Assembly: GCF_003721515.1 (NCBI RefSeq)
Contig: NZ_RJJD01000002.1
Location: 1 to 64,000, forward strand
Length of the DNA stretch: 64,000 bases
Reading direction: 5' to 3'
DNA from: Rufibacter latericius
GTDB taxonomy: Bacteria > Bacteroidota > Bacteroidia > Cytophagales > Hymenobacteraceae
Position 1 is the first letter of the stretch; each line of letters starts with the position of its first letter. The position numbers and the translations under genes are program-made. The notes under the pieces were generated by a model, which saw only the letters and a list, made by a program, of their open reading frames with translations, did not search any database and was not told the origin of the DNA. Positions 1 to 64,000 of the stretch are shown here, piece after piece.

Positions 1-161
1 CTATTATTCATTCGGGTGTTGCCTACCAACCGGATTTTAAAAGATTTTCCGCCTGATTTTATTGACTTTTAACAGAGTTCATGTTAGCTGATGTATTTTA
101 TATAATATAATTTTAATTTTAAAATAGCAAATCTAAATACTTAACCTGTTTAGAAAAGGAA

Positions 162-195
162 TTTTTGACCTGTTTATAGAAAAACAGGTCAAAAA
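162..195. repeat. Perfect intergenic palindrome, likely terminator
   Basis: Two 14-base arms, TTTTTGACCTGTTT and AAACAGGTCAAAAA, flank a six-base loop, so the hairpin ends in a T or A run on either strand. It lies downstream of the minus-strand gene at 296-676 and could terminate it. Its inner arms (ACCTGTTT/AAACAGGT) match the core of the palindrome family seen elsewhere in the window. Nothing else is recognised in bases 1-295. Confidence 0.6.
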
Positions 196-295
196 AAAGC
201 CTTTACCTTCCAAAATCCCGCTTTAATGTTAAGAAAATTACTTGGTGGCATCAGGTGGTAGATAAATTATTATAATGAACAGGCCCCCTACTTAA

Positions 296-676
296 TTATC
301 TCCATTTGAGGCCCATAATACAACAGGTAACCCATGGCAGTATTATGCTTAATATTACTAATATACCCTTATAAAAACGAGTTTGTTTAGATTCATTTTT
401 CCAAAAAAATCTATATTTATTGTACTTGCCATTATATTTTTTATTAACGAAGTAATAAATTGCAAACATGGATACATAAATCCCCAGCTTTACAATAAGA
501 GGAATCCCCTTGGGATTATAAATATTTAAAGCATGCATAATAACAATATAAACATTTCCTATTATCCCAATTATACTGAATAAAACAAGAATAATTGACC
601 GATTGCCATTCCTTCCATCTTTTTTAAAGTAGAACTGGTTAACTCTGTAATAAATATAATCGTAGAAAAAATTCAT
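296..676 (-). CDS. Small membrane protein of unknown function
   Basis: This 126-residue protein starts with ATG and is very AT-rich. It has a basic, Tyr/Phe-rich N-terminus (about residues 1-25) and three hydrophobic stretches at about residues 26-50, 60-78 and 105-122 that look like membrane helices. I do not recognise a family. It is the leftmost of four consecutive minus-strand small genes separated by palindromic sites, and an attC-like palindrome lies just upstream of its start. It is best read as one gene of a putative cassette array; no function can be assigned. Confidence 0.6.
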   Translation of the reverse strand: MNFFYDYIYYRVNQFYFKKDGRNGNRSIILVLFSIIGIIGNVYIVIMHALNIYNPKGIPLIVKLGIYVSMFAIYYFVNKKYNGKYNKYRFFWKNESKQTRFYKGILVILSIILPWVTCCIMGLKWR

Positions 677-713
677 AGGGTAATGACCTAATGTATAAAA
701 TTTTAATATATCA

Positions 714-778
714 GCTAACGGCCTCGTGCATGCATAGCCCGTAGCGAAGCAAGAGTTGTGTATGCATTGTGTTGTAGC
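714..778 (-). repeat. attC-like imperfect palindrome, site 1
   Basis: On the plus strand it begins GCTAAC and ends GTTGTAGC, so on the minus strand it reads GCTACAAC...GTTAGC, resembling the R'' and R' boxes of integron attC sites. Inner arms GCATGCATA and TATGCATTG pair. It lies 6 bases beyond the 3' end of the minus-strand gene at 785-1219, the usual position of attC relative to its cassette gene. The match to the R-box consensus is imperfect. Confidence 0.5.
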
Positions 779-784
779 ACGATT

Positions 785-1219
785 TTATTTAAGCTCAAGC
801 TTATCTATTTCTCTTATATCAACCCCAAGTTCGTTAAGTACCCGTTCTATAGTTACTTTTCTGATGCTTTCTATGAACTTCACTATCTCTTGTCGTTGCA
901 AAAGCCTTTCTATAGCTGCTTCTGCCCATACCGACCTGAATATGTATTTGTCATTTACCTTTTGGAAGCTGAATATATCTTCTTCGTCAATATCCATACA
1001 GTAGTACTGGAAATTACTGGTTAACCCAGACTTCATCCATTTTACTAATTGTTCAGTAAATTCTACAAGATTCCAATGCACTTCTGAAAAGACAATATCA
1101 TCTCCGAGTTTGAAATCAAAGCTGCATTCTAAATTGGCAACAGAATCAAGATAGGCATCTCCAAAAAGTTTGTTGTCGCCAAAAGCCCTTTTAAGCTGGC
1201 CAATTTCAAATTCTATCAT
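785..1219 (-). CDS. Hypothetical acidic protein, possible cassette gene
   Basis: This 144-residue soluble, acidic protein begins with ATG and has no signal peptide or membrane helix. The N-terminal half looks beta-rich (a 'FEIGQL' start and a 'VFSEVHWNLVEF' stretch). The last 40 residues look helical. I do not recognise a family; proteins of this size and composition include small immunity-like proteins, but nothing here establishes that. It is flanked by palindromic sites 1 and 2, so its borders match those of an integron gene cassette. Base composition is more AT-rich than the metabolic genes to the right. Confidence 0.6.
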   Translation of the reverse strand: MIEFEIGQLKRAFGDNKLFGDAYLDSVANLECSFDFKLGDDIVFSEVHWNLVEFTEQLVKWMKSGLTSNFQYYCMDIDEEDIFSFQKVNDKYIFRSVWAEAAIERLLQRQEIVKFIESIRKVTIERVLNELGVDIREIDKLELK

Positions 1220-1230
1220 AATTCAATTGT

Positions 1231-1302
1231 GCTACAACGAACTAGTATAAAAGACGGCGAGGCCGTCGGCCGAAGCTGACTTTTATACTAGTTCGTTGTA
1301 GC
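1231..1302 (-). repeat. attC-like palindrome with 23-base perfect arms, site 2
   Basis: The arms 1231-1253 and 1280-1302 are exact reverse complements, beginning GCTACAAC and ending GTTGTAGC. They enclose a GC-rich 26-base centre that folds on itself (GACGGC/GCCGTC). The centre shares about 19 bases with site 3. The right arm overlaps the 3' end of the gene at 1283-1882, so the palindrome encodes that protein's last residues (YNELV). Perfect arms without bulged bases are unusual for attC, which weakens the integron reading. Confidence 0.55.
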
Positions 1303-1882
1303 TGTTATTTTTATTTAACGCTTTTATATAATTTTCAAAGCCCTCTTTGTCTGTAGGCGTTAATTCATTTCTGCTTGGGTAGGAGTGTCCGATAGGCCCA
1401 ACGAACAAAGGAATTGGCTTGAGCGGCTCCGCACCAACTTCCGTCACTTTTATTTTCTGAGGCTTAAGAACTTGCCTACTTATTGCTATGCTAAAATCAG
1501 ACCAGCCGTAGATATATTTTGAATCACATTTCTTACAAGTCCACTCTTCTGACACATTTTCCTCTATTCTGTCGATTTTTCTAACTTTGAAGTGCTCTTT
1601 AGCCTGCTTGATAAAAATTTCCGTCTCAAAGCAGGAGAAAGAATTACCGTAATCAGTGCAATCAATTGATACAATTTGCCTGAACCTTGGAAAAGCGCAA
1701 CAGCAGGAGTAAGTTTTGTAAAATGAAATAGCGTTTTTTACTACTTCTGAAAATTCTTTCAGTTTCCCGTCGAAAGGTGCAGTTTCTTTTGCGTGCTCAA
1801 CATTAATCTTCTCCTGGTTTGATGCAGGTTCGATTTCCGTACCAGTTGCCTTCTTGCCAAAGATTCTATTGAGTAAGTTCAT
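1283..1882 (-). CDS. Hypothetical protein with Cys pairs
   Basis: This 199-residue protein starts with ATG. The first 30 residues (MNLLNRIFGKKATG start) resemble a short basic lead into a disordered Glu/Ala/Asn-rich linker. The body carries a 'SCCCAF' cysteine cluster near residue 60 and a 'CKKCDSKY' pair near residue 115, which could bind zinc. The family is not recognised. The last residues are encoded inside attC-like site 2, suggesting that the stop codon was supplied when the gene became joined to that element. It sits between sites 2 and 3 in the putative cassette array. Confidence 0.6.
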   Translation of the reverse strand: MNLLNRIFGKKATGTEIEPASNQEKINVEHAKETAPFDGKLKEFSEVVKNAISFYKTYSCCCAFPRFRQIVSIDCTDYGNSFSCFETEIFIKQAKEHFKVRKIDRIEENVSEEWTCKKCDSKYIYGWSDFSIAISRQVLKPQKIKVTEVGAEPLKPIPLFVGPIGHSYPSRNELTPTDKEGFENYIKALNKNNSYNELV

Positions 1883-1896
1883 TTTTTCTAATTGCT

Positions 1897-1964
1897 GCTA
1901 ACGTCTTGTGTAATCGACGGGCGAGGCCGTCGGCCGAAGGCTGGCGTTTACACCTTGTTGTGGC
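1897..1964 (-). repeat. attC-like imperfect palindrome, site 3
   Basis: It begins GCTAAC and ends GTTGTGGC on the plus strand, with inner arms TGTGTAA and TTTACAC and a GC-rich centre nearly identical to that of site 2 (shared GGCGAGGCCGTCGGCCGAAG). It lies just upstream of the start of the gene at 1283-1882 and 3' of the minus-strand gene at 2140-2373. The shared centre between otherwise different arms indicates a related element family. Confidence 0.55.
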
Positions 1965-2011
1965 AAGTTTGTTTTTCTGCAATGCCTGCCTAGTTTTCTT
2001 CTTCTATTTCT

Positions 2012-2047
2012 GTTTTTGGCCTGTTTTGGGAAAAGTAGCCCGAAAAA
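2012..2047. repeat. Degenerate copy of intergenic palindrome family
   Basis: The sequence TTTTTGGCCTGTTTT...GTAGCCCGAAAAA has the same layout (T-rich, GGCC, TGTTTT, loop, AGYCC, A-rich) as the palindromes between other genes in this window. A second, weaker copy follows at 2083-2114. Both lie between attC-like site 3 and the gene at 2140-2373. Confidence 0.4.
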
Positions 2048-2139
2048 AGCCTACCAAAGTTTGGGAAAACTCGCTCTTGTTCGTTTTGAGCCGTTTTCTG
2101 AAAGTCAGGCCGAATACGCATTTATAGCTGAAGTTTGCT

Positions 2140-2373
2140 TTAAAGTAGACTTAGGACTTGAAATAACATGAGTACCCCAAATATGATGGATAAAACTTTA
2201 ATCGCCTTTTTCAAGCTGGCTCCATGAGTTTCCTGCCATTCCAGGTATTTTTCTTTCTTGTCGCTCCCTTGTACATTGGCTTTTCCGTCTGCATATCGGT
2301 AGAAGTACCTTGCAATTAATGAAAATGCAACTATTCCTAAAATCGAAGCAATAAGTAATGTTTGATTGTCCAC
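2140..2373 (-). CDS. Small two-helix membrane protein
   Basis: This 77-residue protein has hydrophobic helices at about residues 5-23 and 59-77, with a charged loop between them (GSDKKEKYLEWQETHG). The start is a GTG at 2371-2373; no ATG is available upstream in frame. I do not recognise the family. It is the fourth gene of the minus-strand series and has site 3 at its 3' side, but the gap of about 175 bases between stop and site is longer than expected for a cassette. Confidence 0.5.
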   Translation of the reverse strand: MDNQTLLIASILGIVAFSLIARYFYRYADGKANVQGSDKKEKYLEWQETHGASLKKAIKVLSIIFGVLMLFQVLSLL

Positions 2374-2592
2374 TTTCTTTATTTGATATTTTAGTTATTC
2401 AAATTTGCCACAACTACTGTGTATAAGGAGCTGTTCCGGTTATTTACACCTTGAACAGAGCCAAACTTCCGTTTACCTGACCAACGGTGGTCAAATAAAC
2501 GGAACTGCTCCCCCGAATGTAATATATATCCCTCTCATTGTATTTTCTATTTAGCGGCTATTTTCTCAAAAGCAACCACTAAACAGACAGCC

Positions 2593-2727
2593 TTACCTTA
2601 TTGCCTCATACAACACCTCTATTGGGCGCTTCGCATCTCTGCCGATGCAGCCGGGGATTTGTTTGCGGTAGCTGGTGTCAAGGCGGCAAGGAAGACGTTG
2701 GCGTGTTGTTGGCAGATGGTAGAAGTC
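2593..2727 (-). pseudogene. Decayed 3' tail of a GlcD/YdiJ-type dehydrogenase
   Basis: Read on the minus strand, the segment ends in DTSYRKQIPGCIGRDAK, then RPIEVLYEAIR and a stop. This aligns with the last 25-30 residues of the intact FAD/Fe-S dehydrogenase at 21880-24822 (GTSCRHQ, GRDAMHPIEVLYQALR). Upstream, the match continues only after a change of frame (TICQQHANVFLAAL against TVRAAANDVIIAAP). No further homology is visible beyond about 2727. It is a remnant of a paralogous or duplicated gene that has otherwise been deleted. Confidence 0.7.
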
Positions 2728-2774
2728 TTAATGGAATTGTGGCTTTTAAAAACCTAAAACTCGTATTAACCATA

Positions 2775-2835
2775 TAAGCAAAGTAGTGCTTCAGGGTTTA
2801 GTACTGGAGGGTAGTCAGTATTAGTTACTAAACTG
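2775..2835 (+). repeat. Structured 61-base repeat, copy 1
   Basis: It contains two potential hairpins: AAGCA/TGCTT at the 5' end, then GTTTAGTA (2796-2803) pairing with TACTAAAC (2826-2833). A closely similar copy in the same orientation lies at 9251-9310. Both copies keep the stems intact while the loop varies. Confidence 0.7.
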
Positions 2836-3186
2836 GGCCTAAACTTCCTGATTCTACTCAATGGTGGAATAAAAATCAGTAAATACGCCTTGGATTTCCT
2901 GTTTCGTATATAGTAAGTTAAAGAGCCGGCGCTCTTTCATTCTTATTAGGCCTTTCTGAAAGTAACTGCTTGTTTTATGGCTTTAATAAATGGTACTTCC
3001 GTTATACTGTATACTTTAGCCGGATACTTAATTTACAGTTATTCTGTAGAATACATTATTTCTTAGGTCTTTTTAGTCTTTTCAGGCTTCTTGGGTGAAC
3101 AGATAGCTAGTCAACTAAAACCGCTTTCTGGTTCAGGCTTAACTGCTGGTGCTCTTTTATAGCTTAGGCTTCTTTCATTTACTTCT

Positions 3187-6100
3187 ATGCATTCCACCCC
3201 AGATTTTTCTTTGAACCTGCCCCAGGTTTTTGAAGCCCTGCCTGACTGCTACCTGGTATTATCCGCAGACTTTGTTATCCAAGGCGTGACGGAAAGCTAT
3301 CTTACATCAACCTTCACGAGCAGAGAACAGTTAGTAGGTAACTCTTTTTTTGAGGTATTTACCAGTCAGGAGGATCAGCAGGATGCGGCAATTCTCCGGC
3401 ACCTGAAGCAATCTTTTGATAGGGTACTGAAAACGAAAAAGCCAGATAGCATGCCGGTGCAGCACTTTAACTTAAAAGATCCGGAGAGGCCCAACCTTAA
3501 GCTGGAACGTTACTGGAAATCTTTAAACACCCCGGTACTGGATGACAAAGGCGAGGTGCTTTACATTTTACATAGGGTAGAAGATGTTATAAAAATTATC
3601 CGGCAAAGCCATAAACTGGAAAACCTGACCAGGCAGGAAGAAGACACCAAAGCAATTGCTAACGAAAGTCAATTGTTGTGGTACATTGGGCAAGAGAAAG
3701 TTAAACGGGCTTACGAAAAACTGGAAGAGGAACACCGTAGGTTTAAGGAAGCCCAAGCTCTGGGGCACATCGGCAGCTTTGAGCGAAATTATAGTGAAGA
3801 AACCCTTAATTGTTCTGATGAATTTTACCGTATCTACGGTTTAGAACCTCAGAGTGAGGAAATTACAACTGAAAAATTAATTGCCTTTTCGCATCCGGAA
3901 GAACGGGAGATTTTGCGGGAACGCATTTGGCAGGCACAAATCTTTCTGGAACCTTTAGAATTAACCCACCGGATAATCTGGCGCAATGGCACCATTCGTT
4001 ACGTTCACCGGCGGGCCGTTTTAACCCCAGATGCGCAAGGAAAGCCGCTGAAAGTCTACGGAACCATTCAGGATATTACGAGCCAGGTGATGGCTCAGGA
4101 AAAAGTCCAGTCAAGCGAAGCCTTGTTACGGAAAGCCGAAGCAATAGGGCAAACAGGTAGTTATGAAGGAGACTTGATTACCAGGAAATTCCGGTTTTCA
4201 GATAACATGTACCAGTTACTTGGCCTGCAACTGCAAAGCCTTGTTCCGGACCTGGATTTTATTGATTCTATATCCCATCCGGCAGATGCTGCTCAGGTAC
4301 GGGAAATAATTGGTAAGGCTGTTCAGTCTAAACATCCTTACCAATACACGCGCAGAATTTACCGGCCAGATGGTGAAATGCGCTACCTTTTAAGTAATGG
4401 AAAGGTGGTTTGTGATGAAGCCGGCAATGCCATCAAAATAGTAGGAACGGCCCAGGACATCACTGAAAAGAAACGGGCAGAAGAAGAAATAAAAGAGACT
4501 AAAGATTTACTGGAAGCTACCTTTAATGCGTCGCTAAACGGCATAGAAGTTTTCCAGGCGGTGCGAAATGACGCCGGGGAAATAATAGACTTTGAATGGT
4601 TACTGGTGAATCATACCACGGAGCGGTACGCCGGCCGAACGGACTTAAGGGGACATAAATGGCTTGCCACTTACCCTGAGCTCAGACAAACCGGCATGTT
4701 TCACCAGTGCAGGAAAGTAGTAGAAACCGGGCAAGTTCTGGATTATGAGCACTTTGACCAGTATAAAGATTTTACTGCCTGGTTTCAGACCATGGGGGTG
4801 CCGTATAGGGATGGGCTAATTCTTACCTGGACGGACATAACCAACCGGAAAAAAGCGGAAGCAGAACTAACCCAAAAGGCTGAATTACTGCAAACCATTG
4901 TAGATACGGCTTTTGGCGGCATGGAGCTATTGGCGGCTATACGGGATCAGGAGGGAAAGATTACTGATTTCCGCTACCTTATGGTTAACACAGTACAGGC
5001 CAGGTATGCGAATATATCCAGGGAGAAAATGGTAGGTAATACGGTGCTTGCCTTTTTTCCATCTTTAAAAAGTACTGGGGCGTGGGAGTGTTTACTCCGG
5101 GTAATGGAAACCGGTGAACCTATTCAGCAACTGGAAAAATACCATGCCGATGGGCTAGATGGCTGGTTTGAACAACATTACGAGAAAATAAACGATGGTA
5201 TTCTGGTTTGGAACGTGGATGTAACTCCCATCAAAAAAGCTGAAATTGAACGGCGGGAGAGCGAAGAACGGACCAGGAAATTTATTGATTCCCTGCCTCA
5301 GATGGCCTGGACCGCGGCTACAAATGGGGGCAGTACCTACTATAACCAAAAAACCTACGATTATACCGGCCTTACCTTTGAGCAGATGAAGGAGTATGGA
5401 TGGGACCAAATCTACCAGGAGGCTGAACGAGCCCAGGTAGAACAGGAATGGAAAACAGCCATTGCCTCGGGGAAAGAATACCGGAAACAGTCTCTCATGC
5501 GCCGTGGGGATGGCGCCTATCGCTGGCAGTTAGTCATTGCCCAGCCCGTAAAAGACCACGCCGGCAACATTACTTCCTGGGCAGGTACGGTAACAGACAT
5601 CCACGAAAGGGTTATTGCCGAACAAGAGTTACAAGAGAACAGGCAGCTACTCAAAGCGGTTATAGATGCTTCCATAAACGGTATTCAGGCTTTCAGGGCC
5701 ATTCGCGATGAAGAAAACCAGCTGATTGATTTCGAGTGGATTCTTACAAACCAGGTAACGGATAACTTCTTACAGAAAAATGATTTGGTGGGGAAGCGAT
5801 TAACAGATAAATATCCGGGTACGAAGCCAGTTGGAATTTTTGATAAGATGAAGCAAGTGAACAAAACTGGAAAAACCGCTCACTTTGAAGTCTGGTACCC
5901 CTATGATGCTTTACACCATTGGTTTCAGTTTATAGTGGTAAAAATGGGAGATGGTGTAGTACTAACTTTTCAGGATATAACAGAACGCAAGAAACTGGAA
6001 GAGCAACGCCTGCAGTGGGAACTCCAGAAGCAACAGGAGTTGCTGCATGCCATCTTAGAAACCGAAGAAAGAGAGAAAAAACGGATTGCTGAAAATTTGC

Positions 6101-6702
6101 ATAATGGGTTAGGGCAAGTTCTTTTTGCCGTTAAGATGCAATTAGACCTGCTCAACCCAGAGGAGTCTGTAAAAAGCGCAGCCCAAACAAAGGCCTTCTG
6201 GCAAAGAACAGACCAGCTATTGACCAATGCCATTGAACTTACCCAAACCATCTCCCATGAGCTTACCCCAACCGTGCTGGAAACCTTTGGATTATCTGCC
6301 GTGCTGGTGGATATATGCAAGCAATTAAGTACTAAAAACCTCAAAGTGCATTGCAAGATTGATTTTAAATCAGTTTTAGAAAAACACCTCCAAACCGCTA
6401 TTTACCGGATTGTTCAGGAACTGCTGAATAACATTGTGAAACATGCGCATGCTACCCTGGCCTCTATAACCGTGCTGGAAGAAAAAAGTGGTATTCTCAT
6501 TATAGCCCAGGACAACGGAAAAGGATTTAAGGCAAAGCCACTTCCAAGTAAGGGAATGGGTTTGATAGGTATAGGTGATCGGGTGAAACTACTGAACGGA
6601 ACGCTAGATATCTATTCTTCCGGTCCCGGAACAACCATCACCATTAAATTGCCCCTTAAAAACAACCATCCTGGCGTCCGTAAAACAGAAGTTGTTTTAT
6701 AA
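3187..6702 (+). CDS. Multi-PAS sensor histidine kinase, NarL-partner type
   Basis: This 1171-residue protein has no membrane segments. It holds about seven PAS/PAC units: residues about 8-140, 190-305, 310-430, 435-555, 560-685, 690-815 and 818-935. A HisKA_3 dimerisation domain follows, with the phospho-acceptor in 'RIAENLHNGLGQ' (His972), and then a HATPase_c domain ('ELLNNIVKHAHA', 'DNGKGF', 'GMGLIGIGDRV'). Units 4, 5 and 7 resemble each other closely ('NGIEVFQAVR', 'GGMELLAAIR', 'NGIQAFRAIR', each followed by a '(I/T)DF' stretch), which suggests internal duplication. Its likely role is cytoplasmic sensing of redox state or small ligands, with phosphotransfer to the response regulator 228 bases downstream. 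The stimulus cannot be read from sequence. Confidence 0.9.
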   Translation: MHSTPDFSLNLPQVFEALPDCYLVLSADFVIQGVTESYLTSTFTSREQLVGNSFFEVFTSQEDQQDAAILRHLKQSFDRVLKTKKPDSMPVQHFNLKDPERPNLKLERYWKSLNTPVLDDKGEVLYILHRVEDVIKIIRQSHKLENLTRQEEDTKAIANESQLLWYIGQEKVKRAYEKLEEEHRRFKEAQALGHIGSFERNYSEETLNCSDEFYRIYGLEPQSEEITTEKLIAFSHPEEREILRERIWQAQIFLEPLELTHRIIWRNGTIRYVHRRAVLTPDAQGKPLKVYGTIQDITSQVMAQEKVQSSEALLRKAEAIGQTGSYEGDLITRKFRFSDNMYQLLGLQLQSLVPDLDFIDSISHPADAAQVREIIGKAVQSKHPYQYTRRIYRPDGEMRYLLSNGKVVCDEAGNAIKIVGTAQDITEKKRAEEEIKETKDLLEATFNASLNGIEVFQAVRNDAGEIIDFEWLLVNHTTERYAGRTDLRGHKWLATYPELRQTGMFHQCRKVVETGQVLDYEHFDQYKDFTAWFQTMGVPYRDGLILTWTDITNRKKAEAELTQKAELLQTIVDTAFGGMELLAAIRDQEGKITDFRYLMVNTVQARYANISREKMVGNTVLAFFPSLKSTGAWECLLRVMETGEPIQQLEKYHADGLDGWFEQHYEKINDGILVWNVDVTPIKKAEIERRESEERTRKFIDSLPQMAWTAATNGGSTYYNQKTYDYTGLTFEQMKEYGWDQIYQEAERAQVEQEWKTAIASGKEYRKQSLMRRGDGAYRWQLVIAQPVKDHAGNITSWAGTVTDIHERVIAEQELQENRQLLKAVIDASINGIQAFRAIRDEENQLIDFEWILTNQVTDNFLQKNDLVGKRLTDKYPGTKPVGIFDKMKQVNKTGKTAHFEVWYPYDALHHWFQFIVVKMGDGVVLTFQDITERKKLEEQRLQWELQKQQELLHAILETEEREKKRIAENLHNGLGQVLFAVKMQLDLLNPEESVKSAAQTKAFWQRTDQLLTNAIELTQTISHELTPTVLETFGLSAVLVDICKQLSTKNLKVHCKIDFKSVLEKHLQTAIYRIVQELLNNIVKHAHATLASITVLEEKSGILIIAQDNGKGFKAKPLPSKGMGLIGIGDRVKLLNGTLDIYSSGPGTTITIKLPLKNNHPGVRKTEVVL

Positions 6703-6930
6703 AATACGTATAAAATAAGAAGAAGAGGATGTAGCAGCACCGTAAATCATTAAAGGCAGAAGGTGAGTAATGAAAGGTACCTTGATCTTACTTATTTCCA
6801 TGACCAGGAAAATACCCCGTTTAAACGCCTTTTTTCTGCCGGTTCTTTACTGCCCGGTTCTTATGCTTTGTTACTACTTGTGCTTTATTACGTGGTACTT
6901 TATCCAGGGTAACTTTCCAGAAAACTTGAA

Positions 6931-7587
6931 ATGATAAAAGTAGCTATCGCTGATAATCACGCACTTGTAAGAGAAGGTTTAAAAACCATGCTGAACAATT
7001 CTCCGGACGCCGGTATAAACCTGGTAGACGAAGTAGAATCAGGAACTGATTTGGTGCAGCTTCTTAAACAAGTAGAGGTAGATGTAGTGCTTATGGATAT
7101 AAGCATGCCAGATATGGATGGTTTACAGGCCACCCGTCAAATAAAGCAGCAGCACCCCTTGGTAAAAGTACTCATTCTCTCCATGCTGGAAGATGAACGG
7201 TTTGTAGTGGAAGCCATGCAAGCGGGAGCAAACGGGTACCTGACCAAGACAGTAAGCCGCAAAGAACTGGTTCGGGCAATTCAAATAACGGCTGGGGGCG
7301 AGGTCTATATTGGTACGCACATATCCCTAAAGCTACTCGGAAAAATTCCTTTGGAGGATAACAAAATACCAACGCCCGAGGAAAAAACAGAAAGTAATCT
7401 TACCAAGCGGGAGTTGGAAGTTCTAAGCCTGATTGCTCAGGGTTATACCACTACCCAAATGGCGGATAAACTTTTCACCAGCAAACGGACCATAGAAAGT
7501 CATCGGCAGCATTTGCTTGAAAAAACAAATTCTAAAAATACCGCTTCTCTTATTGCTTACGCAGCCACCCATCATTTACTCAATTAA
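6931..7587 (+). CDS. NarL/FixJ-family response regulator
   Basis: This 218-residue protein has an N-terminal receiver domain (residues 1-120, with the phospho-acceptor Asp in 'VVLMDISMPDMDG' and the switch Lys in 'GYLTKTVS'). A C-terminal LuxR-type helix-turn-helix follows ('LTKRELEVLSLIAQGYTT', 'KRTIESHRQHLLEKT'). It is codirectional with the HisKA_3 kinase immediately upstream, and that kinase class pairs with NarL-type regulators, so the two probably form one two-component system. Its targets are unknown; the alcohol-dehydrogenase cluster that follows on the same strand is the nearest candidate, by position only. Confidence 0.92.
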   Translation: MIKVAIADNHALVREGLKTMLNNSPDAGINLVDEVESGTDLVQLLKQVEVDVVLMDISMPDMDGLQATRQIKQQHPLVKVLILSMLEDERFVVEAMQAGANGYLTKTVSRKELVRAIQITAGGEVYIGTHISLKLLGKIPLEDNKIPTPEEKTESNLTKRELEVLSLIAQGYTTTQMADKLFTSKRTIESHRQHLLEKTNSKNTASLIAYAATHHLLN

Positions 7588-7924
7588 CCAGGCGGGTAAT
7601 CCTTCCCCCGTATTTCTAATAGGTTATAATGGTTAAGGTTTGGCTTTACGTATAACCCGTAGTCATCCTGTAAATGCTTATCAATGGAAGCTTATTATAA
7701 GTTTACCTGATAGGCCTCTGAGTAAAATCCATACTAAAAAGTACCATTTCTGGTGCAAATATCCGTGAATTCCTCCCGGGTTTAAGTGCTTTCTGCCGTT
7801 CCTCCGTGTTTTCATAGAGCATAAATCAGTATAACGCTCCCAACTTTTCAAGCGTTTTCTTCCTTATCATCTCCACCTTACTGAATGCATTCTTAAATCA
7901 ACTATCACCTTAACCCATCTACCT
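7588..7924. other. Intergenic region without recognised features
   Basis: These 337 bases lie between the response regulator and the first alcohol dehydrogenase gene. No open reading frame, strong hairpin or repeat copy was recognised. Confidence 0.6.
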
Positions 7925-9085
7925 ATGAAAGCTTTAGTATTTCACAAACCCAAAGATGTTAGTGTAGATAATGTTGATGACCCAACAATTGAGGAACCAA
8001 CCGATGCCATTGTTCGCATCACTTCTACAGCCATTTGTGGTTCTGATCTCCACATTTACAACGGCTTTATGCCCCAGCCGCATGATTTAGTTCTTGGCCA
8101 CGAGTTTATGGGTATTGTGGAAGAAGTAGGCAGCAGTGTGTCCAAATTAAAAAGAGGAGACCGGGTAATTGTTCCATTTCCAATTGGATGCGGGCACTGC
8201 ATGTTTTGCCAGCATGACTTAGCCACCCACTGTGAAAACTCCAATGATAAAACCTATAGCCAGGATGGTAACCTGGCAAAAGCGCACGGCGGCGGCCAGT
8301 TATATGGTTTCACCGCCACCTACGGCGATAAAAACGGCGGCCAGGCGGAATATGCCCGCGTACGTTACGCCGATTACAACCCTAGGATAGTACCAGATGG
8401 TATTCCGGACGAAAAAATACTATTCCTGACCGATATATTTTCTACCGGCTGGGCGGCCTGCGAGTGGGCAAACGTGTCGCCGGGCGAAACGGTAGTAGTA
8501 TTTGGTTGTGGTCCGGTTGGTATAATGGCCCAGAAAGCTGCCTGGCTTCATGGCGCAGGACGGGTAATTGGAGTGGATATTTATGATTACCGGCTGGCGA
8601 AAGCCCGCGAAACCGCCGGTTCCGAAACCATTAATGCCCATCAGGTAGACGCGGTTAAAGCCATTGTGGATATGACCGGTGGCTATGGCGCCGACGTTTG
8701 TATTGATGCCGTAGGCATGGAAGCAGATAGAACCACGCTGGAAAAAATAGGCAATGTACTGCACGCCGAAAAAGGCAGCGACAAGGTACTGGAAAATTGT
8801 ATTGACGCCGTACGGCGAGGCGGCAAGGTATCAGTAGTTGGTGCCTATGGCTACCCCTATGACAAATTCCCCGTGCAGAAATGGTGGGAAAAGAACTTTA
8901 CGCTTCGGGGCGGCCAGGCCTGGGTACAGAAATATATTGACCACCTGATTACCCTGGTAGCCGAAGGCAAAGTAACCCTGGATGACATTATTACGCACAA
9001 GGTGCCGCTGAGTGAAGCTGCCCGCATGTACCAGATCTTCAACGATAAAGAAGACAACTGCGTGAAGGTGGTACTTAAACCCTAG
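7925..9085 (+). CDS. Zinc-dependent alcohol dehydrogenase (paralogue 1)
   Basis: This 386-residue medium-chain dehydrogenase/reductase has the catalytic zinc motifs 'CGSDLHIYNG' and 'GHEFMGIVEEVG'. Four structural-zinc cysteines lie in 'GCGHCMFCQHDLATHC'. The NAD-binding Rossmann segment is 'VVVFGCGPVGIMAQKAAW', followed by an acidic 'GVDIYDYRL'. The overall layout (about 385 residues, a long insert near 'AVGMEADRTTLEKIG') is that of the glutathione-independent formaldehyde dehydrogenase-like subgroup. The substrate is not determinable. It is the first of three related dehydrogenases within 5.7 kb. Confidence 0.92.
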   Translation: MKALVFHKPKDVSVDNVDDPTIEEPTDAIVRITSTAICGSDLHIYNGFMPQPHDLVLGHEFMGIVEEVGSSVSKLKRGDRVIVPFPIGCGHCMFCQHDLATHCENSNDKTYSQDGNLAKAHGGGQLYGFTATYGDKNGGQAEYARVRYADYNPRIVPDGIPDEKILFLTDIFSTGWAACEWANVSPGETVVVFGCGPVGIMAQKAAWLHGAGRVIGVDIYDYRLAKARETAGSETINAHQVDAVKAIVDMTGGYGADVCIDAVGMEADRTTLEKIGNVLHAEKGSDKVLENCIDAVRRGGKVSVVGAYGYPYDKFPVQKWWEKNFTLRGGQAWVQKYIDHLITLVAEGKVTLDDIITHKVPLSEAARMYQIFNDKEDNCVKVVLKP

Positions 9086-9550
9086 GGTTTCCTCCATGGT
9101 AGGTGGACTGTAAGCTTAAAGTAAACGAAAAAGCTACTTGAGCTTAGGCAGACTTAGTTTTAGCAGACTTTTCAAAATTTAGCCCGGAAACAGAAGCTTT
9201 CCCGAACGTTAGGGAGAGGCGTTGAAATCCAGAAGGTTCAGTTTGCTACCTAAGCAAAGTAGTGCTTCATGGTTTAGTATTGTAAGGTAGTCAGTATTGG
9301 TACTAAACTGTTCCCCATATTGTTTTTATACCGTTTTAGCCAAACCAAGTCCAAAACGCCTCATCATAAACCACAACACCATTACACTGTGTAATAAACA
9401 GGTTCTAAAGAATTTGTACTTATCGGTTGCCTAATAGGTGTCTTTTTATGGCTTTCCTCTTATTCAAGAAATGTCCCCCTGTAACCCTTCTATCACGCCA
9501 GGGTTTGAAATTCACTTCTGCTTAATTCTTTATGCCTAAAAAAACCGCTT
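9086..9550. other. Intergenic region with repeat copy
   Basis: These 465 bases lie between two alcohol dehydrogenase genes. The only recognised feature is the second copy of the 61-base structured repeat (9251-9310). No gene is seen. Confidence 0.6.
9251..9310 (+). repeat. Structured 61-base repeat, copy 2
   Basis: This copy matches 2775-2835 in the same orientation, with a few substitutions and one base fewer. GTTTAGTA (9272-9279) and TACTAAAC (9301-9308) form the same stem as in copy 1, and AAGCA/TGCTT is also kept. Differences fall mainly in the loop between the stems. Confidence 0.7.
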
Positions 9551-10708
9551 ATGCTAGCAATGAACTTTCGCGGCCCTTTTCAAATTAGGGCAGACAGCAA
9601 CCGACCGGAACCAGAGATCAAACATCCCATGGATGCTATTGTCCGGGTCACCCGATCCCTGGTTTGTGGCTCGGACTTGCACCTGTACCACGGGTTAGTG
9701 CCCGACACACGGGTGGGGATGACCTTTGGTCATGAATTTACCGGTGTGGTAGAAGCAGTTGGATCAGAGGTAAAAAAACTGAAAGTGGGCGACCATGTAT
9801 TGGTACCATTTAATATTGCCTGCGGCTCCTGCCCCCATTGCAAACAGGAATTGTTTGGTAACTGCCATGAGGCTAATTCAGAAGCCACCGCCGTAGGGGG
9901 CTTTTTTGGCTATGCCCACACGGGGGGAGGGTATGATGGAGGACAGGCCGAATACGTTAGGGTACCGTATGCCGATGTGAGCCCCACCATCATCCCGGAA
10001 GGTATGGACCTGGAGAATGCCGTACTCCTGACAGACGTGGTGCCCACCGGCTACCAGGCGGCAGAGCAGGCTGGCATCCAGAAAGGTGATACCGTGGTGG
10101 TGTTTGGCGCCGGACCCGTAGGTCTTTTGGCGGCCCGGTTTGCCTGGTTCTTTGGTGCCGGACGAGTTATTGTGATTGATGAATTAGACTACCGCCTGGA
10201 GTTTGCCCGCAAATTTGCGTTCGCCGAGTCGTACAACTTCAGAGAAATGAAAGACCCGGTGGTATTCCTGAAAAAAACCACCGATTACTTTGGCGCTGAC
10301 GTGTGTATTGATGCCGTGGGTTGCGATGCCACCGGCAGTACCCTGCAAAACATTACCGGTAAAGAATTACTGCTGCAGGCAGGTAATGCAACTGCCTTCC
10401 ATTGGGCTGTTAATGCTGTTAAAAAAGGTGGTATTGTGTCCATCATTGGGGTATACGGGCCGCCCTGGAACCTAGTCCCCCTGGGCAGTATAATGAATAA
10501 AGGCATTACCATTCGGGGCAACCAGGCTTCGGTAAAACGGCTGCTTCCCAAGCTGATTGATCATATCATGAGCGGCAGAATCAATCCGAAGGAAATCATT
10601 ACGCACAGGCTGCCTCTGGAGGAAGTGTCAGATGCCTATCGCATGTTTTCCAAAAAGCTGGACTACATGATCAAACCTGTGTTGATTCCTCCAAGAGCCA
10701 ACGTTTAA
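9551..10708 (+). CDS. Zinc-dependent alcohol dehydrogenase (paralogue 2)
   Basis: This 385-residue MDR protein has 'CGSDLHLYHG' and 'GHEFTGVVEAVG' for the catalytic zinc. Structural-zinc cysteines lie in 'ACGSCPHCKQELFGNC', and the nucleotide-binding segment is 'VVVFGAGPVGLLAARFAW' then 'VIDELDYRLEFA'. It belongs to the same subgroup as the dehydrogenases at 7925 and 12440 but is clearly diverged from both, so this is an old duplication or separate acquisition. Only 12 bases separate it from the next gene, so the two are probably cotranscribed. Confidence 0.92.
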   Translation: MLAMNFRGPFQIRADSNRPEPEIKHPMDAIVRVTRSLVCGSDLHLYHGLVPDTRVGMTFGHEFTGVVEAVGSEVKKLKVGDHVLVPFNIACGSCPHCKQELFGNCHEANSEATAVGGFFGYAHTGGGYDGGQAEYVRVPYADVSPTIIPEGMDLENAVLLTDVVPTGYQAAEQAGIQKGDTVVVFGAGPVGLLAARFAWFFGAGRVIVIDELDYRLEFARKFAFAESYNFREMKDPVVFLKKTTDYFGADVCIDAVGCDATGSTLQNITGKELLLQAGNATAFHWAVNAVKKGGIVSIIGVYGPPWNLVPLGSIMNKGITIRGNQASVKRLLPKLIDHIMSGRINPKEIITHRLPLEEVSDAYRMFSKKLDYMIKPVLIPPRANV

Positions 10709-10720
10709 AACCGTTTTACT

Positions 10721-11284
10721 ATGAAGAATGCATTAGAAAACAGAATAGATGAGTTCCAGGACAGGGTTATCGCCAACCGCAATATGGCTGATCTGGCCTT
10801 AAATATACCCGGCTGGGGCATGGATGCAGATCCTGAAAATGATCCCACTTACCCCATGAAGCATTATAACGGGGCTGACCACCAACGCCTCAATTATGAA
10901 AAGGCGTCCCAGCAGCCACTGGACATGGAGGTCTTTCATTCCATTGAGCGCCCCGGTGTTACGCGTGTCTTCGGTACTTCTACACCCCCGGCAGGCCTGA
11001 GTGGTGCAATACGTAGGTATGCCTATAAGTACAGCGAAGCCACCGCCACGCACTGGATGACGCTCATTCTGGCAGACCGGGTAGACGTAATACAGGGAAA
11101 AATCAATGACCTGAAACACGGCGTTATTCCCAACCCCTGGAAAGAAAGGGGCTGGAGTGCTGAATGGAAATATAACCGTTCGGCTTTTCTTGGCAGGGCA
11201 GCTACTACGGCTTTGCTTATAACTGCAGGTGTCTTATGGTTTAAAAGAAGATCCTTGAATAAGCAACTTCTGGAAAGGAGGTAG
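10721..11284 (+). CDS. Unknown protein with C-terminal membrane anchor
   Basis: This 187-residue protein begins with ATG 12 bases after the second dehydrogenase. Residues 1-150 are hydrophilic and rich in aromatic and Pro residues ('IPGWGMDADPENDPTYPMKH', 'IERPGVTRVFGT'). Residues about 155-173 ('ATTALLITAGVLWF') form one membrane helix, followed by a basic tail ('KRRSLNKQLLERR'). That predicts a tail-anchored protein with its body in the cytoplasm. I do not recognise the family. The tight spacing ties its expression to the dehydrogenase. Confidence 0.75.
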   Translation: MKNALENRIDEFQDRVIANRNMADLALNIPGWGMDADPENDPTYPMKHYNGADHQRLNYEKASQQPLDMEVFHSIERPGVTRVFGTSTPPAGLSGAIRRYAYKYSEATATHWMTLILADRVDVIQGKINDLKHGVIPNPWKERGWSAEWKYNRSAFLGRAATTALLITAGVLWFKRRSLNKQLLERR

Positions 11285-11292
11285 TCTATACA

Positions 11293-11340
11293 GTATCAAC
11301 TCAAAAGTTGTCACTGGCTGAACAACTTTTGGGTTGATAC
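11293..11340 (+). terminator. Long hairpin after the 187-residue gene
   Basis: Bases 11293-11311 pair with 11322-11340 over 19 positions, with one T/G pair and a ten-base loop. There is no T run, so termination is inferred from position, 8 bases after the stop codon. The rest of the spacer up to 11627 holds no recognised feature. Confidence 0.5.
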
Positions 11341-11627
11341 CTATAGGGTTGAGGTACGCCTGTGTCCTGCAAGACCACTTAAACTGGTGAGCAGAATAGG
11401 AGCGACTTTACCTCCATGCTCAAAGCCGACGCTGCTAATTCTATAGGTTCCAATATTCTATACACCTGCCTGCCTTAGCCATTTGCTTATGGAGCGTCCG
11501 TGCCAGAACGAAACAGCTAGCCTTTTAGGGAGGATAAACTTCCCACGTTGCACTATTCACTATTTACTGGTCCTTCTTATTAAATCATCTACTAACTGAT
11601 TTTTACTCATAATAAATTTTAAACCCT

Positions 11628-12407
11628 ATGGCTAATGCATTTAAAACATTTGGTCCGCCTAATTCAAAACAATCTGCCAGGCAGGGGCAAACGAAAAGCT
11701 TCACCAATGTAGGTACATCTGGCAGAGTATTATCAGTGTTGGGTGGTGCGGCTTTGGCCTATTACGGTTGGGGCAGAAAGCAATCTCCTCTCGGGAAAAG
11801 CTTAGCCACAGTGGGCGGTTACCTGGTACTACGGGGAACTACGGGTTTCTGCCCGTTCAATGAGGTCCTGCACGTAGATACGGCTCATCCTGAAACCCAG
11901 GGATTTGAAGTCACTTCCAGCGTTACCATACTTAAACCACGTGAAGAGGTGTACCAATTCTGGCGCCAGCTAGAAAACCTGCCCAGGTTTATGCAATACC
12001 TGGAAGATGTGCGGCGAACAGGTCCCCGGCGCTCGCACTGGGTAGCCAAGGTGCCCAAAAATATTATCTACAAAGAGAAGCTCACTACAATAGAATGGGA
12101 AGCCGAAATCACACACGAAGAGGAAAATAGCCTGATTGCCTGGCGCTCCCTGCCTGGTTCTGAAGTTGAAAATTCCGGTGAGGTCCGTTTTACAGATGCT
12201 CCCGCTAACCGGGGCACCGTGGTGCAAGCTACCATTTCTTACAGACCGCCGGCAGGAGCTGCCGGGCAGCTAGCCGCCAGATTGCTGAATCCGGCCTTTA
12301 AGGAACTGGTAAAACAGGACGTTCGCCGGTTTAAGCGTCTGCTGGAAGCAGGAGAAATTCCCACCATAATTGGCCAACCCTCCGGCCGCAAAGAGGAGAA
12401 CTACTAA
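11628..12407 (+). CDS. SRPBCC (polyketide cyclase/START-fold) membrane-linked protein
   Basis: This 259-residue protein starts with a Gln/Lys-rich segment. A glycine-rich hydrophobic region follows ('VLSVLGGAALAYYGWGR', 'GKSLATVGGYLVLRG', residues about 33-75). Residues about 88-240 form a SRPBCC ligand-binding domain of the coenzyme-Q-binding COQ10/cyclase type ('VTSSVTILKPREEVYQFWRQ', 'LPRFMQYLEDV', 'IAWRSLPGS', 'NSGEVRFTDAP'). Such proteins bind hydrophobic ligands; the ligand is unknown. It is 32 bases upstream of the third alcohol dehydrogenase and probably in the same transcript. Confidence 0.85.
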   Translation: MANAFKTFGPPNSKQSARQGQTKSFTNVGTSGRVLSVLGGAALAYYGWGRKQSPLGKSLATVGGYLVLRGTTGFCPFNEVLHVDTAHPETQGFEVTSSVTILKPREEVYQFWRQLENLPRFMQYLEDVRRTGPRRSHWVAKVPKNIIYKEKLTTIEWEAEITHEEENSLIAWRSLPGSEVENSGEVRFTDAPANRGTVVQATISYRPPAGAAGQLAARLLNPAFKELVKQDVRRFKRLLEAGEIPTIIGQPSGRKEENY

Positions 12408-12439
12408 AGACACATTTTCTAAAATTTAATAAGTAACCT

Positions 12440-13615
12440 ATGAAAGCCATCTGCTGGGAAGGAATCAATAAAGTGAGTACGGAACGCGTACCAGATCCTA
12501 CTATTTTGAACCCGCGTGACGCGATTGTGCGCGTTTTTTTATCATCGGTATGCGGCTCAGATTTGCACCTGCTGGGTGGCTATATTCCCGCCATGCGTTC
12601 CGGCGATATAATTGGCCATGAGTTTATGGGCGAAATTGTAGAAGTTGGCCCCGAAGTAAAAAACCTAAAGAAAGGCGACCGGGTGGTAGTGTGCTCTGTT
12701 TTAGCTTGTGGCGGGTGTGAGTACTGCGATAGGGAGGAGTATTCGTTGTGCGATAATTCCAATGCCGAACCTGAATGGACCGAGAAGGCTTACGGCTACC
12801 CCGTAGCAGGCATTTTTGGTTATTCTCACGCTTTGGGAGGTTACGCCGGCAGCCATGCCGAGTATACCCGGGTTCCCTTCGCAGATAATGTGTGTTTTAA
12901 AGTACCGGATGGGGTAAGTAACGAATCCGCCTTATTTACCTCAGATGCTTTCCCAACCGGGTATATGGCAGCCGATTTCGCCGGCATTGAACCGGGCGAC
13001 ACCGTGGTGGTATGGGGTTGCGGCGGCGTTGGCCTGATGGCCATGCACAGCGCCTGGTTGCTGGGAGCCGGCCGGGTAATCGCCATTGACCAGTACCCAT
13101 ACCGGCTGGAGCAAGCCCGTCTCAGGGCAAATGCCGAAGTACTGAACTTTAAAGAAGTGGATATGCTGGAAGCTTTGAAACAAATGACCGGGGGCCGTGG
13201 ACCGGACCGCTGTATAGATTGCGTGGGCATGGAAGCCAACAGCACCGGAATTGAAAAGGTGTATGATTACGCCAAGCAATACGCCCGGCTACAGAGTGAT
13301 AGGCCTTCCGTGCTCCGGCAGGCAATTATGGCGTGCCGCAAAGGCGGAACGGTATCAATTATAGGGGTGTACGGAGGATTTATAGATAAATTCCCAATGG
13401 GACCGGCCATGAACAAAGGCCTGACTTTCCGGATGGGCCAGCAGTTTGGCCAACGGTACATTCCTAAACTACTGGATATTGTAGCCCGCGGAGAAGTAGA
13501 CCCAGCCTATTTGCTCACCCACAAATTACCACTGGATAAAGGCCAGGAAGGGTATATGATGTTCAAAGAAAAAGCAAACAATAACATGCGTTCGGTGTTT
13601 GCCCCGGCCGGATAA
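12440..13615 (+). CDS. Zinc-dependent alcohol dehydrogenase (paralogue 3)
   Basis: This 391-residue MDR protein has catalytic-zinc motifs 'CGSDLHLLGG' and 'GHEFMGEIVEVG', and structural-zinc cysteines in 'ACGGCEYCDREEYSLC'. The Rossmann segment is 'VVVWGCGGVGLMAMHSAW' and then 'AIDQYPYRLEQA'. It shares the 'CVGMEANSTGIEK' insert with paralogue 1, which puts both in the same subgroup. It follows the SRPBCC gene closely. Three such enzymes in one region suggest a dedicated aldehyde or alcohol detoxification or redox module, but the substrates are not visible from sequence. Confidence 0.92.
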   Translation: MKAICWEGINKVSTERVPDPTILNPRDAIVRVFLSSVCGSDLHLLGGYIPAMRSGDIIGHEFMGEIVEVGPEVKNLKKGDRVVVCSVLACGGCEYCDREEYSLCDNSNAEPEWTEKAYGYPVAGIFGYSHALGGYAGSHAEYTRVPFADNVCFKVPDGVSNESALFTSDAFPTGYMAADFAGIEPGDTVVVWGCGGVGLMAMHSAWLLGAGRVIAIDQYPYRLEQARLRANAEVLNFKEVDMLEALKQMTGGRGPDRCIDCVGMEANSTGIEKVYDYAKQYARLQSDRPSVLRQAIMACRKGGTVSIIGVYGGFIDKFPMGPAMNKGLTFRMGQQFGQRYIPKLLDIVARGEVDPAYLLTHKLPLDKGQEGYMMFKEKANNNMRSVFAPAG

Positions 13616-13699
13616 AGCAAGTCAGTGTCTTATTCAGGCAAAAAGTAAAAAATGCTTTTATCCCTCATTTGGGGTACTGGTGCCCTTTAGCATTACCAC

Positions 13700-13732
13700 A
13701 GAGTTCCTGCCCGCTTTGGGAGCAGGAACTCT
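13700..13732 (+). terminator. Hairpin downstream of third dehydrogenase
   Basis: The arms AGAGTTCCTGC and GCAGGAACTCT are perfect over 11 bases with an 11-base loop, about 85 bases after the stop codon. No T run follows, so the terminator role is an inference. The rest of 13616-13908 holds no recognised gene. Confidence 0.5.
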
Positions 13733-13908
13733 ATACTACCTGCCATTAGCCAAATCCGGAGAGGAGAAGAAACTAGTGAAGGGCTAATCGGCTGAGTGAA
13801 AAAAGGTAAAACAACAAAATCAAGCATAGGAATAGAAAAACAAAGCAGCCGGTTTATTCCTACCGCTATAATAGACCAAAATAAAGGAGCACATTAATAC
13901 ACTGAACC

Positions 13909-14532
13909 ATGACAATGATTACAAAAGGATTACTCGTTCGGTTAGAGGCGAAACATGGCAAAGATGACGAGGTGGAAGATTTTCTTTCTTCGGCCCTGCC
14001 AATGGTACGGCAGGAGGCCGGAACAAAAGCCTGGTTTGCCGTTCGTTTTGGCCGGTCTGAATATGGCATCGTCGATTTTTTCCCTGATGAAGCATCCCGT
14101 GAGGCACATCTTAACGGGGCAGTTGCCAGCGCCTTACTGCAAAAGGCAGATGCATTATTTGAAACCTCCCCGGCTATCCAGAGAATAGAGGTACTTGCCA
14201 GCAAACTACCCTCCCAACCGCCAGCTGAACCTAATACAAAAGGAATATTGCTCACATTTAAAGCCAAAGAGGGCCATGAGCAGGAGGTGGTACAATTTTT
14301 AAAAGATGCCCAGCCTTTGGCCATGGCAGAAGAAGAGACTATTGCGTGGTTTGCTATCCGTCTGCCTAATGGTGAGTATGGCATTTTTGATGTTTTCCCT
14401 GACAATGGTGCCCGTTTAAAACACCTCACGGGCCGTATTCCCCAGGAATTAACCAAACATGCGCTTACATTGCTTGGCAGTTTCCCGGATATGCATTTGC
14501 TTAACGTTACGGCGGAGAATTTTAATCCCTGA
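13909..14532 (+). CDS. Tandem ABM-like (antibiotic biosynthesis monooxygenase fold) protein
   Basis: This 207-residue protein consists of two similar halves (about residues 4-98 and 108-204) joined by a Pro-rich linker. The halves align at 'GLLVRLEAKHGKDDEVEDFL' with 'GILLTFKAKEGHEQEVVQFL', at 'AWFAVRFGRSEYGIVDFFPD' with 'AWFAIRLPNGEYGIFDVFPD', and in their closing helices. Each half has the size and strand-helix pattern of a ferredoxin-like ABM/Dabb domain, which normally dimerises; the fusion would make an intramolecular dimer. The enzyme activity is unknown. A second in-frame ATG lies two codons after the first. Confidence 0.75.
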   Translation: MTMITKGLLVRLEAKHGKDDEVEDFLSSALPMVRQEAGTKAWFAVRFGRSEYGIVDFFPDEASREAHLNGAVASALLQKADALFETSPAIQRIEVLASKLPSQPPAEPNTKGILLTFKAKEGHEQEVVQFLKDAQPLAMAEEETIAWFAIRLPNGEYGIFDVFPDNGARLKHLTGRIPQELTKHALTLLGSFPDMHLLNVTAENFNP

Positions 14533-14800
14533 TTCAATTAAAAGCTACCGGATAGCTTCGGCTGATAACGACTATATCATTCAAATTCCTGAGGCGTAGG
14601 ACTTCCTTGTTTCTTGTTCGGAGGATTGTCCTCACAAATATGATATAGTAGAAATATAGGTAGTTCCTATCCTTTGAACCGTAGTTTGCCATCTAAAGGC
14701 CGGGTAAATACTATAAATTCTAAAGAGCGTGGGTATAAAAAATCAAAGCTTTTTTAATCCGATACCATTGGGTGGTATGTTAACTTAATTTAATTTAACT

Positions 14801-15970
14801 ATGGAAGGAAATGAAACGCTCCGCTGGCTGCAACAGGGGGTGGGAGCCATAATTCTAATGCTGGTTTTGCTGGACGTTTTCCTTACCGTTCTATATGCGC
14901 GGATCGGGAGCAGTGTTTTCAGCAACCGGATTGCCAAGTTGGTATGGGGTGTGTTTCGTTTAATTCCAAAACTGTTTGGCCAGCGGGGGAGCGAAGGGTT
15001 GCTGACTTTCTGCGGCCCGGCAATTCTTATCACCCTTTTGGGTTTCTGGTCCTTAAGCCTGACCTTAGGCGTAGCGCTAATTATTCATCCGGCGCTGGGT
15101 TCTGCTATTAATAACAGCAACGGCGATACGCCCACCGATTTTATTACGGCCCTGTATGCCGCCGGTAATAGCATTTCTATTGTAGGCGCCGACGACCATA
15201 CCCCGCAAACAAATCCATACCGCCTGTTTTATATTTTCACTTCGCTGGTGGGTATGTCGGTTACTTCCTTAACCCTTACTTATTTAATGCAGGTGTATAA
15301 TGCCCTGCAGCGGCGCAATGCAAATGGGCTGAAAAGCTACCTGCTCGGCGATGAAACCGGCGATGCTGCCGAATTGATCTGCGGGCTGGGACCTGAAGGT
15401 AAATTTGATAACGGCTTAGATAGTCTGGCCGAAATATCTACAGGATTAAGCCAGACCAAGGAAGCACATCATTTTTACCCGGTGCTATTTTTCTTCCGGT
15501 TCCGCGAGCCGTATTACTCCGTTTCTAAATCTTTGTTAACCGCCTTCGATACAGCGAGCCTGATTAAGAGCGCTTTAGACGACAAAGAATACAGTACCGT
15601 AAAAGAATCGGCGGTGGTGGCCCAGCTTTGGCGGGCAGCCATCCTTCAGGTAACTTCCCTGGAAAATACTTTTCTGCCGGGTGGCGCCCCTGAAGGCAAA
15701 AAGGAGCCCGACGCCCAAACGTATGATCGCTGGCGCCGCCGTTATAAGGCTGCTTTAGAACGATTTAAAGAGGCGGGTATTAAAACGATTGCCGATGAGC
15801 AGGAAGGGGCGGAAAGATACGTCGCATTACGTTCCCGGTGGGAGCACCACATTACCGCCCTTGCACCCGTAATGGCCTACCGTATGGAAGATATAGATCC
15901 CGCGGGTTTCAACCCGGAAAGCGCTGAAGATCGGCAGGAATTCCGGAAACGGGTGTATGCTTTTGATTGA
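14801..15970 (+). CDS. Ion-channel-like membrane protein
   Basis: This 389-residue protein has hydrophobic helices at about residues 10-32 and 66-100. A pore-like re-entrant segment follows ('TDFITALYAAGNSISIVGAD', about 113-133), then a third helix ('FTSLVGMSVTSLTLTYLMQV', about 147-167). The remaining 220 residues are a soluble helical domain. The arrangement helix-pore-helix resembles two-helix potassium channels, and 'SIVGAD' sits where TVGYG would be, so selectivity is uncertain. The cytoplasmic tail matches no domain I recognise. It is probably monocistronic. Confidence 0.7.
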   Translation: MEGNETLRWLQQGVGAIILMLVLLDVFLTVLYARIGSSVFSNRIAKLVWGVFRLIPKLFGQRGSEGLLTFCGPAILITLLGFWSLSLTLGVALIIHPALGSAINNSNGDTPTDFITALYAAGNSISIVGADDHTPQTNPYRLFYIFTSLVGMSVTSLTLTYLMQVYNALQRRNANGLKSYLLGDETGDAAELICGLGPEGKFDNGLDSLAEISTGLSQTKEAHHFYPVLFFFRFREPYYSVSKSLLTAFDTASLIKSALDDKEYSTVKESAVVAQLWRAAILQVTSLENTFLPGGAPEGKKEPDAQTYDRWRRRYKAALERFKEAGIKTIADEQEGAERYVALRSRWEHHITALAPVMAYRMEDIDPAGFNPESAEDRQEFRKRVYAFD

Positions 15971-16361
15971 AAGGTAATTTTTTTAATTAAGATTTTCTTA
16001 GTTCAATCTTTCTGAGATTGGTGTAATTAAACTGTTCAGCAGCAATTCATTATAACTTTCATTTTCTTCCTGAACAGCTTTCTAAATAAAAATGCCCCTC
16101 CATTCATTGTTGAACGGCTTTTTTGTTGCAAGTCCAGATTTCATTGCCTCCCTTTCCGAGGATAGTTTTCTTTTCGTCCAGGATAGAGTTTTTACCTCCT
16201 AATTCAAGTTTAAAATGATAGGCCCTGCTGGTCAATTTAATAATGATAAGAGTGGCCTTGATGATAAGGGACACTTTACCTTCCATTATCAAAAAAGAGC
16301 ATAAGAACGTATTAACCTGTAAAATTTCTATCCATAACATTTCAATTAAAACTACCTAATC
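15971..16361. other. Intergenic region without recognised features
   Basis: These 391 bases lie between the channel-like gene and the propeller gene. One spaced inverted repeat is present (CTGTTCAG near 16029 and CTGAACAG near 16070). No convincing gene was found on either strand. Confidence 0.5.
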
Positions 16362-17393
16362 ATGAGTACACACAGTGAACAATTGGAACATGTATTTTCA
16401 GACAATACCTACCAGCTAACCGGGGTAGCGGTATCAAAAGAGGGGCGTGTGTTTACCTGCTATCCGCTATGGCCCGGTCCGCACAAATGGGACGTGGTTG
16501 AAATCACCGGGCCTGATACCTGCAGGCCTTACCCAAATGAATATTGGAACAGCTGGAAAGAAGGGGAGGATGGAAAGAATAAATGGGTTTGTGTGCAGGC
16601 GGTGTATGTTGATGAGGAGGATTATCTGTGGGTGGTGGACCCGGCCTGCCCCAAAATGGAGCAAGTGTATGACAATAGTTTTAAGCTGGTAAAGTTCAAC
16701 CTGGCTACCAATACCATAGAAGAAGTCTACCGGTTTGATGGCATACTAAGCGACAAAAGCTATATCAATGATGTGCGGGTAGATACCCGAAGAAAGGTCG
16801 CTTATTTAACCAACTCCAACGAAGGTGGAATTGTGGTGGTGAATCTTGAAACGGGAACCATCAGGGAGTTACTGCGCGACCATTATTCAGTGAAACATGA
16901 CCCTTCCTTTAAGCTGATTGTGGATGGAAAAGAATTCAAAAAGGAGGGGGAACCGGTGCACCTCCAATCAGATGGTATTGCCTTAACACCAGATGGCGAA
17001 TGGCTGTACTACAAACCCCTTACCGATAATAAATTATACCGTATCAGAACGGAATCTTTGCGGAATGAGGAGCTGCCGGAAGATCAACGGGAGGCTGCGG
17101 TAGAAGATCTGGGAACGTTTGCGGTAACAGACGGGATGATCTTTGACAAGAGCGGCAACCTGTACCAGGGAGATTACCAGAACTACAAAATGGTCAAAAT
17201 AAATCCGGCCCGAAGCCAGGAAGATGTAGTGGCAGACGAAAGACTCATATGGCCTGACAGCTATTCCATTTCACAGGATGGTTATTTATACATCAGCTGC
17301 TCCCAGATCAACAAGCAACCCGATTATAACGAAGGCGAAAACAAAAGAACAAGCCCTTATGCCATTTACCGGATGAAGCTGCCTGCCACCTAA
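16362..17393 (+). CDS. Yellow/MRJP-like (SMP-30-type) beta-propeller protein
   Basis: This 343-residue protein has repeated beta-propeller blades ('TGVAVSKEGRVFTCYPLW', 'AVYVDEEDYLWVVDPACP', 'YINDVRVDTRRKVAYLTNSN', 'SDGIALTPDGEWLYYKPL', 'DGMIFDKSGNLYQGDYQN'). The pattern matches bacterial members related to major royal jelly/yellow proteins and to SMP-30/gluconolactonases. No signal peptide is seen, so it is probably cytoplasmic. The catalytic activity is unknown; lactone hydrolysis or a structural role are both possible. It is convergent with the oxidoreductase gene that follows. Confidence 0.75.
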   Translation: MSTHSEQLEHVFSDNTYQLTGVAVSKEGRVFTCYPLWPGPHKWDVVEITGPDTCRPYPNEYWNSWKEGEDGKNKWVCVQAVYVDEEDYLWVVDPACPKMEQVYDNSFKLVKFNLATNTIEEVYRFDGILSDKSYINDVRVDTRRKVAYLTNSNEGGIVVVNLETGTIRELLRDHYSVKHDPSFKLIVDGKEFKKEGEPVHLQSDGIALTPDGEWLYYKPLTDNKLYRIRTESLRNEELPEDQREAAVEDLGTFAVTDGMIFDKSGNLYQGDYQNYKMVKINPARSQEDVVADERLIWPDSYSISQDGYLYISCSQINKQPDYNEGENKRTSPYAIYRMKLPAT

Positions 17394-17477
17394 AAAGCAG
17401 CGAGGCAGTTTTTCTTAACCCATTCCGATCAGTAAGTAGTTGTGCCAGCCTGAAGGATTCCTATGTAGTTTTGTCTT

Positions 17478-18491
17478 TTAGAACTTCATTACCACTTTCC
17501 CAATGGCTTTGCCGCTTTCTAATAATCGGTGTGCTTCTTTCAGGTTTTCGGCGGTTAAGCCTTCCATGGTCATATGAAGGGTTGGCTGTAAGAGGCCCTC
17601 ATCCAGCAGTTGCGCAATCTTGTTCAGGATGTGGTGCTGCTGTACCATGTCTTCTGTTTGGTACATAGAGCGGGTAAACATCAGCTCCCAATAAAAGCTG
17701 ACACTCTTTCTTTTTAGCTGATTTAATTTTACAGGCTCTGTCGGGTCACTGATGGAGCCTACCTTTCCAAATGGTTTGATGAGTTCTGCTATGGCCTCCC
17801 AATACTGATTCAGGTCTACAAAGTCTACAATGAAGTCTACCTGTTCAAAGCCGATGTTTTTTACCTCATTCACCAGGTTGGTGTGGTTGACGACATGATC
17901 TGCGCCCATTTTTTTGCACCAATCAATGGTAACGTCTCTGGATGCGGTGGCAATAACGGTTAACCCCAGCAGCTTTTTAGCCAGTTGAATGGCCACGGAG
18001 CCAACACCTCCTGCACCGCCAATAATAAGCATGGTTTTGCCTGCATCTTTCTCTTTACTCAATTGAAAATGGTCAAAGAACAGTTCATAGGCCGTAAGGG
18101 AAGTAAGCGGCATAGCGGCAGCTTGTTCCATGCTGATGTTTTTCGGGGCGAACCCTACAATGCGTTCATCCACTAACTGGTACTCCTGGTTAGAGCCTTC
18201 TCTGGTAAGGTCTCCTGCATAAAATACCCGGTCACCTTTCTGGAAGAGGGTCACACCGTCGCCGGTAGCCTCTACGGTACCTATCGCATCCCAACCAATG
18301 ACCTTAGGCGTATCCTGGTGCTTGTCTTTGAGGCTGTTTCTTCTTATTTTATAATCTACCGGGTTCACCGAAATGGCTTCCACCTTTACCAGAATGTCTT
18401 TCCCTTTAGCAGTTGGTATTTCTTTTTCAAACTGGAGAAAGCTATCTGCTTCCTCAATGGGTAATGACGTTTTAAATCCAATTGCTTTCAT
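17478..18491 (-). CDS. Zinc-binding-family quinone oxidoreductase-like enzyme
   Basis: This 337-residue MDR-superfamily protein of the zeta-crystallin/YogA-like group has 'VEAISVNPVDYKIRRN' and 'GWDAIGTVEATGDGV' in the catalytic fold and 'MLIIGGAGGVGSVAIQLAKK' as the NADPH-binding segment. The zinc-ligand cysteines of true alcohol dehydrogenases are absent, as usual in this group. It probably reduces quinones or enones with NADPH. It starts with ATG, is monocistronic and is convergent with the gene at 16362. Confidence 0.88.
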   Translation of the reverse strand: MKAIGFKTSLPIEEADSFLQFEKEIPTAKGKDILVKVEAISVNPVDYKIRRNSLKDKHQDTPKVIGWDAIGTVEATGDGVTLFQKGDRVFYAGDLTREGSNQEYQLVDERIVGFAPKNISMEQAAAMPLTSLTAYELFFDHFQLSKEKDAGKTMLIIGGAGGVGSVAIQLAKKLLGLTVIATASRDVTIDWCKKMGADHVVNHTNLVNEVKNIGFEQVDFIVDFVDLNQYWEAIAELIKPFGKVGSISDPTEPVKLNQLKRKSVSFYWELMFTRSMYQTEDMVQQHHILNKIAQLLDEGLLQPTLHMTMEGLTAENLKEAHRLLESGKAIGKVVMKF

Positions 18492-18608
18492 AAAATCTGT
18501 TTTTTTGGTTTTAGCTAGTAGTTCTAGAACCTGTTACCGATAAATTCCTGTGAGGTTGTCAGGAATTCTTCTTTCTCCTATCTCTTTCAGTTCTACTTTT
18601 CAGGAAGC

Positions 18609-19105
18609 TTACAGCACCACCCGCTTTTCAATCGCGAGAACCTCCTGCCACTTGCCGTTTTCCGCCACTTCTTTGATTACCCTGTTCCGCTCCAAAAGCA
18701 GGCGCGACATGTACTGCTTTAGAAACAGGTAATCTGCCAGCTTGCCCAGCACACCCAAAGGCGAGAAATAATGAAATACATCTGTCATGCGCGTAGCTTC
18801 TCCGGGTAAAGCCTCAAACCTGTGCTCATGCCGGAAGCTTTTGAACGCACCGGTGAGCATTCATCTGCAAAGAAATAGGGCCGCTCAAATGCTGTAATGT
18901 GGCTGCTCAACCTTTGCCGAATGCCCTAGTGTTTTGCATCCCACGTGACAGAATCTCCTAACTCCATCAAACCCGCTACTACTCCTTTGATGGCTTTCTC
19001 TTCCGTTTGTGTCGTAGATAACTGATGCAAATCAACGCTTCTTGCCAAGTCAAAGCAAACAGCGGTTGGGGCTTGGATGAGAGTTTTGAGATTGATGATA
19101 GACAT
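18609..19105 (-). pseudogene. Disrupted SRPBCC-family gene
   Basis: The minus-strand reading starts MSIINLKTLIQAP and follows the intact SRPBCC protein at 25109-25609 along its full length. An in-frame TAG stands where that protein has Phe ('WDAKH' stop 'GIRQRL' against 'WEATHFGVRQKL'). One base is then missing at 'FADE', after which the frame 'MLTGAFKSF...' continues to a normal C-terminus. One nonsense and one frameshift mutation in an otherwise well-conserved paralogue indicate recent inactivation. Bases 19106-19390 beyond it hold nothing recognised. Confidence 0.85.
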
Positions 19106-19390
19106 TGAAAGTAAGTGACAAGAAACTGTTGCTAATAGTTTTTCTGACCTTAATATTAGGCTTTACCTGTGATAAATTTATTAGCACTACTGCCTTCTAT
19201 AGGGCTGCATTTAATTTAAACGCAGATTAATCATAGTAGCAATGCATAATCAATTAAGGCAAACTAATTATAGTAGTAGTCCCTATATATAGTCTTGGCT
19301 TACAATTCCATTTTGTCCAATTTTATGGTATTATTATATGCGCTTTTGTGAACTTTTAATTTTGTTTATATTACAATGTTGTCAATATTC

Positions 19391-20242
19391 TTATTCGAAG
19401 AAGTTAACTCCTATGCAACCATCTAAGAACCATTCATTAGTAGAAAGCTCTTGGTACATCAAAGTCTTCCAATCAAGAATACCTAACCCATTTAAACAGC
19501 TGTCATATGTTTCTAACAGGTGTGCTTTTAATAGATTCTTATCTTTTGAGTGAAGTTTTTTAAACTGATGCTGCATTCCCCTTAATTCTCTGTCTGCCTC
19601 ATTTGAAAATAATTGATTGATATTATAACCTTCAAAATGACAGCATGCTCTATCGTATATTGTATCGTCCCACCATTCAGGTTTTATTACTTTATATAGA
19701 AAACTAAGAGGTTCTGTTTTTTGCAGTTCAGCACTTATCCAGCTTATATTATCTACTTTATCAAAATACGGATGGAATGTTTGATCTTTTTTGTTGGTTG
19801 GAAAGCTTATTTTTTTATCTGTGTTACAATCTCTGCAGCTAGGTACTAAATTAGTTGGAGTAATAGAATAACTTGGATATTCGCTTTTTGGTAAAAAATG
19901 ATCAACTGTTTTAACTGTTCTTATGGAACAATAGGGACAAATATCGTGGGGGGCTGATAATATGATTTCATCATAGAACTCCCTTCCATTTGGCTTATTA
20001 AGAATTCTATATTCATAGTAAGATATGATTTTCGCTTTGTTTACCCTTGATGATATTACTTCTTCTCTTGGGATTTCAAATAGTGTGTTATCATCTACTT
20101 TTTTTACGTACAAAGCTTCTCTTTCCCTAAGTATATCTACTACGCTATCAATATCCTGAATTACTCCTTTCCTAGTTGTATCAATTTTTAATATTATCAA
20201 AATGTCTAATACTTCTTTCTTAGGCTTATCTATTAGCTTCAT
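19391..20242 (-). CDS. HNH nuclease of a Septu-like defence pair (PtuB-like)
   Basis: This 283-residue protein carries an HNH domain: 'CPYC' (about residue 102), 'VDHFLPKSEYPSYS' with the catalytic His at about 115, 'TPTNLVPSC' and 'CNTDKK'. The two Cys pairs would hold a zinc. I chose the ATG at 20242, preceded by GAGG and 4 bases after the ATPase stop; an upstream TTG would overlap that gene. In Septu systems the HNH protein is the DNA- or RNA-cutting effector controlled by the ATPase. The gene is strongly AT-rich compared with its neighbours, consistent with horizontal transfer. Confidence 0.85.
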   Translation of the reverse strand: MKLIDKPKKEVLDILIILKIDTTRKGVIQDIDSVVDILREREALYVKKVDDNTLFEIPREEVISSRVNKAKIISYYEYRILNKPNGREFYDEIILSAPHDICPYCSIRTVKTVDHFLPKSEYPSYSITPTNLVPSCRDCNTDKKISFPTNKKDQTFHPYFDKVDNISWISAELQKTEPLSFLYKVIKPEWWDDTIYDRACCHFEGYNINQLFSNEADRELRGMQHQFKKLHSKDKNLLKAHLLETYDSCLNGLGILDWKTLMYQELSTNEWFLDGCIGVNFFE

Positions 20243-20246
20243 TACC

Positions 20247-21770
20247 TCAGTTCTTATCAAAAAACAAACTTCTCAAAATTGCGCGACCTTCAACTCCAAG
20301 TTTATGGTTGATGCTCTCTAAGGCTTCTTCATAGGTTTTATTTTGACGCACAAGTTCTCTTAATAAATTATAAAATCCAGATTCGGTTACTTCAAGACCA
20401 AAAATATCATTAGTTAATACACCAATATTTTCTCCAAAAGTTTCTAACTTAGGCCTTTCAAATTTTGCCAAGTTACCCTTCCTGGATAATTTTAAAACAC
20501 AAGAGTTTGGAACTTCTTGAAGTACAATTGGTGAATGGGTAGTCATAATGCTAACAGCATTCCTGCTAGTTAATAATTCAGAGATAGCTCTGATGAATGA
20601 GGATAATAAAGGAGGATGTAAATGAGTTTCAGGTTCATCAAAGAAGACAAGGCTTTTCTCTTGCAGTAGTTCTACTAACTTTGTTATAGTGAGTAAAATT
20701 ATCTTATGACCCGAACTTAATTTAGCAAATTTTTCTTGGATTGGTTTAATATCATTGGAGGTGTAACTATCAATAGTCCCTATAAAGTCCTCATCTTTAA
20801 ATATAGGATCACTATCTAATTGTTTTATTGCGGCTTTCCATCTAGATTTTTTTGAGGAGCTAATTATTAAACCAAGACTAGAGGTGAATTCATCTGCAAA
20901 CTTTATATTTCCTTCTGAGTTCCTGGTAACCTCGTTAATTTTTTCAAGGTTTCTTAAACCTATATAATGATATTTTATTTGTGAGGTTACTTGTTTATTG
21001 TGAAATTGGAATTCATCAAATGCACTAAAGGTTACACAGATGAGATTTGTAAAGGATTCTGTCTTAATAAGGTCATCAAAAACAAATTTCCCGCTTACAT
21101 CTATATTGCTATGGTTATTCAATAAACTATCTACCATCCCATTTAAAAGATGTGATTTTCCAACACCATTTCGACCTATGATGATCTGTATATTTGTTGG
21201 TGGGTTGTGCTCAGCAATGACTTCAAAAGTTATTTTTGAAGGATTAGTTGTTACTTTATTTTGTGGAAAGTAATAACTAAAACTATAATCGGTAAGTCTC
21301 GCACCACCAGTAGCAATGCGTTTATATTGATTTGTAACGGTGCTAAATGGAATGTCCCTTAAAAGTGAGGTAAGTGTTACATCCTCTTTGATAGCTTTTT
21401 CATAGATATTTGAATTTAAAGCTATATCATTTAAACCGTTAAGAATTTGGTCCCTTAGCTCATCACCAAGTTTATTCAAATTTTCATAGTAAATATCATC
21501 AGTGCCTAATGAAAAATAATTTTCCTCTAATTTTTCAAATTTGTCGTTGATCTTTAATGCCTTTTCTTTATAACCAGTTTTCTGTCCATAGTATGCAATT
21601 CTTACTGCTCCAAGTCCTATGCTTTCTCCTACATTATTTACATAACTAATTCCAAATAATGTATAGTAGGAATAATCATTCCAATCATCCCAAGTGAGAA
21701 TAATTGTATCCTTTGTTTTATCTGGAATATTGCCAAATCTGTTTGTTACTAAAAAGATAATCTTGTTCAT
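20247..21770 (-). CDS. AAA ATPase of a Septu-like defence pair (PtuA-like)
   Basis: This 507-residue protein is an ABC/SMC-type ATPase. It has Walker A 'GRNGVGKS' (199-206), signature 'LSSGHK' (351-356), Walker B 'LVFFDEPE' (about 374-381) and switch 'TTHSP' (410-414). About 190 residues precede the P-loop, rich in aromatic and acidic positions ('LTWDDWNDYSYYTLFGISY'). That is unlike compact PtuA proteins, where the ATPase begins almost at once. No TOPRIM domain is seen at the C-terminus, so it is not an OLD nuclease. The tight coupling with the HNH gene supports an ATPase-gated nuclease acting against phage or foreign DNA. Confidence 0.85.
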   Translation of the reverse strand: MNKIIFLVTNRFGNIPDKTKDTIILTWDDWNDYSYYTLFGISYVNNVGESIGLGAVRIAYYGQKTGYKEKALKINDKFEKLEENYFSLGTDDIYYENLNKLGDELRDQILNGLNDIALNSNIYEKAIKEDVTLTSLLRDIPFSTVTNQYKRIATGGARLTDYSFSYYFPQNKVTTNPSKITFEVIAEHNPPTNIQIIIGRNGVGKSHLLNGMVDSLLNNHSNIDVSGKFVFDDLIKTESFTNLICVTFSAFDEFQFHNKQVTSQIKYHYIGLRNLEKINEVTRNSEGNIKFADEFTSSLGLIISSSKKSRWKAAIKQLDSDPIFKDEDFIGTIDSYTSNDIKPIQEKFAKLSSGHKIILLTITKLVELLQEKSLVFFDEPETHLHPPLLSSFIRAISELLTSRNAVSIMTTHSPIVLQEVPNSCVLKLSRKGNLAKFERPKLETFGENIGVLTNDIFGLEVTESGFYNLLRELVRQNKTYEEALESINHKLGVEGRAILRSLFFDKN

Positions 21771-21833
21771 TTAAAAGTATTATATAAAACTGGAGTAGCT
21801 ATTACAACACACACATATATATTAAATTAGTTT

Positions 21834-21872
21834 CTGTTTTAGGTCTGTTTTGTGAAAATAGATCTAAAACAG
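21834..21872. repeat. Intergenic palindrome with covarying arms
   Basis: The outer arms CTGTTTTAG and CTAAAACAG are perfect, and the inner part follows the family layout (GTCTGTTTT, short loop, AAAATAGAT). It lies just beyond the 3' end of the dehydrogenase gene at 21880-24822 and upstream of the ATPase gene. It may terminate the dehydrogenase transcript. Confidence 0.65.
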
Positions 21873-21879
21873 AATGTTC

Positions 21880-24822
21880 CTACCTCAACGCTTGATACAA
21901 CACCTCAATCGGGTGCATCGCATCCCTTCCGGTGCCGTCGTGGATTTGGTGGCGGCAGCTGGTGCCTGGGGCGGCGATGATCACATCATTTGCCGCCGCC
22001 CGCACGGTAGGGAAGAGTACCAGTTCGCCTACTTTCATGGAGACCTCGTAATGCTCGGCTTCATACCCGAAGGAGCCGGCCATGCCGCAGCAACCTGAGG
22101 GAATGACTTCCACCTTGTAGTTGGCCGGTAAGCTCAGCATCTGCTGGGTGTACAGCACGCTGGAAAGCGCCTTTTGGTGGCAGTGGCCGTGCAGTTTAAT
22201 CAGGCGGGCCTCGGTTTTGAAGAGGTTCCGGTCAATGTTCTTGTTCAGGATCTCGCGGGCAATAAACTCATCAAACTGCAGGCAGTGGATGGACATGTGT
22301 TTGGCGTCTTCCAACTGGTCTTCGTCTACCAGGTCCAGGTACTCGTCGCGGAAGGAGAGGATACAGCTGGGCTCAATGCCAATGAGCGGGGTTTCCGCCG
22401 AGACCAGTTTGTGCAGCATGGCCACGTTCTTCTGGGCCAATTTCTTGGCTTCGCGCACCAATCCTTTAGACAGGTAGGTACGGCCGCTTTCCTCGTGCTC
22501 CGGCAGCACCACCTCATAGCCCAGTTTCTCTAGCAGCAGCACCGCTTTAATGCCAATGGGCGTGTCGTTGTAATTGGTGAACTCGTCGCAGAACAGGTAC
22601 ACCTTCTTTTTGGGCGCGGCGCATTCTTTCACCTTCTCTTCCTGGTGCTTCTTGAACCAGCCGCGCAGCGTGGTTTTGTGCAGGAGCGGGAGGGAGCGTT
22701 TCGGCGCGAAGCCCACTGCCTTTTTGAAGGCGTTTGCGGTAAAAGAGTTCTTAAACAGCAGGTTGTAAGCACCTGGCAAAAGCGAGGCCAGCTTGTTTGC
22801 GTTGTTGAAATTGCTGATCAGGCGCGTGCGGAACGGAATGCCGTTGGCGTCATAGTAGTGCTGCAGGAACTCGGCTTTGAGCTTGGCTACGTCTACGTTA
22901 GACGGGCACTCAGACTTACAGCCTTTGCAGGAGAGGCACAGATCCATGGCCTCTTTGATTTCCTCGTGGTCAAAGCGGTTTTCTTTGGTGGAACGGGTCA
23001 GAAACTCGCGCACGGTGTTGGCCCGGCCGCGGGTGGTGTCGCGCTCGTGGCGGGTCACCATGTAACTGGGGCACATGGTACCGCCAGTGAGGTGCGTTTT
23101 GCGGCAATCGCCCGATCCGTTGCATAGCTCGGCCGCCCGCAGTACGCCGCCCGCATCTTTGAACTTGAACACGGTGTCAAACTCAGGTGTTTCCTGGCCC
23201 GCCTCGTAGCGCAGGAAGGTGTTCATAGAGGGCGTGTTCACAATCTTGCCCGGGTTGAAGATGTTGCCCGGGTCCCACACGCGTTTCACTTCCTCCAGCA
23301 GTTTGTAGTTCTCCTCGCCAATCATGAACGGGATGAACTCGCCGCGCAAACGGCCGTCGCCGTGCTCACCGCTCAGGGAGCCGCGGTACTTCTTCACTAG
23401 CGTGGCTATCTCCGTAGCGATGGACCGGAACAGCTGGTTGCCTTCCTCGGTCTTCAGGTTGATGATGGGGCGGAGGTGCAGCTCCCCGGTTCCGGCGTGG
23501 GCGTAGTGCACGCAATACAGGCCATACTGCTCCAGAATGAGGTTGAACTCCCTTATGAACTCTGGCAAATCGTTCACATCCACGGCCGTGTCTTCAATCA
23601 CCGCCACCGGCTTGGAATCGCCGGGAATGTTCGACAGTAGTCCAAGGCCCGCTTTGCGCAGGTTCCAGACTTTCTTTGTATCAGCACCGGTCACCAGCGG
23701 ATAGTGGTAACCCAGGTTGTTTTTCTGCAGGTCCTGGATGAGCGCCTGCGCCCGGGATTCCACGTTGGCCAGGGAATGATCAGAGAGTTCCACCACCAGG
23801 ATGGCCCCGGGATCACCCTGCACGAAGAAGCGGTTCTGGCTCTGCTCAATGTTGGTTTTGGTGCACTCCAGCACGTAATGGTCCATCAGCTCACTCGCGC
23901 TGGGATTGTGCAGCAAGGCCACCAGGTTCGCCCTTAACGATTCATCCACGCTCTCGCAGTGCACGCACAGCAGGCCAATTTCGTTGGGCGGAAGAGGATT
24001 CACGTGCAGCTTGATCTCCGTTAAGAACGCCAGCGTACCCTCAGAACCGGCAATGAGTTTGCAGAAATTGAAGCGCTCGTCAGTCTCGCTGAAGGGCTCG
24101 GTTTCCAGGAGCAGGTCAATGGCGTAGCCGGTATTGCGGCGCTGAATGCTGGGCTTGGGAAACTCGGCCCTAATGTTCTCTTGGGTCTGCGGATGGCTCA
24201 GCATGGCTTTGGTGGCCTGGTAAATGCGAGTCTCCAGATCACCCGAGGTATTCTCACCCCGGCATTTCGCCTCAAATTCCTCCCGCGTCAAAACTCCGAA
24301 TTCGGCCTCAGAACCATCGCTCAGAATGGCTTTTACGCTGATGAGGTGCTCGCGGGCGCTGCCGTACACAATGGAGTTGGAGCCGCAGGAATTGTTGCCC
24401 ACCATGCCGCCAATCATAGCGCGGTTCGCCGTAGACGTCTCAGGGCCGTAGAACAAGCCGTGCTGCTTCAAAAACATGTTCAGCTCATCCCTAATCACCC
24501 CGGGCTGCACGCGCACCCAGTTCTCCTGGGGGTTTACCTCCAGAATCTGGGTAAACGTGCGCGAAACGTCCACCACAATGCCGCTGCCCACCACCTGGCC
24601 TGCCAGCGAAGTACCAGCCGTGCGCGGAATCAAAGACGTGCCTTCCAGTTTAGTGAATAAGATGAGGGTTTTGATATCCTGGATGGAGGCCGGAAACGCC
24701 ACTGCCAACGGTTTCTCGCGGTACGCCGAAGCATCGGTGGCGTACAGCGTCCGGATGGTGTTGTCGTAATGGAGTTCGCCTTCTAATTTATGGGCAAGGT
24801 GAAGTAATTTCTCTGGGCTCAT
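21880..24822 (-). CDS. FAD-linked oxidase/Fe-S dehydrogenase (GlcD-GlcF fusion, YdiJ-like)
   Basis: This 980-residue protein has an N-terminal FAD-binding PCMH domain ('IPRTAGTSLAGQVVGSG', 'NRAMIGGMVGNNSCGSNS') and a D-lactate-dehydrogenase-type C-terminal FAD domain ('VHYAHAGTGELHLRP', 'SGEHGDGRLRGEF'). A 4Fe-4S ferredoxin segment follows ('NGSGDCRKT', 'GTMCPSYMV', 'CLSCKGCKSECP'), then a CCG domain ending in 'SGCCGMAGSFGYEAEHYEVS'. The length is typical of YdiJ-like D-2-hydroxyacid dehydrogenases, which pass electrons to quinone or a carrier. The substrate is probably D-lactate, glycolate or D-2-hydroxyglutarate. A decayed tail of a paralogue lies at 2593-2727. Confidence 0.92.
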   Translation of the reverse strand: MSPEKLLHLAHKLEGELHYDNTIRTLYATDASAYREKPLAVAFPASIQDIKTLILFTKLEGTSLIPRTAGTSLAGQVVGSGIVVDVSRTFTQILEVNPQENWVRVQPGVIRDELNMFLKQHGLFYGPETSTANRAMIGGMVGNNSCGSNSIVYGSAREHLISVKAILSDGSEAEFGVLTREEFEAKCRGENTSGDLETRIYQATKAMLSHPQTQENIRAEFPKPSIQRRNTGYAIDLLLETEPFSETDERFNFCKLIAGSEGTLAFLTEIKLHVNPLPPNEIGLLCVHCESVDESLRANLVALLHNPSASELMDHYVLECTKTNIEQSQNRFFVQGDPGAILVVELSDHSLANVESRAQALIQDLQKNNLGYHYPLVTGADTKKVWNLRKAGLGLLSNIPGDSKPVAVIEDTAVDVNDLPEFIREFNLILEQYGLYCVHYAHAGTGELHLRPIINLKTEEGNQLFRSIATEIATLVKKYRGSLSGEHGDGRLRGEFIPFMIGEENYKLLEEVKRVWDPGNIFNPGKIVNTPSMNTFLRYEAGQETPEFDTVFKFKDAGGVLRAAELCNGSGDCRKTHLTGGTMCPSYMVTRHERDTTRGRANTVREFLTRSTKENRFDHEEIKEAMDLCLSCKGCKSECPSNVDVAKLKAEFLQHYYDANGIPFRTRLISNFNNANKLASLLPGAYNLLFKNSFTANAFKKAVGFAPKRSLPLLHKTTLRGWFKKHQEEKVKECAAPKKKVYLFCDEFTNYNDTPIGIKAVLLLEKLGYEVVLPEHEESGRTYLSKGLVREAKKLAQKNVAMLHKLVSAETPLIGIEPSCILSFRDEYLDLVDEDQLEDAKHMSIHCLQFDEFIAREILNKNIDRNLFKTEARLIKLHGHCHQKALSSVLYTQQMLSLPANYKVEVIPSGCCGMAGSFGYEAEHYEVSMKVGELVLFPTVRAAANDVIIAAPGTSCRHQIHDGTGRDAMHPIEVLYQALR

Positions 24823-25051
24823 GTACTTGGGGCGGTTCCCAGACCTCCGCTGTGGCGGGGCCGGTAAACCGGATAAATATGCTTCTATTGCTCTTTTACT
24901 CCTGAAAACGGCCTACGTTTATCTCAAAACCTGAGAAGGCAGATGGATATTGCGCTATCAGAAAGGAGAAGCTCTAATGTAAGGCAGGATGGGGGAAAGT
25001 CAAAAAGAGAATTAGGGCCTGCTACTATTTCAAAGGGGAAAATGGCAGCCC

Positions 25052-25087
25052 GTTTTTAGGCCGATTTCTTCTAAACAAGCCTTAAAC
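25052..25087. repeat. Intergenic palindrome of the covarying family
   Basis: GTTTTTAGGCC and AGCCTTAAAC flank a T/A-rich loop. It lies between the minus-strand SRPBCC gene (stop at 25109) and the start of the dehydrogenase gene, so it is at the 3' end of the SRPBCC transcript. The rest of 24823-25108 shows no gene. Confidence 0.55.
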
Positions 25088-25108
25088 AGCCTGGTTTCTA
25101 TTCACCGG

Positions 25109-25609
25109 TCATCTCAATTTTAAAATCTTTTCCCGTTGCAGGAGTGCTTTCCATTGGTTTGATTCGGCTACTTCTTTGATCACCTGGTTGCGGGTCAGGA
25201 GCAGGCGCGTCATGTACTTTTCCAGAAACAGGGCATCGGCTAACTTCCCCAGGAAGCCCAGGGGTGAGGTATAGTCGAAGGTGTCAGTCATGTGGGTTTC
25301 TTCCGCGGTGAGGGCTTCAAAGCGGTGCTCGTGCCATATGCGTTTAAAGGCGCCTTTTACCATTTCGTCTACAAACCGGTGCGGCCTTTCCAGTACCGTG
25401 ATGCTGCTCGTGAGTTTCTGCCGGACGCCAAAGTGGGTGGCTTCCCAGGTGACGGTCTCGTGCAGGTTAATCAACCCAGACACCACACCGGCCACTGCTT
25501 TTTCATCCGTCTGCTGGGTAGAAAGGGTGTGCAGGTCAATGCTCCGGGAGAGGTCAAAGCAGCGGTCTATGGGTGCTTGGATGAGGGTCTGCAGCCGGAT
25601 GATGGGCAT
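25109..25609 (-). CDS. SRPBCC-family protein (cell-division-inhibitor-like)
   Basis: This 166-residue single SRPBCC domain runs from 'IRLQTLIQAPIDRCFDLSRS' (first strand and helix) to the long C-terminal helix ('GKLADALFLEKYMTRLLLTR'). The pattern 'RIWHEHRFEAL...MTDTFDYTSPLG' is typical of the group often annotated as SulA-like or ligand-binding SRPBCC proteins. The ligand and role are unknown. A disrupted paralogue is at 18609-19105, so this copy is probably the functional one. It is alone on its transcript. Confidence 0.85.
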   Translation of the reverse strand: MPIIRLQTLIQAPIDRCFDLSRSIDLHTLSTQQTDEKAVAGVVSGLINLHETVTWEATHFGVRQKLTSSITVLERPHRFVDEMVKGAFKRIWHEHRFEALTAEETHMTDTFDYTSPLGFLGKLADALFLEKYMTRLLLTRNQVIKEVAESNQWKALLQREKILKLR

Positions 25610-25658
25610 GGCAATGGGGTTACGGGTAGGGCGCTAAGATAAGGCCTGAAAACAAAAA

Positions 25659-25702
25659 AGCCGTTTCGGGCTGTTCTTCTAAAAACAGGCCCAGAAACGG
25701 CT
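25659..25702. repeat. Intergenic palindrome, 3' of receptor gene
   Basis: The arms AGCCGTTTCGGGCTGTT and AACAGGCCCAGAAACGGCT pair almost completely around a short TCTAA-type loop, with a flanking A run on one side. It lies just after the stop of the minus-strand receptor gene at 25733-28600 and is a likely terminator for it. Confidence 0.7.
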
Positions 25703-25732
25703 TTCTGCAAATTGGGGGGATATACTACGAAA

Positions 25733-28600
25733 TTAAAATCCTCTTCCGCCACCTGGGTACCCACCACCCGGACGGTTCATGTCATTATTAGGACGAGCGC
25801 CGCTACCACCAAACATGCGCAGGTTGTAGTTGAAGCTCAGCATAAAGTAGCGCTGCAACACGGTTGTCTGCACGTCTTCAATGTAGGCGTTGGCAATGTT
25901 CCGCTGGATGCTGGTGTTCTCACCCAGAATGTCAAAAGCTGATAACCTGATCTCGGCCTGTCGGTCTTTCAGGAATTTATAGCCTATGCTGCCGTTCCAA
26001 AGCATGAAGGTAGGGTCAATTCCTTCAGACAGACCTCCGTTGTACTGGTGGTTCAGCTCAGAAGTCAGGGTGAGGCCTTTCCACAGAATCCAGTTCAGTC
26101 TGAATTGGCTGCTCTGGTTGTAGTAGTTGTTGTTCTGCTCCTTGCGCAGAGAATAAGTGGCCTCGTTGTAGGTAGCGTTGGTGGAGATCAGGAAGTCAAA
26201 GTTCTCGCTGATGTTTGAGCTGATCACTATCCCGCCGCCCACATTGGCTGTGGTAGTGTTGTTTTCAGCGTCGTCAATGAGACCAGGGGTCTGGTTGTAT
26301 GTGGCGTTCAGGTTCAGGTTCAGGTTAGACTTGATGAACGGCAGGGGCAAACCATACGTCAGGAAGGAACGCAAAGAGTACTGGCCGTCTAAGTTCACCG
26401 GTCTGTTGAGCTGCTGGTTTCCTCTGAGGGTATCGCCGGGAGAAACAACCACTTCGCCTCTTCTGGCGGTGATGGTCTGTCTGCCTATGTAGTTCTGGGC
26501 CGTTGAGCCACCCAACACAAAGAAGAAAGAAGAAGACCGGCCCGGGTTGGCAGACGAGTACCGCATGTTGAAGTTATGGTTGAAACTCTGGCCCAGGCCT
26601 GGGTTACCCATGCTCCAGATCAGGGAGTTTGACTTGTCAATGGCGCTCTGCAACTGCTCTACGCCTGGGGTCTGGGAACGGCCGTTGTAGAAGAGTCTGA
26701 TGTTACGGTCCTGGTTGAAGTTGTAACGCACCATGGCAAACGGTAACACATTGTGGTAGTTGTACTCCGGGTTGATAGGGGTAGGGTACATCTGGTCGGT
26801 TTGCATGTTCAGGAACTGGTAGCGGGCGTTCAGCATCACCTGGAAATCACGGGTGTTGTAGCGCCAGCCGGTGCCAAACTCCTGGGTCATGGTTCTGTTC
26901 TCCACCGTACTGGACTGGCTGGCCAGCAAATTGTCATACACTTCGCTGTTCTCGGCCCGCTCATAGGTGCGCTTGTCACCGTCTGAGTTGCTGTAGTTGG
27001 TGGTATAGGTCAGCTGCAATTGCGTGTTTTTGGTAAGCGGCTCGGTGTAGTTCAGGTTGGCGCCCAGGTTCAGGCCTTTGTTGTCCAGCACCGAGATCTG
27101 GTCTTGGATCTGGATATCCTCATCGGTCACTGTTTCTGAGTACAGCTCGCTATTGCCTTTGTTCTGGTTGTAGCCCGTGGTCACGTCCAGGCTGATGGTA
27201 CGGCCTCTTTTAGGGAAGCTGTGACGATAGAGGATGTTGTTGTTGAAGTTCATCCCGTCCAGGTCAGACCCGAAGTTGTTCAGCAGGCTGGTGAAAGGAG
27301 ATCCGGCCAGGGTAGCGCCCCGGTCAAAGCTGGTGCCGGTGTTGCTCTGGAAGCTCAATCTCGGGCGGATGATGATGGAGTTGGCCGAGTCAATGTTGTA
27401 GGTCAACCGCAGGTTGGCGCGGTGGTTCACGTTCTTAGTGTCTGAGTTGCCGTTCTGGCCGTAGGTGCTTTCCTCTGAGCCGTCAATGCCGTACTGGCGG
27501 AAAAGGGAGTAGTTGGCCCCGGTATTGGAGTGGTTGAAGAAGTAGCTGCCTTGAACGTCTACTTTCTTGCCCCATTTGTCAAGGTAGTTCAACCCGATGG
27601 CGTTGGTACGGGCAATCCCGTTATTGGAGTTCACCAGGAAATCGCCGGTATTGTTACCGCCGCCCCAGCCTACGCCGCCTGGTCCGCCACCGCCACGGGG
27701 ACCACCGCCGCCGCCACGGTTTCCACCGCCCCGGCTAGAGGCACTGGCTACGCCCACCAGGTCTTCTGAAGAGAAGTTCTGCTCGTTCACGTTGTTGCTC
27801 AGACCTACAATGGAAATGCGGCGGTCGCCCTCAAACTGGTTGATGTTTCCGCTGATTCTGTAGCGACCGTCGGTACCGGCACCCGCGCTGATGCGCCCGA
27901 AACGGCCGGTTCTGAACTCAGGCTTGGTCACGATGTTGATCGTTTTCTGCTCGTTTCCGTCATTGAAGCCGGTAAACTGCGCCTGGTCGCTCTGGCGGTC
28001 AAACACCTGTATTTTGGAGATTACCTCGGCCGGCAGGTTTTTCAGCACCGCGCTGGGGTCTTCCCCGAAAAATTCTTTTCCGTCTACCAGCACACGCTGC
28101 ACGCGCTCACCCTGGGCCTGCACCTGTCCGTTCTGGATGGTGATACCCGGCATTTTCTGGATGAGGTTTTCGGCGTTGGCATCGCGGTTTACCTTAAAAG
28201 CCGCGGAGTTCATCTCGGCGGTATCTTGTTTCTGGATCACGGTAGCGGCCCTCCCTACTACCTCTACCTCGCGCAGGGTAGTGGCACCGGAGGTAAGGGT
28301 AAGCGTGCCCAGTTGGATAGGCGCCCCGCTTGCAGTAATGGAACGGTATAAGGTCCCGAAGCCTAGGTAAGAGATCTTCAGCACGAAGCGGCCGTTCTGG
28401 ATGCCACCCATCTCAAAGCGTCCTTCCACATCGGTAGAGGCGCCTTTGTAGACGGAGGAGTCCTGCGCGTTAAGTAGCGCCACCGTTGCCCCGATTAGCG
28501 GCGAGCCTCCGCCCACTGCTTGTCCTCTCAAGGAGGTAGTCTGGCTATATCCTAGAAAAGAGATTAAGATAAATAGAAATAGTAAAGGTATTCTTCTCAT
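25733..28600 (-). CDS. TonB-dependent receptor-like outer-membrane beta-barrel protein
   Basis: This 955-residue protein has a signal peptide (MRRIPLLFLFILISFLGYSQ), a carboxypeptidase-regulatory-like domain (about 22-105), a plug region ('NLIQKMPGITIQNGQVQAQG', 'RVLVDGKEFFGEDPSAVLKN') and a large C-terminal barrel of the OMP_b-brl_3 type. A Gly/Arg-rich low-complexity insert (about residues 285-315) interrupts the early barrel, and the C-terminus ends in another Gly-rich tail ('RPGGGYPGGGRGF'). It probably transports or assembles an unknown substrate in the outer membrane. It is a paralogue of the 32208-34982 product. Confidence 0.9.
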   Translation of the reverse strand: MRRIPLLFLFILISFLGYSQTTSLRGQAVGGGSPLIGATVALLNAQDSSVYKGASTDVEGRFEMGGIQNGRFVLKISYLGFGTLYRSITASGAPIQLGTLTLTSGATTLREVEVVGRAATVIQKQDTAEMNSAAFKVNRDANAENLIQKMPGITIQNGQVQAQGERVQRVLVDGKEFFGEDPSAVLKNLPAEVISKIQVFDRQSDQAQFTGFNDGNEQKTINIVTKPEFRTGRFGRISAGAGTDGRYRISGNINQFEGDRRISIVGLSNNVNEQNFSSEDLVGVASASSRGGGNRGGGGGPRGGGGPGGVGWGGGNNTGDFLVNSNNGIARTNAIGLNYLDKWGKKVDVQGSYFFNHSNTGANYSLFRQYGIDGSEESTYGQNGNSDTKNVNHRANLRLTYNIDSANSIIIRPRLSFQSNTGTSFDRGATLAGSPFTSLLNNFGSDLDGMNFNNNILYRHSFPKRGRTISLDVTTGYNQNKGNSELYSETVTDEDIQIQDQISVLDNKGLNLGANLNYTEPLTKNTQLQLTYTTNYSNSDGDKRTYERAENSEVYDNLLASQSSTVENRTMTQEFGTGWRYNTRDFQVMLNARYQFLNMQTDQMYPTPINPEYNYHNVLPFAMVRYNFNQDRNIRLFYNGRSQTPGVEQLQSAIDKSNSLIWSMGNPGLGQSFNHNFNMRYSSANPGRSSSFFFVLGGSTAQNYIGRQTITARRGEVVVSPGDTLRGNQQLNRPVNLDGQYSLRSFLTYGLPLPFIKSNLNLNLNATYNQTPGLIDDAENNTTTANVGGGIVISSNISENFDFLISTNATYNEATYSLRKEQNNNYYNQSSQFRLNWILWKGLTLTSELNHQYNGGLSEGIDPTFMLWNGSIGYKFLKDRQAEIRLSAFDILGENTSIQRNIANAYIEDVQTTVLQRYFMLSFNYNLRMFGGSGARPNNDMNRPGGGYPGGGRGF

Positions 28601-28659
28601 TGCCTCATAGTTTCGATTTAGACCATTACCAGAGGACTTGGTTTAATACAGGCAAAAAA

Positions 28660-28703
28660 AACTGTTTAAAGGCTGTTTTCTCAAAATCAGCCTTTAAACA
28701 GTT
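28660..28703. repeat. Intergenic palindrome with 16-base perfect arms
   Basis: AACTGTTTAAAGGCTG and CAGCCTTTAAACAGTT are exact reverse complements around a T/A-rich loop. It lies between the hydrolase stop (28744, minus) and the receptor start, so it is positioned to terminate the hydrolase transcript. Confidence 0.75.
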
Positions 28704-28743
28704 TTCATGGTTTTTAGATCAGCAGCGTGCGCCTAACTACTTT

Positions 28744-29739
28744 TTACCCTTTCAAAAAGGCAAGCAGCGGCTGGAGGAAACGGTTGTAGGCCTCTATGTG
28801 CGGCAGGTGCCCCACGTTGTCTAGTTCCACCAGTTTGGCATTGGGGATCTTCTTGGCGGTTTCTTTGCCCAGGGCCGGGTAGTTGCCCAGTTTCTCACGG
28901 GCGGCGGCCGGCGCGTTGGCTTTGCCCAGGGCGGTGCGGTCGCGCTGCCCGATGATGAGTAGGGTGGGCATCTTGAGCTGGTCAAACTCATAGACCACCG
29001 GCTGCGTGAAGATCATGTCATAGGTGAGGGCGGCGTTCCAGGCTACTTTGGGGTAATCGGGTCCGGTGGTCCAGCCGGCCAGCAAGTTCACCCATTTGTC
29101 GTACTCAGGTTTCCATTGGCCGCCGTAATAGTTGTCCAGCTGGTATTTCTTAATGCTTTCCTGTGTCTGCTTCAACTCGCCGGCATACCATTTCTCTACG
29201 CTCTGATACGGTACCCAGCGCTTCCAGTCCTCCAACCCGATGGGGTTTTCCAGCACCAGTTTTTCGGTTGTTTCAGGGAACATGAGCGCAAAACGGGTGG
29301 CCAGCATGCCACCCATGGAGTGGCCCAGCACGGTGACCTTCTGCACGCCCAAGGTATCCAGCAGACCCTTGGTGTTCTGCGCCAGCATCTGGAAGGAGTA
29401 TTGGATGTTCTGCGGCTTAGACGATTTCCCAAACCCGATTTGGTCTGGAATGATCACGCGGTACCCGTTCTTGGACAGGTCGCGGGCGGTTTGCTCCCAA
29501 TAGGCGCCGTTGAAGTTCTTGCCGTGGAGCAACAGCACCGTCTTGCCGTTGGCTTTCTGCGGTTTCACATCCATGTAGGCCATCTTAAAAGCCTGCTGCT
29601 GCACCTTCACGGGGTGGAAAGCCACAGGAAACGGATACGGGTAATTGGTGAGTTCAGCATCCAGGGGTTGCACCTGGGCGTGTGCGGCAAAGGCACTGGA
29701 GAGGAAAAAGGCAATAAATAGTATTCTGAGGGATTTCAT
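28744..29739 (-). CDS. Secreted alpha/beta hydrolase
   Basis: This 331-residue protein starts at the ATG at 29739 (a TTG two codons earlier is less likely), which gives a clean signal peptide (MKSLRILFIAFFLSSAFAAH). The fold is an alpha/beta hydrolase with 'LLHGKNFNGAYW' (oxyanion region), nucleophile elbow 'VLGHSMGGMLAT', an acid in 'IIGQRDRTALGK' and the catalytic His in 'NVGHLPHIEAYN'. It is close to the prolyl-iminopeptidase/haloalkane-dehalogenase-like esterases. The substrate is unknown and the location is periplasmic. Confidence 0.88.
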   Translation of the reverse strand: MKSLRILFIAFFLSSAFAAHAQVQPLDAELTNYPYPFPVAFHPVKVQQQAFKMAYMDVKPQKANGKTVLLLHGKNFNGAYWEQTARDLSKNGYRVIIPDQIGFGKSSKPQNIQYSFQMLAQNTKGLLDTLGVQKVTVLGHSMGGMLATRFALMFPETTEKLVLENPIGLEDWKRWVPYQSVEKWYAGELKQTQESIKKYQLDNYYGGQWKPEYDKWVNLLAGWTTGPDYPKVAWNAALTYDMIFTQPVVYEFDQLKMPTLLIIGQRDRTALGKANAPAAAREKLGNYPALGKETAKKIPNAKLVELDNVGHLPHIEAYNRFLQPLLAFLKG

Positions 29740-29778
29740 GTTCAATTCGATGGCTAAATGCAGGGAAAACGCAAAACA

Positions 29779-29814
29779 GTTTAGAACATTGTTTTACGAA
29801 ATGAGGCCCTAAAC
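29779..29814. repeat. Intergenic palindrome, degenerate copy
   Basis: GTTTAG and CTAAAC form the outer arms, and the interior keeps the TGTTTTAC/AAATGAGGCC layout of the family. It lies between the hydrolase start and the stop of the sorbosone-dehydrogenase-like gene, on the latter's 3' side. Confidence 0.45.
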
Positions 29815-29859
29815 GCCCACGGCTCCCTGGAAGAAAAATAGAATGTCAACTGTTGCTGG

Positions 29860-31188
29860 TTATTTGGTCGCCACCCGCCAGATGGTATTGCTGGAGTCAT
29901 CGGCTACCAGCAGGGAGCCATCCGGTAGTACGGCTAGGCCCACGGGGCGGCCATATACCTCGCTTTTTGCAGAATCAGCAATGAAACCGGTGAGAAAATC
30001 TTCGGGCGGGCCGCTGGGCTTCCCGTTCTGGAAAGGGACAAAAACCACTTTATACCCCACCAGGTCAGACCGGTTCCAGGAACCGTGCTGGGCCACAAAT
30101 GCGCCGCCTCGGTATTTACCCGGAAAAGCAGATTTCTTGTAAAAGGCCAGACCCAAAGAGGCGGTGTGCGCGCCCAGTTGTACCTCGGGCACCAGGGTTT
30201 TCTTCACCAGATCGGGGCGCTGTCCTTTCATGCGAGGATCTTCGTTCTGCCCGAAGTAAGCGTAAGGCCACCCGTAAAAGCCGCCTTCTTTCACGCTAGT
30301 GAGGTAATCGGGGACCAGTTCATCACCTAGCTCATCGCGCTCGTTCACGGCAGCCCACAGGGTGTTGGAGCCCGGCGCCCAATCAATACCCACCGGGTTA
30401 CGGAGGCCGCTGGCGTACACCCGCTCCCCGGACCCGTCGGGGTTTATCTCCAGGATGCTGGCGCGCCTTACCTCGTTTTCCATGCCGTTCTCACCGTTAT
30501 TGGAGCCTGACCCTACCGCAATGTAGATTTTAGAGCCCTTGGGGTGCGCCAACAGGTTGCGGGTCCAGTGGTTGTTATAGCCACCGGCGGGCAGTTCCAG
30601 AATTTTTTCGCCTTTGCCAGTGAGCTTCGGTTGGCCGGGTTGGTACGGGAAACGCCATAAGGCATCGGTGTTGGCCACGTAGAAGTAATTGTTGAGCACC
30701 AGCATCCCGAAGGGCTGGTTCTGCCTTTGCAGGAAGGTGTACCGCTCCTCGGGTACGCCGTCCTGGTTCGCATCCCGGAAAAGGGTGATCCGGTTTGCAC
30801 TTTTACCCATGTTCTGGGACATGGCCTGCCCGGTTACCTTGGCGGCAACTTTCTCAGCGCCTTTTTTCTCCGTCTCGGCCTCTGAGACAAATATGTCGCC
30901 GTTAGGGCCCACATAGATCCAGCGGGGATTACGCAAGCCATCAGCGAATTTTGTAACGGTGAAGGAAGCGGGCGCCACCGGCGTTTTATCAGCGGGCCAG
31001 CCAATCACCTTGCTGTAGTTCTTCACCGATTCGGTGGCATAGGGTTGGGGCAGGGGCTCTCCCGCAGTGGTTGGGGCTGTTTGCGCCTGGGCGGCGTCAC
31101 TGGCTTTCTCTTCTTTAGAAGAGCTATTGCAGGCGAACATGAGGCCCCCTAGAAGCAAGCAGACTGGTTGTATCCGTATAATTTTCAT
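29860..31188 (-). CDS. PQQ-dependent sugar dehydrogenase-like lipoprotein
   Basis: This 442-residue protein carries a lipoprotein signal ('LLLGGLMFACNSSS', lipobox Cys near residue 20) and a short disordered linker. A six-bladed glucose/sorbosone-dehydrogenase propeller follows ('GLRNPRWIYVGPNGDIFVSE', 'ASGLRNPVGIDWAPGSNTLW', 'FVAQHGSWNRSDLVGYKVVF', 'RPVGLAVLPDGSLLVADDSS'). It would sit in the periplasm, anchored to a membrane, oxidising a sugar or aldose with PQQ. No PQQ synthesis genes are present in the window, so the cofactor would come from elsewhere. Confidence 0.88.
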   Translation of the reverse strand: MKIIRIQPVCLLLGGLMFACNSSSKEEKASDAAQAQTAPTTAGEPLPQPYATESVKNYSKVIGWPADKTPVAPASFTVTKFADGLRNPRWIYVGPNGDIFVSEAETEKKGAEKVAAKVTGQAMSQNMGKSANRITLFRDANQDGVPEERYTFLQRQNQPFGMLVLNNYFYVANTDALWRFPYQPGQPKLTGKGEKILELPAGGYNNHWTRNLLAHPKGSKIYIAVGSGSNNGENGMENEVRRASILEINPDGSGERVYASGLRNPVGIDWAPGSNTLWAAVNERDELGDELVPDYLTSVKEGGFYGWPYAYFGQNEDPRMKGQRPDLVKKTLVPEVQLGAHTASLGLAFYKKSAFPGKYRGGAFVAQHGSWNRSDLVGYKVVFVPFQNGKPSGPPEDFLTGFIADSAKSEVYGRPVGLAVLPDGSLLVADDSSNTIWRVATK

Positions 31189-31274
31189 AGAAGGTAGAGA
31201 ATTGGTCCGTATTTATTACGGGTATATACGAAGGTGAGAAGAGAAGTTGACCGTGGGCTTTAGGGTGGGCCTCG

Positions 31275-31320
31275 GGTGTTGGTTTAGAGGCCGTTTTCAG
31301 GAAAGTAGTCCCAAAACACC
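31275..31320. repeat. Intergenic palindrome, imperfect copy
   Basis: GGTGTT and AACACC are the outer arms around the family core (TTTAGAGGCCGTTTTC, AGTAGTCCCAAAA). It lies in the divergent spacer between the lipoprotein gene and the GLPGLI gene, showing that copies are not limited to 3' ends. Confidence 0.5.
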
Positions 31321-31443
31321 CGCTCCAGGAAAGCGATACAGAAGGGAGCGGGGCCTTTAACAATACTTTAACTTTTCATTAGGTAGGCCTTAACACCTTG
31401 GAATTTAGCCTCCGACTACCTTTACCCAAAAAACAACCTACCT

Positions 31444-32175
31444 ATGAAAATCCTGAAATTCACCCTAGCTCTTTTGGCATTGCTTTGCACTTTATCCCCG
31501 GCCTGGGCCCAGGAAGGAGTCATTGTTTACGAAGTGAAAATGAACATGCACCGGGCGCTTTCCAAAGAACGGGAAGCGATGAAAGCCATGATTCCGGAGT
31601 ACAACGTGAGCAAGCAGGCGCTGTATTTCAGCCCCGAGGCTTCTTTGTACAAGCGTCTGGTGGATGAGGAAGAGGAGGCCACCGCCGGCTCAGGAGGCGT
31701 CATGATCAGGATGCGGAACGCCAACGGCGAGCTGTACCTGAAACCCGCCGAGGCTAAACGGGTGGCTCTGCGGGAATTCAACGGCAAGAAATACCTGGTG
31801 CAGGACAGCTTAGCCATGTTGCCCTGGAAGTTGGTAGAAAAGACCAAAACCGTGGCCGGTTACCCCTGCAAACAAGCCCACTACTTTGACGAGAAGCGCA
31901 AGCAAAACGTGGTGGCCTGGTACACCGACAAGATGAGACCTTTCCTAGGGCCAGATTCCTTTGCTTCTCTGCCGGGTGCCGTGCTGGAGGTAGACATCAA
32001 CGAAGGAGAGCGGGTGATCAAAGCCCTCCAGGTAGACCTGCGGCCCCTCAAGAAAGGCGAACTGGTAGAGCCCACCAAAGGAGAGAAGATCACGGAAAAA
32101 CAATTCCAGGCCCTAATGAGTGAGCAGATGGAACGCATGCGGCAGAACGGCGGCAACATGATCATTCGGAACTAA
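31444..32175 (+). CDS. GLPGLI family secreted protein
   Basis: This 243-residue protein has a signal peptide (MKILKFTLALLALLCTLSPA, cut near 'WAQ'). The body shows the pattern of the Bacteroidota GLPGLI family: 'VIVYEVKMNMHR', 'VAGYPCKQAHY', 'VVAWYTDKMRPFLGPDSFAS' and the family-naming region here reading 'LPGAVLEVDI'. The molecular function of the family is not known. It is 32 bases upstream of a TonB-dependent receptor gene, the usual arrangement, and so probably acts with that receptor at the outer membrane. Confidence 0.88.
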   Translation: MKILKFTLALLALLCTLSPAWAQEGVIVYEVKMNMHRALSKEREAMKAMIPEYNVSKQALYFSPEASLYKRLVDEEEEATAGSGGVMIRMRNANGELYLKPAEAKRVALREFNGKKYLVQDSLAMLPWKLVEKTKTVAGYPCKQAHYFDEKRKQNVVAWYTDKMRPFLGPDSFASLPGAVLEVDINEGERVIKALQVDLRPLKKGELVEPTKGEKITEKQFQALMSEQMERMRQNGGNMIIRN

Positions 32176-32207
32176 ACGGCTTCCCACAAAAAAAACTTCC
32201 ATTCGGT

Positions 32208-34982
32208 ATGAAAAGACTTTTACTTTTTGCCTTCCTGTTGGTAGGCCAGGCGGCGCTTGCCCAAAAGTTTTCCATCAAAGGAAAGATTCTGGATGAAAAA
32301 GATAGTCCGCTGCCTTCTGCCACGGTGCTGCTCCTGCAATCCAAAGATTCTACGCTGGTCTCGTTTGCAGCTTCTGATGCGCAGGGTAGTTTTGAGCTCA
32401 AAAACCTGAACCTAGGCCCTTACCTGCTCAAGATCACGTTTGTGAGTTACCAGTCTTTTTACAAACCCGTTCAGCCGGAAACCGCCGCAGATGGCGTTCT
32501 GGATGTGGGCACCATCAGGATGCAACCCGCCTCCCATGCCCTGGAGGAGGTAGTAGTGAAAGGCGAGCAGGATCCCGTGACCATCAAGAAAGACACGCTG
32601 GAATTCAACGCCGGTTCTTTCAAAACGCAGCCCAACGCGGCCGTAGACGAGCTCCTGAAGAAAATGCCGGGCGTGCAGGTAGAAACTGATGGCTCGGTGA
32701 CGGTGCAGGGCGAGAAGGTGAAGCGCCTGACGGTAGACGGAAAGGAGTTTTTCGGCAATGATCCTAAAATCGCCACCAAAAACCTGCCCGCCGATGCTGT
32801 GAGCAAAGTGCAGGTCTACGACAAGAAATCTGACCAGGCGGAGTTCTCGGGCATTGATGACGGGCAGCGGACCAAAACCATCAACCTGAAACTGAAGGAA
32901 GACCTCAAGAACAGCCTGTTCGGGAATGCCATGGCGGGGGCAGGACCTGAGGGAAGGTTCCAGAGCAAGTTCAACCTGAACCGGTTCCAGAAGGGAAAAC
33001 AATTCTCGGTGCTGGGCATGGCCAATAACGTGAACACCCAGGGATTCGGGATTGAAGAGTATCTGGCGTTTTCGGGGGGCATGCAGCAAATGGCTTCGGG
33101 GGGGCAGTTCCGGATTGAGATAGGCGGCAATTCAGGGATACCGCTGAACACCGGAACCCGTACCAACGGCCTGATGAGTACCTACGGGGCAGGTTTGAAC
33201 TTCAACCAGACGCTGGGCAAGAACACCGAAGTCAACGGGAATTATTTTCTTAACCACTTGAACCATAACGTGCGTAGCACCCAGGAACGGGAGGAGGTGC
33301 GCCGAACCGGAGACCTGAACTTCTATCAGGTCGGTAACCAGGACAACACCAATACCAACCATCGGCTCAACCTAGCCATCGAACACAAGATCGATTCCGC
33401 CAACTCAGTGAAACTGACCACCTCCCTGGGCTTAAACCAAACCCATGCTTTGGGCAGCAGCCAGAGTGAGACCACCACCGCACAGGGCGAGTTCCAGAAC
33501 CGCAGCACCAGCAGAAGCAATGCCACCGGGGATAGCCAGAACTTGACCGCAAGTCTGTTGTTTCGGCACAAGTTTCCCAAGAAAGGCCGTACGCTATCCC
33601 TTACCACCCAGGCCGGCCTGAACAACAACGACAACGAGAACTATCTGAGCGGGGTGAATGAATACGCCAGCTTACCGCGGCAGGAGATAAATCAGCGAAG
33701 GGTAAACGAAACCGAGGCTCATACCTACGGCGCCACCCTGAACGCCACCGAACCTCTTGGAAACCGCCGGTACCTGGAGGCTTCCTATCTCTTCCAGCAG
33801 AACCACAATGCCTCTGACCAGCAGGTGTATGACCTGGAAGGCGGGAGCCAGACTTTGAACGAGCGCCAGAGCAACCTGTACAACAGTGACTTCGGGTACC
33901 ACCGGGCGGCAATCAATTTCCGGATCAACCGCGATGCCTTTAGCGTTGCCGTAGGTCCGGGTTTTCAGCGGTCTGAATTGCTTGGTTACGTGCGTCAGAA
34001 AGAGAACCGGGCCGTGCGCAAATCGTTCAGCAACGTGTTGCCCACGGCCCGGTTCAACTATGACTTCAGCAACAACAGGAGGGTGGAAGTGAACTACGAG
34101 ACTTCTATCCAGGAGCCCAGCGTGCGCCAACTGCAGCCCCTGCCCGACAGCAGCAACCTTTTGAACGTGTACGTTGGCAACCCCCACCTGCGGCCCGCCT
34201 ACCAGCACCAGCTGCGGGTGAACTTCAGTATGTTCAACCCAACCAGCATGATCAGTTTCTTTGCCTTCGGGCTCCTGAACTACACCACCGATGCCATCAC
34301 CAACGCGGTTACCTATGATGAGAATCTGGTGCGCACCACCCAGCCCGTGAACGTGAAGTACAGCCGCATGTCTACCCTGAACCTGAATCTGGGGTACCCC
34401 CTCCGGAAACTCAAGAGCAGATTCAACATTGGGCTGAACCTGCGGGAGCAACAAGGGCTTTCCCTCCTTGATGCCGTGGCCCTAACCGTAGACAACCGCA
34501 CCTACTCAGGTAACCTTCGCTACGAGTACCGGATAGACCAGAAATTTGACGTGAGCCTGCGCACCGACTTTAGCCTGCAAACCACCAACTACAACGCCGA
34601 AACCAGCCAGGACCAGTACTATCTGAACCAGACCTACACCACCGAGACCAACCTGTACCTGCCGCATAAATTCCATCTGAACTCTATCTTTGAATACCAG
34701 GTCTACGAGAACGAACAGCTGGGTTTCAGGCAACGTATCCCTTTGTTGAACGCTTCACTAGCCAAACAGATCCTGAAAAACAACAGTGGGGAGCTGCGCC
34801 TTACGGCGGTGAACCTGCTAAACCAGAATCTGGGCGTGAACCAAACCACCGGGCCCAACTACGTACAGCGCGAAACCCTCAACTCACTGGGACGGTATTT
34901 TCTGGTGCAGTTCTCTTACAGCCTCAACAAGCACCTGAACCCCATGGCCGGCCGAGGCGGCGGCATCAGGATCATGCGGTAG
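32208..34982 (+). CDS. TonB-dependent receptor-like outer-membrane beta-barrel protein
   Basis: This 924-residue protein has a signal peptide (MKRLLLFAFLLVGQAALAQ), a carboxypeptidase-regulatory-like domain (about 20-105), a plug with 'LLKKMPGVQVETDGSVTVQG' and 'KRLTVDGKEFFGNDPKIATK', and an OMP_b-brl_3 barrel ending in 'YFLVQFSYSLNKHLN'. It shares the plug motifs of the 25733-28600 protein but lacks that protein's long Gly-rich insert. It probably forms one operon with the GLPGLI gene. The substrate is unknown; peptide or metal import and export have been proposed for such pairs, but nothing here decides it. Confidence 0.9.
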   Translation: MKRLLLFAFLLVGQAALAQKFSIKGKILDEKDSPLPSATVLLLQSKDSTLVSFAASDAQGSFELKNLNLGPYLLKITFVSYQSFYKPVQPETAADGVLDVGTIRMQPASHALEEVVVKGEQDPVTIKKDTLEFNAGSFKTQPNAAVDELLKKMPGVQVETDGSVTVQGEKVKRLTVDGKEFFGNDPKIATKNLPADAVSKVQVYDKKSDQAEFSGIDDGQRTKTINLKLKEDLKNSLFGNAMAGAGPEGRFQSKFNLNRFQKGKQFSVLGMANNVNTQGFGIEEYLAFSGGMQQMASGGQFRIEIGGNSGIPLNTGTRTNGLMSTYGAGLNFNQTLGKNTEVNGNYFLNHLNHNVRSTQEREEVRRTGDLNFYQVGNQDNTNTNHRLNLAIEHKIDSANSVKLTTSLGLNQTHALGSSQSETTTAQGEFQNRSTSRSNATGDSQNLTASLLFRHKFPKKGRTLSLTTQAGLNNNDNENYLSGVNEYASLPRQEINQRRVNETEAHTYGATLNATEPLGNRRYLEASYLFQQNHNASDQQVYDLEGGSQTLNERQSNLYNSDFGYHRAAINFRINRDAFSVAVGPGFQRSELLGYVRQKENRAVRKSFSNVLPTARFNYDFSNNRRVEVNYETSIQEPSVRQLQPLPDSSNLLNVYVGNPHLRPAYQHQLRVNFSMFNPTSMISFFAFGLLNYTTDAITNAVTYDENLVRTTQPVNVKYSRMSTLNLNLGYPLRKLKSRFNIGLNLREQQGLSLLDAVALTVDNRTYSGNLRYEYRIDQKFDVSLRTDFSLQTTNYNAETSQDQYYLNQTYTTETNLYLPHKFHLNSIFEYQVYENEQLGFRQRIPLLNASLAKQILKNNSGELRLTAVNLLNQNLGVNQTTGPNYVQRETLNSLGRYFLVQFSYSLNKHLNPMAGRGGGIRIMR

Positions 34983-35107
34983 ATTTCAGGCAAAACCTGA
35001 GCGCCATGATCAGCGGCATTTCCCTGGAGCAAAGTTCTTATGCAAACGTAACCGAAGCATAATCTTGCCTTAACCCCTGGAAGAGAAGCATTTGGTAGGT
35101 TTGCTTC

Positions 35108-35434
35108 ATGGAAAAGCTAATCATTCTTTATTCCCTTCTTATCCTGGGGCTGGTAGTTGTACTGCTGGTTTTAACCAATCAGGAAGAGGAGGCAGAGACA
35201 GGGGAGCACCTGTCCAGAAACGAAAAGGTACAGAGCGGATTGGTCTGCCTTATCAACCTGATTATCCTGGATCTCAGCTGGCGGGTATTCCCCTGGAAAG
35301 AAGCGCAACCCGAAGGAATCTTTGCTTCGGTTTACCTGCTTTTCTTTACCGTGCTGTGTACTTTGTCTTGTGGTTTCCTGCTCTACCACCTCTTCAAGAC
35401 ACGTCTGATTACCGGATTTAAGGAGCCGACCTGA
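35108..35434 (+). CDS. Small membrane protein, unknown
   Basis: This 108-residue protein has three hydrophobic segments: about 4-24 ('LIILYSLLILGLVVVLLVL'), 43-60 and 76-97 ('VYLLFFTVLCTLSCGFLLYH'). An acidic loop (EEEAETGEH) lies between the first two. It starts with ATG. I do not recognise a family and the neighbouring genes give no clue. Confidence 0.55.
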   Translation: MEKLIILYSLLILGLVVVLLVLTNQEEEAETGEHLSRNEKVQSGLVCLINLIILDLSWRVFPWKEAQPEGIFASVYLLFFTVLCTLSCGFLLYHLFKTRLITGFKEPT

Positions 35435-35554
35435 TTTGAACAAAGAAGCCCTGCATCATAGCTGCCGGCCCTTTGTGAATTAAATATTTTTATTCAAAAC
35501 CCTGCTTCCGAAACGGCTATGAATTTAGGTTTAAGGTAAGTTTAAGGGAAACGA

Positions 35555-35815
35555 CTATGAAACCCTAGAATCAGACTTGAGGCGCAAGGCCCGGGCCACC
35601 CCAGAAACGGTGAGGTAAAGGAGGGGCGGGTCATGCAATGGACTGATTTTAAGGAATCCGTCCTGGACCAGCATACGGCTAAGGCTCAAGACTTCTTCCA
35701 GTGGCAAACTCATTTCCCCGGCAATTTCCTGAGAGAGGGTGGGATGATCTTCAGGGGTAGGTAAGCCCTTCACCTTGGTTAGCAAAGCCGTTAATAAAGC
35801 ATCCATCCTCTCCAT
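35555..35815 (-). CDS. Small winged-helix-like protein
   Basis: This 86-residue protein has a helical first half ('LLTALLTKVKGL', 'LSQEIAGEMSLPLEEVLSLS'). A likely recognition helix and wing follow ('RMLVQDGFLKISPLHDPPLL', 'LTVSGVARAL'). The order helix-helix-helix-strand-strand resembles a winged helix-turn-helix. There is no catalytic motif. The assignment is weak and rests on pattern only. Confidence 0.5.
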   Translation of the reverse strand: MERMDALLTALLTKVKGLPTPEDHPTLSQEIAGEMSLPLEEVLSLSRMLVQDGFLKISPLHDPPLLYLTVSGVARALRLKSDSRVS

Positions 35816-35954
35816 GTGTTGTTGGGCCGAAAATATTCTATGCTAATAGTACACGTGTTCCCGCCAGATGTTTAATCTTTAAGTGTTAAACACATCTTTT
35901 TCCGTACATCCCGAAAGCTCTCTGGCTAGCTTCATCGGTTTTCCTTCAAAAAGG

Positions 35955-36710
35955 TCAGCTCTGAACCAGCTGATCATAGATGGGTTTCACCTGGGAATCC
36001 CCGAAGCCGTAAACGCCCTCTTTTTCTGAAAACGCCTTGAAAACCGCCGAAAAGTCTGGTGCCCCCATACCCATGATTTCCCGCATTACCGCCTCTGGCC
36101 GACCTGGTTTTCCGTTGGCAGGAAAGCGATCCAAATGCGCCTTCACTACTTCCGGCAGATACTTAAAACAAGGGGAGTTTTGATGGGAGAGGGTTTCCAG
36201 TTGAGGTAGATCTTGCTGTTTATAGGCCTCCCAAAGAGCTTTACCCAGGTGTAGATCAGGTTCGCGCACCGGAGTTCGGTGTTCAAAACAATAGACTAGG
36301 TCCTGGGGAGTTGCCCCTCCGAAATCATGCCACCGATCGGCTTTCTTCAGGTGCGAGGGGTAAACCAGGTACAAGGTTTTCTTCTGGGGCAAGTCATGGA
36401 GCAGCGATAAAAGAAACCACAGATTCACCTGGCAAAACAAATCATAGCCAAACCACAGGTTGAACTCGGCGGGGGAGGTTGCCTCCGTCACTTTCCTGAA
36501 TTCACTTACCACCCGATCAAAGTATTCCTGGTGAGACCCTTGGAAACGGGCCTCAATGAACCGGGCTCGTGTTTGGTAAAACTCCTCCAGTGTATCGCCT
36601 TGAACATCTCCTTCCATCAGGCATTCGCGGGTAACAACTAGTTCGCCCTGAAGCCCCGTGGCGATAAACCGATCCGTGAGAGCATCTCCGTTCAAAATGT
36701 GGTAGACCAT
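35955..36710 (-). CDS. DUF1835 domain-containing protein
   Basis: This 251-residue protein begins 'MVYHILNGDALTDRFIATGL' and contains 'ELVVTRECLMEGDV' and 'NLWFGYDLFCQVNLWFLLSL', the characteristic N-terminal signature of DUF1835 proteins in Bacteroidota. No signal peptide or catalytic motif with known function is seen. It starts with ATG and is monocistronic. The function is unknown. Confidence 0.8.
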   Translation of the reverse strand: MVYHILNGDALTDRFIATGLQGELVVTRECLMEGDVQGDTLEEFYQTRARFIEARFQGSHQEYFDRVVSEFRKVTEATSPAEFNLWFGYDLFCQVNLWFLLSLLHDLPQKKTLYLVYPSHLKKADRWHDFGGATPQDLVYCFEHRTPVREPDLHLGKALWEAYKQQDLPQLETLSHQNSPCFKYLPEVVKAHLDRFPANGKPGRPEAVMREIMGMGAPDFSAVFKAFSEKEGVYGFGDSQVKPIYDQLVQS

Positions 36711-36963
36711 GGTAAAACAAGATGTAGGTTAATGGCAAGATTCAGGATACTGGCATCCAATTTTGTCAAGCAGCACGAACAGGTTTCCCGTAGCTGAGGG
36801 CAGTACCTGTTTTAGGCCTGTTTTTCTAAACCATGCAAAAAGCCCCGTTTCCTTTTTATGCCCTGAGGCTTTAAGCGTTAGCTTAAGATGACTTCAAACC
36901 AAAGACTACTGCCCAGATGACGAACAATAGCCTTTGGTTTGAAGTGGAAGCGAACGAAGGTTG

Positions 36964-37851
36964 TTAGGCTTCGCCCATGATGAGCCCTTCAATGGTGTGG
37001 GCCTGCAAAATGGGTTCAAGTGAATCTACCAACCGGTAGGTAAGGTGGTCTTTGACGCTTTGGGGCAGTTTTGCATAAAAGGCACGGGTAATCTGCAGAT
37101 CATGGCGCTCAGCGTTGATGCCGCCGGGAGCGTCTACGCCCAACACCAGGGCGGGCCTTGATTTATCTGAGTGGTTAGCGGTTCCGCGGTGAATGGTCAG
37201 GGCAGAACGGGCCGAGATGTCGCCCATCTGCGGCATTTTGCGTTGGGCCCGTTCCTCGTACCGGGGATAAAGCGACTTAGGCGGGAACATGCCGTGCTCG
37301 AAACCTTCAGGCAAATCCCACTGGGTGCCGGGCGCAATCTCAAACGGGCCCATATCTTCGTGCACGTCTACGGTGGTGAGGTTAAAGGCCAGCGAGTTGA
37401 GGCGTCTTCCTTTTATGGTGTCCTCCGGGGCAGGGAAGTCCCGGTGCCAGGGTTGGTTCATTGCGCCGGGGTTCGGCACATCGAACCCAATCTCCACTAT
37501 TTTATAGTTTGGCCCCAGTACGGCTTCGCACACGGCGGTCACCCACGGGTGCGTAACCAGATCAAGAAAGCCTCTGATGTTTTCGGGGTGAATCTCTACG
37601 TAGTGGCGTTTGGGGCCTCGGCCCACCGCACCACCGGGCCTTTGCAGGGCATCTTCGTACAGTTTCAGAATGTCCTCGTGGAGTTGCTGTACCCACTCAC
37701 GGGAGAAAGCTCCCTTGTACCCGATGATCCCCTCGCCGTAAAGGGCGCCCATGATCTGGGCCACGTCAAATTGGCCGGGGGTGGGTGCTTTTACCGGTTC
37801 TTGTAAAGTGTCTGATTCATTGCCTTGCGGTTCTTTCCAACTGTTTTCCAT
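36964..37851 (-). CDS. Phytanoyl-CoA dioxygenase (PhyH)-family enzyme
   Basis: This 295-residue protein is a double-stranded beta-helix Fe(II)/2-oxoglutarate oxygenase of the PhyH type. The iron facial triad is visible as 'PWHRDFP' (HxD) and 'TIHRGTANHS' (distal His), with 'KSRPALVLG' supplying the probable 2-oxoglutarate-binding Arg. The N-terminal 30 residues are low-complexity. The substrate is unknown; the family hydroxylates many small molecules. It is monocistronic, with no pathway partners nearby. Confidence 0.85.
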   Translation of the reverse strand: MENSWKEPQGNESDTLQEPVKAPTPGQFDVAQIMGALYGEGIIGYKGAFSREWVQQLHEDILKLYEDALQRPGGAVGRGPKRHYVEIHPENIRGFLDLVTHPWVTAVCEAVLGPNYKIVEIGFDVPNPGAMNQPWHRDFPAPEDTIKGRRLNSLAFNLTTVDVHEDMGPFEIAPGTQWDLPEGFEHGMFPPKSLYPRYEERAQRKMPQMGDISARSALTIHRGTANHSDKSRPALVLGVDAPGGINAERHDLQITRAFYAKLPQSVKDHLTYRLVDSLEPILQAHTIEGLIMGEA

Positions 37852-38056
37852 GTCTCCCTCTGCGTTTCTTCTACAATTGATTTAGGCTGATGATGTGCTT
37901 TTTTCAAACGGCCGTGGAGGTGTTTTGTTTCGGGGGAGTTCCCCTCGGATTAATGGGAAGGCTTTGGGAAGGATAGAAGCAAGGTCCTGAAAACCCAAAA
38001 GAGCCTGCCTTCCTTCTTCTGGGTCGTTTTCCGGAAAACAGGCCATAATCGGGTAT

Positions 38057-38087
38057 AAAAAAAGAAGACTCCCATGAGGAGCCTCCT
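38057..38087 (-). terminator. Intrinsic terminator of the GH16 gene
   Basis: On the minus strand AGGAGGCTCC pairs with GGAGTCTTCT through G-U pairs and is followed by a run of seven T. On the plus strand the same positions would give A-C mismatches, so the hairpin is specific for minus-strand RNA. It lies 33 bases past the stop codon. Confidence 0.7.
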
Positions 38088-38119
38088 TTTTACCTAATCC
38101 TATTACTCTTTATTACTTT

Positions 38120-39781
38120 TTACTTTTTGATAAACCGCTTGTAGGTGATTTTCCCGTTCTGCTGCAGCGAAAGCCTGTAGAGGCCGGGTGGCAGCGCCTG
38201 CACGTTCACCTTGTTGGCCTTCACTTTAGCTTTCAGGATTTCCCGGCCCGTCATGTCCATGACCACTACCTCGCTGCCTTCCAGGTTTCTGGTCTTGGAG
38301 AAGGAAAGCTCCCCAGAAGTGGGGTTCGGGAAAAGGTTGACACTGGCTTTGAGTTCAGCGTCTTCTTTCACGCCTAGCGGCGATGGGCTGTAATAGACAT
38401 TATCAAAGAAGTACTCTACCCCGGCGGCAGGGGCCGTCACCGAAGCTACCATGAACGACTGGTTCACGTTGTTGAGGTTAAAGCCCGAGGTTGCCATGAA
38501 CCTGGAGAGCGGAATTATGACCGGGTGCCAGTTGCCGTCCCGTGCCAGGCCAAACTGCTCACCGGAGTTAGGTATCTCTACCCAGCTTTCAACTTCTCCG
38601 CTTTTGATGCCCACCTTGAAAGTACCGGTAGAGGTGGTTTTCGCGTTGAACCTAAGCGATCCGTTGGCAGCGAACGCAGAGAGGTTCTTGGGTTTGTTCG
38701 AGATCCCGAATCCGAACCAACCTTTGTTTCCGGTTTCTTTGACGGCAATGACCTGGGTACCTTCTGCCGCGGTAGGGGCAGGAGAGGTGATCGCCGATAG
38801 GGTTCCTTCCCACAGAAACAGTTCGCCATCTCCTTCAAAGCTGAGTTTGGAGGAGGTTGGGGTAGTCTCAGTGTAGATTCCGTAATTGCCCGTGGCCGGA
38901 ATGGGGTCAGGACCCGTTGAAATATCGTCTCCCGAGTTCTGATACAGCTTGATGTAATCAATATACATCTTGGCCGGCAAGGGAGCCGTAATTCCGGAGG
39001 GCGAGGTAATGCCCGGATAGTTGCCGCCCACGGCCAGGTTGAGCAGTAGGAAATGCGGATTATGGAATTCCTCCAGGTCACTGGCAGCGGCCCCGGAGAT
39101 ATTAAAAGCAAAGAATTCTTTATTGTCTACATAGATTTTAATGGACGAGCTGGTCCAAACCATTTTGTAGAGGTGGTAATCGTTGCTCAGGTCAGCGGCA
39201 TGGTCAAAGTGGGTGCCGTAGTCGGCTTGCTGGTTGTTGTGTTCCCAGTGCACGGCGGCTCCCACGCGCTTGTTCGTGAGCCCTGCCTGAATGGCGGCAT
39301 TGATGCCCATTTCCAGAATGTCAATCTCTCCGTTCCGGGGCCAACCACCGCCTACGGTACCCAAGGTCCAGAGAGCGGGCCATAAACCGTTCCGAAGATC
39401 GGGGACTTTGATTCTGGCTTCCACCGTGCCGTACTTGAACTGCACTTTGCCCTCGGTCTTGAGCCTAGCCGAGGTGAACTGCCGCGTTTGGTAAGCTTCT
39501 CTCCGAGCCTCAATGATCAGGTTTCCGTTCTCGATGCGTGCGTTTTCCGGCCGATCGGTGTAGTACTGCAGTTCGTTGTTGCCCCAACCGCAGAGGTTTT
39601 TGTTGCAGCCATCGCCTACCTCAAAGCTCCAGTTGTTCGTGTTGATGGCCGGGCCGTTAAAGTTCTCTTCCCAAACCACCGTCTGCGCCTGGGAGGAACC
39701 TGAAAGGGCAAGCAGTAAACCTAAAGACCCGAGGGCATTCAGGGATGCGCTTTTCAAATGTAGAGTATAGCGTTTCGCCAT
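38120..39781 (-). CDS. Secreted GH16 glycoside hydrolase with T9SS sorting domain
   Basis: This 553-residue protein has a signal peptide ending near 'SGSSQAQ'. A family 16 glycoside hydrolase domain spans about residues 35-285, with the catalytic signature 'GEIDILEMG' (ExDxxE type; nucleophile and acid Glu flanking Asp). A beta-rich module at about 295-465 ('GSLRFNAKTTSTGTFKVGIK', 'YFFDNVYYSPSP') may bind carbohydrate. A C-terminal type A sorting domain follows ('LFPNPTSGELSF', 'LPPGLYRLSLQ'). The enzyme probably cleaves beta-1,3 or mixed-linkage glucans outside the cell. The sorting domain directs export by the type IX system. Confidence 0.92.
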   Translation of the reverse strand: MAKRYTLHLKSASLNALGSLGLLLALSGSSQAQTVVWEENFNGPAINTNNWSFEVGDGCNKNLCGWGNNELQYYTDRPENARIENGNLIIEARREAYQTRQFTSARLKTEGKVQFKYGTVEARIKVPDLRNGLWPALWTLGTVGGGWPRNGEIDILEMGINAAIQAGLTNKRVGAAVHWEHNNQQADYGTHFDHAADLSNDYHLYKMVWTSSSIKIYVDNKEFFAFNISGAAASDLEEFHNPHFLLLNLAVGGNYPGITSPSGITAPLPAKMYIDYIKLYQNSGDDISTGPDPIPATGNYGIYTETTPTSSKLSFEGDGELFLWEGTLSAITSPAPTAAEGTQVIAVKETGNKGWFGFGISNKPKNLSAFAANGSLRFNAKTTSTGTFKVGIKSGEVESWVEIPNSGEQFGLARDGNWHPVIIPLSRFMATSGFNLNNVNQSFMVASVTAPAAGVEYFFDNVYYSPSPLGVKEDAELKASVNLFPNPTSGELSFSKTRNLEGSEVVVMDMTGREILKAKVKANKVNVQALPPGLYRLSLQQNGKITYKRFIKK

Positions 39782-39892
39782 GTAAAAGAAATTTAATGTG
39801 AGAAATGGGGGACGTTTTCAAGCCTATTCGGCCTTTGAGTTTCCGGGTTCTAAAGTACTTTCTTTGAAAGGGAAAGTGCCTTTATTTAGGTA

Positions 39893-39943
39893 CTACATAA
39901 CTACATCAAGGTTTAAAAGACTACTACATCAATTCTACATCAG
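39893..39943 (-). repeat. Four CTACAT repeats upstream of the GH16 gene
   Basis: CTACATAA (39893), CTACATCAA (39901), CTACATCAA (39924) and CTACATCAG (39935) stand in the same orientation, 110-160 bases upstream of the GH16 start codon. On the transcribed strand they read TTGATGTAG. Such iteration in a promoter region could mark regulator binding, but no regulator is known here. Confidence 0.4.
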
Positions 39944-40196
39944 GCAAACTTGTATGCTTAAAATAGGCTTGTCTAAAACAGGAAAGGGTTTTTCCCTGTT
40001 TTGACCGTCTTTTAAAGATTTCGGGCATAAAGCCAGTTGGCTATTTTTTTCGGGTAAGGTCCTTTGATAATTAAGGTAGGTTCGAAGACACCTATGTTAA
40101 AATACCTTGAATTTTCTAGGCTAAGAGTTGCCGATAAAACCATCCTGAAGAGGAATGAGGTTGGACACATTAGGTACCTGCCGACGGTAAAAAGAG

Positions 40197-40222
40197 AACC
40201 CCGACCTTTTCGGGTCGGGGTT
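40197..40222 (-). terminator. Terminator of the pheA-aminotransferase-aroA operon
   Basis: AACCCCGACC and GGTCGGGGTT form a perfect 10-base stem with a six-base loop. Minus-strand RNA leaves it through TTCTCTTTTTACC, a weak U tract. It lies 57 bases past the stop of the last gene of the operon. Confidence 0.75.
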
Positions 40223-40233
40223 TCAGGTGGGTT

Positions 40234-40267
40234 GTTTTAGAGCCGATTTCTGAAAAACGGCTGTAAA
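40234..40267. repeat. Intergenic palindrome, imperfect copy
   Basis: GTTTTAGAGCCGATTTCTG and AAAACGGCTGTAAAT partly pair (AGCCG/CGGCT), following the family layout. It stands between the operon's last stop codon and the stronger terminator hairpin at 40197-40222. Confidence 0.45.
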
Positions 40268-40278
40268 TCGCTAAGTTC

Positions 40279-41382
40279 TTATAAGACTACTTTGGAGGTA
40301 TCGGCAACCGCCTGCACGTGCAGGGAATGTTGGTGTATTTCCTGGAAGATGGCTTTCACGAAAACTTCTTCCAACCCCTCGCGTGCGGCGGCTTTCAGGC
40401 GGTGTTCCATCAACTGCTCCCAACGGCCGGTCTGCAACAGGTTCATTTTGTTTTCTTTCTTAAGAATACCGATCTGCTTGGCCACGGACGAACGGCGCGC
40501 TAATACGTTGATCAACTCGTTGTCCAGGTAATCAATCAGGTTGCGGAGTTCGCTGAGTTCTTCTTCGTTTTGGGTAGCCGTAGAGGTAAGGCGCTCTACC
40601 ACCAAAGAAGCCAATAGATCTTTTAAGCCTTCTGGAGTTACCTGCTGGGCGGCATCGCTCAGGGCTACGTCTGGGTTGCAGTGGGTTTCAATCATGAGAC
40701 CGTCTACCTGAAGGTTCAGGGCTTCCTGGCTGATCTGCTGCAGCAGCGAGCGTTTTCCGGCAATGTGGCTGGGGTCACAGATCAACGGAATCTCCGGCAA
40801 CAGTTTCTTGAACTCGTAGGCCATGTTCCACTTGGGGTGATTTCTGTACGGGCGACTGTCGAACGCCGAGAAGCCCCGGTGGATGGCGGCCAGATCGGTG
40901 ATCCCGGCGCGGTTCAGGCGCTCTAGGGCACCCAGCCAAAGCTGCAGATCAGGATTTACGGGGTTTTTCACCAGTACGGGTACATCCACACCCTCCAGCG
41001 CATCGGCGATTTCCTGCACGGAAAACGGGTTCACCGTGGTGCGGGCACCCACCCACAGAACATCCACGCCTTGTTTCAGGGCATCGTTCACGTGCTCGGC
41101 AGTGGCTACTTCACAGGCGGTGAGCAGGCCGGTTTCCTCTTTTACGGTCTTCAGCCACTTCAAACCAACTTTCCCAATTCCCTCAAAAGCTCCCGGACGA
41201 GTACGCGGTTTCCAGATTCCGGCGCGGAAGATGGTCACCTCCGGTACCGACTGCAAGCCCCGGGCGGTGGCCAGCATCTGTTCTTCACTTTCAGCGCTGC
41301 AAGGGCCAGCAATGATCAAGGGTTGCCCGTCGGCGCGTTTGAAAACGGTTTTAGCGGCTAGGTTTAGGTGCTTCGTACTCAT
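40279..41382 (-). CDS. Bifunctional DAHP synthase / chorismate mutase
   Basis: This 367-residue fusion has residues 1-265 as a DAHP synthase of the beta/KDOPS-like family ('IIAGPCSAESEEQML', 'FRAGIWKPRTRPGAFEGIG', 'DPSHIAGKRSLL'). Residues about 275-355 are an AroQ-type chorismate mutase ('LRNLIDYLDNELINVLARRS', 'KQIGILKKENKMNL'). It condenses PEP with erythrose-4-phosphate and also converts chorismate to prephenate, feeding Phe and Tyr. It is last in the three-gene operon and overlaps the aminotransferase gene by 4 bases. A second, different DAHP synthase is at 58164. Confidence 0.93.
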   Translation of the reverse strand: MSTKHLNLAAKTVFKRADGQPLIIAGPCSAESEEQMLATARGLQSVPEVTIFRAGIWKPRTRPGAFEGIGKVGLKWLKTVKEETGLLTACEVATAEHVNDALKQGVDVLWVGARTTVNPFSVQEIADALEGVDVPVLVKNPVNPDLQLWLGALERLNRAGITDLAAIHRGFSAFDSRPYRNHPKWNMAYEFKKLLPEIPLICDPSHIAGKRSLLQQISQEALNLQVDGLMIETHCNPDVALSDAAQQVTPEGLKDLLASLVVERLTSTATQNEEELSELRNLIDYLDNELINVLARRSSVAKQIGILKKENKMNLLQTGRWEQLMEHRLKAAAREGLEEVFVKAIFQEIHQHSLHVQAVADTSKVVL

Positions 41383-42572
41383 AGGGAAAGTTCGGTTTTG
41401 GCCGAGGTTAAGTGTTTGGAAATTCGATTTGTCGCTTCTTCAATCTTCGATTCGGGGAGGCAGAGGGAAATTCTAAGGTATCGTTCGCCCTGGGTCCCGA
41501 AAATCTTGCCAGGGGTAAGAAAAACCCCGGCTTCGTAGAGTATCTCGTTTAGGTAAGCTTCTACATCGGTTACCTTGGCAGGCACCCTCGCCCAGACAAA
41601 CATGCCCACGGCGTTTTTTTGGTAGGAACAACCTAGTAAATCTAACAGTTCATATACTTTCTGGCGCCGCTTGGCATACACCTGGTTGCGGGCTTCATGC
41701 CACTCATCAGAATTGGCGAGCGCCTGGATGGCAGCGTGCTGCACCGCCAGAAACATACCCGAGTCCAGGTTGCTTTTCACGCGCAGCACACATTGCAAAT
41801 AATCCTGACGACCCAGGACCATGCCCACGCGCCAACCCGCCATGTTATGCGATTTGCTCAGGGAGTTGAACTCCAGGCAGCACTCTTTGGCATGGGGCAG
41901 GGAAAGCAAACTCAGCGGTTTTTCGTTGGGAAGCACCAGGCTGTAGGGGTTGTCGTTGGCCAGCAGGAACCGATGGTGCATGGCCAGGTGAAATAACTGC
42001 TGCAGCACATCAAAATTGGCCGAGGCTCCGGTAGGCATATGCGGGTAGTTCACCCACATCAGCTTCACGTCTCCTCCTTCCAACAGTTTCTCCAGCTCCG
42101 CTACGTTGGGGAGCCAGCCATTTTCTTCCTCCAGGGTGTAGTACAGAGGCTCAGCACCTACCAATTTGGCCGCCGCAGCATACGCCGGGTACCCGGGATT
42201 TGGGACCAACACTTTGTCGCCGGGGTTCAGAAAGGCCATGGACACGTGGAAGATGCCCTCCTTGGAACCCATCAGGGGAAGGATTTCCTGCTCAGGGTCT
42301 AGCTCTACGTTGTAGGTACGCTGGTACCAGTTGGCCATGGCTGCCCGAAGCGGCGCGATGGAGTTGTAGGGTTGGTAGCCATGCACGCCCGGCTTTCGGC
42401 TGGTGTTGACCAACGTTTCAATGGTTTCCTCAGACGGAGCCATGTCTGGGTCGCCAATTCCTAGGTTGATGATGTTGCGGCCCTGGGCATTCAAGGCCCG
42501 GACCTCGGCCAGTTTGCGGGAGAAGTAGTACTCCTGCACGTGCTCTAATCGTTGGGCGCTGGAGATGATCAT
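41379..42572 (-). CDS. Pyridoxal-phosphate aminotransferase (class I/II), Phe/Tyr branch
   Basis: This 397-residue fold-type I aminotransferase has 'NLGIGDPDMAPSEETIETLV' near the N-terminus, 'NYPHMPTGA' and the PLP-binding Lys in 'EFNSLSKSHNMAGWRVGMVL'. Its closest common annotations are LL-diaminopimelate/aspartate-type aminotransferases. The operon (prephenate dehydratase upstream, DAHP synthase-chorismate mutase downstream, 4-base overlaps on both sides) points to transamination of phenylpyruvate or 4-hydroxyphenylpyruvate. That specificity is inferred from context. Confidence 0.88.
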   Translation of the reverse strand: MIISSAQRLEHVQEYYFSRKLAEVRALNAQGRNIINLGIGDPDMAPSEETIETLVNTSRKPGVHGYQPYNSIAPLRAAMANWYQRTYNVELDPEQEILPLMGSKEGIFHVSMAFLNPGDKVLVPNPGYPAYAAAAKLVGAEPLYYTLEEENGWLPNVAELEKLLEGGDVKLMWVNYPHMPTGASANFDVLQQLFHLAMHHRFLLANDNPYSLVLPNEKPLSLLSLPHAKECCLEFNSLSKSHNMAGWRVGMVLGRQDYLQCVLRVKSNLDSGMFLAVQHAAIQALANSDEWHEARNQVYAKRRQKVYELLDLLGCSYQKNAVGMFVWARVPAKVTDVEAYLNEILYEAGVFLTPGKIFGTQGERYLRISLCLPESKIEEATNRISKHLTSAKTELSL

Positions 42573-43462
42573 ACCAATTCTGTTTGGACGATGAGCAAAG
42601 GAGAAAGACAGCCATTCAAACGATCCATGGGGAGCGGAGCCACGGCTTTGGGGTAAACCCCCAGCATTTTGTGGGCAGGTGCCACCGCGGTCAGCAAAGC
42701 CACGGCTTGATCAATTTCCTGAGTTGTGGTGCCTTCCAGTTCCATCACCCAAACTTCGGCTTGACTTGGGTTAACTTCCGGGATAGGCTGCACCATGGTC
42801 AATTCCAGGGTTCCTTTTTCAAGTTCTTCCTGCAGGCTGTCCAGGGATGCTTTCACCACATTGCTGGGCAGGAGTAGGGTAGCTTTGTTTGCTTCCTGGG
42901 CAGGTTTCTCGCGGGAAAGCACCACGAAGCGGGTATAGTTTTCCTCGTCGTTGGCTACGTTGTCGTTTAGTACCTCCAGGCAGTACAGTTCAGCGGCCTT
43001 GCGGCTTGCAATGGCGGCCACGCCTTTGATCTGGTCTTCCTGTAAAAGGCGGGCGGTATCAGCGGTGTCTGAGGTTTCTTTGGTTTTTACCTCCGGAAGG
43101 CTGTTGAGGTAATCGCAGCACTGTAGCAAGGCAATAGGGTGGGACCAGATTTCCTGGATGTCTTCCAGTTTTTGGCCTGGCAAAGCCATCAAGGTTTGGT
43201 CTAACAGCAGCCAGCGCTCGGCGGTTACGGAAAGCCCGTGCTGGTCCATCATGCCGTAGTTCGGCAACAAGGGCCCTGCCAGGGAGTTCTGTACGGCCAT
43301 GACGGCAAAATCCACCAGGCCAGTTTCCAAGGCTTCGCACAACTCGGGGAAGGAGGCGCAGGAAAGCAACTGAAGGTGGGCCGCCGGGAACAATTGTTTC
43401 GCGGCAGTTTCATGGAAAGAGGCGGGGCCTCCCTGGATGGCGATTTTTAGGGCTCTGTTCAT
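42569..43462 (-). CDS. pheA: Prephenate dehydratase
   Basis: This 297-residue enzyme converts prephenate to phenylpyruvate. The catalytic domain spans residues 1-185 ('IAIQGGPASFHETAAKQLFP', 'ENYTRFVVLSREKP' with the TRF motif). A C-terminal ACT-like region (about 195-280, 'NKATLLLPSN') probably gives feedback control by Phe. It is first in the operon and overlaps the next gene by 4 bases. Its start codon lies just downstream of a terminator hairpin and a Phe/Tyr-rich leader peptide, so transcription is probably attenuated by charged tRNA-Phe and tRNA-Tyr levels. No prephenate dehydrogenase gene is present in the window. Confidence 0.92.
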   Translation of the reverse strand: MNRALKIAIQGGPASFHETAAKQLFPAAHLQLLSCASFPELCEALETGLVDFAVMAVQNSLAGPLLPNYGMMDQHGLSVTAERWLLLDQTLMALPGQKLEDIQEIWSHPIALLQCCDYLNSLPEVKTKETSDTADTARLLQEDQIKGVAAIASRKAAELYCLEVLNDNVANDEENYTRFVVLSREKPAQEANKATLLLPSNVVKASLDSLQEELEKGTLELTMVQPIPEVNPSQAEVWVMELEGTTTQEIDQAVALLTAVAPAHKMLGVYPKAVAPLPMDRLNGCLSPLLIVQTELV

Positions 43463-43465
43463 AAC

Positions 43466-43544
43466 GAAAAAAGCCCCGCTTTAGGCGGGGCTCTGAGGTT
43501 TTTCTTATTGTTTCTTAACGCAAAGTCTTACCTGTGGAGCCCCG
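43466..43544 (-). promoter_or_regulatory. Phe/Tyr attenuator: terminator and antiterminator
   Basis: On the minus strand AGCCCCGC (43485-43492) and GCGGGGCT (43472-43479) form a terminator stem with a five-base loop and a run of six T, ending 5 bases before pheA. The upstream segment CGGGGCTC (43537-43544), inside the last codons of the leader peptide, can pair with GAGCCCCG (43486-43493) and would break the terminator. A ribosome that reaches the leader stop codon covers that segment, while one stalled at the Tyr/Phe codons leaves it largely free. This is the classic ribosome-mediated attenuation layout. Confidence 0.85.
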
Positions 43545-43623
43545 GCTGAGGTCCATAAAAGTAAAAACCGTAAAAGTAAGAGTTGCGCTGAATCATGGTC
43601 TTGCTGTAAGGATGCTCAAACAT
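43528..43623 (-). CDS. Phe/Tyr leader peptide of the pheA operon
   Basis: This 31-codon open frame from ATG at 43623 to TAA at 43528 encodes a peptide whose middle reads SYFYGFYFYG. Four Phe and five Tyr codons are present, seven of them within eight residues (16-23). It ends 66 bases before pheA and overlaps the antiterminator segment. The peptide has no expected function of its own; its translation reports Phe and Tyr supply. Both amino acids are sensed, which fits an operon containing DAHP synthase-chorismate mutase, shared by both branches. Confidence 0.88.
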   Translation of the reverse strand: MFEHPYSKTMIQRNSYFYGFYFYGPQPGLHR

Positions 43624-43799
43624 ACACGCTCTTCGTTTCACTTCCAAATGTTTTTATTAAAATTATTTAAAATTAACAGTAAAACACTTGTTAGTTTGAA
43701 AAAATTGCGCTATAAGCAAACACTCGTTAGCAAATTTTAATGAAGTGAATAGGTTTTTAAGGGTGTTTTCACCAAAAGGAACCTTAAACCTCTTTATTA

Positions 43800-44438
43800 C
43801 TAATCTAAAGCGGCAGGTTGGCGAGACCTTTCCGTTAAGGTTTTTCGCAGGTTCTGGAAGGTCTTTAGCGGACCAATGGCTACAGTGGCGTTCACCATCC
43901 AGGCAGGAACCGAGCCCCCGGGGTTCAGTTTAAAGGTATACTCAATTTTAATGTTTCCCTGCGGAAGCGGGTTTATTTCCCAGATTGCTAGAGAGGCGGG
44001 AATCCGGACGAAGTCTTTTTTCTCCGGCACGTACCCTTGCACGCTTTTTACTTCAACCCGCGCCAGCTTCTCTTTACTGGCGGGCAGAAATACCGCTTCT
44101 ACTACCATGTCGCGGTCGGTGAGGGGCCAGGGCATATCGGCTTCGGTGTAGTAGACGAGCCGGTTCTCGCTTTTCCGTTTTACTAAGCGGGTTTTGCGGT
44201 TCAGGTACACCCAATCTGAATGGTGCTCCACGTCTTTCAATAATTGCATGAGTTGTATCGCCGTACCCGGCAACTCACAAACTACTTTTATCTCTTTGAA
44301 CTGATTTTCTTTTGCTTTGCGGGTATAAACCTCAATCCCGTCTTCGTTTTTCTGCAGTTCCCATTTTCCCTGGGCAAACAAAGGGCTTTGGCTCAAGAAA
44401 CCCAGTACAAAGGCCAGCACTATAAATTTGTTCTTCAT
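43800..44438 (-). CDS. Secreted START-domain (lipid-binding) protein
   Basis: Starting at the ATG at 44438, this 212-residue protein has a signal peptide (MKNKFIVLAFVLGFLSQSPL, cut after 'FAQ'). An upstream in-frame start would add 25 hydrophilic residues before the signal peptide and is rejected. Residues about 25-205 form a START-type domain ('NEDGIEVYTRKAKENQFKEI', 'LLKDVEHHSDWVYLNRKTRL', 'WPLTDRDMVVEAVF'). It would bind a lipid or hydrophobic ligand in the periplasm. It stands alone, with no functional link visible to its neighbours. Confidence 0.82.
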   Translation of the reverse strand: MKNKFIVLAFVLGFLSQSPLFAQGKWELQKNEDGIEVYTRKAKENQFKEIKVVCELPGTAIQLMQLLKDVEHHSDWVYLNRKTRLVKRKSENRLVYYTEADMPWPLTDRDMVVEAVFLPASKEKLARVEVKSVQGYVPEKKDFVRIPASLAIWEINPLPQGNIKIEYTFKLNPGGSVPAWMVNATVAIGPLKTFQNLRKTLTERSRQPAALD

Positions 44439-44572
44439 TTTATCAACTCTACTTCCTTCTTCCAGGGCGCCTGTTAATGAAGTACTGCTCTTCGCCCATG
44501 GTTCACCCTTCAACGCTGAAGAAGCTCAATTATGACAAGCAAGCTATTTTATTTAGGCTTTTAGTCAGGGGT

Positions 44573-45199
44573 TTACTTTTCAAAGAAGGAAACCGAGCCA
44601 GATTCTACATCATAAATACCGCCCAGCACCTTTATCTTTCCTTCCTCCTCTAACCGGGCAATGATGGGGCTTTCGGTTCTGATTTTTTCTAAGGCCAGGT
44701 GCACGTTAATCTCGGTGACTTTGGCCAGGAATGCCGGGTTGTTGCTGGTGCGGTCTTCAAGGGTATCGGTTTCCAAGGCAATGGCGGGCTTGATTTTCTC
44801 CAGCAATCCCGTCAGGAAACCCATCTCCACGTGGTCACAGGCCCCAATGATGGCTCCGCAGCGGGTGTGCCCCAGGACCAGGATAATTTTGGATCCTACT
44901 ACCTGAGTGCCGTACTCCATACTGCCCAGAATGTCTTCGTTCAAAACGTTTCCGGCAATCCGGATGCTGAAGATATCACCCAAACCTAAATCGAAGATGA
45001 GCTCCGCCGAAGTGCGGGAATCCATGCAACTCAGGATAGTGGCGAAGGGATATTGCCCCTCCTTGGTTTCGTTTACCTGCTGAAGAAGGTTGCGGTTGGC
45101 TTTAAGGTTGCTCATGAAACGGGCATTTCCGTCTTTGAGGATCTGGAAGGCCGTGTCAGGCGTCAATAGTTGTTGTGATTCTTTGGATTGCGTGTGCAT
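44573..45199 (-). CDS. Beta-class carbonic anhydrase
   Basis: This 208-residue protein has the zinc and catalytic motifs 'LSCMDSRTSAE' (Cys ligand, Asp-Arg dyad) and 'VLGHTRCGAIIGAC' (His and Cys ligands), plus 'IAGNVLNEDILGSMEYG'. It interconverts CO2 and bicarbonate in the cytoplasm. It starts with ATG, has no signal peptide and is monocistronic. The length is typical for the family. Confidence 0.93.
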   Translation of the reverse strand: MHTQSKESQQLLTPDTAFQILKDGNARFMSNLKANRNLLQQVNETKEGQYPFATILSCMDSRTSAELIFDLGLGDIFSIRIAGNVLNEDILGSMEYGTQVVGSKIILVLGHTRCGAIIGACDHVEMGFLTGLLEKIKPAIALETDTLEDRTSNNPAFLAKVTEINVHLALEKIRTESPIIARLEEEGKIKVLGGIYDVESGSVSFFEK

Positions 45200-45494
45200 G
45201 AAGGTGGGTTTAAAGCACGCCTTAAGCTAAAAGGTAAAGCCCAATGCTGCTGTGGGCAATTTCCCGGTGTTAAAAAAGGCTTTTAAATTAATGTTTAAAC
45301 GCGAAGTAAAGGAACTGGGCGCAATCTCCATAAAAGGCAAGCACAGTTCTTCGCTGGGTTGGTTTAAGAATTTAACTTAAAGCCTTTCGTCCATCCTTAT
45401 ACCCCGAGGGCGGGAGGTTTTAAGCTTAGTTTTCTGAAAACTTATGGAAAACGCAAAGATTGAAGAAGAGGGGCTTAAAAGAAAATAAAAAATC

Positions 45495-45880
45495 AATGAG
45501 CCTGTAAGCCGGGTTTTGTCCTCTGCCCGAAGGCAAATGGCTTATCATTTATCTAGGCCCGTCCTCACGGAGGGGCTCCATCAACCTACCCGCTGACATC
45601 GGACGAGCAGCCCTTAGCCTCCCCCGAAGGAGAGGCGCTGTCAGCCTATTTGGTCTTTCAACTCCTGAGGTTTACCCAGCCGGACTAGTCACCTAGCCGC
45701 TGGTGCGCTCTTACCGCACCTTTTCGCCCTTACCGGCAAGCCGGCGGTTATTTTCTGTGGCACTGGCTGTCACCTGGCCGTCACCCGCCAGGTGCCTTCC
45801 CGTTAGGAAGCAGGATGCTCTGCGTTGCCCGGACTTTCCTCCCCGCCCGAAGGCGCAGCGATAAGCCGGCTCACTGATTT
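45495..45880 (-). ncRNA. rnpB: RNase P RNA
   Basis: Read on the minus strand, the sequence contains the conserved GAGGAAAGTCCGGGC near the 5' end, CCACAGAAAATAACCGCC, GGGTAAGGGC-type and GTGCGGTAAGAGCGCACC helices, and the 3' region ACAAAACCCGGCTTA that pairs with the 5' part in the P4 core. The length of about 385 bases and the arrangement fit bacterial type A RNase P RNA, the catalytic component of tRNA 5' processing. The ends are approximate: the paired 5' GAGCCGGCT and 3' AGCC segments set the limits. The remaining spacer between 45200 and 46119 shows no gene. Confidence 0.93.
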
Positions 45881-46119
45881 CCTGCAAAGATAACGCTTTA
45901 TGCCCATAAATGGGGTAAAAAGCCAAAAGGATGCTTTTAGGTGCAGGAAGGTAGTGTTTCTTTAAATCCGGATATAGGAAAGAAAAGGTCAATTATTGGG
46001 AAGCCAACGTACGTAAAAGAAGGGGGGCAAAAGGAGAATTGCGGCTCCTTGGGTAAAAGGCCAACCAAACCAAAACAATGGCGTGGCAGAACGTAAAGAG
46101 GTAAAACAGGAGCGAACTT

Positions 46120-47973
46120 ATGGAAAAGCTTTCGGAAAAGAAGTTAAGGCAACTCATTGATGAAGTAGAAGGGCTGCTGCAGGATGCCGAAGCTCTGGAG
46201 AAGGAATATTCCCCGCAGGTAAGCAAAGTGCACCCGGCTTTTCAGGAAGGCGGCCGCAATTTGCTGCACTACCTGGCTTTCCGGAACCATGACAACCGGA
46301 AACTGCAGATGCAATTGTCCAGCCTGGGACTTTCCTCCTTAGGTCGGGCCGAAAGCCACGTAAAAGCCTCTTTGCTAGCCGTAAAAAATCAATTACAGCT
46401 GCTGAAAGCCCATCTAACCCAGACATCCCCCGAGTTGGCGCCATTTCCCTCCGTAAAAACGCACTTGAAAGAAAACATTTCAGGTTTGTTGGGAGAGGCC
46501 TCACCGCACCGAGAAGGGCGCATCATGATAACGTTCTCCGCTGACATTGCCGACGATTACGAGATGGTTCGGGATCTGCTGAAAGGGGGCATGAACTGCG
46601 CCCGCATCAACTGTGCCCATGATGATGCCGCCGTCTGGGAAAAAATGGTGCAGCAGATCAGGAAAGCCGAGAAGGAGGTGGGCCGACGGTGCATCATCCT
46701 ATTTGACCTGATGGGACCCAAACTTCGGACGGGAGTACTGAAACCGGGCCCCAAAGTAGTGCCTATCCATCCTAAAATTGATGAGATAGGAGAGATGGTA
46801 TCTCCCGCCAAAGTATGGCTGGCGCCAAAAGGAACTCCCGCCCCAGAACCCGTGGATGCCGCTTTGCCGGTTTCGGTCGAATGGCTGGTCCACGCCAAGC
46901 CGGGTGCATCCATCACTTTCAAAGATACCCGCCGCCGGAAACGTACCTTCACGGTGGTTCAGGTAAAAGACGGTGGAGCTCTGGTGCATCTGCGGCAATC
47001 GGCGTACCTGAGCACGGGTACGGAATTGAAGTGGCAGAACCCGGCAGGAGAAGTGTCTACCGAGACTTTGGGTGATTTGCCCCCCATGATCAGGCCGCTG
47101 AACCTGCAAACCGGGCAGGAACTCCTGCTGCACCGCAAAAACATTCCAGGGGAGCCCGCCCGTTTTGACCCTGAAGGTAAAGAGGTAGAACCCGCGCACA
47201 TTTCCTGCACTTTGCCGGAGGTTTTCCAGCGGGTGAAGAAAGGGGAGCCCATCTTGTTTGATGACGGAGAGATTGAAGGCGTCATTGAAGAGGTCACCCC
47301 AGATTACCTGCGCGTAAAGATCACCGCCGCCGATGAGAACGGCAGCAAGCTCCGCCCGGACAAAGGCATCAACCTCCCCGAAAGCGATCTCAAACTGCAC
47401 CAACTCACCGAGAAAGACCAGGAGGATTTGGCTTTCGTGGTGAAACACGCCGATGTCGTGAACTTGTCCTTTGTGAGTCATCCGGAGATGGTGGAAGAAC
47501 TGCAGCAGGTGCTGGAAGAGCATCAGGCCGGGCACATCGGCATCATGTTAAAGATAGAAACTAAGGCGGCTTTCCGTCATTTGCCATTGCTGCTGCTTAC
47601 CTTGATGCGCAAACATCCGGCCGGTATCATGATCGCACGGGGCGATTTGGCGGTAGAACTGGGTTGGAAACGGTTGGCGGAGGTGCAGGAAGAGATCCTT
47701 TGGATTGCGGAGGCGGCGCACCTGCCCGTGGTTTGGGCCACCCAGGTACTGGAAAAACTAACCAAAAAAGGCCGCCCATCACGAGCTGAGATCACCGATG
47801 CCGCCATGGCCCAACGCGCCGACTGCGTCATGCTGAACAAGGGCCCCTACATCCTGAAATCCTTAGAGGTACTGGATGATATCATGAAACGGATGCAAGA
47901 ACACCAGTATAAGAAAACGGCCCTGCTACGCATGCTGCAGGTTTCTGAATTGGAAGGGCAACCCAAGGTATAA
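46120..47973 (+). CDS. Atypical pyruvate kinase-like protein
   Basis: This 617-residue protein has an extra helical N-terminal region (1-125) not found in ordinary pyruvate kinases. A split TIM barrel follows: 'IMITFSADIADDYEMVRDLL', 'FDLMGPKLRTG', 'IMIARGDLAVELGWKRLAEV' (canonical MVARGDLGVE), 'WATQVLEKLTKKGRPSRAEI'. It has an enlarged B domain (about 200-420). The usual 'SGETA' after 'VML' is replaced by 'NKGPY', and the C-terminal allosteric domain is missing. It may be a true pyruvate kinase of a divergent family or a related PEP-dependent enzyme; substrate residues are only partly conserved. Confidence 0.8.
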   Translation: MEKLSEKKLRQLIDEVEGLLQDAEALEKEYSPQVSKVHPAFQEGGRNLLHYLAFRNHDNRKLQMQLSSLGLSSLGRAESHVKASLLAVKNQLQLLKAHLTQTSPELAPFPSVKTHLKENISGLLGEASPHREGRIMITFSADIADDYEMVRDLLKGGMNCARINCAHDDAAVWEKMVQQIRKAEKEVGRRCIILFDLMGPKLRTGVLKPGPKVVPIHPKIDEIGEMVSPAKVWLAPKGTPAPEPVDAALPVSVEWLVHAKPGASITFKDTRRRKRTFTVVQVKDGGALVHLRQSAYLSTGTELKWQNPAGEVSTETLGDLPPMIRPLNLQTGQELLLHRKNIPGEPARFDPEGKEVEPAHISCTLPEVFQRVKKGEPILFDDGEIEGVIEEVTPDYLRVKITAADENGSKLRPDKGINLPESDLKLHQLTEKDQEDLAFVVKHADVVNLSFVSHPEMVEELQQVLEEHQAGHIGIMLKIETKAAFRHLPLLLLTLMRKHPAGIMIARGDLAVELGWKRLAEVQEEILWIAEAAHLPVVWATQVLEKLTKKGRPSRAEITDAAMAQRADCVMLNKGPYILKSLEVLDDIMKRMQEHQYKKTALLRMLQVSELEGQPKV

Positions 47974-48003
47974 AGGCAAATCCCAGAAGTACCACAAAGA
48001 AGA

Positions 48004-48051
48004 AGCGGTGTTTAGGGCCTGTTTTCTGATAAACAGTCCCTAAACACCGCT
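48004..48051. repeat. Intergenic palindrome between convergent genes
   Basis: The arms AGCGGTGTTTAGGG and CCCTAAACACCGCT are perfect over 14 bases, with the family interior CCTGTTTTCTGATAAACAGT pairing further. It lies between the 3' ends of the pyruvate kinase-like (+) and Smr (-) genes, an ideal place for a two-way terminator. Confidence 0.75.
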
Positions 48052-48071
48052 CTTTCTTTAATTAAGAAAAC

Positions 48072-49031
48072 TTACTTGAGCTGGATTCTGGTTGCGCCGT
48101 ACCCGAATTTCTCTTTGCGGGCGTCTTCGTAGAACTTAATGTGCGGATTTCGGCTCAATACTTTCTGGATTTCCTTTTTTAGGACGCCGTTTCCCGTGCC
48201 GTGGATAAAGATGATCTCGTGCATGTTGGCGGCAATGGCCCGGTCCAGGTTATCCTGAAAAATACTCAGTTGATGGCGCAGAATCTCCGAGTTGCTCATC
48301 TGCTTGGGATCCTGGTTGGGCAGCAGCTTTTCAATGTGCAGGTCTACCTCGTGGTTGGGCACGGCTACCTTGGTGTTCTCGGCGGTGGCTGCTGATTCGA
48401 TCAACTGCTCCTGAATCTGGTCTGGGTTCACCAGGGAGGGCTTGGAATCGAGTTGGAAAACGTACCCTTCTTTCTGCAACACGGGGGCGGTTTTCTTGCT
48501 TTTGTAAAAGGAAGAAGCCTTGAATTTGAGTTTGCGGGTGACAGGTTCCAGCAACGTGTTAGAGCCGGTTTTATGTTGCAGGTATTGCACCACCAGATCA
48601 GGCCACTTCTCGAAATCGTTGAGGTGCAGGTGCGCCACGGGTTTGGTTTTCTTGGGGGGCAGTTTATCGTTGTTTTGGGCACGATAGCCTTTCTCGGTTT
48701 CTTCACCATAGGTGAACAGCAGGTCAAACTCAGAGTTGTTCACGATGTGTACGGCCAGCAGCTCGGGAGTCTGGTGCACCAGAGCCACGTAAATACCGGC
48801 CACGGCCGTGGAAGGAACCACGGGTGCTTCTTTCTTTTTAACCGGTTCCGGCGCGGGGGCATTCCGGAACATCTGTTCTTCCTCGGGGGCAATGACAACC
48901 ACTTCACGCCGCATCACTGGAATGGTGAAATCATTGTCAATGGCTACTTCTACTAGGTTGTTGTCCAGGAAGCGGGTGATCACGCCCTGTTCCTTGCCGT
49001 GCATCAGGCGCACGCGGTCTCCTATATTCAT
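48072..49031 (-). CDS. DUF2027/Smr-domain protein
   Basis: This 319-residue protein has an N-terminal KOW/SH3-like segment ('IGDRVRLMHGKEQGVITRFL'), a central beta-rich DUF2027 region (about 75-225) and a C-terminal Smr domain (about 235-319) with 'EVDLHIEKL' and 'IIFIHGTGNGVLKKEI'. Smr domains act as nucleases or nucleic-acid-binding modules in mismatch repair, recombination and ribosome rescue. The exact role of the DUF2027 form is unknown. The final motif 'FGYGATRIQL' completes the fold. Confidence 0.87.
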   Translation of the reverse strand: MNIGDRVRLMHGKEQGVITRFLDNNLVEVAIDNDFTIPVMRREVVVIAPEEEQMFRNAPAPEPVKKKEAPVVPSTAVAGIYVALVHQTPELLAVHIVNNSEFDLLFTYGEETEKGYRAQNNDKLPPKKTKPVAHLHLNDFEKWPDLVVQYLQHKTGSNTLLEPVTRKLKFKASSFYKSKKTAPVLQKEGYVFQLDSKPSLVNPDQIQEQLIESAATAENTKVAVPNHEVDLHIEKLLPNQDPKQMSNSEILRHQLSIFQDNLDRAIAANMHEIIFIHGTGNGVLKKEIQKVLSRNPHIKFYEDARKEKFGYGATRIQLK

Positions 49032-49238
49032 TTCGGTTTACTTCAGGTTTTGTAAAAACGGGCCATAAATGAGCAGCCCTCCACAAAGATACGCAAAAGG
49101 AAAGGGAGGCGGGTAAGCCGTTCAAATTAGGGGCACTCGGCAGCTTTGTAGGTGCAGCCCTCTGACCAATTTCTTCAAAGTGCAAAGGCAACTGACAGGA
49201 AAAGGAAACGTTGGAAAACCTACATCAAAACTGATCTT

Positions 49239-49892
49239 ATGGAGTCCTCACCCTTGATCGTGCCCGCTCCCTGGAAATTGACCGGAGACGGTATGGTCTG
49301 GCTCTATTCCATTCCCAAGGCTTTCAACCTTCAATACGGATTTTTATCCGATTTTCAGAAAAACACCTATAAAACAGGAGTAGGAGCAGTGATGCTCATG
49401 AACTACCAGACTTCAGATGCGGGCCCTTATCAGGAGTTACTGTACATACCGGCCTTGTTCTCGGTACAAGGAAAACTGGCTTTTTCTATCTCCAAAATTT
49501 ACGTATCCACGGAAAGCAGTGCCCTGAGGGGGCGGCAGAACTGGGGCATTCCTAAAGAAGTGGCGGAGTTCAGTTTTCTGAATTTCAAAGAAGGCACCCG
49601 AACGGTGGAGGTTCGCCAGGGAAGTTCTCCGTTCTTTTCGGCGCAGGTGAAGCCCTGGGGGCCGAAGTTTCCTTTTACCACCCGATTATTCCCTCTGAAC
49701 CGGATTGTACAACAACAGGGAGGCCGGTTCCTGCTCACCCAACCAGAGGCGCATGGAAGGGCGCAACTTGCCTCCCTGGTTAAAATTTATAGTGAATCCT
49801 CCTTCTTCCCGCCTGTTCAAAAGGTAAAGCCTTTGGCCACCGTTAGATTAAGTGATTTTCTGATGACTTTTCCGGTACCGGAGGTTGTTTAG
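49239..49892 (+). CDS. Acetoacetate decarboxylase-family protein
   Basis: From the ATG at 49239 this is a 217-residue protein; an upstream GTG (49152) would add 29 residues that do not look conserved. The fold is that of acetoacetate decarboxylase ('ELLYIPALFSVQGKLAFSIS', 'RGRQNWGIPKEVAEFSF', 'GGRFLLTQPEAHGRAQLASL'). The 'GIPKEV' Lys stands where the Schiff-base Lys of acetoacetate decarboxylase is found, but the adjacent Lys that tunes it is Glu. The activity may thus differ from decarboxylation. It is monocistronic. Confidence 0.72.
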   Translation: MESSPLIVPAPWKLTGDGMVWLYSIPKAFNLQYGFLSDFQKNTYKTGVGAVMLMNYQTSDAGPYQELLYIPALFSVQGKLAFSISKIYVSTESSALRGRQNWGIPKEVAEFSFLNFKEGTRTVEVRQGSSPFFSAQVKPWGPKFPFTTRLFPLNRIVQQQGGRFLLTQPEAHGRAQLASLVKIYSESSFFPPVQKVKPLATVRLSDFLMTFPVPEVV

Positions 49893-49956
49893 GAAGATAT
49901 CGCAAGTTTGAACTTGCGGTAAGAATGGGGTAGGTATAGTTTGCTGGTAAGTAATT

Positions 49957-50001
49957 GGTGTTTTAAAGACTGTTTGCCAAAGACTATTTGCAAGAAACAC
50001 C
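49957..50001. repeat. Intergenic palindrome, imperfect copy
   Basis: GGTGTTT and AAACACC are the outer arms; the interior (AAGACTGTTTGCC, AAAGACTATTTG) follows the family layout loosely. It lies between the convergent 3' ends of the decarboxylase-like and DUF2279 genes. Confidence 0.55.
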
Positions 50002-50943
50002 TTAAAAGTAGAGCGCATGCGCTTTCCAGCCTTTCCTTCTGTTGTACTCCAAGGCCGGTGCGGGAAATTTGAAAATTGACAGCACATAAAACGTACTCTT
50101 CAGAAACTTGCTGTGGGTAGGAATGGCTTGCCAGTTCAGGTCCACGCTGAGGTAATACTGCCGGTACGCTTTCAGCCCGATGGCTCTGTTGGCGTCTGCA
50201 TCATTATAGACCATTTCCTCAGCCCCAAACCCCACCGCGGGGTTGAGCCACTTTGGGAATTTGCTTTGACTGGGAAGGAACTTTGCTAGGTCTACGCTGA
50301 ACCAGTACGTGTGTCCGTTGTAATCTTTCAGGAACTCCTCGGAGAAACCTTTTCCTAAAACATTGGGGCGCATTGAAGCATAACTAGTACGGTGGAAGGA
50401 ATATTTAGGTATGATCCGATTCTCGCCCCAGGCAAGTTGTTGCGTAATGACCGCCAGAGAACCGGCGGCATTAGCCGCGATGTCAGACAGAGAAGCGCCG
50501 TAGTCTGGGGAGCGGCCGTCAAAGTATTCAATGGGGGTTTGCAGAACGAAGCCCAAGGCTCCACCGTACCAGATTGCTTTTTTCTCGGGCACGCCGGCCT
50601 TCCGAAGCAGGTCCACCCCCAGCCGGCTTTCGTGGAAAGCACCCCATAAATGGCCCGCTTTGTCTATCTGCTTCCACTCCCGTGAATCATCAAACCAATG
50701 GAAACGTGTCTGTTCTTTTTCCTGGTACCAGGCTTGGTTAAGCAGTGCCAAACCCCCAACGTAGACCGTGGCAACCCCAGCGGCAAGCAAAGGAAGTCGG
50801 CGGCTGAAGGGGTTGAGGGTGTCAGGGGCGGCTTGGGTTTCCTGGGGGTTGGTAGCTTGAGCCTGGGTTTCCAAAGAAGAAAAACCTAGGGTACAAACCA
50901 GCAGGAGAGGGAAAGCAAGTTGATTCAAAGTTCTGCGCAACAC
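50002..50943 (-). CDS. DUF2279 (YfiM-like) exported protein
   Basis: This 313-residue protein starts at GTG 50943 or the following TTG; no ATG is suitable. It has a signal peptide ('LAFPLLLVCTLGFSSLETQA'), a hydrophobic segment ('LLAAGVATVYVGGLALLNQA', about 50-70) and the DUF2279 pattern ('QIDKAGHLWGAFHESRLGVD', 'YGGALGFVLQTPIEYFDGRS', 'DYGASLSDIAANAAGSLAVI'). It is predicted to be periplasmic or membrane-associated. The function is unknown. Confidence 0.8.
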   Translation of the reverse strand: MLRRTLNQLAFPLLLVCTLGFSSLETQAQATNPQETQAAPDTLNPFSRRLPLLAAGVATVYVGGLALLNQAWYQEKEQTRFHWFDDSREWKQIDKAGHLWGAFHESRLGVDLLRKAGVPEKKAIWYGGALGFVLQTPIEYFDGRSPDYGASLSDIAANAAGSLAVITQQLAWGENRIIPKYSFHRTSYASMRPNVLGKGFSEEFLKDYNGHTYWFSVDLAKFLPSQSKFPKWLNPAVGFGAEEMVYNDADANRAIGLKAYRQYYLSVDLNWQAIPTHSKFLKSTFYVLSIFKFPAPALEYNRRKGWKAHALYF

Positions 50944-51013
50944 GGGTTAAAAGTACGGAAAGCAAGGGCATTTTACGTGTTTTAAGGAAAATGCATCTTT
51001 TTTGGGTTCTTTA

Positions 51014-51044
51014 TTTGGAAATCATCTTCAGGCTCCTACATTTG
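51014..51044 (+). promoter_or_regulatory. Bacteroidota-type promoter of the trp operon
   Basis: TTTG (51014-51017) and TACATTTG (51037-51044) are separated by 19 bases and match the known Bacteroidota -33 TTTG and -7 TAnnTTTG elements. Transcription would begin at about 51048-51051, essentially at the ATG of the first leader peptide, so the leader mRNA would be nearly leaderless. Confidence 0.75.
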
Positions 51045-51048
51045 CAAC

Positions 51049-51102
51049 ATGAACAAGACGCAATTCACGCATAACGCCTGGTGGCACACACGTCAAAACT
51101 GA
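51049..51102 (+). CDS. trp leader peptide 1
   Basis: This 17-residue open frame, MNKTQFTHNAWWHTRQN, has tandem Trp codons at 51079-51084. It starts within a few bases of the predicted transcription start and ends two bases before the antiterminator segment of attenuator 1. It is the sensing element for charged tRNA-Trp. It resembles what I recall of the Bacteroid-trp RNA motif reported upstream of trp genes in this phylum. Confidence 0.88.
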   Translation: MNKTQFTHNAWWHTRQN

Positions 51103-51103
51103 T

Positions 51104-51175
51104 GGGTGAACCGCTTGCTGTGCAGAAATGCAGTTAAATACAAGGCTCGGATTCACCCGGGCCTTTGGTGTTTTT
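51104..51175 (+). promoter_or_regulatory. trp attenuator 1 (antiterminator and terminator)
   Basis: Terminator: AAGGCTCGG (51142-51150) pairs with CCGGGCCTT (51157-51165), nine pairs with one G-U, followed by TGGTGTTTTT. Antiterminator: GGGTGAACCG (51104-51113) pairs with CGGATTCACCC (51148-51158), ten pairs with one bulged A. The two structures share 51148-51158 and exclude each other. A ribosome finishing leader 1 would cover the antiterminator's 5' strand; one stalled at the Trp codons would not. Confidence 0.85.
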
Positions 51176-51203
51176 AAACCGTTCAGAAGTAAATAAAGAG
51201 AAA

Positions 51204-51263
51204 ATGAAAAAGGTAAAGGAAAGCGGAATGATTTGTTGGTGGCACCAATCGGAAGATTCGTGA
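51204..51263 (+). CDS. trp leader peptide 2
   Basis: This 19-residue open frame, MKKVKESGMICWWHQSEDS, has tandem Trp codons at 51237-51242. It starts 38 bases after the stem of terminator 1, and its stop codon TGA (51261-51263) is the first triplet of the second antiterminator. Apart from the shared WWH it is unlike leader 1, so the two arose independently or diverged strongly outside the sensing codons. Confidence 0.86.
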   Translation: MKKVKESGMICWWHQSEDS

Positions 51264-51342
51264 ACAGCAGGCCATTGCCTACCCTAAACTTGCCCAAACT
51301 ATAAAAGGCTTGCTGTTCATCTCAAACGGCAAGCCTTTTTTT
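51261..51342 (+). promoter_or_regulatory. trp attenuator 2 (antiterminator and terminator)
   Basis: Terminator: AAAGGCTTGCTGTT (51304-51317) pairs with AACGGCAAGCCTTT (51325-51338), 14 pairs with one G-U, ending in seven T just before trpE. Antiterminator: TGAACAGCAGGCC (51261-51273) pairs with GGCTTGCTGTTCA (51307-51319), 13 pairs with one G-U. They compete for 51307-51317. The 5' strand begins at the stop codon of leader 2, so a terminating ribosome would block it. Confidence 0.88.
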
Positions 51343-51350
51343 ATACGTTT

Positions 51351-52763
51351 ATGAAGACTTATACCCTACAGACGCAATACCGCCAACTCCTCGCCGACAC
51401 CGTGACGCCGGTAGGCATCTACCTGCAACTGCGCGACAAATACCGTAACTGTCTGCTGCTGGAAAGCTCTGACTACCACGGCCACGAAAACAGCTTCACC
51501 TACATCTGCTGCGAACCCATCGCGGAGTTTAAGTTGAAAGACAACGTGCTACGCCGTTCATACCCAGATGGAACCCTAGACGAGCAAGTACTGGAGCAGA
51601 AACGGGATGCGGTGAAGTTACTGCAAGCGTACTGTGAAACTTTCAAGACCGGGGCTGGACCTTTCGGGTTTATTCAGAACGGATTGTTTGGGTACATGTC
51701 GTTTGAGGCGGTGCAGTATTACGAGCAGGTGGAGATGCGCCAGAAGGAGACGGCGCACGCTGAGTTACCCGAGATCCTGTACCAAGCTTTCCGGTTCGTC
51801 ATCGCCATTGACCATTTCAAAAACGAGCTCTACATTTTTGAGCACACTTTCGGAAAACAGCCCTCAAACGAAGGATTGGACGAACTGGAGACGCTCATCC
51901 GCAACAAGAACTTCCCGGTATTCCATTTCTCCACCGCCGGTGAAGAAGCCACGAACCAAACCGATGAGGAATTCCTGCGCGTCATTGAAGAAGGCAAGCG
52001 CCACTGTCACTTGGGTAATGTGTTTCAAATTGTACTTTCCAGGCGGTTCTCCCAAGCTTTCCAGGGCGATGAATTTAACGTGTACCGCGCATTGCGCTCC
52101 ATTAACCCGTCGCCGTACCTGTTTTACTTTGACTACGGCAACTTCAAGATCTTCGGGTCTTCGCCAGAGGCACAGCTGACCATTAAAAACGACACCGCCA
52201 CCATTTACCCCATTGCGGGTACGTTCAAGCGTACCGGCAACGATGCCGCCGATGCCGAACTTGCCCAGAAACTCTACGACGACCCCAAGGAGAACTCAGA
52301 GCATGTGATGCTGGTAGACTTGGCCCGCAACGACTTAAGCCGTCACGGCGACAACGTGCAGGTGGAGGTGTTTAAAGAGGTGCAGTATTACTCCCATGTA
52401 ATCCACCTGGTTTCTAAAGTGACCGCCAACCTGCCGCAGGCCCACGGCTCGGTGCAGATGGTAGCAGACACGTTTCCGGCCGGTACTTTGTCGGGGGCTC
52501 CCAAGCACCGGGCCCTCACTTTGATTGATGAACTAGAGCCCACCGGCCGGGGTTATTACGGAGGATGCATTGGGTACCTGGGTTTCGGGGGTGATTTCAA
52601 CCACGCCATCATGATCCGCTCATTCCTGAGTGTGCAGAACAAATTGTACTTCCAGGCCGGGGCCGGGGTGGTAGCCAAATCTGACACCAGAAGCGAACTT
52701 AACGAAGTACACCACAAACTTGCCGCCCTTCGCAAAGCCCTTGAGAAAGCAGCAACTATTTAA
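51351..52763 (+). CDS. trpE: Anthranilate synthase component I
   Basis: This 470-residue enzyme is the chorismate-binding subunit that makes anthranilate with TrpG-supplied ammonia. The catalytic segments are 'IVLSRRFSQAFQGDEFNVYR', 'YPIAGTFKRTG', 'VDLARNDLSRHG' and 'FPAGTLSGAPKHRALTLIDE'. It is the first structural gene of the trp operon and starts 8 bases after the U tract of attenuator 2. A palindrome (52774-52813) separates it from trpG. Confidence 0.95.
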   Translation: MKTYTLQTQYRQLLADTVTPVGIYLQLRDKYRNCLLLESSDYHGHENSFTYICCEPIAEFKLKDNVLRRSYPDGTLDEQVLEQKRDAVKLLQAYCETFKTGAGPFGFIQNGLFGYMSFEAVQYYEQVEMRQKETAHAELPEILYQAFRFVIAIDHFKNELYIFEHTFGKQPSNEGLDELETLIRNKNFPVFHFSTAGEEATNQTDEEFLRVIEEGKRHCHLGNVFQIVLSRRFSQAFQGDEFNVYRALRSINPSPYLFYFDYGNFKIFGSSPEAQLTIKNDTATIYPIAGTFKRTGNDAADAELAQKLYDDPKENSEHVMLVDLARNDLSRHGDNVQVEVFKEVQYYSHVIHLVSKVTANLPQAHGSVQMVADTFPAGTLSGAPKHRALTLIDELEPTGRGYYGGCIGYLGFGGDFNHAIMIRSFLSVQNKLYFQAGAGVVAKSDTRSELNEVHHKLAALRKALEKAATI

Positions 52764-52773
52764 AGAAGGAAAG

Positions 52774-52813
52774 GTGTTTCAGGCACGTTTTTAGAAAAGC
52801 AGCCCTGAAACAC
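52774..52813. repeat. Palindrome inside the trp operon (trpE-trpG)
   Basis: The arms GTGTTTCAGG and CCTGAAACAC are perfect over 10 bases with the family-type interior. Its place between two genes of one operon argues that family members do not always stop transcription. It could reduce downstream expression or protect mRNA ends. Confidence 0.7.
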
Positions 52814-52854
52814 TCACAAGAGAAGACCCAGACAAACGACAAACCCTTTTTACC

Positions 52855-53478
52855 ATGAAAATCCTTGTCTTAGATAATTACGATTCTTTCACCTACAACC
52901 TGGTGCAGCTGCTTCGGGAACTAGGCTACGCCGAACAACTGGAAGTATTCCGCAACGATCAGATCACCCTGGAAGAGGTGGAGAAATATGACGTGATTTT
53001 ACTTTCTCCGGGTCCTGGTGTGCCCAGCGAAGCCGGTATCATGCCCGCTCTCTTGAAAAAATACGCCCCAACCAAGCGCATCATGGGCGTTTGCTTAGGC
53101 CACCAAGCCATCGCAGAAGCGTTTGGGGCGGAGTTGTCTAACCTGAAAGAGGTATTCCATGGGGTGTCTTCCACCATGCGGGTGGTCAACAACAATGAGC
53201 CCATGTTCAAAGAGTTGCCATCTACCTTCAACGTAGCCCGTTACCATTCCTGGACCGTAGTGCCTGAGTCGGTGCCAAGTGAGTTGAAAATCACGGCGGT
53301 AGATGAGAACGGCGAGGTGATGGCGCTGCGCCACAGCCAGTATGACGTGTGTGGTGTGCAGTTTCACCCAGAGTCCATCCTGACGGATTACGGCAAAGAC
53401 ATGCTGCAGAACTGGTTGCTGAACCCTACCAAGCGCGTAAATCAATGGACAACCTTTGCGGCTTCCCTGATCCTATGA
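52855..53478 (+). CDS. trpG: Anthranilate synthase component II (glutamine amidotransferase)
   Basis: This 207-residue class I amidotransferase has 'LDNYDSFTYNLVQLL', 'LSPGPGVPSEAG', the nucleophile Cys in 'MGVCLGHQAIAEAFG' and 'VQFHPESILT' with the catalytic His and Glu. It supplies ammonia to TrpE. Its stop TGA overlaps the trpD start in the sequence ATGA, indicating translational coupling. Confidence 0.95.
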   Translation: MKILVLDNYDSFTYNLVQLLRELGYAEQLEVFRNDQITLEEVEKYDVILLSPGPGVPSEAGIMPALLKKYAPTKRIMGVCLGHQAIAEAFGAELSNLKEVFHGVSSTMRVVNNNEPMFKELPSTFNVARYHSWTVVPESVPSELKITAVDENGEVMALRHSQYDVCGVQFHPESILTDYGKDMLQNWLLNPTKRVNQWTTFAASLIL

Positions 53479-54461
53479 AACAGGTGCTGCAACAATTGAT
53501 TGAACACAAGGCCCTCTCTAAAGATACTGCCAAACAGGTGCTCATCAACATTGGGCGGGGGCAATACAACACCAGCCAGATGGCTGCTTTCATGACCGTC
53601 TACCTCATGCGCAACATCACCGTGCATGAGCTGGAGGGTTTCCGGGAAGCCATGTTGGAACTCTGCCTGGTACCAGATTTGGGTACCGACCAGGTGATTG
53701 ACCTCTGCGGCACGGGCGGCGACGGCAAAGATACCTTCAACATCTCCACGCTGGCTTCCTTTGTAGTGGCCGGGGCCGGGTACAAGGTGGCGAAACACGG
53801 CAATAACGGCGTTTCTTCTATCTGCGGCTCGTCAAACGTAATGGCGCACCTGGGCTACACCTTTACAAACGACAGCACGGTTCTTAAGTGCAAACTGGAA
53901 GCCGCCAATATTTGCTTTCTACACGCCCCGCTGTTTCACCCGGCCATGAAAGAAGTTGCGCCCATCCGGAAGGACCTAGGCGTAAAAACGTTCTTTAACA
54001 TGCTGGGACCCATGATCAATCCGGCTAAACCGCATTTTCAGATGGTGGGGGTGTTCAGCCTGGAGTTGCTCCGGTTGTATACTTATCTGTACCAGCAGAC
54101 CGGTAAACGTTTTGTGTTGCTGCACGCGTTAGACGGTTATGATGAGGTTTCCTTAACAGGACCTTTCAAAATAGTGACGCCGCAGGGCGAGCAGATTCTT
54201 CACCCCTCGGACTTAGGATTGCCTACTTACCAGGAAAGCGACTTGGCAGGAGGAGAAACCGTGGAGGAATCTGCGGCTATCTTCATGAACGTACTGGAAG
54301 GTCGGGGAACCGCTGCCCAACAGGATGCCGTGGTGGCGAACGCGGGCCTAGGCATTTACTGTGCCGATGAGCGCCTGACTTTACCAGAATCTATCCAGAA
54401 AGCCCGCCACTCGCTCAACAACGGCTTAGCCCTAAACTCTTTTCTAACCTTATTAGCGTAA
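53475..54461 (+). CDS. trpD: Anthranilate phosphoribosyltransferase
   Basis: This 328-residue protein starts at the ATG overlapping the trpG stop (ATGA). An earlier in-frame start inside trpG is rejected. Motifs are 'DLCGTGGDGKDTFNISTLAS' (PRPP-binding), 'KHGNNGVSSICGSSNVMAHL', 'FLHAPLFHPAMKEVAPIRKD' and 'GPMINPAKP'. It joins anthranilate to PRPP, the second step of the Trp branch. Confidence 0.95.
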   Translation: MKQVLQQLIEHKALSKDTAKQVLINIGRGQYNTSQMAAFMTVYLMRNITVHELEGFREAMLELCLVPDLGTDQVIDLCGTGGDGKDTFNISTLASFVVAGAGYKVAKHGNNGVSSICGSSNVMAHLGYTFTNDSTVLKCKLEAANICFLHAPLFHPAMKEVAPIRKDLGVKTFFNMLGPMINPAKPHFQMVGVFSLELLRLYTYLYQQTGKRFVLLHALDGYDEVSLTGPFKIVTPQGEQILHPSDLGLPTYQESDLAGGETVEESAAIFMNVLEGRGTAAQQDAVVANAGLGIYCADERLTLPESIQKARHSLNNGLALNSFLTLLA

Positions 54462-54469
54462 CGTCCCAT

Positions 54470-55297
54470 ATGTCATCCACCATCTTAGATAAGATCATCG
54501 CCCACAAACGCCAGGAAGTTGCCGACCGTAAAAGCTTGGTGCCAACTGCTTTGCTGGAGCGCAGCATTTATTTTTCTTCACAACCCGTGTCGCTCCGTAA
54601 ATATGTGCAGCGCCCGGACCTGAACGGCATCATTGCCGAGTACAAGCGGAAGTCACCTTCCAAAGGTACCATCAACGCTTATGCTCCAGTGGAGCGCACC
54701 TCCATTGGGTACATGCAGGCGGGCGCCTCGGCTCTGTCAATCCTGACCGATGCTACTTTCTTCGGTGGCAAGAACGAGGACCTAACCACCGCGCGCAAAT
54801 TCAATTTCTGCCCCATACTGCGGAAAGATTTCGTGGTGGAAGAGTACCAGATCCTGGAAGCCAAGTCCATCGGGGCCGATGCCATTTTGTTGATTGCGGG
54901 GGTCCTAACAAAAGAGGAAGTCAGCCAGTTGGCTCAGTTTGCACATTCGTTGGGCTTGGAGGTGTTGTTAGAGGTTCATAACCGCGAAGAACTGGAGCGC
55001 ACCATCACCCCGCACGTAGACCTGATTGGCGTGAACAACCGTAACCTGCACGATTTCTCGGTTGATATCAAAACCTCCGTGGAACTGGCACCCTTTATCC
55101 CAAACGATTTTGTGAAAGTATCGGAGAGTGGATTGAGTGAGGCCGCCAGCATTCTGGAACTTCGCCAGCACGGTTATGAAGGCTTCCTGATGGGGGAGAC
55201 CTTCATGCGCCAGAGTCGCCCGGAGAAAGCTTGCGCCGCATTTGTAGAGGAACTGAAGAAGCTGAATGTCATCAAAAGCCTTTCTTTTTCGGTTTAA
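54470..55297 (+). CDS. trpC: Indole-3-glycerol-phosphate synthase
   Basis: This 275-residue TIM barrel has 'AEYKRKSPSKGTIN', 'LRKDFVVEEYQILEAKSIGA', 'LLEVHNREELER', 'GVNNRNLHDFSVD' and 'VSESGLSEAA'. It closes CdRP to indole-3-glycerol phosphate. It starts 8 bases after trpD, and its stop codon lies in the first arm of a palindrome. TrpF is a separate gene here rather than fused. Confidence 0.95.
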   Translation: MSSTILDKIIAHKRQEVADRKSLVPTALLERSIYFSSQPVSLRKYVQRPDLNGIIAEYKRKSPSKGTINAYAPVERTSIGYMQAGASALSILTDATFFGGKNEDLTTARKFNFCPILRKDFVVEEYQILEAKSIGADAILLIAGVLTKEEVSQLAQFAHSLGLEVLLEVHNREELERTITPHVDLIGVNNRNLHDFSVDIKTSVELAPFIPNDFVKVSESGLSEAASILELRQHGYEGFLMGETFMRQSRPEKACAAFVEELKKLNVIKSLSFSV

Positions 55298-55326
55298 GGC
55301 CGAATTCTTAAAAAGAGGCCTAAAGC
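55292..55326. repeat. Palindrome inside the trp operon (trpC-trpF)
   Basis: GTTTAAGGCC and GGCCTAAAGC flank a T/A-rich interior. The first arm includes the trpC stop codon. Like the copy between trpE and trpG, it is intra-operonic. Confidence 0.55.
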
Positions 55327-55393
55327 AGTCGAGATTATCTCTTGATAGTTGAATTCATACCAGTCCTAAACGGACAGCCTAAATACAAAAAGA

Positions 55394-56029
55394 ATGCCCT
55401 ACCAGAACCTTAAGATAAAAGTTTGCGGCATGAAGTACAGCGAGAACATAACCGAGCTCCTGTTTCTTCAGCCAGATTACGTGGGGTTTATCTTTTACGA
55501 AAAGTCGCCCCGGTTCATCTCAACACAGGTGGACGTTTTCTCGTCGGTTTTCCCGAAGGGGACCCAAAAAGTAGGGGTGTTCGTGGACGAGGAAGCTTCC
55601 GTGATTCTGCAGAAAGTGACCGATCTTGGGTTAGGAATGGTGCAGTTACACGGGCATGAATCGCCAAAGGAGTGCCAGGAATTGAGAGAATCGGGACTCA
55701 CGGTGATGAAGGCGTTCAGGGTAGGCGCTGGGTTTGACTTCTCGCAATTACAGGAATACGCGCCTAGCTGTGATTATTTCCTGTTTGATGCCAGCGGGGA
55801 AAACCCCGGTGGAAATGGGGTTCGGTTTAATTGGGAACTGCTAAAGGAGTACCAATTAGGAGTGCCTTTTTTCCTGAGCGGAGGCATTGACTTGGAGCAC
55901 ATCGCAGAGATAAAGGCCCTGCGTTTGCCTCAGCTGTATGGTTTGGATTTGAACAGCAAGTTTGAAATTCAGCCTGGCCTGAAGGACATCAACCGCCTGA
56001 AACAATTTTTTGAAGAGATTAAAGCATAA
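55394..56029 (+). CDS. trpF: Phosphoribosylanthranilate isomerase
   Basis: This 211-residue TIM barrel has 'IKVCGMKYSENITELLFLQP', 'DYVGFIFYEKSPRFIS', 'VGVFVDEEASVI', 'LFDASGENPGGNGVRFNWEL' and 'FFLSGGIDLEHIAEI'. It isomerises PRA to CdRP between the TrpD and TrpC steps. The gene is preceded by about 95 bases that include a palindrome. Confidence 0.94.
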   Translation: MPYQNLKIKVCGMKYSENITELLFLQPDYVGFIFYEKSPRFISTQVDVFSSVFPKGTQKVGVFVDEEASVILQKVTDLGLGMVQLHGHESPKECQELRESGLTVMKAFRVGAGFDFSQLQEYAPSCDYFLFDASGENPGGNGVRFNWELLKEYQLGVPFFLSGGIDLEHIAEIKALRLPQLYGLDLNSKFEIQPGLKDINRLKQFFEEIKA

Positions 56030-56098
56030 GCATTGTCATTAAAGGAGTTATAAAACAATTTGCCTGTTTTCTGGCTTCTGGATTTATACGAAATAGGA

Positions 56099-57295
56099 AT
56101 GGAATACGGAGTTAATGAACGTGGCTATTATGGCCAATTTGGCGGGGCTTTCATCCCGGAAATGCTTTACCCCAATGTAGAGGAACTGCGGGAAAAGTAT
56201 CTGACCATCATCCAGGAACCCGAGTTCCAGCAGGAAATGCAGGAGCTGCTCCGCGACTATGTGGGTCGGCCCACGCCGTTGTACCTGGCCAAGCGGCTTT
56301 CAGAACGGTACAACACCAAGATTTACCTCAAGCGGGAAGACCTGAACCATACCGGGGCCCACAAAATCAACAACACGGTGGGGCAAATCCTGCTGGCGAA
56401 ACGTCTGGGCAAGAAACGCATCATCGCTGAGACCGGGGCCGGACAGCACGGCGTGGCCACCGCTACCGTTTGTGCCCTGGCTGGTCTGGAGTGCATTGTG
56501 TACATGGGCAAGATAGATACCGAGCGGCAACGACCCAACGTGGAGAAAATGCGCCTGCTGGGAGCTACAGTGGTGCCGGTGACCTCTGGTTCGCAGACGC
56601 TGAAAGATGCCACTAACGAGGCCATCCGGGACTGGATCAACCACCCCGAGGACACGCATTACATCATCGGCTCGGTAGTGGGTCCGCACCCGTACCCGGA
56701 TATGGTGGCCCGTTTTCAGTCCGTTATTTCAGAAGAGATCAGAAAACAGTTGCTGGAGAAGGAAGGACGCGAGTTACCTGATTACGTGGTGGCCTGCGTG
56801 GGTGGTGGTTCTAATGCAGCCGGTGCCTTTTACCATTTCCTGGATGAACCTGAAGTGAAACTGATTGCGGTGGAGGCGGCAGGGCTGGGCGTAGACTCCG
56901 GCCATTCGGCGGCTACTTCAGTGCTGGGGAAAACCGGTATCATCCACGGAAGTAAAACCCTGCTCATGCAAACCGAAGACGGCCAGATCACCGAGCCTTA
57001 TTCAATCTCCGCTGGCCTGGATTACCCCGGAGTGGGCCCTCAGCACGCCCATTTGGCGCAGACCGGCCGAGCCCGCTTCATCGCCATCACCGATGCCGAT
57101 GCCATGGAAGCCCTGCGTGAGTTGAGCCGCCTGGAAGGCATCATTCCGGCCATTGAAAGCTCTCACGCCCTTGCAGCTTTGAAAGAAATCAAGGCTTGTC
57201 CCCAGGACGTTGTCGTTCTGAATTTATCTGGCCGCGGCGACAAAGACCTTAATACCATTCTTACTTACTTTGAACAACAAGATGGAGCACAATAG
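56099..57295 (+). CDS. trpB: Tryptophan synthase beta chain
   Basis: This 398-residue protein starts at the ATG at 56099 ([20 protein letters not shown]); a TTG further upstream gives a non-conserved extension. The PLP Lys lies in '[14 protein letters not shown]', the phosphate-binding loop in '[15 protein letters not shown]', and '[15 protein letters not shown]' forms the active site. It condenses indole with serine. It overlaps trpA by 14 bases. Confidence 0.95.
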
Positions 57296-58061
57296 ACTCA
57301 CGCGCCTGTTTCGGGAGAAAAGCGGAAATCTACTCAACATTTACTTTACCGCCGGTTACCCCAAATTAGAAGACACCGTCACTATTCTGGAGGAGCTGGA
57401 AGCAGCCGGGGCAGACCTGGTAGAGATTGGAATGCCTTTCTCAGACCCGCTCGCCGATGGTCCCACTATTCAAGCCAGCAATCAGGTAGCACTGGAGAAT
57501 GGCATGTCCATCAAGATGTTATTGCAACAACTGGCGCAAGTTAGGGAGAAGGTGACGTTACCTATTATCTTGATGGGTTACCTGAACCCGGTGATGCAGT
57601 ATGGCTTTGAACGTTTCTGCGAAGACGCAGCTAAAGTAGGTGTGGACGGCCTCATCCTTCCTGATTTGCCTTTTGCCGAGTACGAAGAAGAGTACAAGCC
57701 CATCCTGGAGAAACACGGCCTCAGCCTCATTTTCCTCATCACGCCCCAGACCTCAGAGGACCGCATCCGGCAGATTGACGCGCTCACCAATTCATTTATT
57801 TACATGGTTTCCAGTGCCAGCACTACCGGAAGCCAGGTACAGACATCAGAAGCCCAGGAAGCGTATTTCTCCAAGGTGAAAAATCTGGGTTTGAAGAATC
57901 CTTTACTTATCGGGTTTGGGATTAGCGACAAGCCTTCGTTTGAAATGGCCTGCCTTTCGGCCCATGGAGCCATCATTGGTAGTGCTTTTATCAAAGCCTT
58001 GCAGCAACCACAGGAGGTGCGCCAAAACGTAAGATCGTTCCTGAAGACGCTCAGGAATTGA
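57282..58061 (+). CDS. trpA: Tryptophan synthase alpha chain
   Basis: This 259-residue protein has its ATG at 57282 inside trpB, 14 bases before the trpB stop; an in-frame TTG four codons upstream is possible but less likely. '[18 protein letters not shown]', '[20 protein letters not shown]' and '[19 protein letters not shown]' carry the catalytic Glu and Asp. It releases indole from indole-glycerol phosphate and channels it to TrpB. It is the last of the seven trp genes. Confidence 0.95.
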
Positions 58062-58163
58062 TGTGAGAGGGAGAAGAGGCTGGCATTTAATCTGGGTAAA
58101 CCCCTTTGACTTTGCTTTACCGCTTCTTTGAGCTAATCATTTCGCACTACTTAACTTAAAAAG

Positions 58164-59177
58164 ATGCTCATTCAATTACAACAAGATATACGTCCCGAGG
58201 ACAAAGCGGCCATTGTCAACAAGGCCAAAGAGCTGAAATACAAAACCACCGAAGTGGTGACCCAGGCGGGCCATTACCTGGTAGGCACCGGAAAAGCCGA
58301 TTTTGATGTGCGCGCCATCGGGCATTTGCAGGGCATCAAAGACATCCACATTGTGTCGGATGATTATCGGCTGGTTTCCAGAAAATGGAAGGTAAACCCC
58401 ACCGTCATTGATTTCGGAGACGGGCTGAAGGTGCAGGAGGGAGACCTGACCATCATGGCCGGACCCTGCTCCATTGAGAACGAAGACCAAATTGAGAAAA
58501 CCATCCAGCACCTGGTGTCCCAGAACGTGCGCTTCATGCGCGGAGGCGTGTTCAAGCCGCGTTCCTCGCCGTATTCCTTCCGCGGGTTGGGGTTGGAAGG
58601 CCTTAAACTCTTCTATGACATGTGCCGCGCCCACGGCATCAAGATCGTGACCGAGGTGATGCAGGTGTCGCAGATTGCGCCTATGGAGCCGTACACCGAT
58701 GTTTTCCAGGTGGGAGCCCGCAATACCCAAAACTTCAACCTACTTGATGAACTGGGCAAGGTAGACAAACCAATCCTGCTAAAGCGCGGCATCTCCGGTA
58801 CCATTGACGAACTGTTGTACTCAGCAGAATACATCTTCTCGGGCGGAAACGAAAAGCTGATGCTTTGCGAACGAGGCATCAGAACCTACGAAACCGCTAG
58901 TCGAAACACCCTTGACCTGAACGCCATCCCCATCCTCAAAGAAAAGACGCACTTACCTGTGATTGTGGATCCTTCTCACGGAATCGGAATACGGGAATAT
59001 GTGGAGCCCATGGCTTTGGCCGCTATCATGGCTGGCGCCGACGGCATCATCTACGAAACCCACGAGAAACCCGAGGAAGCGGCGTCTGATGGGGCGCAAA
59101 CCCTCAGCTTCAATGAGTCTGAGCGCCTGATTCAAAAGATGAGAAAGACTTTCGCGCTTCGGAAAGAACTGGTGTAA
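58164..59177 (+). CDS. aroF: DAHP synthase, AroF type with ferredoxin-like N-terminus
   Basis: This 337-residue protein has an N-terminal ferredoxin-like regulatory domain (1-68) and a KDOPS-like DAHP synthase barrel with 'MAGPCSIENEDQIEKTI', 'MRGGVFKPRSSPYSFRGLG' and 'IVDPSHGIGIREY'. In Thermotoga-type enzymes that N-terminal domain gives feedback inhibition by aromatic amino acids. It follows trpA by 102 bases on the same strand and probably belongs to the trp transcript. It is a different subfamily from the DAHP synthase at 40279. Confidence 0.92.
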   Translation: MLIQLQQDIRPEDKAAIVNKAKELKYKTTEVVTQAGHYLVGTGKADFDVRAIGHLQGIKDIHIVSDDYRLVSRKWKVNPTVIDFGDGLKVQEGDLTIMAGPCSIENEDQIEKTIQHLVSQNVRFMRGGVFKPRSSPYSFRGLGLEGLKLFYDMCRAHGIKIVTEVMQVSQIAPMEPYTDVFQVGARNTQNFNLLDELGKVDKPILLKRGISGTIDELLYSAEYIFSGGNEKLMLCERGIRTYETASRNTLDLNAIPILKEKTHLPVIVDPSHGIGIREYVEPMALAAIMAGADGIIYETHEKPEEAASDGAQTLSFNESERLIQKMRKTFALRKELV

Positions 59178-59527
59178 ACTGAACTTGGTTGGACCCCATG
59201 TTGGGTGGTTGGCATTTATTTTAAGGCCATTTTACAAAAAGTAGCCCAAAAGCAAGCAAAGGGAAGGATGGATTTATCTTGGTCAAATAAATAGCTGCTG
59301 CCAATAGTTTATTTATCAAACCTGAAGGAAAAGTTGTTTTCGCCAAGTTGTTGCTTACTTGATGATTACCATCAGATAACCGGAAAGAGAAATAAAACCG
59401 AGGTGTTTTGGTGCATCTTTTTTGAAAAAGGTCAGTATATGGTACCAAAGAAGAATGCAGGAAGGAAGAATCAATAAAGCTCTTTCCACTTGTCTTTCAC
59501 TTAGAAGTTAAATAAGTATAAAATTTC

Positions 59528-59558
59528 TTGTGAATATTAGAGAGGTTTTATATATTCG
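59528..59558 (+). promoter_or_regulatory. Candidate Bacteroidota promoter
   Basis: TTG (59528-59530) and TATATTCG (59551-59558) with 20 bases between them approximate the -33/-7 pair; the -7 differs from TAnnTTTG at one position. Transcription would start at about 59563, just before the short open frame at 59567. Confidence 0.5.
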
Positions 59559-59566
59559 AATCAGTT

Positions 59567-59659
59567 ATGAAAACATTTGCCCTATCTCTCATTATTGTCA
59601 ATTGCCAACCGTACGCGAAACGTACCGGAGCAGGAACGATATGGGCTGATTTCAAATGA
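59567..59659 (+). CDS. Candidate leader peptide upstream of the hydroxylase-like gene
   Basis: This 30-residue open frame starts MKTFALSLIIVNCQPYAKRT and ends at TGA 59657. It begins within a few bases of the predicted transcription start, as in the trp leader. It has single Phe, Tyr and Trp codons plus a second Phe near the end, with no run of any one codon, so the sensed amino acid is not evident. Its single Tyr codon (59611-59613 region) falls in the first arm of a possible pause hairpin. Confidence 0.4.
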   Translation: MKTFALSLIIVNCQPYAKRTGAGTIWADFK

Positions 59660-59726
59660 TCTAAATTAGCGATTAACAAAATCCCATATGAAGCCTGGCT
59701 CCGGAAAACGGAACCAGGCTTTTTTT
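59611..59726 (+). promoter_or_regulatory. Attenuator-like structure before the hydroxylase-like gene
   Basis: Terminator: AGCCTGG-C-TCCG (59692-59703) pairs with CGGA-A-CCAGGCT (59709-59720), 11 pairs with one internal mismatch, followed by six T, and ends 14 bases before the gene. Antiterminator: CCGGAGCAGG (59625-59634) pairs with CCTGGCTCCGG (59694-59704), ten pairs with one bulge. A third hairpin, GTACG/CGTAC (59611-59625), would compete with the antiterminator. All three parts of a ribosome-mediated attenuator are present. Confidence 0.65.
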
Positions 59727-59740
59727 ATATACCCAAAGCC

Positions 59741-60496
59741 ATGTATCAGCAACAGTATCATCAGTACAGCATCAGGGAACAACAAACCTGGAACATCTTG
59801 TACACCAAACGCGCAGAAGCACTTTCTGCCGTGGTCTCTGCGCCCTTTTGGGAAGGAGTAAACGCACTGGAACTGAAGGCTTATTTTATTCCCGAGTTCC
59901 AGAAAGTGAACTTCCACCTGAGGCAGTTCACTGAATGGGAATTGGTGGCAGTAGAAGAGCCCTTGCGGCCCCGGCAGGTGTTGAGCAGATGGGCCAAACA
60001 GAAGTTTCCGGCCATCACCTCGTTGCGCCCTCACGCTGACACCGATCTGCGCCTGCAAGGAGGCCAAGACCTGTTCCAGGATGTTTTCGGTCTATTACCC
60101 TGGATTTTACAGCCTGAGGTGGCTGATTTTATGCAGCGTTTAGGCCAATTGTCTTTACAGCACAAAGATCCAGCCGCAACAGATTTGTTATGGCGCCTGG
60201 CGCAGCACTTGTTGGGCAACGGCCTCCTGCGTGATGCCAGCGGCAATGTGACTTTGTTCGGAGCAAACTTAATCTCCAATGCCCCAGAAGCCGCAAAAGC
60301 CTTGAAAAGCGAGAACGCCTGGCACCCCATTGGCTTAGAGGAAATCTTGGCGCAACCTTACAAAACAGGGGAAAAGCCAGAGGTCTATTTTGTTCTGGAA
60401 AGCTTCTCAGACTTAACCCGTTTGGTGGAGCAACTGGAGAAAGAAGGCTTACCAGTTGTGGAGATTCCTGCCCACTGGCAAATGATGGCAAGTTAA
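59741..60496 (+). CDS. Aromatic amino acid hydroxylase homologue lacking iron ligands
   Basis: This 251-residue protein aligns with bacterial phenylalanine 4-hydroxylases along most of its length: 'YSIREQQTWNILYTKR', 'IPEFQKVNFHLRQFTEWELV', 'LFQDVFGLLPWILQPEVADF', 'VTLFGANLISN' and 'PEVYFVLESFSDL'. In active enzymes the iron is held by HDxFGH and a Glu four residues after a Trp. Here these positions are Gln113, Leu118 and Gln155, so all three ligands are gone. It cannot be a normal iron hydroxylase and may bind Phe or pterin as a regulator. It lies directly after the trp/aroF operon. Confidence 0.8.
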   Translation: MYQQQYHQYSIREQQTWNILYTKRAEALSAVVSAPFWEGVNALELKAYFIPEFQKVNFHLRQFTEWELVAVEEPLRPRQVLSRWAKQKFPAITSLRPHADTDLRLQGGQDLFQDVFGLLPWILQPEVADFMQRLGQLSLQHKDPAATDLLWRLAQHLLGNGLLRDASGNVTLFGANLISNAPEAAKALKSENAWHPIGLEEILAQPYKTGEKPEVYFVLESFSDLTRLVEQLEKEGLPVVEIPAHWQMMAS

Positions 60497-60520
60497 TTTT
60501 ATAGTTTACCCATAGACCAA

Positions 60521-60585
60521 AAAAGGTTGGAATTACCGCGCTTCGCTCTTCTTGTAAGAACGGAGGACGGTAATCCCAACCTTTT
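60521..60585. terminator. Two-way terminator between convergent genes
   Basis: AAAAGGTTGGAATTACCG (60521-60538) and CGGTAATCCCAACCTTTT (60568-60585) form a long, nearly perfect stem with an A run and a T run at its outer ends. It separates the 3' ends of the hydroxylase-like (+) and esterase (-) genes. Confidence 0.75.
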
Positions 60586-60624
60586 ACTTTTAAACCCTTA
60601 AAGGTTTTTTTAAAGAAAGTAATA

Positions 60625-61299
60625 CTAGAGAACGTCTTTCAGCACCTCCCACACGTTGCTGGCAAGGATTTTTTGGCCTGCGGCGGTGGGGTGAACACCA
60701 TCGGGTTGGTTGAGGGAACGAACTCCACCCACGCCTTCCAGCAGGAATGGCACCAAGGCCATGTTGTTCTCGTTGGCCAGTTCCCTGAAAATCACCCGGA
60801 ACTCACCTGCGTATTTTCCGCCCATATTAGGAGGGACCTCCATACCGGCCATGACTAGTTTGGCATTTGGGTATTTGGCTTTCACCTTATCTACGATAGC
60901 CTGTAGGTTCTTTTTGGTTTCGGAGGGCGGGATCCCGCGGAGTCCATCATTGGCGCCTAATTCCAGCACAAACACATCCACGGGTTGGCGCAAGAGCCAA
61001 TCGATTCGGTTTTTACCTCCCGCCGAGGTTTCTCCGCTTAAGCCCGCGTTAATGGCTTTGTAGGGTAGATCCAGCGAATCTATTTTTTTCTGGATCAGGG
61101 CGGGGAAAGATTCCGAAGGATTCAAGCCATAGCCGGCCGTGAGGCTATTGCCAAAGAAGAGGATGTTTTTCATAGTTTCGGGCGCCTTTTTAGCTGCTTC
61201 TTTTTTTGCCTGGGCTTCGTCTTGGGCATCTCCGTTCCCGGAGCAACCCACCGCCAGCAAGGCAAGGAGCAAGAGGTAGATGAATGAATGCTTATACAT
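60625..61299 (-). CDS. SGNH/GDSL esterase lipoprotein (TesA-like)
   Basis: From the ATG at 61299 this is a 224-residue protein with a lipoprotein signal (MYKHSFIYLLLLALLAVGCS, lipobox Cys at 19). SGNH blocks are 'ILFFGNSLTAGYGLNPSESF' (nucleophile Ser; GNSL instead of GDSL), 'AGLSGETSAGGKNRIDWLL', 'VLELGANDGLRGI' and the C-terminal 'DGVHPTAAGQK' (Asp-x-x-His). It is a lysophospholipase/arylesterase anchored to the envelope. It is divergent from an ABC ATPase-permease pair, the same arrangement as tesA and ybbAP in E. coli. Confidence 0.9.
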   Translation of the reverse strand: MYKHSFIYLLLLALLAVGCSGNGDAQDEAQAKKEAAKKAPETMKNILFFGNSLTAGYGLNPSESFPALIQKKIDSLDLPYKAINAGLSGETSAGGKNRIDWLLRQPVDVFVLELGANDGLRGIPPSETKKNLQAIVDKVKAKYPNAKLVMAGMEVPPNMGGKYAGEFRVIFRELANENNMALVPFLLEGVGGVRSLNQPDGVHPTAAGQKILASNVWEVLKDVL

Positions 61300-61444
61300 G
61301 GTTAATGGTTTCTTGTTCACCTGCAAAGAAAGTACTTATAACTTGTTTCAGACGTTTGAGGTTTAAACAAAGGAATTTAAATCCTGTTCTGTAATTTTCC
61401 GTTGGCTTTAACAGCCGTAAACCAAATTCCTTTAAACCACCAAC

Positions 61445-62170
61445 TTGCCCGTGACTCCTATTCTGCGCATCCAGGACCTGACTAAAACCTATCAAAGTAC
61501 CGGCCAAACCCTTACGGTATTGGACAACATCAACTTTACGGTGGAGGAAGGCTCCACCGTTGCCTTAGTAGGCCCATCCGGAAGCGGAAAAACCACCTTG
61601 CTGGGCCTATGTGCAGGGTTGGATAGGTCTACCTCAGGGCTAGTGGAACTGAACGGCATCCGGCTGGATACCCTCAACGAAGATGCGCGGGCTCAGGTCA
61701 GAAACCAGCACGTAGGGTTTATCTTCCAGAACTTCCAGTTGCTGCCCACGCTAACTGCCCTGGAAAACGTGATGGTACCGCTGGAATTGCGGGGCGAAAA
61801 GCACATCAAACAACAGGCGTTGGAACTTCTGGGCAAAGTAGGCCTAGCCGATCGGTCGCACCACTATCCGGCCCAACTCTCGGGTGGGGAGCAGCAGCGC
61901 GTGTCCCTGGCCCGGGCCTTCTCGAACAAACCCAAGATCCTTTTCGCCGATGAACCCACCGGGAACCTGGATGCCGAGACCAGCGAGAAAGTAGTGAAGC
62001 TCATCTTTGACCTGAACCGGGAAGCCGGAACTACCCTGGTTCTGGTGACCCATGATGCGGAACTGGCTACCAGAACCCAGCGCATTCTGCGCATGAAAGG
62101 TGGAAAACTGCTCTCAGACGAGTTGACCGGCCTTCCTCAAATGGAGATCCGGAGAGAGGGCAATCTTTAA
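61445..62170 (+). CDS. ABC transporter ATP-binding protein (LolD/YbbA-like)
   Basis: This ATPase of about 240 residues has Walker A 'GPSGSGKTTLLGLC', Q-loop 'FIFQNFQLLPTLTALENVMV', signature 'LSGGEQQRVSLARAFS', Walker B 'ILFADEPTGNLD' and switch 'LVTHDAEL'. The start is a TTG at 61445 or a GTG at 61451; no ATG is available. It belongs to the MacB/LolD/YbbA group that works with FtsX-type permeases, and the next gene encodes one. Confidence 0.92.
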   Translation: MPVTPILRIQDLTKTYQSTGQTLTVLDNINFTVEEGSTVALVGPSGSGKTTLLGLCAGLDRSTSGLVELNGIRLDTLNEDARAQVRNQHVGFIFQNFQLLPTLTALENVMVPLELRGEKHIKQQALELLGKVGLADRSHHYPAQLSGGEQQRVSLARAFSNKPKILFADEPTGNLDAETSEKVVKLIFDLNREAGTTLVLVTHDAELATRTQRILRMKGGKLLSDELTGLPQMEIRREGNL

Positions 62171-62250
62171 AAGAGACAGGTTCATTCCCTAAAAGAACTT
62201 TCCCTAATACGGCCTTCACCCGAAAAAATCTTATAGTAAATTTCGCTTTG

Positions 62251-62292
62251 GTTTAAAAAGGTAGGCATTTACAAAAAGCAGCCCCAAAACAC
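62251..62292. repeat. Degenerate palindrome between ABC genes
   Basis: GTTTAAAAAGGTAGGC and CAGCCCCAAAAC flank a T/A-rich interior. Only part of it can pair. It lies just before the permease start codon and is the weakest copy recorded. Confidence 0.3.
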
Positions 62293-62293
62293 C

Positions 62294-64000
62294 ATGAACA
62301 AACTCAATTTTCCGTGGCTGATGCAAATGGCCTGGCGCGACAGTCGCCGGAACCGCTCACGGTTGTTTCTTTTCATATCCTCCATCATCCTGGGCATCGC
62401 GGCTTTAGTGGCCATTTTCTCGTTTGGCTACAACCTGCGCGCCGATATAGATAACCAAGCCAAGGAAATGATAGGGGCTGATCTGGTGATTACCAGCAAC
62501 CGGCCCGTAGACCCCAAGATGCTTCCCCTGCTAGATTCCCTAGGCAACCGCCGGTCAAGGGAGCGGAGCTTTGCCTCCATGATCCTGTTCCCTAAAAGCC
62601 AGGGCACCCGCCTGGTGCAGATCAGGGCGCTGGAAGGGCAGTTCCCATATTACGGCTCCCTGGAAACGGTACCTGCGGCGGCCGCGCAAAGCTTCCGGAA
62701 TGGACAACAGGCCCTGGTAGACAAAACCCTCATGCTGCAGTTCGATGCCCGTGTGGGAGATTCCATTAAGGTAGGGGAGGTCACCTTCCAAATTGCCGGT
62801 ATCCTGAACAAAGCACCCGGGCAGACGGGCATCTCAGCTACTGTGGCCCCGGCGGTCTACATTCCCCTCAGATACTTACCCCAAACCGGTCTGGAGCAGA
62901 AGGGCAGTCGCATCAATTACCTGTTCTACTACAAGTTCCCGGCGAAAGAAGATGTCAAAAAGTTGGTGGATCGTTTAGAGCCCCGTTTGGAAAAAGAGGC
63001 CCTAAACACCGAAACCATTGAGACCCAGCGCGAGGACATGGGTCGCTCGTTTAAAGACCTGACCAGCTTTTTAGCCTTGGTGGGTTTTATTGCATTGCTG
63101 TTAGGAAGCATTGGGGTGGCCAGTGCCATCCACGTGTACATCAGGGAAAAACTACGCTCTATTGCTATTCTGCGGTGCATGGGCGTGAGCGGAACCCAGG
63201 CTTTCCTGATTTATCTGATCCAGATCCTGGGCATAGGTTTATTGGGGTCTATCATTGGAGCGGCCCTGGGAACGGTGGTGCAACAGCTTTTGCCCCAGGT
63301 GCTGGCTGATCTGCTGCCGGTAGAGATCACCGTAGGTATTTCGTGGCTGGCCATCTTCCAGGGAATTGGGTTAGGACTGATTATTTCGCTTCTCTTCGCT
63401 TTGTTACCGCTGGTGAGCATCCGGAACGTGTCACCGTTGAATACGCTGCGCCTTTCGCTGGAGAGCACCAGTCTGTTCAAAGATCCTCTGAAATGGGGCG
63501 TGTATGCACTTATTCTGCTGTTCATCTTCGGGTTCACGTATTTGCAGACCGAGAAATGGAAAGAGGCCGCTTATTTCACCTTGGGGGTATTGGTAGGGTT
63601 TTTGGTGCTGGCGGGCATAGCTTGGGCATTGATGTGGTCGGTGCGGCGGTTCTTCCCGGAGTCGTTGAGTTATATTTGGCGGCAGGGACTGGCCAACCTT
63701 TTCCGGCCCAACAACCAGACCCTCATCCTCATTGTCTCCATTGGGCTGGGCACCGCCTTCATCAGTACGCTGTACTTCGTGCAAACCATTCTGCTTAACC
63801 AAGTCACTTTGTCGGCGAGCGAGAACCAGCCCAACATGGTGTTGTTTGATATCCAAGGCGGACAGCGAACGGCAGTTGCCCAACTCACCAAACAGCAAGG
63901 CTTGCCGGTGCTGGACGAGGTACCCATCGTGACCATGCGCATTGAGGAAATCAACGGCAGAACGGCTGAGCAGGTAAAGGAAGACAGTACCTTAGGTGTG
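62294..64000 (+). CDS. ABC transporter permease, FtsX/YbbP-like (cut by window end)
   Basis: The first 569 codons of an open gene are visible, with no stop before the window ends. It begins MNKLNFPWLMQMAWRDSRRN and has a first helix ('LFLFISSIILGIAALVAIFS'). A MacB-type periplasmic domain follows (about 45-250), then FtsX helices ('FLALVGFIALLLGSIGVASA', 'IQILGIGLLGSIIGAALGTV', 'WLAIFQGIGLGLIISLLFAL'), further helices near residues 395-440 and another FtsX-like unit. The length and layout match YbbP-type permeases with two FtsX modules. With the preceding ATPase it probably extracts or moves lipids or lipoproteins. Confidence 0.9.
   Translation, partial: MNKLNFPWLMQMAWRDSRRNRSRLFLFISSIILGIAALVAIFSFGYNLRADIDNQAKEMIGADLVITSNRPVDPKMLPLLDSLGNRRSRERSFASMILFPKSQGTRLVQIRALEGQFPYYGSLETVPAAAAQSFRNGQQALVDKTLMLQFDARVGDSIKVGEVTFQIAGILNKAPGQTGISATVAPAVYIPLRYLPQTGLEQKGSRINYLFYYKFPAKEDVKKLVDRLEPRLEKEALNTETIETQREDMGRSFKDLTSFLALVGFIALLLGSIGVASAIHVYIREKLRSIAILRCMGVSGTQAFLIYLIQILGIGLLGSIIGAALGTVVQQLLPQVLADLLPVEITVGISWLAIFQGIGLGLIISLLFALLPLVSIRNVSPLNTLRLSLESTSLFKDPLKWGVYALILLFIFGFTYLQTEKWKEAAYFTLGVLVGFLVLAGIAWALMWSVRRFFPESLSYIWRQGLANLFRPNNQTLILIVSIGLGTAFISTLYFVQTILLNQVTLSASENQPNMVLFDIQGGQRTAVAQLTKQQGLPVLDEVPIVTMRIEEINGRTAEQVKEDSTLGV

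Follow-up and report, generated by a model that had tools for sequence, protein, structure and literature searches.

Two predicted tryptophan leader-peptide attenuators in series upstream of trpE in Rufibacter latericius

A tandem leader region precedes the trp operon

Within the window, the 64,000-nucleotide stretch of Rufibacter latericius DNA analysed here, the segment at 51049-51342 is flanked on one side by a divergent ORF (50002-50943, minus strand) and on the other by trpE, which starts at 51351. The genes that this segment would regulate follow on the plus strand at 51351-59177, and were assigned from their ORFs and best NCBIfam matches as trpE, trpG, trpD, trpC, trpF, trpB, trpA and a DAHP synthase gene (trpE_most, trpG_papA, trpD, TrpC, phosphoribosylanthranilate isomerase, trpB, trpA and PRK08673 DAHP synthase, respectively), the trpE_most match scoring below the cut-off of that model. 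This trpEGDCFBA-aroF array amounts to a full Trp-synthesis operon together with the step by which the aromatic pathway begins. Among named relatives, the closest TrpE proteins come from Rufibacter sp. SYSU D00344, at 93% identity, and from R. immobilis, at 89%. Elsewhere in the window, a gene for RNase P class A RNA is present on the minus strand at 45489-45877 (271.5 bits).

Two short reading frames, both on the plus strand, occupy the segment before trpE, and in each of them adjacent Trp codons are followed by a His codon. Leader peptide ORF 1 (MNKTQFTHNAWWHTRQN, 51049-51102) has its Trp codons at 51079-51084 and its stop codon at 51100-51102. Folding places antiterminator 1 at 51104-51158, where GGGUGAACCG (51104-51113) pairs with CGG-A-UUCACCC (51148-51158) through positions 51148-51150 and 51152-51158, and folding and conservation together place terminator 1 at 51142-51175, as a hairpin (51142-51165; -15.2 kcal/mol, z -3.2) with the tail UGGUGUUUUU (51166-51175). 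Duplex folding also points to a possible protector hairpin (1:2, 51080-51115) between the Trp codons and the antiterminator arm of module 1, in which GGUGG (51080-51084) and CAC (51087-51089) would pair with GUG (51106-51108) and CCGCU (51111-51115); its predicted energy is about -9.7 kcal/mol, and it recurs across the genus.

Leader peptide ORF 2 (MKKVKESGMICWWHQSEDS, 51204-51263) has its Trp codons at 51237-51242 and its stop codon at 51261-51263, and is preceded by A-rich sequence without a promoter box. In the predicted antiterminator 2 (51262-51318; -20.0 kcal/mol, z -4.4), GAACAGCAGGCC at 51262-51273 overlaps the stop codon and pairs with GGCUUGCUGUUC at 51307-51318. Terminator 2 (51305-51342), identified by folding and covariation, comprises a hairpin at 51305-51337 (-18.6 kcal/mol, z -7.7) and a U7 run at 51336-51342. 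The geometry of the two modules is closely similar, in that the antiterminator and terminator are mutually exclusive in each, 19 nt separate the Trp codons from the start of the antiterminator arm (51084 to 51104, and 51242 to 51262), and the arm begins either 1 nt past the leader stop codon (51104, module 1) or inside it (51262, module 2). Moreover, two ORFs of the form ATG..Trp-Trp..stop were found in 0/4000 dinucleotide shuffles of the intergenic region, and one such ORF in 0.9% of them. An earlier note on this DNA had described both leader ORFs with their antiterminators and terminators, and its features and coordinates agree with the sequence, with our folding and with the conservation described below.

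Both modules are conserved in trpE-bearing Rufibacter

Our sample of the genus comprised 16 genomes, 15 of which carry a true trpE. The two leaders, each a short ORF with adjacent Trp codons before the trp operon, are present in all 15 of these genomes, with five codons separating the Trp pair of leader 1 from its stop codon in every case, and with the ATG column and TGGTGGCA of leader 2 likewise retained in 15/15. More generally, the WWH triplets, Trp codons, antiterminator arms and terminator stems are kept while the linkers drift. In two genomes (L010 and L012) a one-base deletion carries leader 2 beyond the arm, and the extended leader resembles the geometry of the single leaders of Pontibacter. 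As a separate observation, the long-form Pontibacter leader ORF runs through the antiterminator arm.

We used two covariance models, R2 for module 1 and R1 for module 2 together with the single modules of Pontibacter. R2 has exactly one match (107-131 bits) in each of the 15 genomes, and R1 matches before trpE in the same 15 (89-120 bits); the R1 match in R. latericius scores 120 bits at 51228-51340, the model having been built partly from this same sequence. Because R1 and R2 derive from these sequences, the informative results are the count of one match per genome, its place before trpE, and the absence of any R1 or R2 match from the genome that lacks trpE. R1 misses module 1 and R2 misses module 2. 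R1 matches of about 35 bits elsewhere in the genome were not counted as extra copies. The search in related genomes that the earlier note had suggested thus finds both modules before trpE in 15/15 trpE-bearing Rufibacter and neither in the genome without trpE. In that genome (G010), a member of the Rufibacter group, paralogues are the only trpE matches, and both attenuator modules are absent.

Structural conservation was examined separately for each stem. In terminator 2, 99.6% of alignment cells are paired, and the 14 cells changed on both sides were matched by 0/500 shuffles. The core of antiterminator 2, consisting of four pairs, is invariant in 15 Rufibacter and seven Pontibacter sequences and is without covariation. 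For antiterminator 1, 98% of cells are paired in the 15 genomes and 7/10 pairs never vary. Since the stems of module 1 are nearly invariant within Rufibacter they lie beyond covariation testing, and antiterminator 1 is conserved rather than supported by covariation.

These observations bear on the possibility that module 2 alone works as a Trp attenuator, and that module 1 gates weakly, is in decay, or serves chiefly to keep ribosome and polymerase in step. The stem of terminator 1 is nearly invariant and its U-tract is imperfect, reading GG[U/C]GUUU with the interruption present in 15/15 genomes, so that terminator 1 may leak more than terminator 2. In addition, antiterminator 1 (-19.6 kcal/mol) has a z score of just -1.3 against shuffles, and scores between about -1 and -3 when tested as a duplex. 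Nevertheless, the strong conservation of module 1 (89% mean column identity, with the single R2 match in all 15 genomes) is not what decay would leave, and the Trp codons, the spacing to the stop codon and both alternative stems have been retained. We regard this possibility as unlikely.

Taken together, and with genus-wide conservation as the decisive point, these data indicate that 51049-51342 very probably contains a series of two transcription attenuators of the leader-peptide type, each sensing charged tRNA-Trp via a Trp-Trp codon pair. The earlier claim of two full modules in series, on what is predicted to be one transcript, is supported by the 15/15 conservation, the compensatory changes in terminator 2 and the antiterminator cores, as well as by the lone promoter-like box considered next.

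A lone promoter-like box lies before leader 1

A promoter is predicted at 51014-51044 on the plus strand from consensus and conservation, with TTTG (51014-51017) as a -33-like element and TACATTTG (51037-51044) as a -7 box of the form TAnnTTTG, which is the consensus for the -7 element of promoters in Bacteroidetes (PMC7366714). TAnnTTTG is located exactly 4 nt upstream of the leader 1 ATG in 15/15 Rufibacter. Were initiation to occur at the usual distance from this box, the leader 1 mRNA would have almost no 5' UTR. Leaderless mRNAs, or those with very short leaders, make up a few percent of the total in two studied members of the phylum. Across our wider survey of trpE upstream regions, a -7 box is found 4-11 nt before the start codon of the Trp leader in 80/175 first leaders, which, with the constant 4 nt of Rufibacter, suggests that leader-peptide mRNAs are leaderless or nearly so.

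With a lone box before leader 1 and none between the modules, a single transcript is predicted to carry both, so that they should act in series. We also considered that the modules might be used singly, with an internal promoter or processing site yielding transcripts that contain only module 2 in some condition, as might be imagined from the A-rich spacer between the modules and from the position of module 2 directly before trpE, where single modules are found elsewhere. TAnnTTTG is absent between the modules in 15/15 genomes, however, in a scan whose scope was this box and not minor or alternative-sigma promoters, and we consider such separate use very unlikely. It is highly improbable that hairpin 2 affects mainly the translation of trpE, or that leader 2 supplies trpE with ribosomes, instead of an action on transcription. 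A U run follows the hairpin in 15/15 genomes, as an intrinsic terminator would require, the 87 nt from the leader 2 stop to the trpE start are far from the 11-14 bp peak (PMC4833913), and the hairpin is far from trpE in many other genera. In favour of an effect on translation, the U run ends (51342) close to the trpE start (51351), with short spacing throughout the genus, and reinitiation has been put forward for leader genes of Bacteroidetes, at much shorter stop-start distances (PMC4833913).

Paired modules in other lineages and the origin of the pair

To place the Rufibacter pair in context, our survey covered 202 distinct trpE upstream regions, mostly from Cytophagales with some from Sphingobacteriales and Flavobacteriales. 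Outside Rufibacter (187 regions) one module was detected in 157, none in 26, and two in four, one of these four being false. The true doubles belong to Fulvivirga marina (L124), Flammeovirgaceae UBA1842 (L151) and a genome of another family (L177, from G330), and all three have two leaders and two terminators, with complementary arms for each. The remaining region (L238, from G208) was rejected; its first ORF lacks an antiterminator, and its own duplex is weaker than those of shuffled sequences. A search of 390 genomes of the order for paired TGGTGGCAY motifs gave mostly matches outside trp leaders, L177 being the only case beyond Rufibacter that was recognized as real. Doubles elsewhere may be under-counted, because the U-tract and tail rules of the detector missed terminator 1 in 4/15 Rufibacter.

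Alignment of the Rufibacter modules with each other is weak (z 2.9), while module 2 aligns better with the single modules of Pontibacter (z 6.7) and Xanthocytophaga (z 11.0). Adhaeribacter aligns with module 1 at z 4.3 versus z 1.2 for module 2, and the module 1 sequence is specific to Rufibacter. Given the weak likeness of the two modules and the closeness of module 2 to other genera, the pair would seem to be old or of mixed origin rather than a fresh duplication, and the earlier view that no recent duplication took place holds. The history of the modules is, however, not firmly drawn from sequences as short as these.

Relation to known RNA families

The earlier note had also mentioned a Bacteroid-trp RNA motif in this phylum. 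Bacteroid-trp (RF01692; Weinberg 2010, PMC2864571) is a Trp leader RNA of Bacteroidetes to which the Rufibacter elements look related, its consensus sharing with them both a terminator arm of the form AAAAGGCUUG and an arm resembling GAACAGC; membership does not follow, since module 2 scores 20.9 bits against a gathering threshold of 49 and module 1 is absent from the matches listed. Moreover, RF01692 is a single element, and Rufibacter has two. At its gathering threshold the model recognizes 9/10 loci from Flavobacteriaceae and 0/10 from Cytophagales and Sphingobacteriales. Because it misses Trp leaders outside Flavobacteriaceae among the families tested, the family is under-detected.

The architecture is also comparable to that of the E. 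coli trpL attenuator (RF00513), whose mode of action the Rufibacter units should share and which has a short leader with adjacent Trp codons, a stop codon before the competing arm, and an antiterminator set against a terminator. A protector hairpin in the stretch from the Trp codons to the arm is possibly a further feature common to trpL and module 1. Module 1 scores 20.6 bits with the RF00513 Trp_leader model, below its gathering value of 41. E. coli combines one such module with the repressor TrpR, whereas Rufibacter has two in series and no TrpR was found; no TrpR homologue was detected in 16 genomes of the genus by a search that recovered E. coli TrpR as a control. Similarly, TRAP was not detected in the R. 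latericius genome examined, the control search having found B. subtilis TRAP. With respect to T-boxes, cmscan of the window at gathering thresholds returned RNase P alone, and a permissive scan of 50940-51400 listed none.

Proposed mechanism and significance

Given the usual extent of a ribosome footprint, the arm would be expected to stay accessible while a ribosome is stalled on the Trp codons, and to be covered once the ribosome is at the stop codon. From the sequence, we infer the following promoter use, leader translation, termination, Trp response and multiplied repression. Polymerase would initiate from the box that immediately precedes leader 1. With Trp plentiful, the ribosome would reach the leader stop codon and cover the antiterminator arm, allowing the terminator to form; with Trp scarce, it would stall on the Trp codons about 20 nt before the arm, so that the antiterminator forms and polymerase passes. 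At module 2 the decision would be repeated by a freshly initiated ribosome, and trpE would be reached solely by transcripts that clear both gates, as a result of which the effects of the two gates would multiply. Since attenuation is the sole Trp-specific control that we detect, the second gate would deepen repression, and the two gates could replace the absent TrpR.

In its fullest form, which we put forward tentatively as plausible rather than probable, this model is a two-gate ribosome-sensing cascade operating without a Trp repressor, in which a tightly coupled, leaky, near-leaderless gate 1 and a strong, independently initiated gate 2 would give multiplied repression and a steeper response to falling charged tRNA-Trp than one attenuator, the layout having perhaps arisen several times in Cytophagales.

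To our knowledge, leader-peptide attenuation, a textbook mechanism, is known almost entirely from single units, and our searches of the open-access literature turned up no earlier description of two leader-peptide attenuators that stand in tandem and respond to a single amino acid. The Rufibacter region therefore looks like a known type of switch in a new serial layout that may be able to tighten control. The Salmonella mgtCBR leader has been called a singular example of tandem attenuators (PMC3641672), and there too two short ORFs in one leader mRNA govern transcription into an operon. The two signals of mgtCBR, however, are ATP and proline, whereas in Rufibacter Trp would be the signal for both modules, each of which has a separate terminator. 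The other near precedent is provided by the tandem T-box riboswitches found before trpE in Bacillota, where a sensor of charged tRNA is present two or three times in series ahead of the same genes (PMC12452182). T-boxes bind tRNA directly, while the Rufibacter sensor would be the translating ribosome, making the Rufibacter pair a ribosome-based counterpart; that tandem T-boxes precede these genes in a different phylum suggests that the layout is convergent. Moreover, a genus-wide pair for the same amino acid, where no TrpR is found, makes the benefit of a second gate testable as deeper repression, a steeper response or lower noise.

Leader features across the survey

Several further features emerged from the surveyed leaders. 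The distance from the last Trp codon to the leader stop is bimodal in about 200 Bacteroidota loci, at about 5-7 or about 12-14 codons. A His codon follows the Trp run in most surveyed leaders, and its usage is 51 CAC/4 CAT where the arm holds GTGA and 25 CAC/28 CAT where it does not, these counts being uncontrolled for genome relatedness. The association of CAC with a GTGA arm is as pairing between the Trp codon region and the arm would predict, as though the His codon had been retained because it can pair within the RNA and not because of the residue it encodes. The spacer motif CUAUG, considered as a potential pause site, is present in 21/191 modules compared to 10.7 expected.
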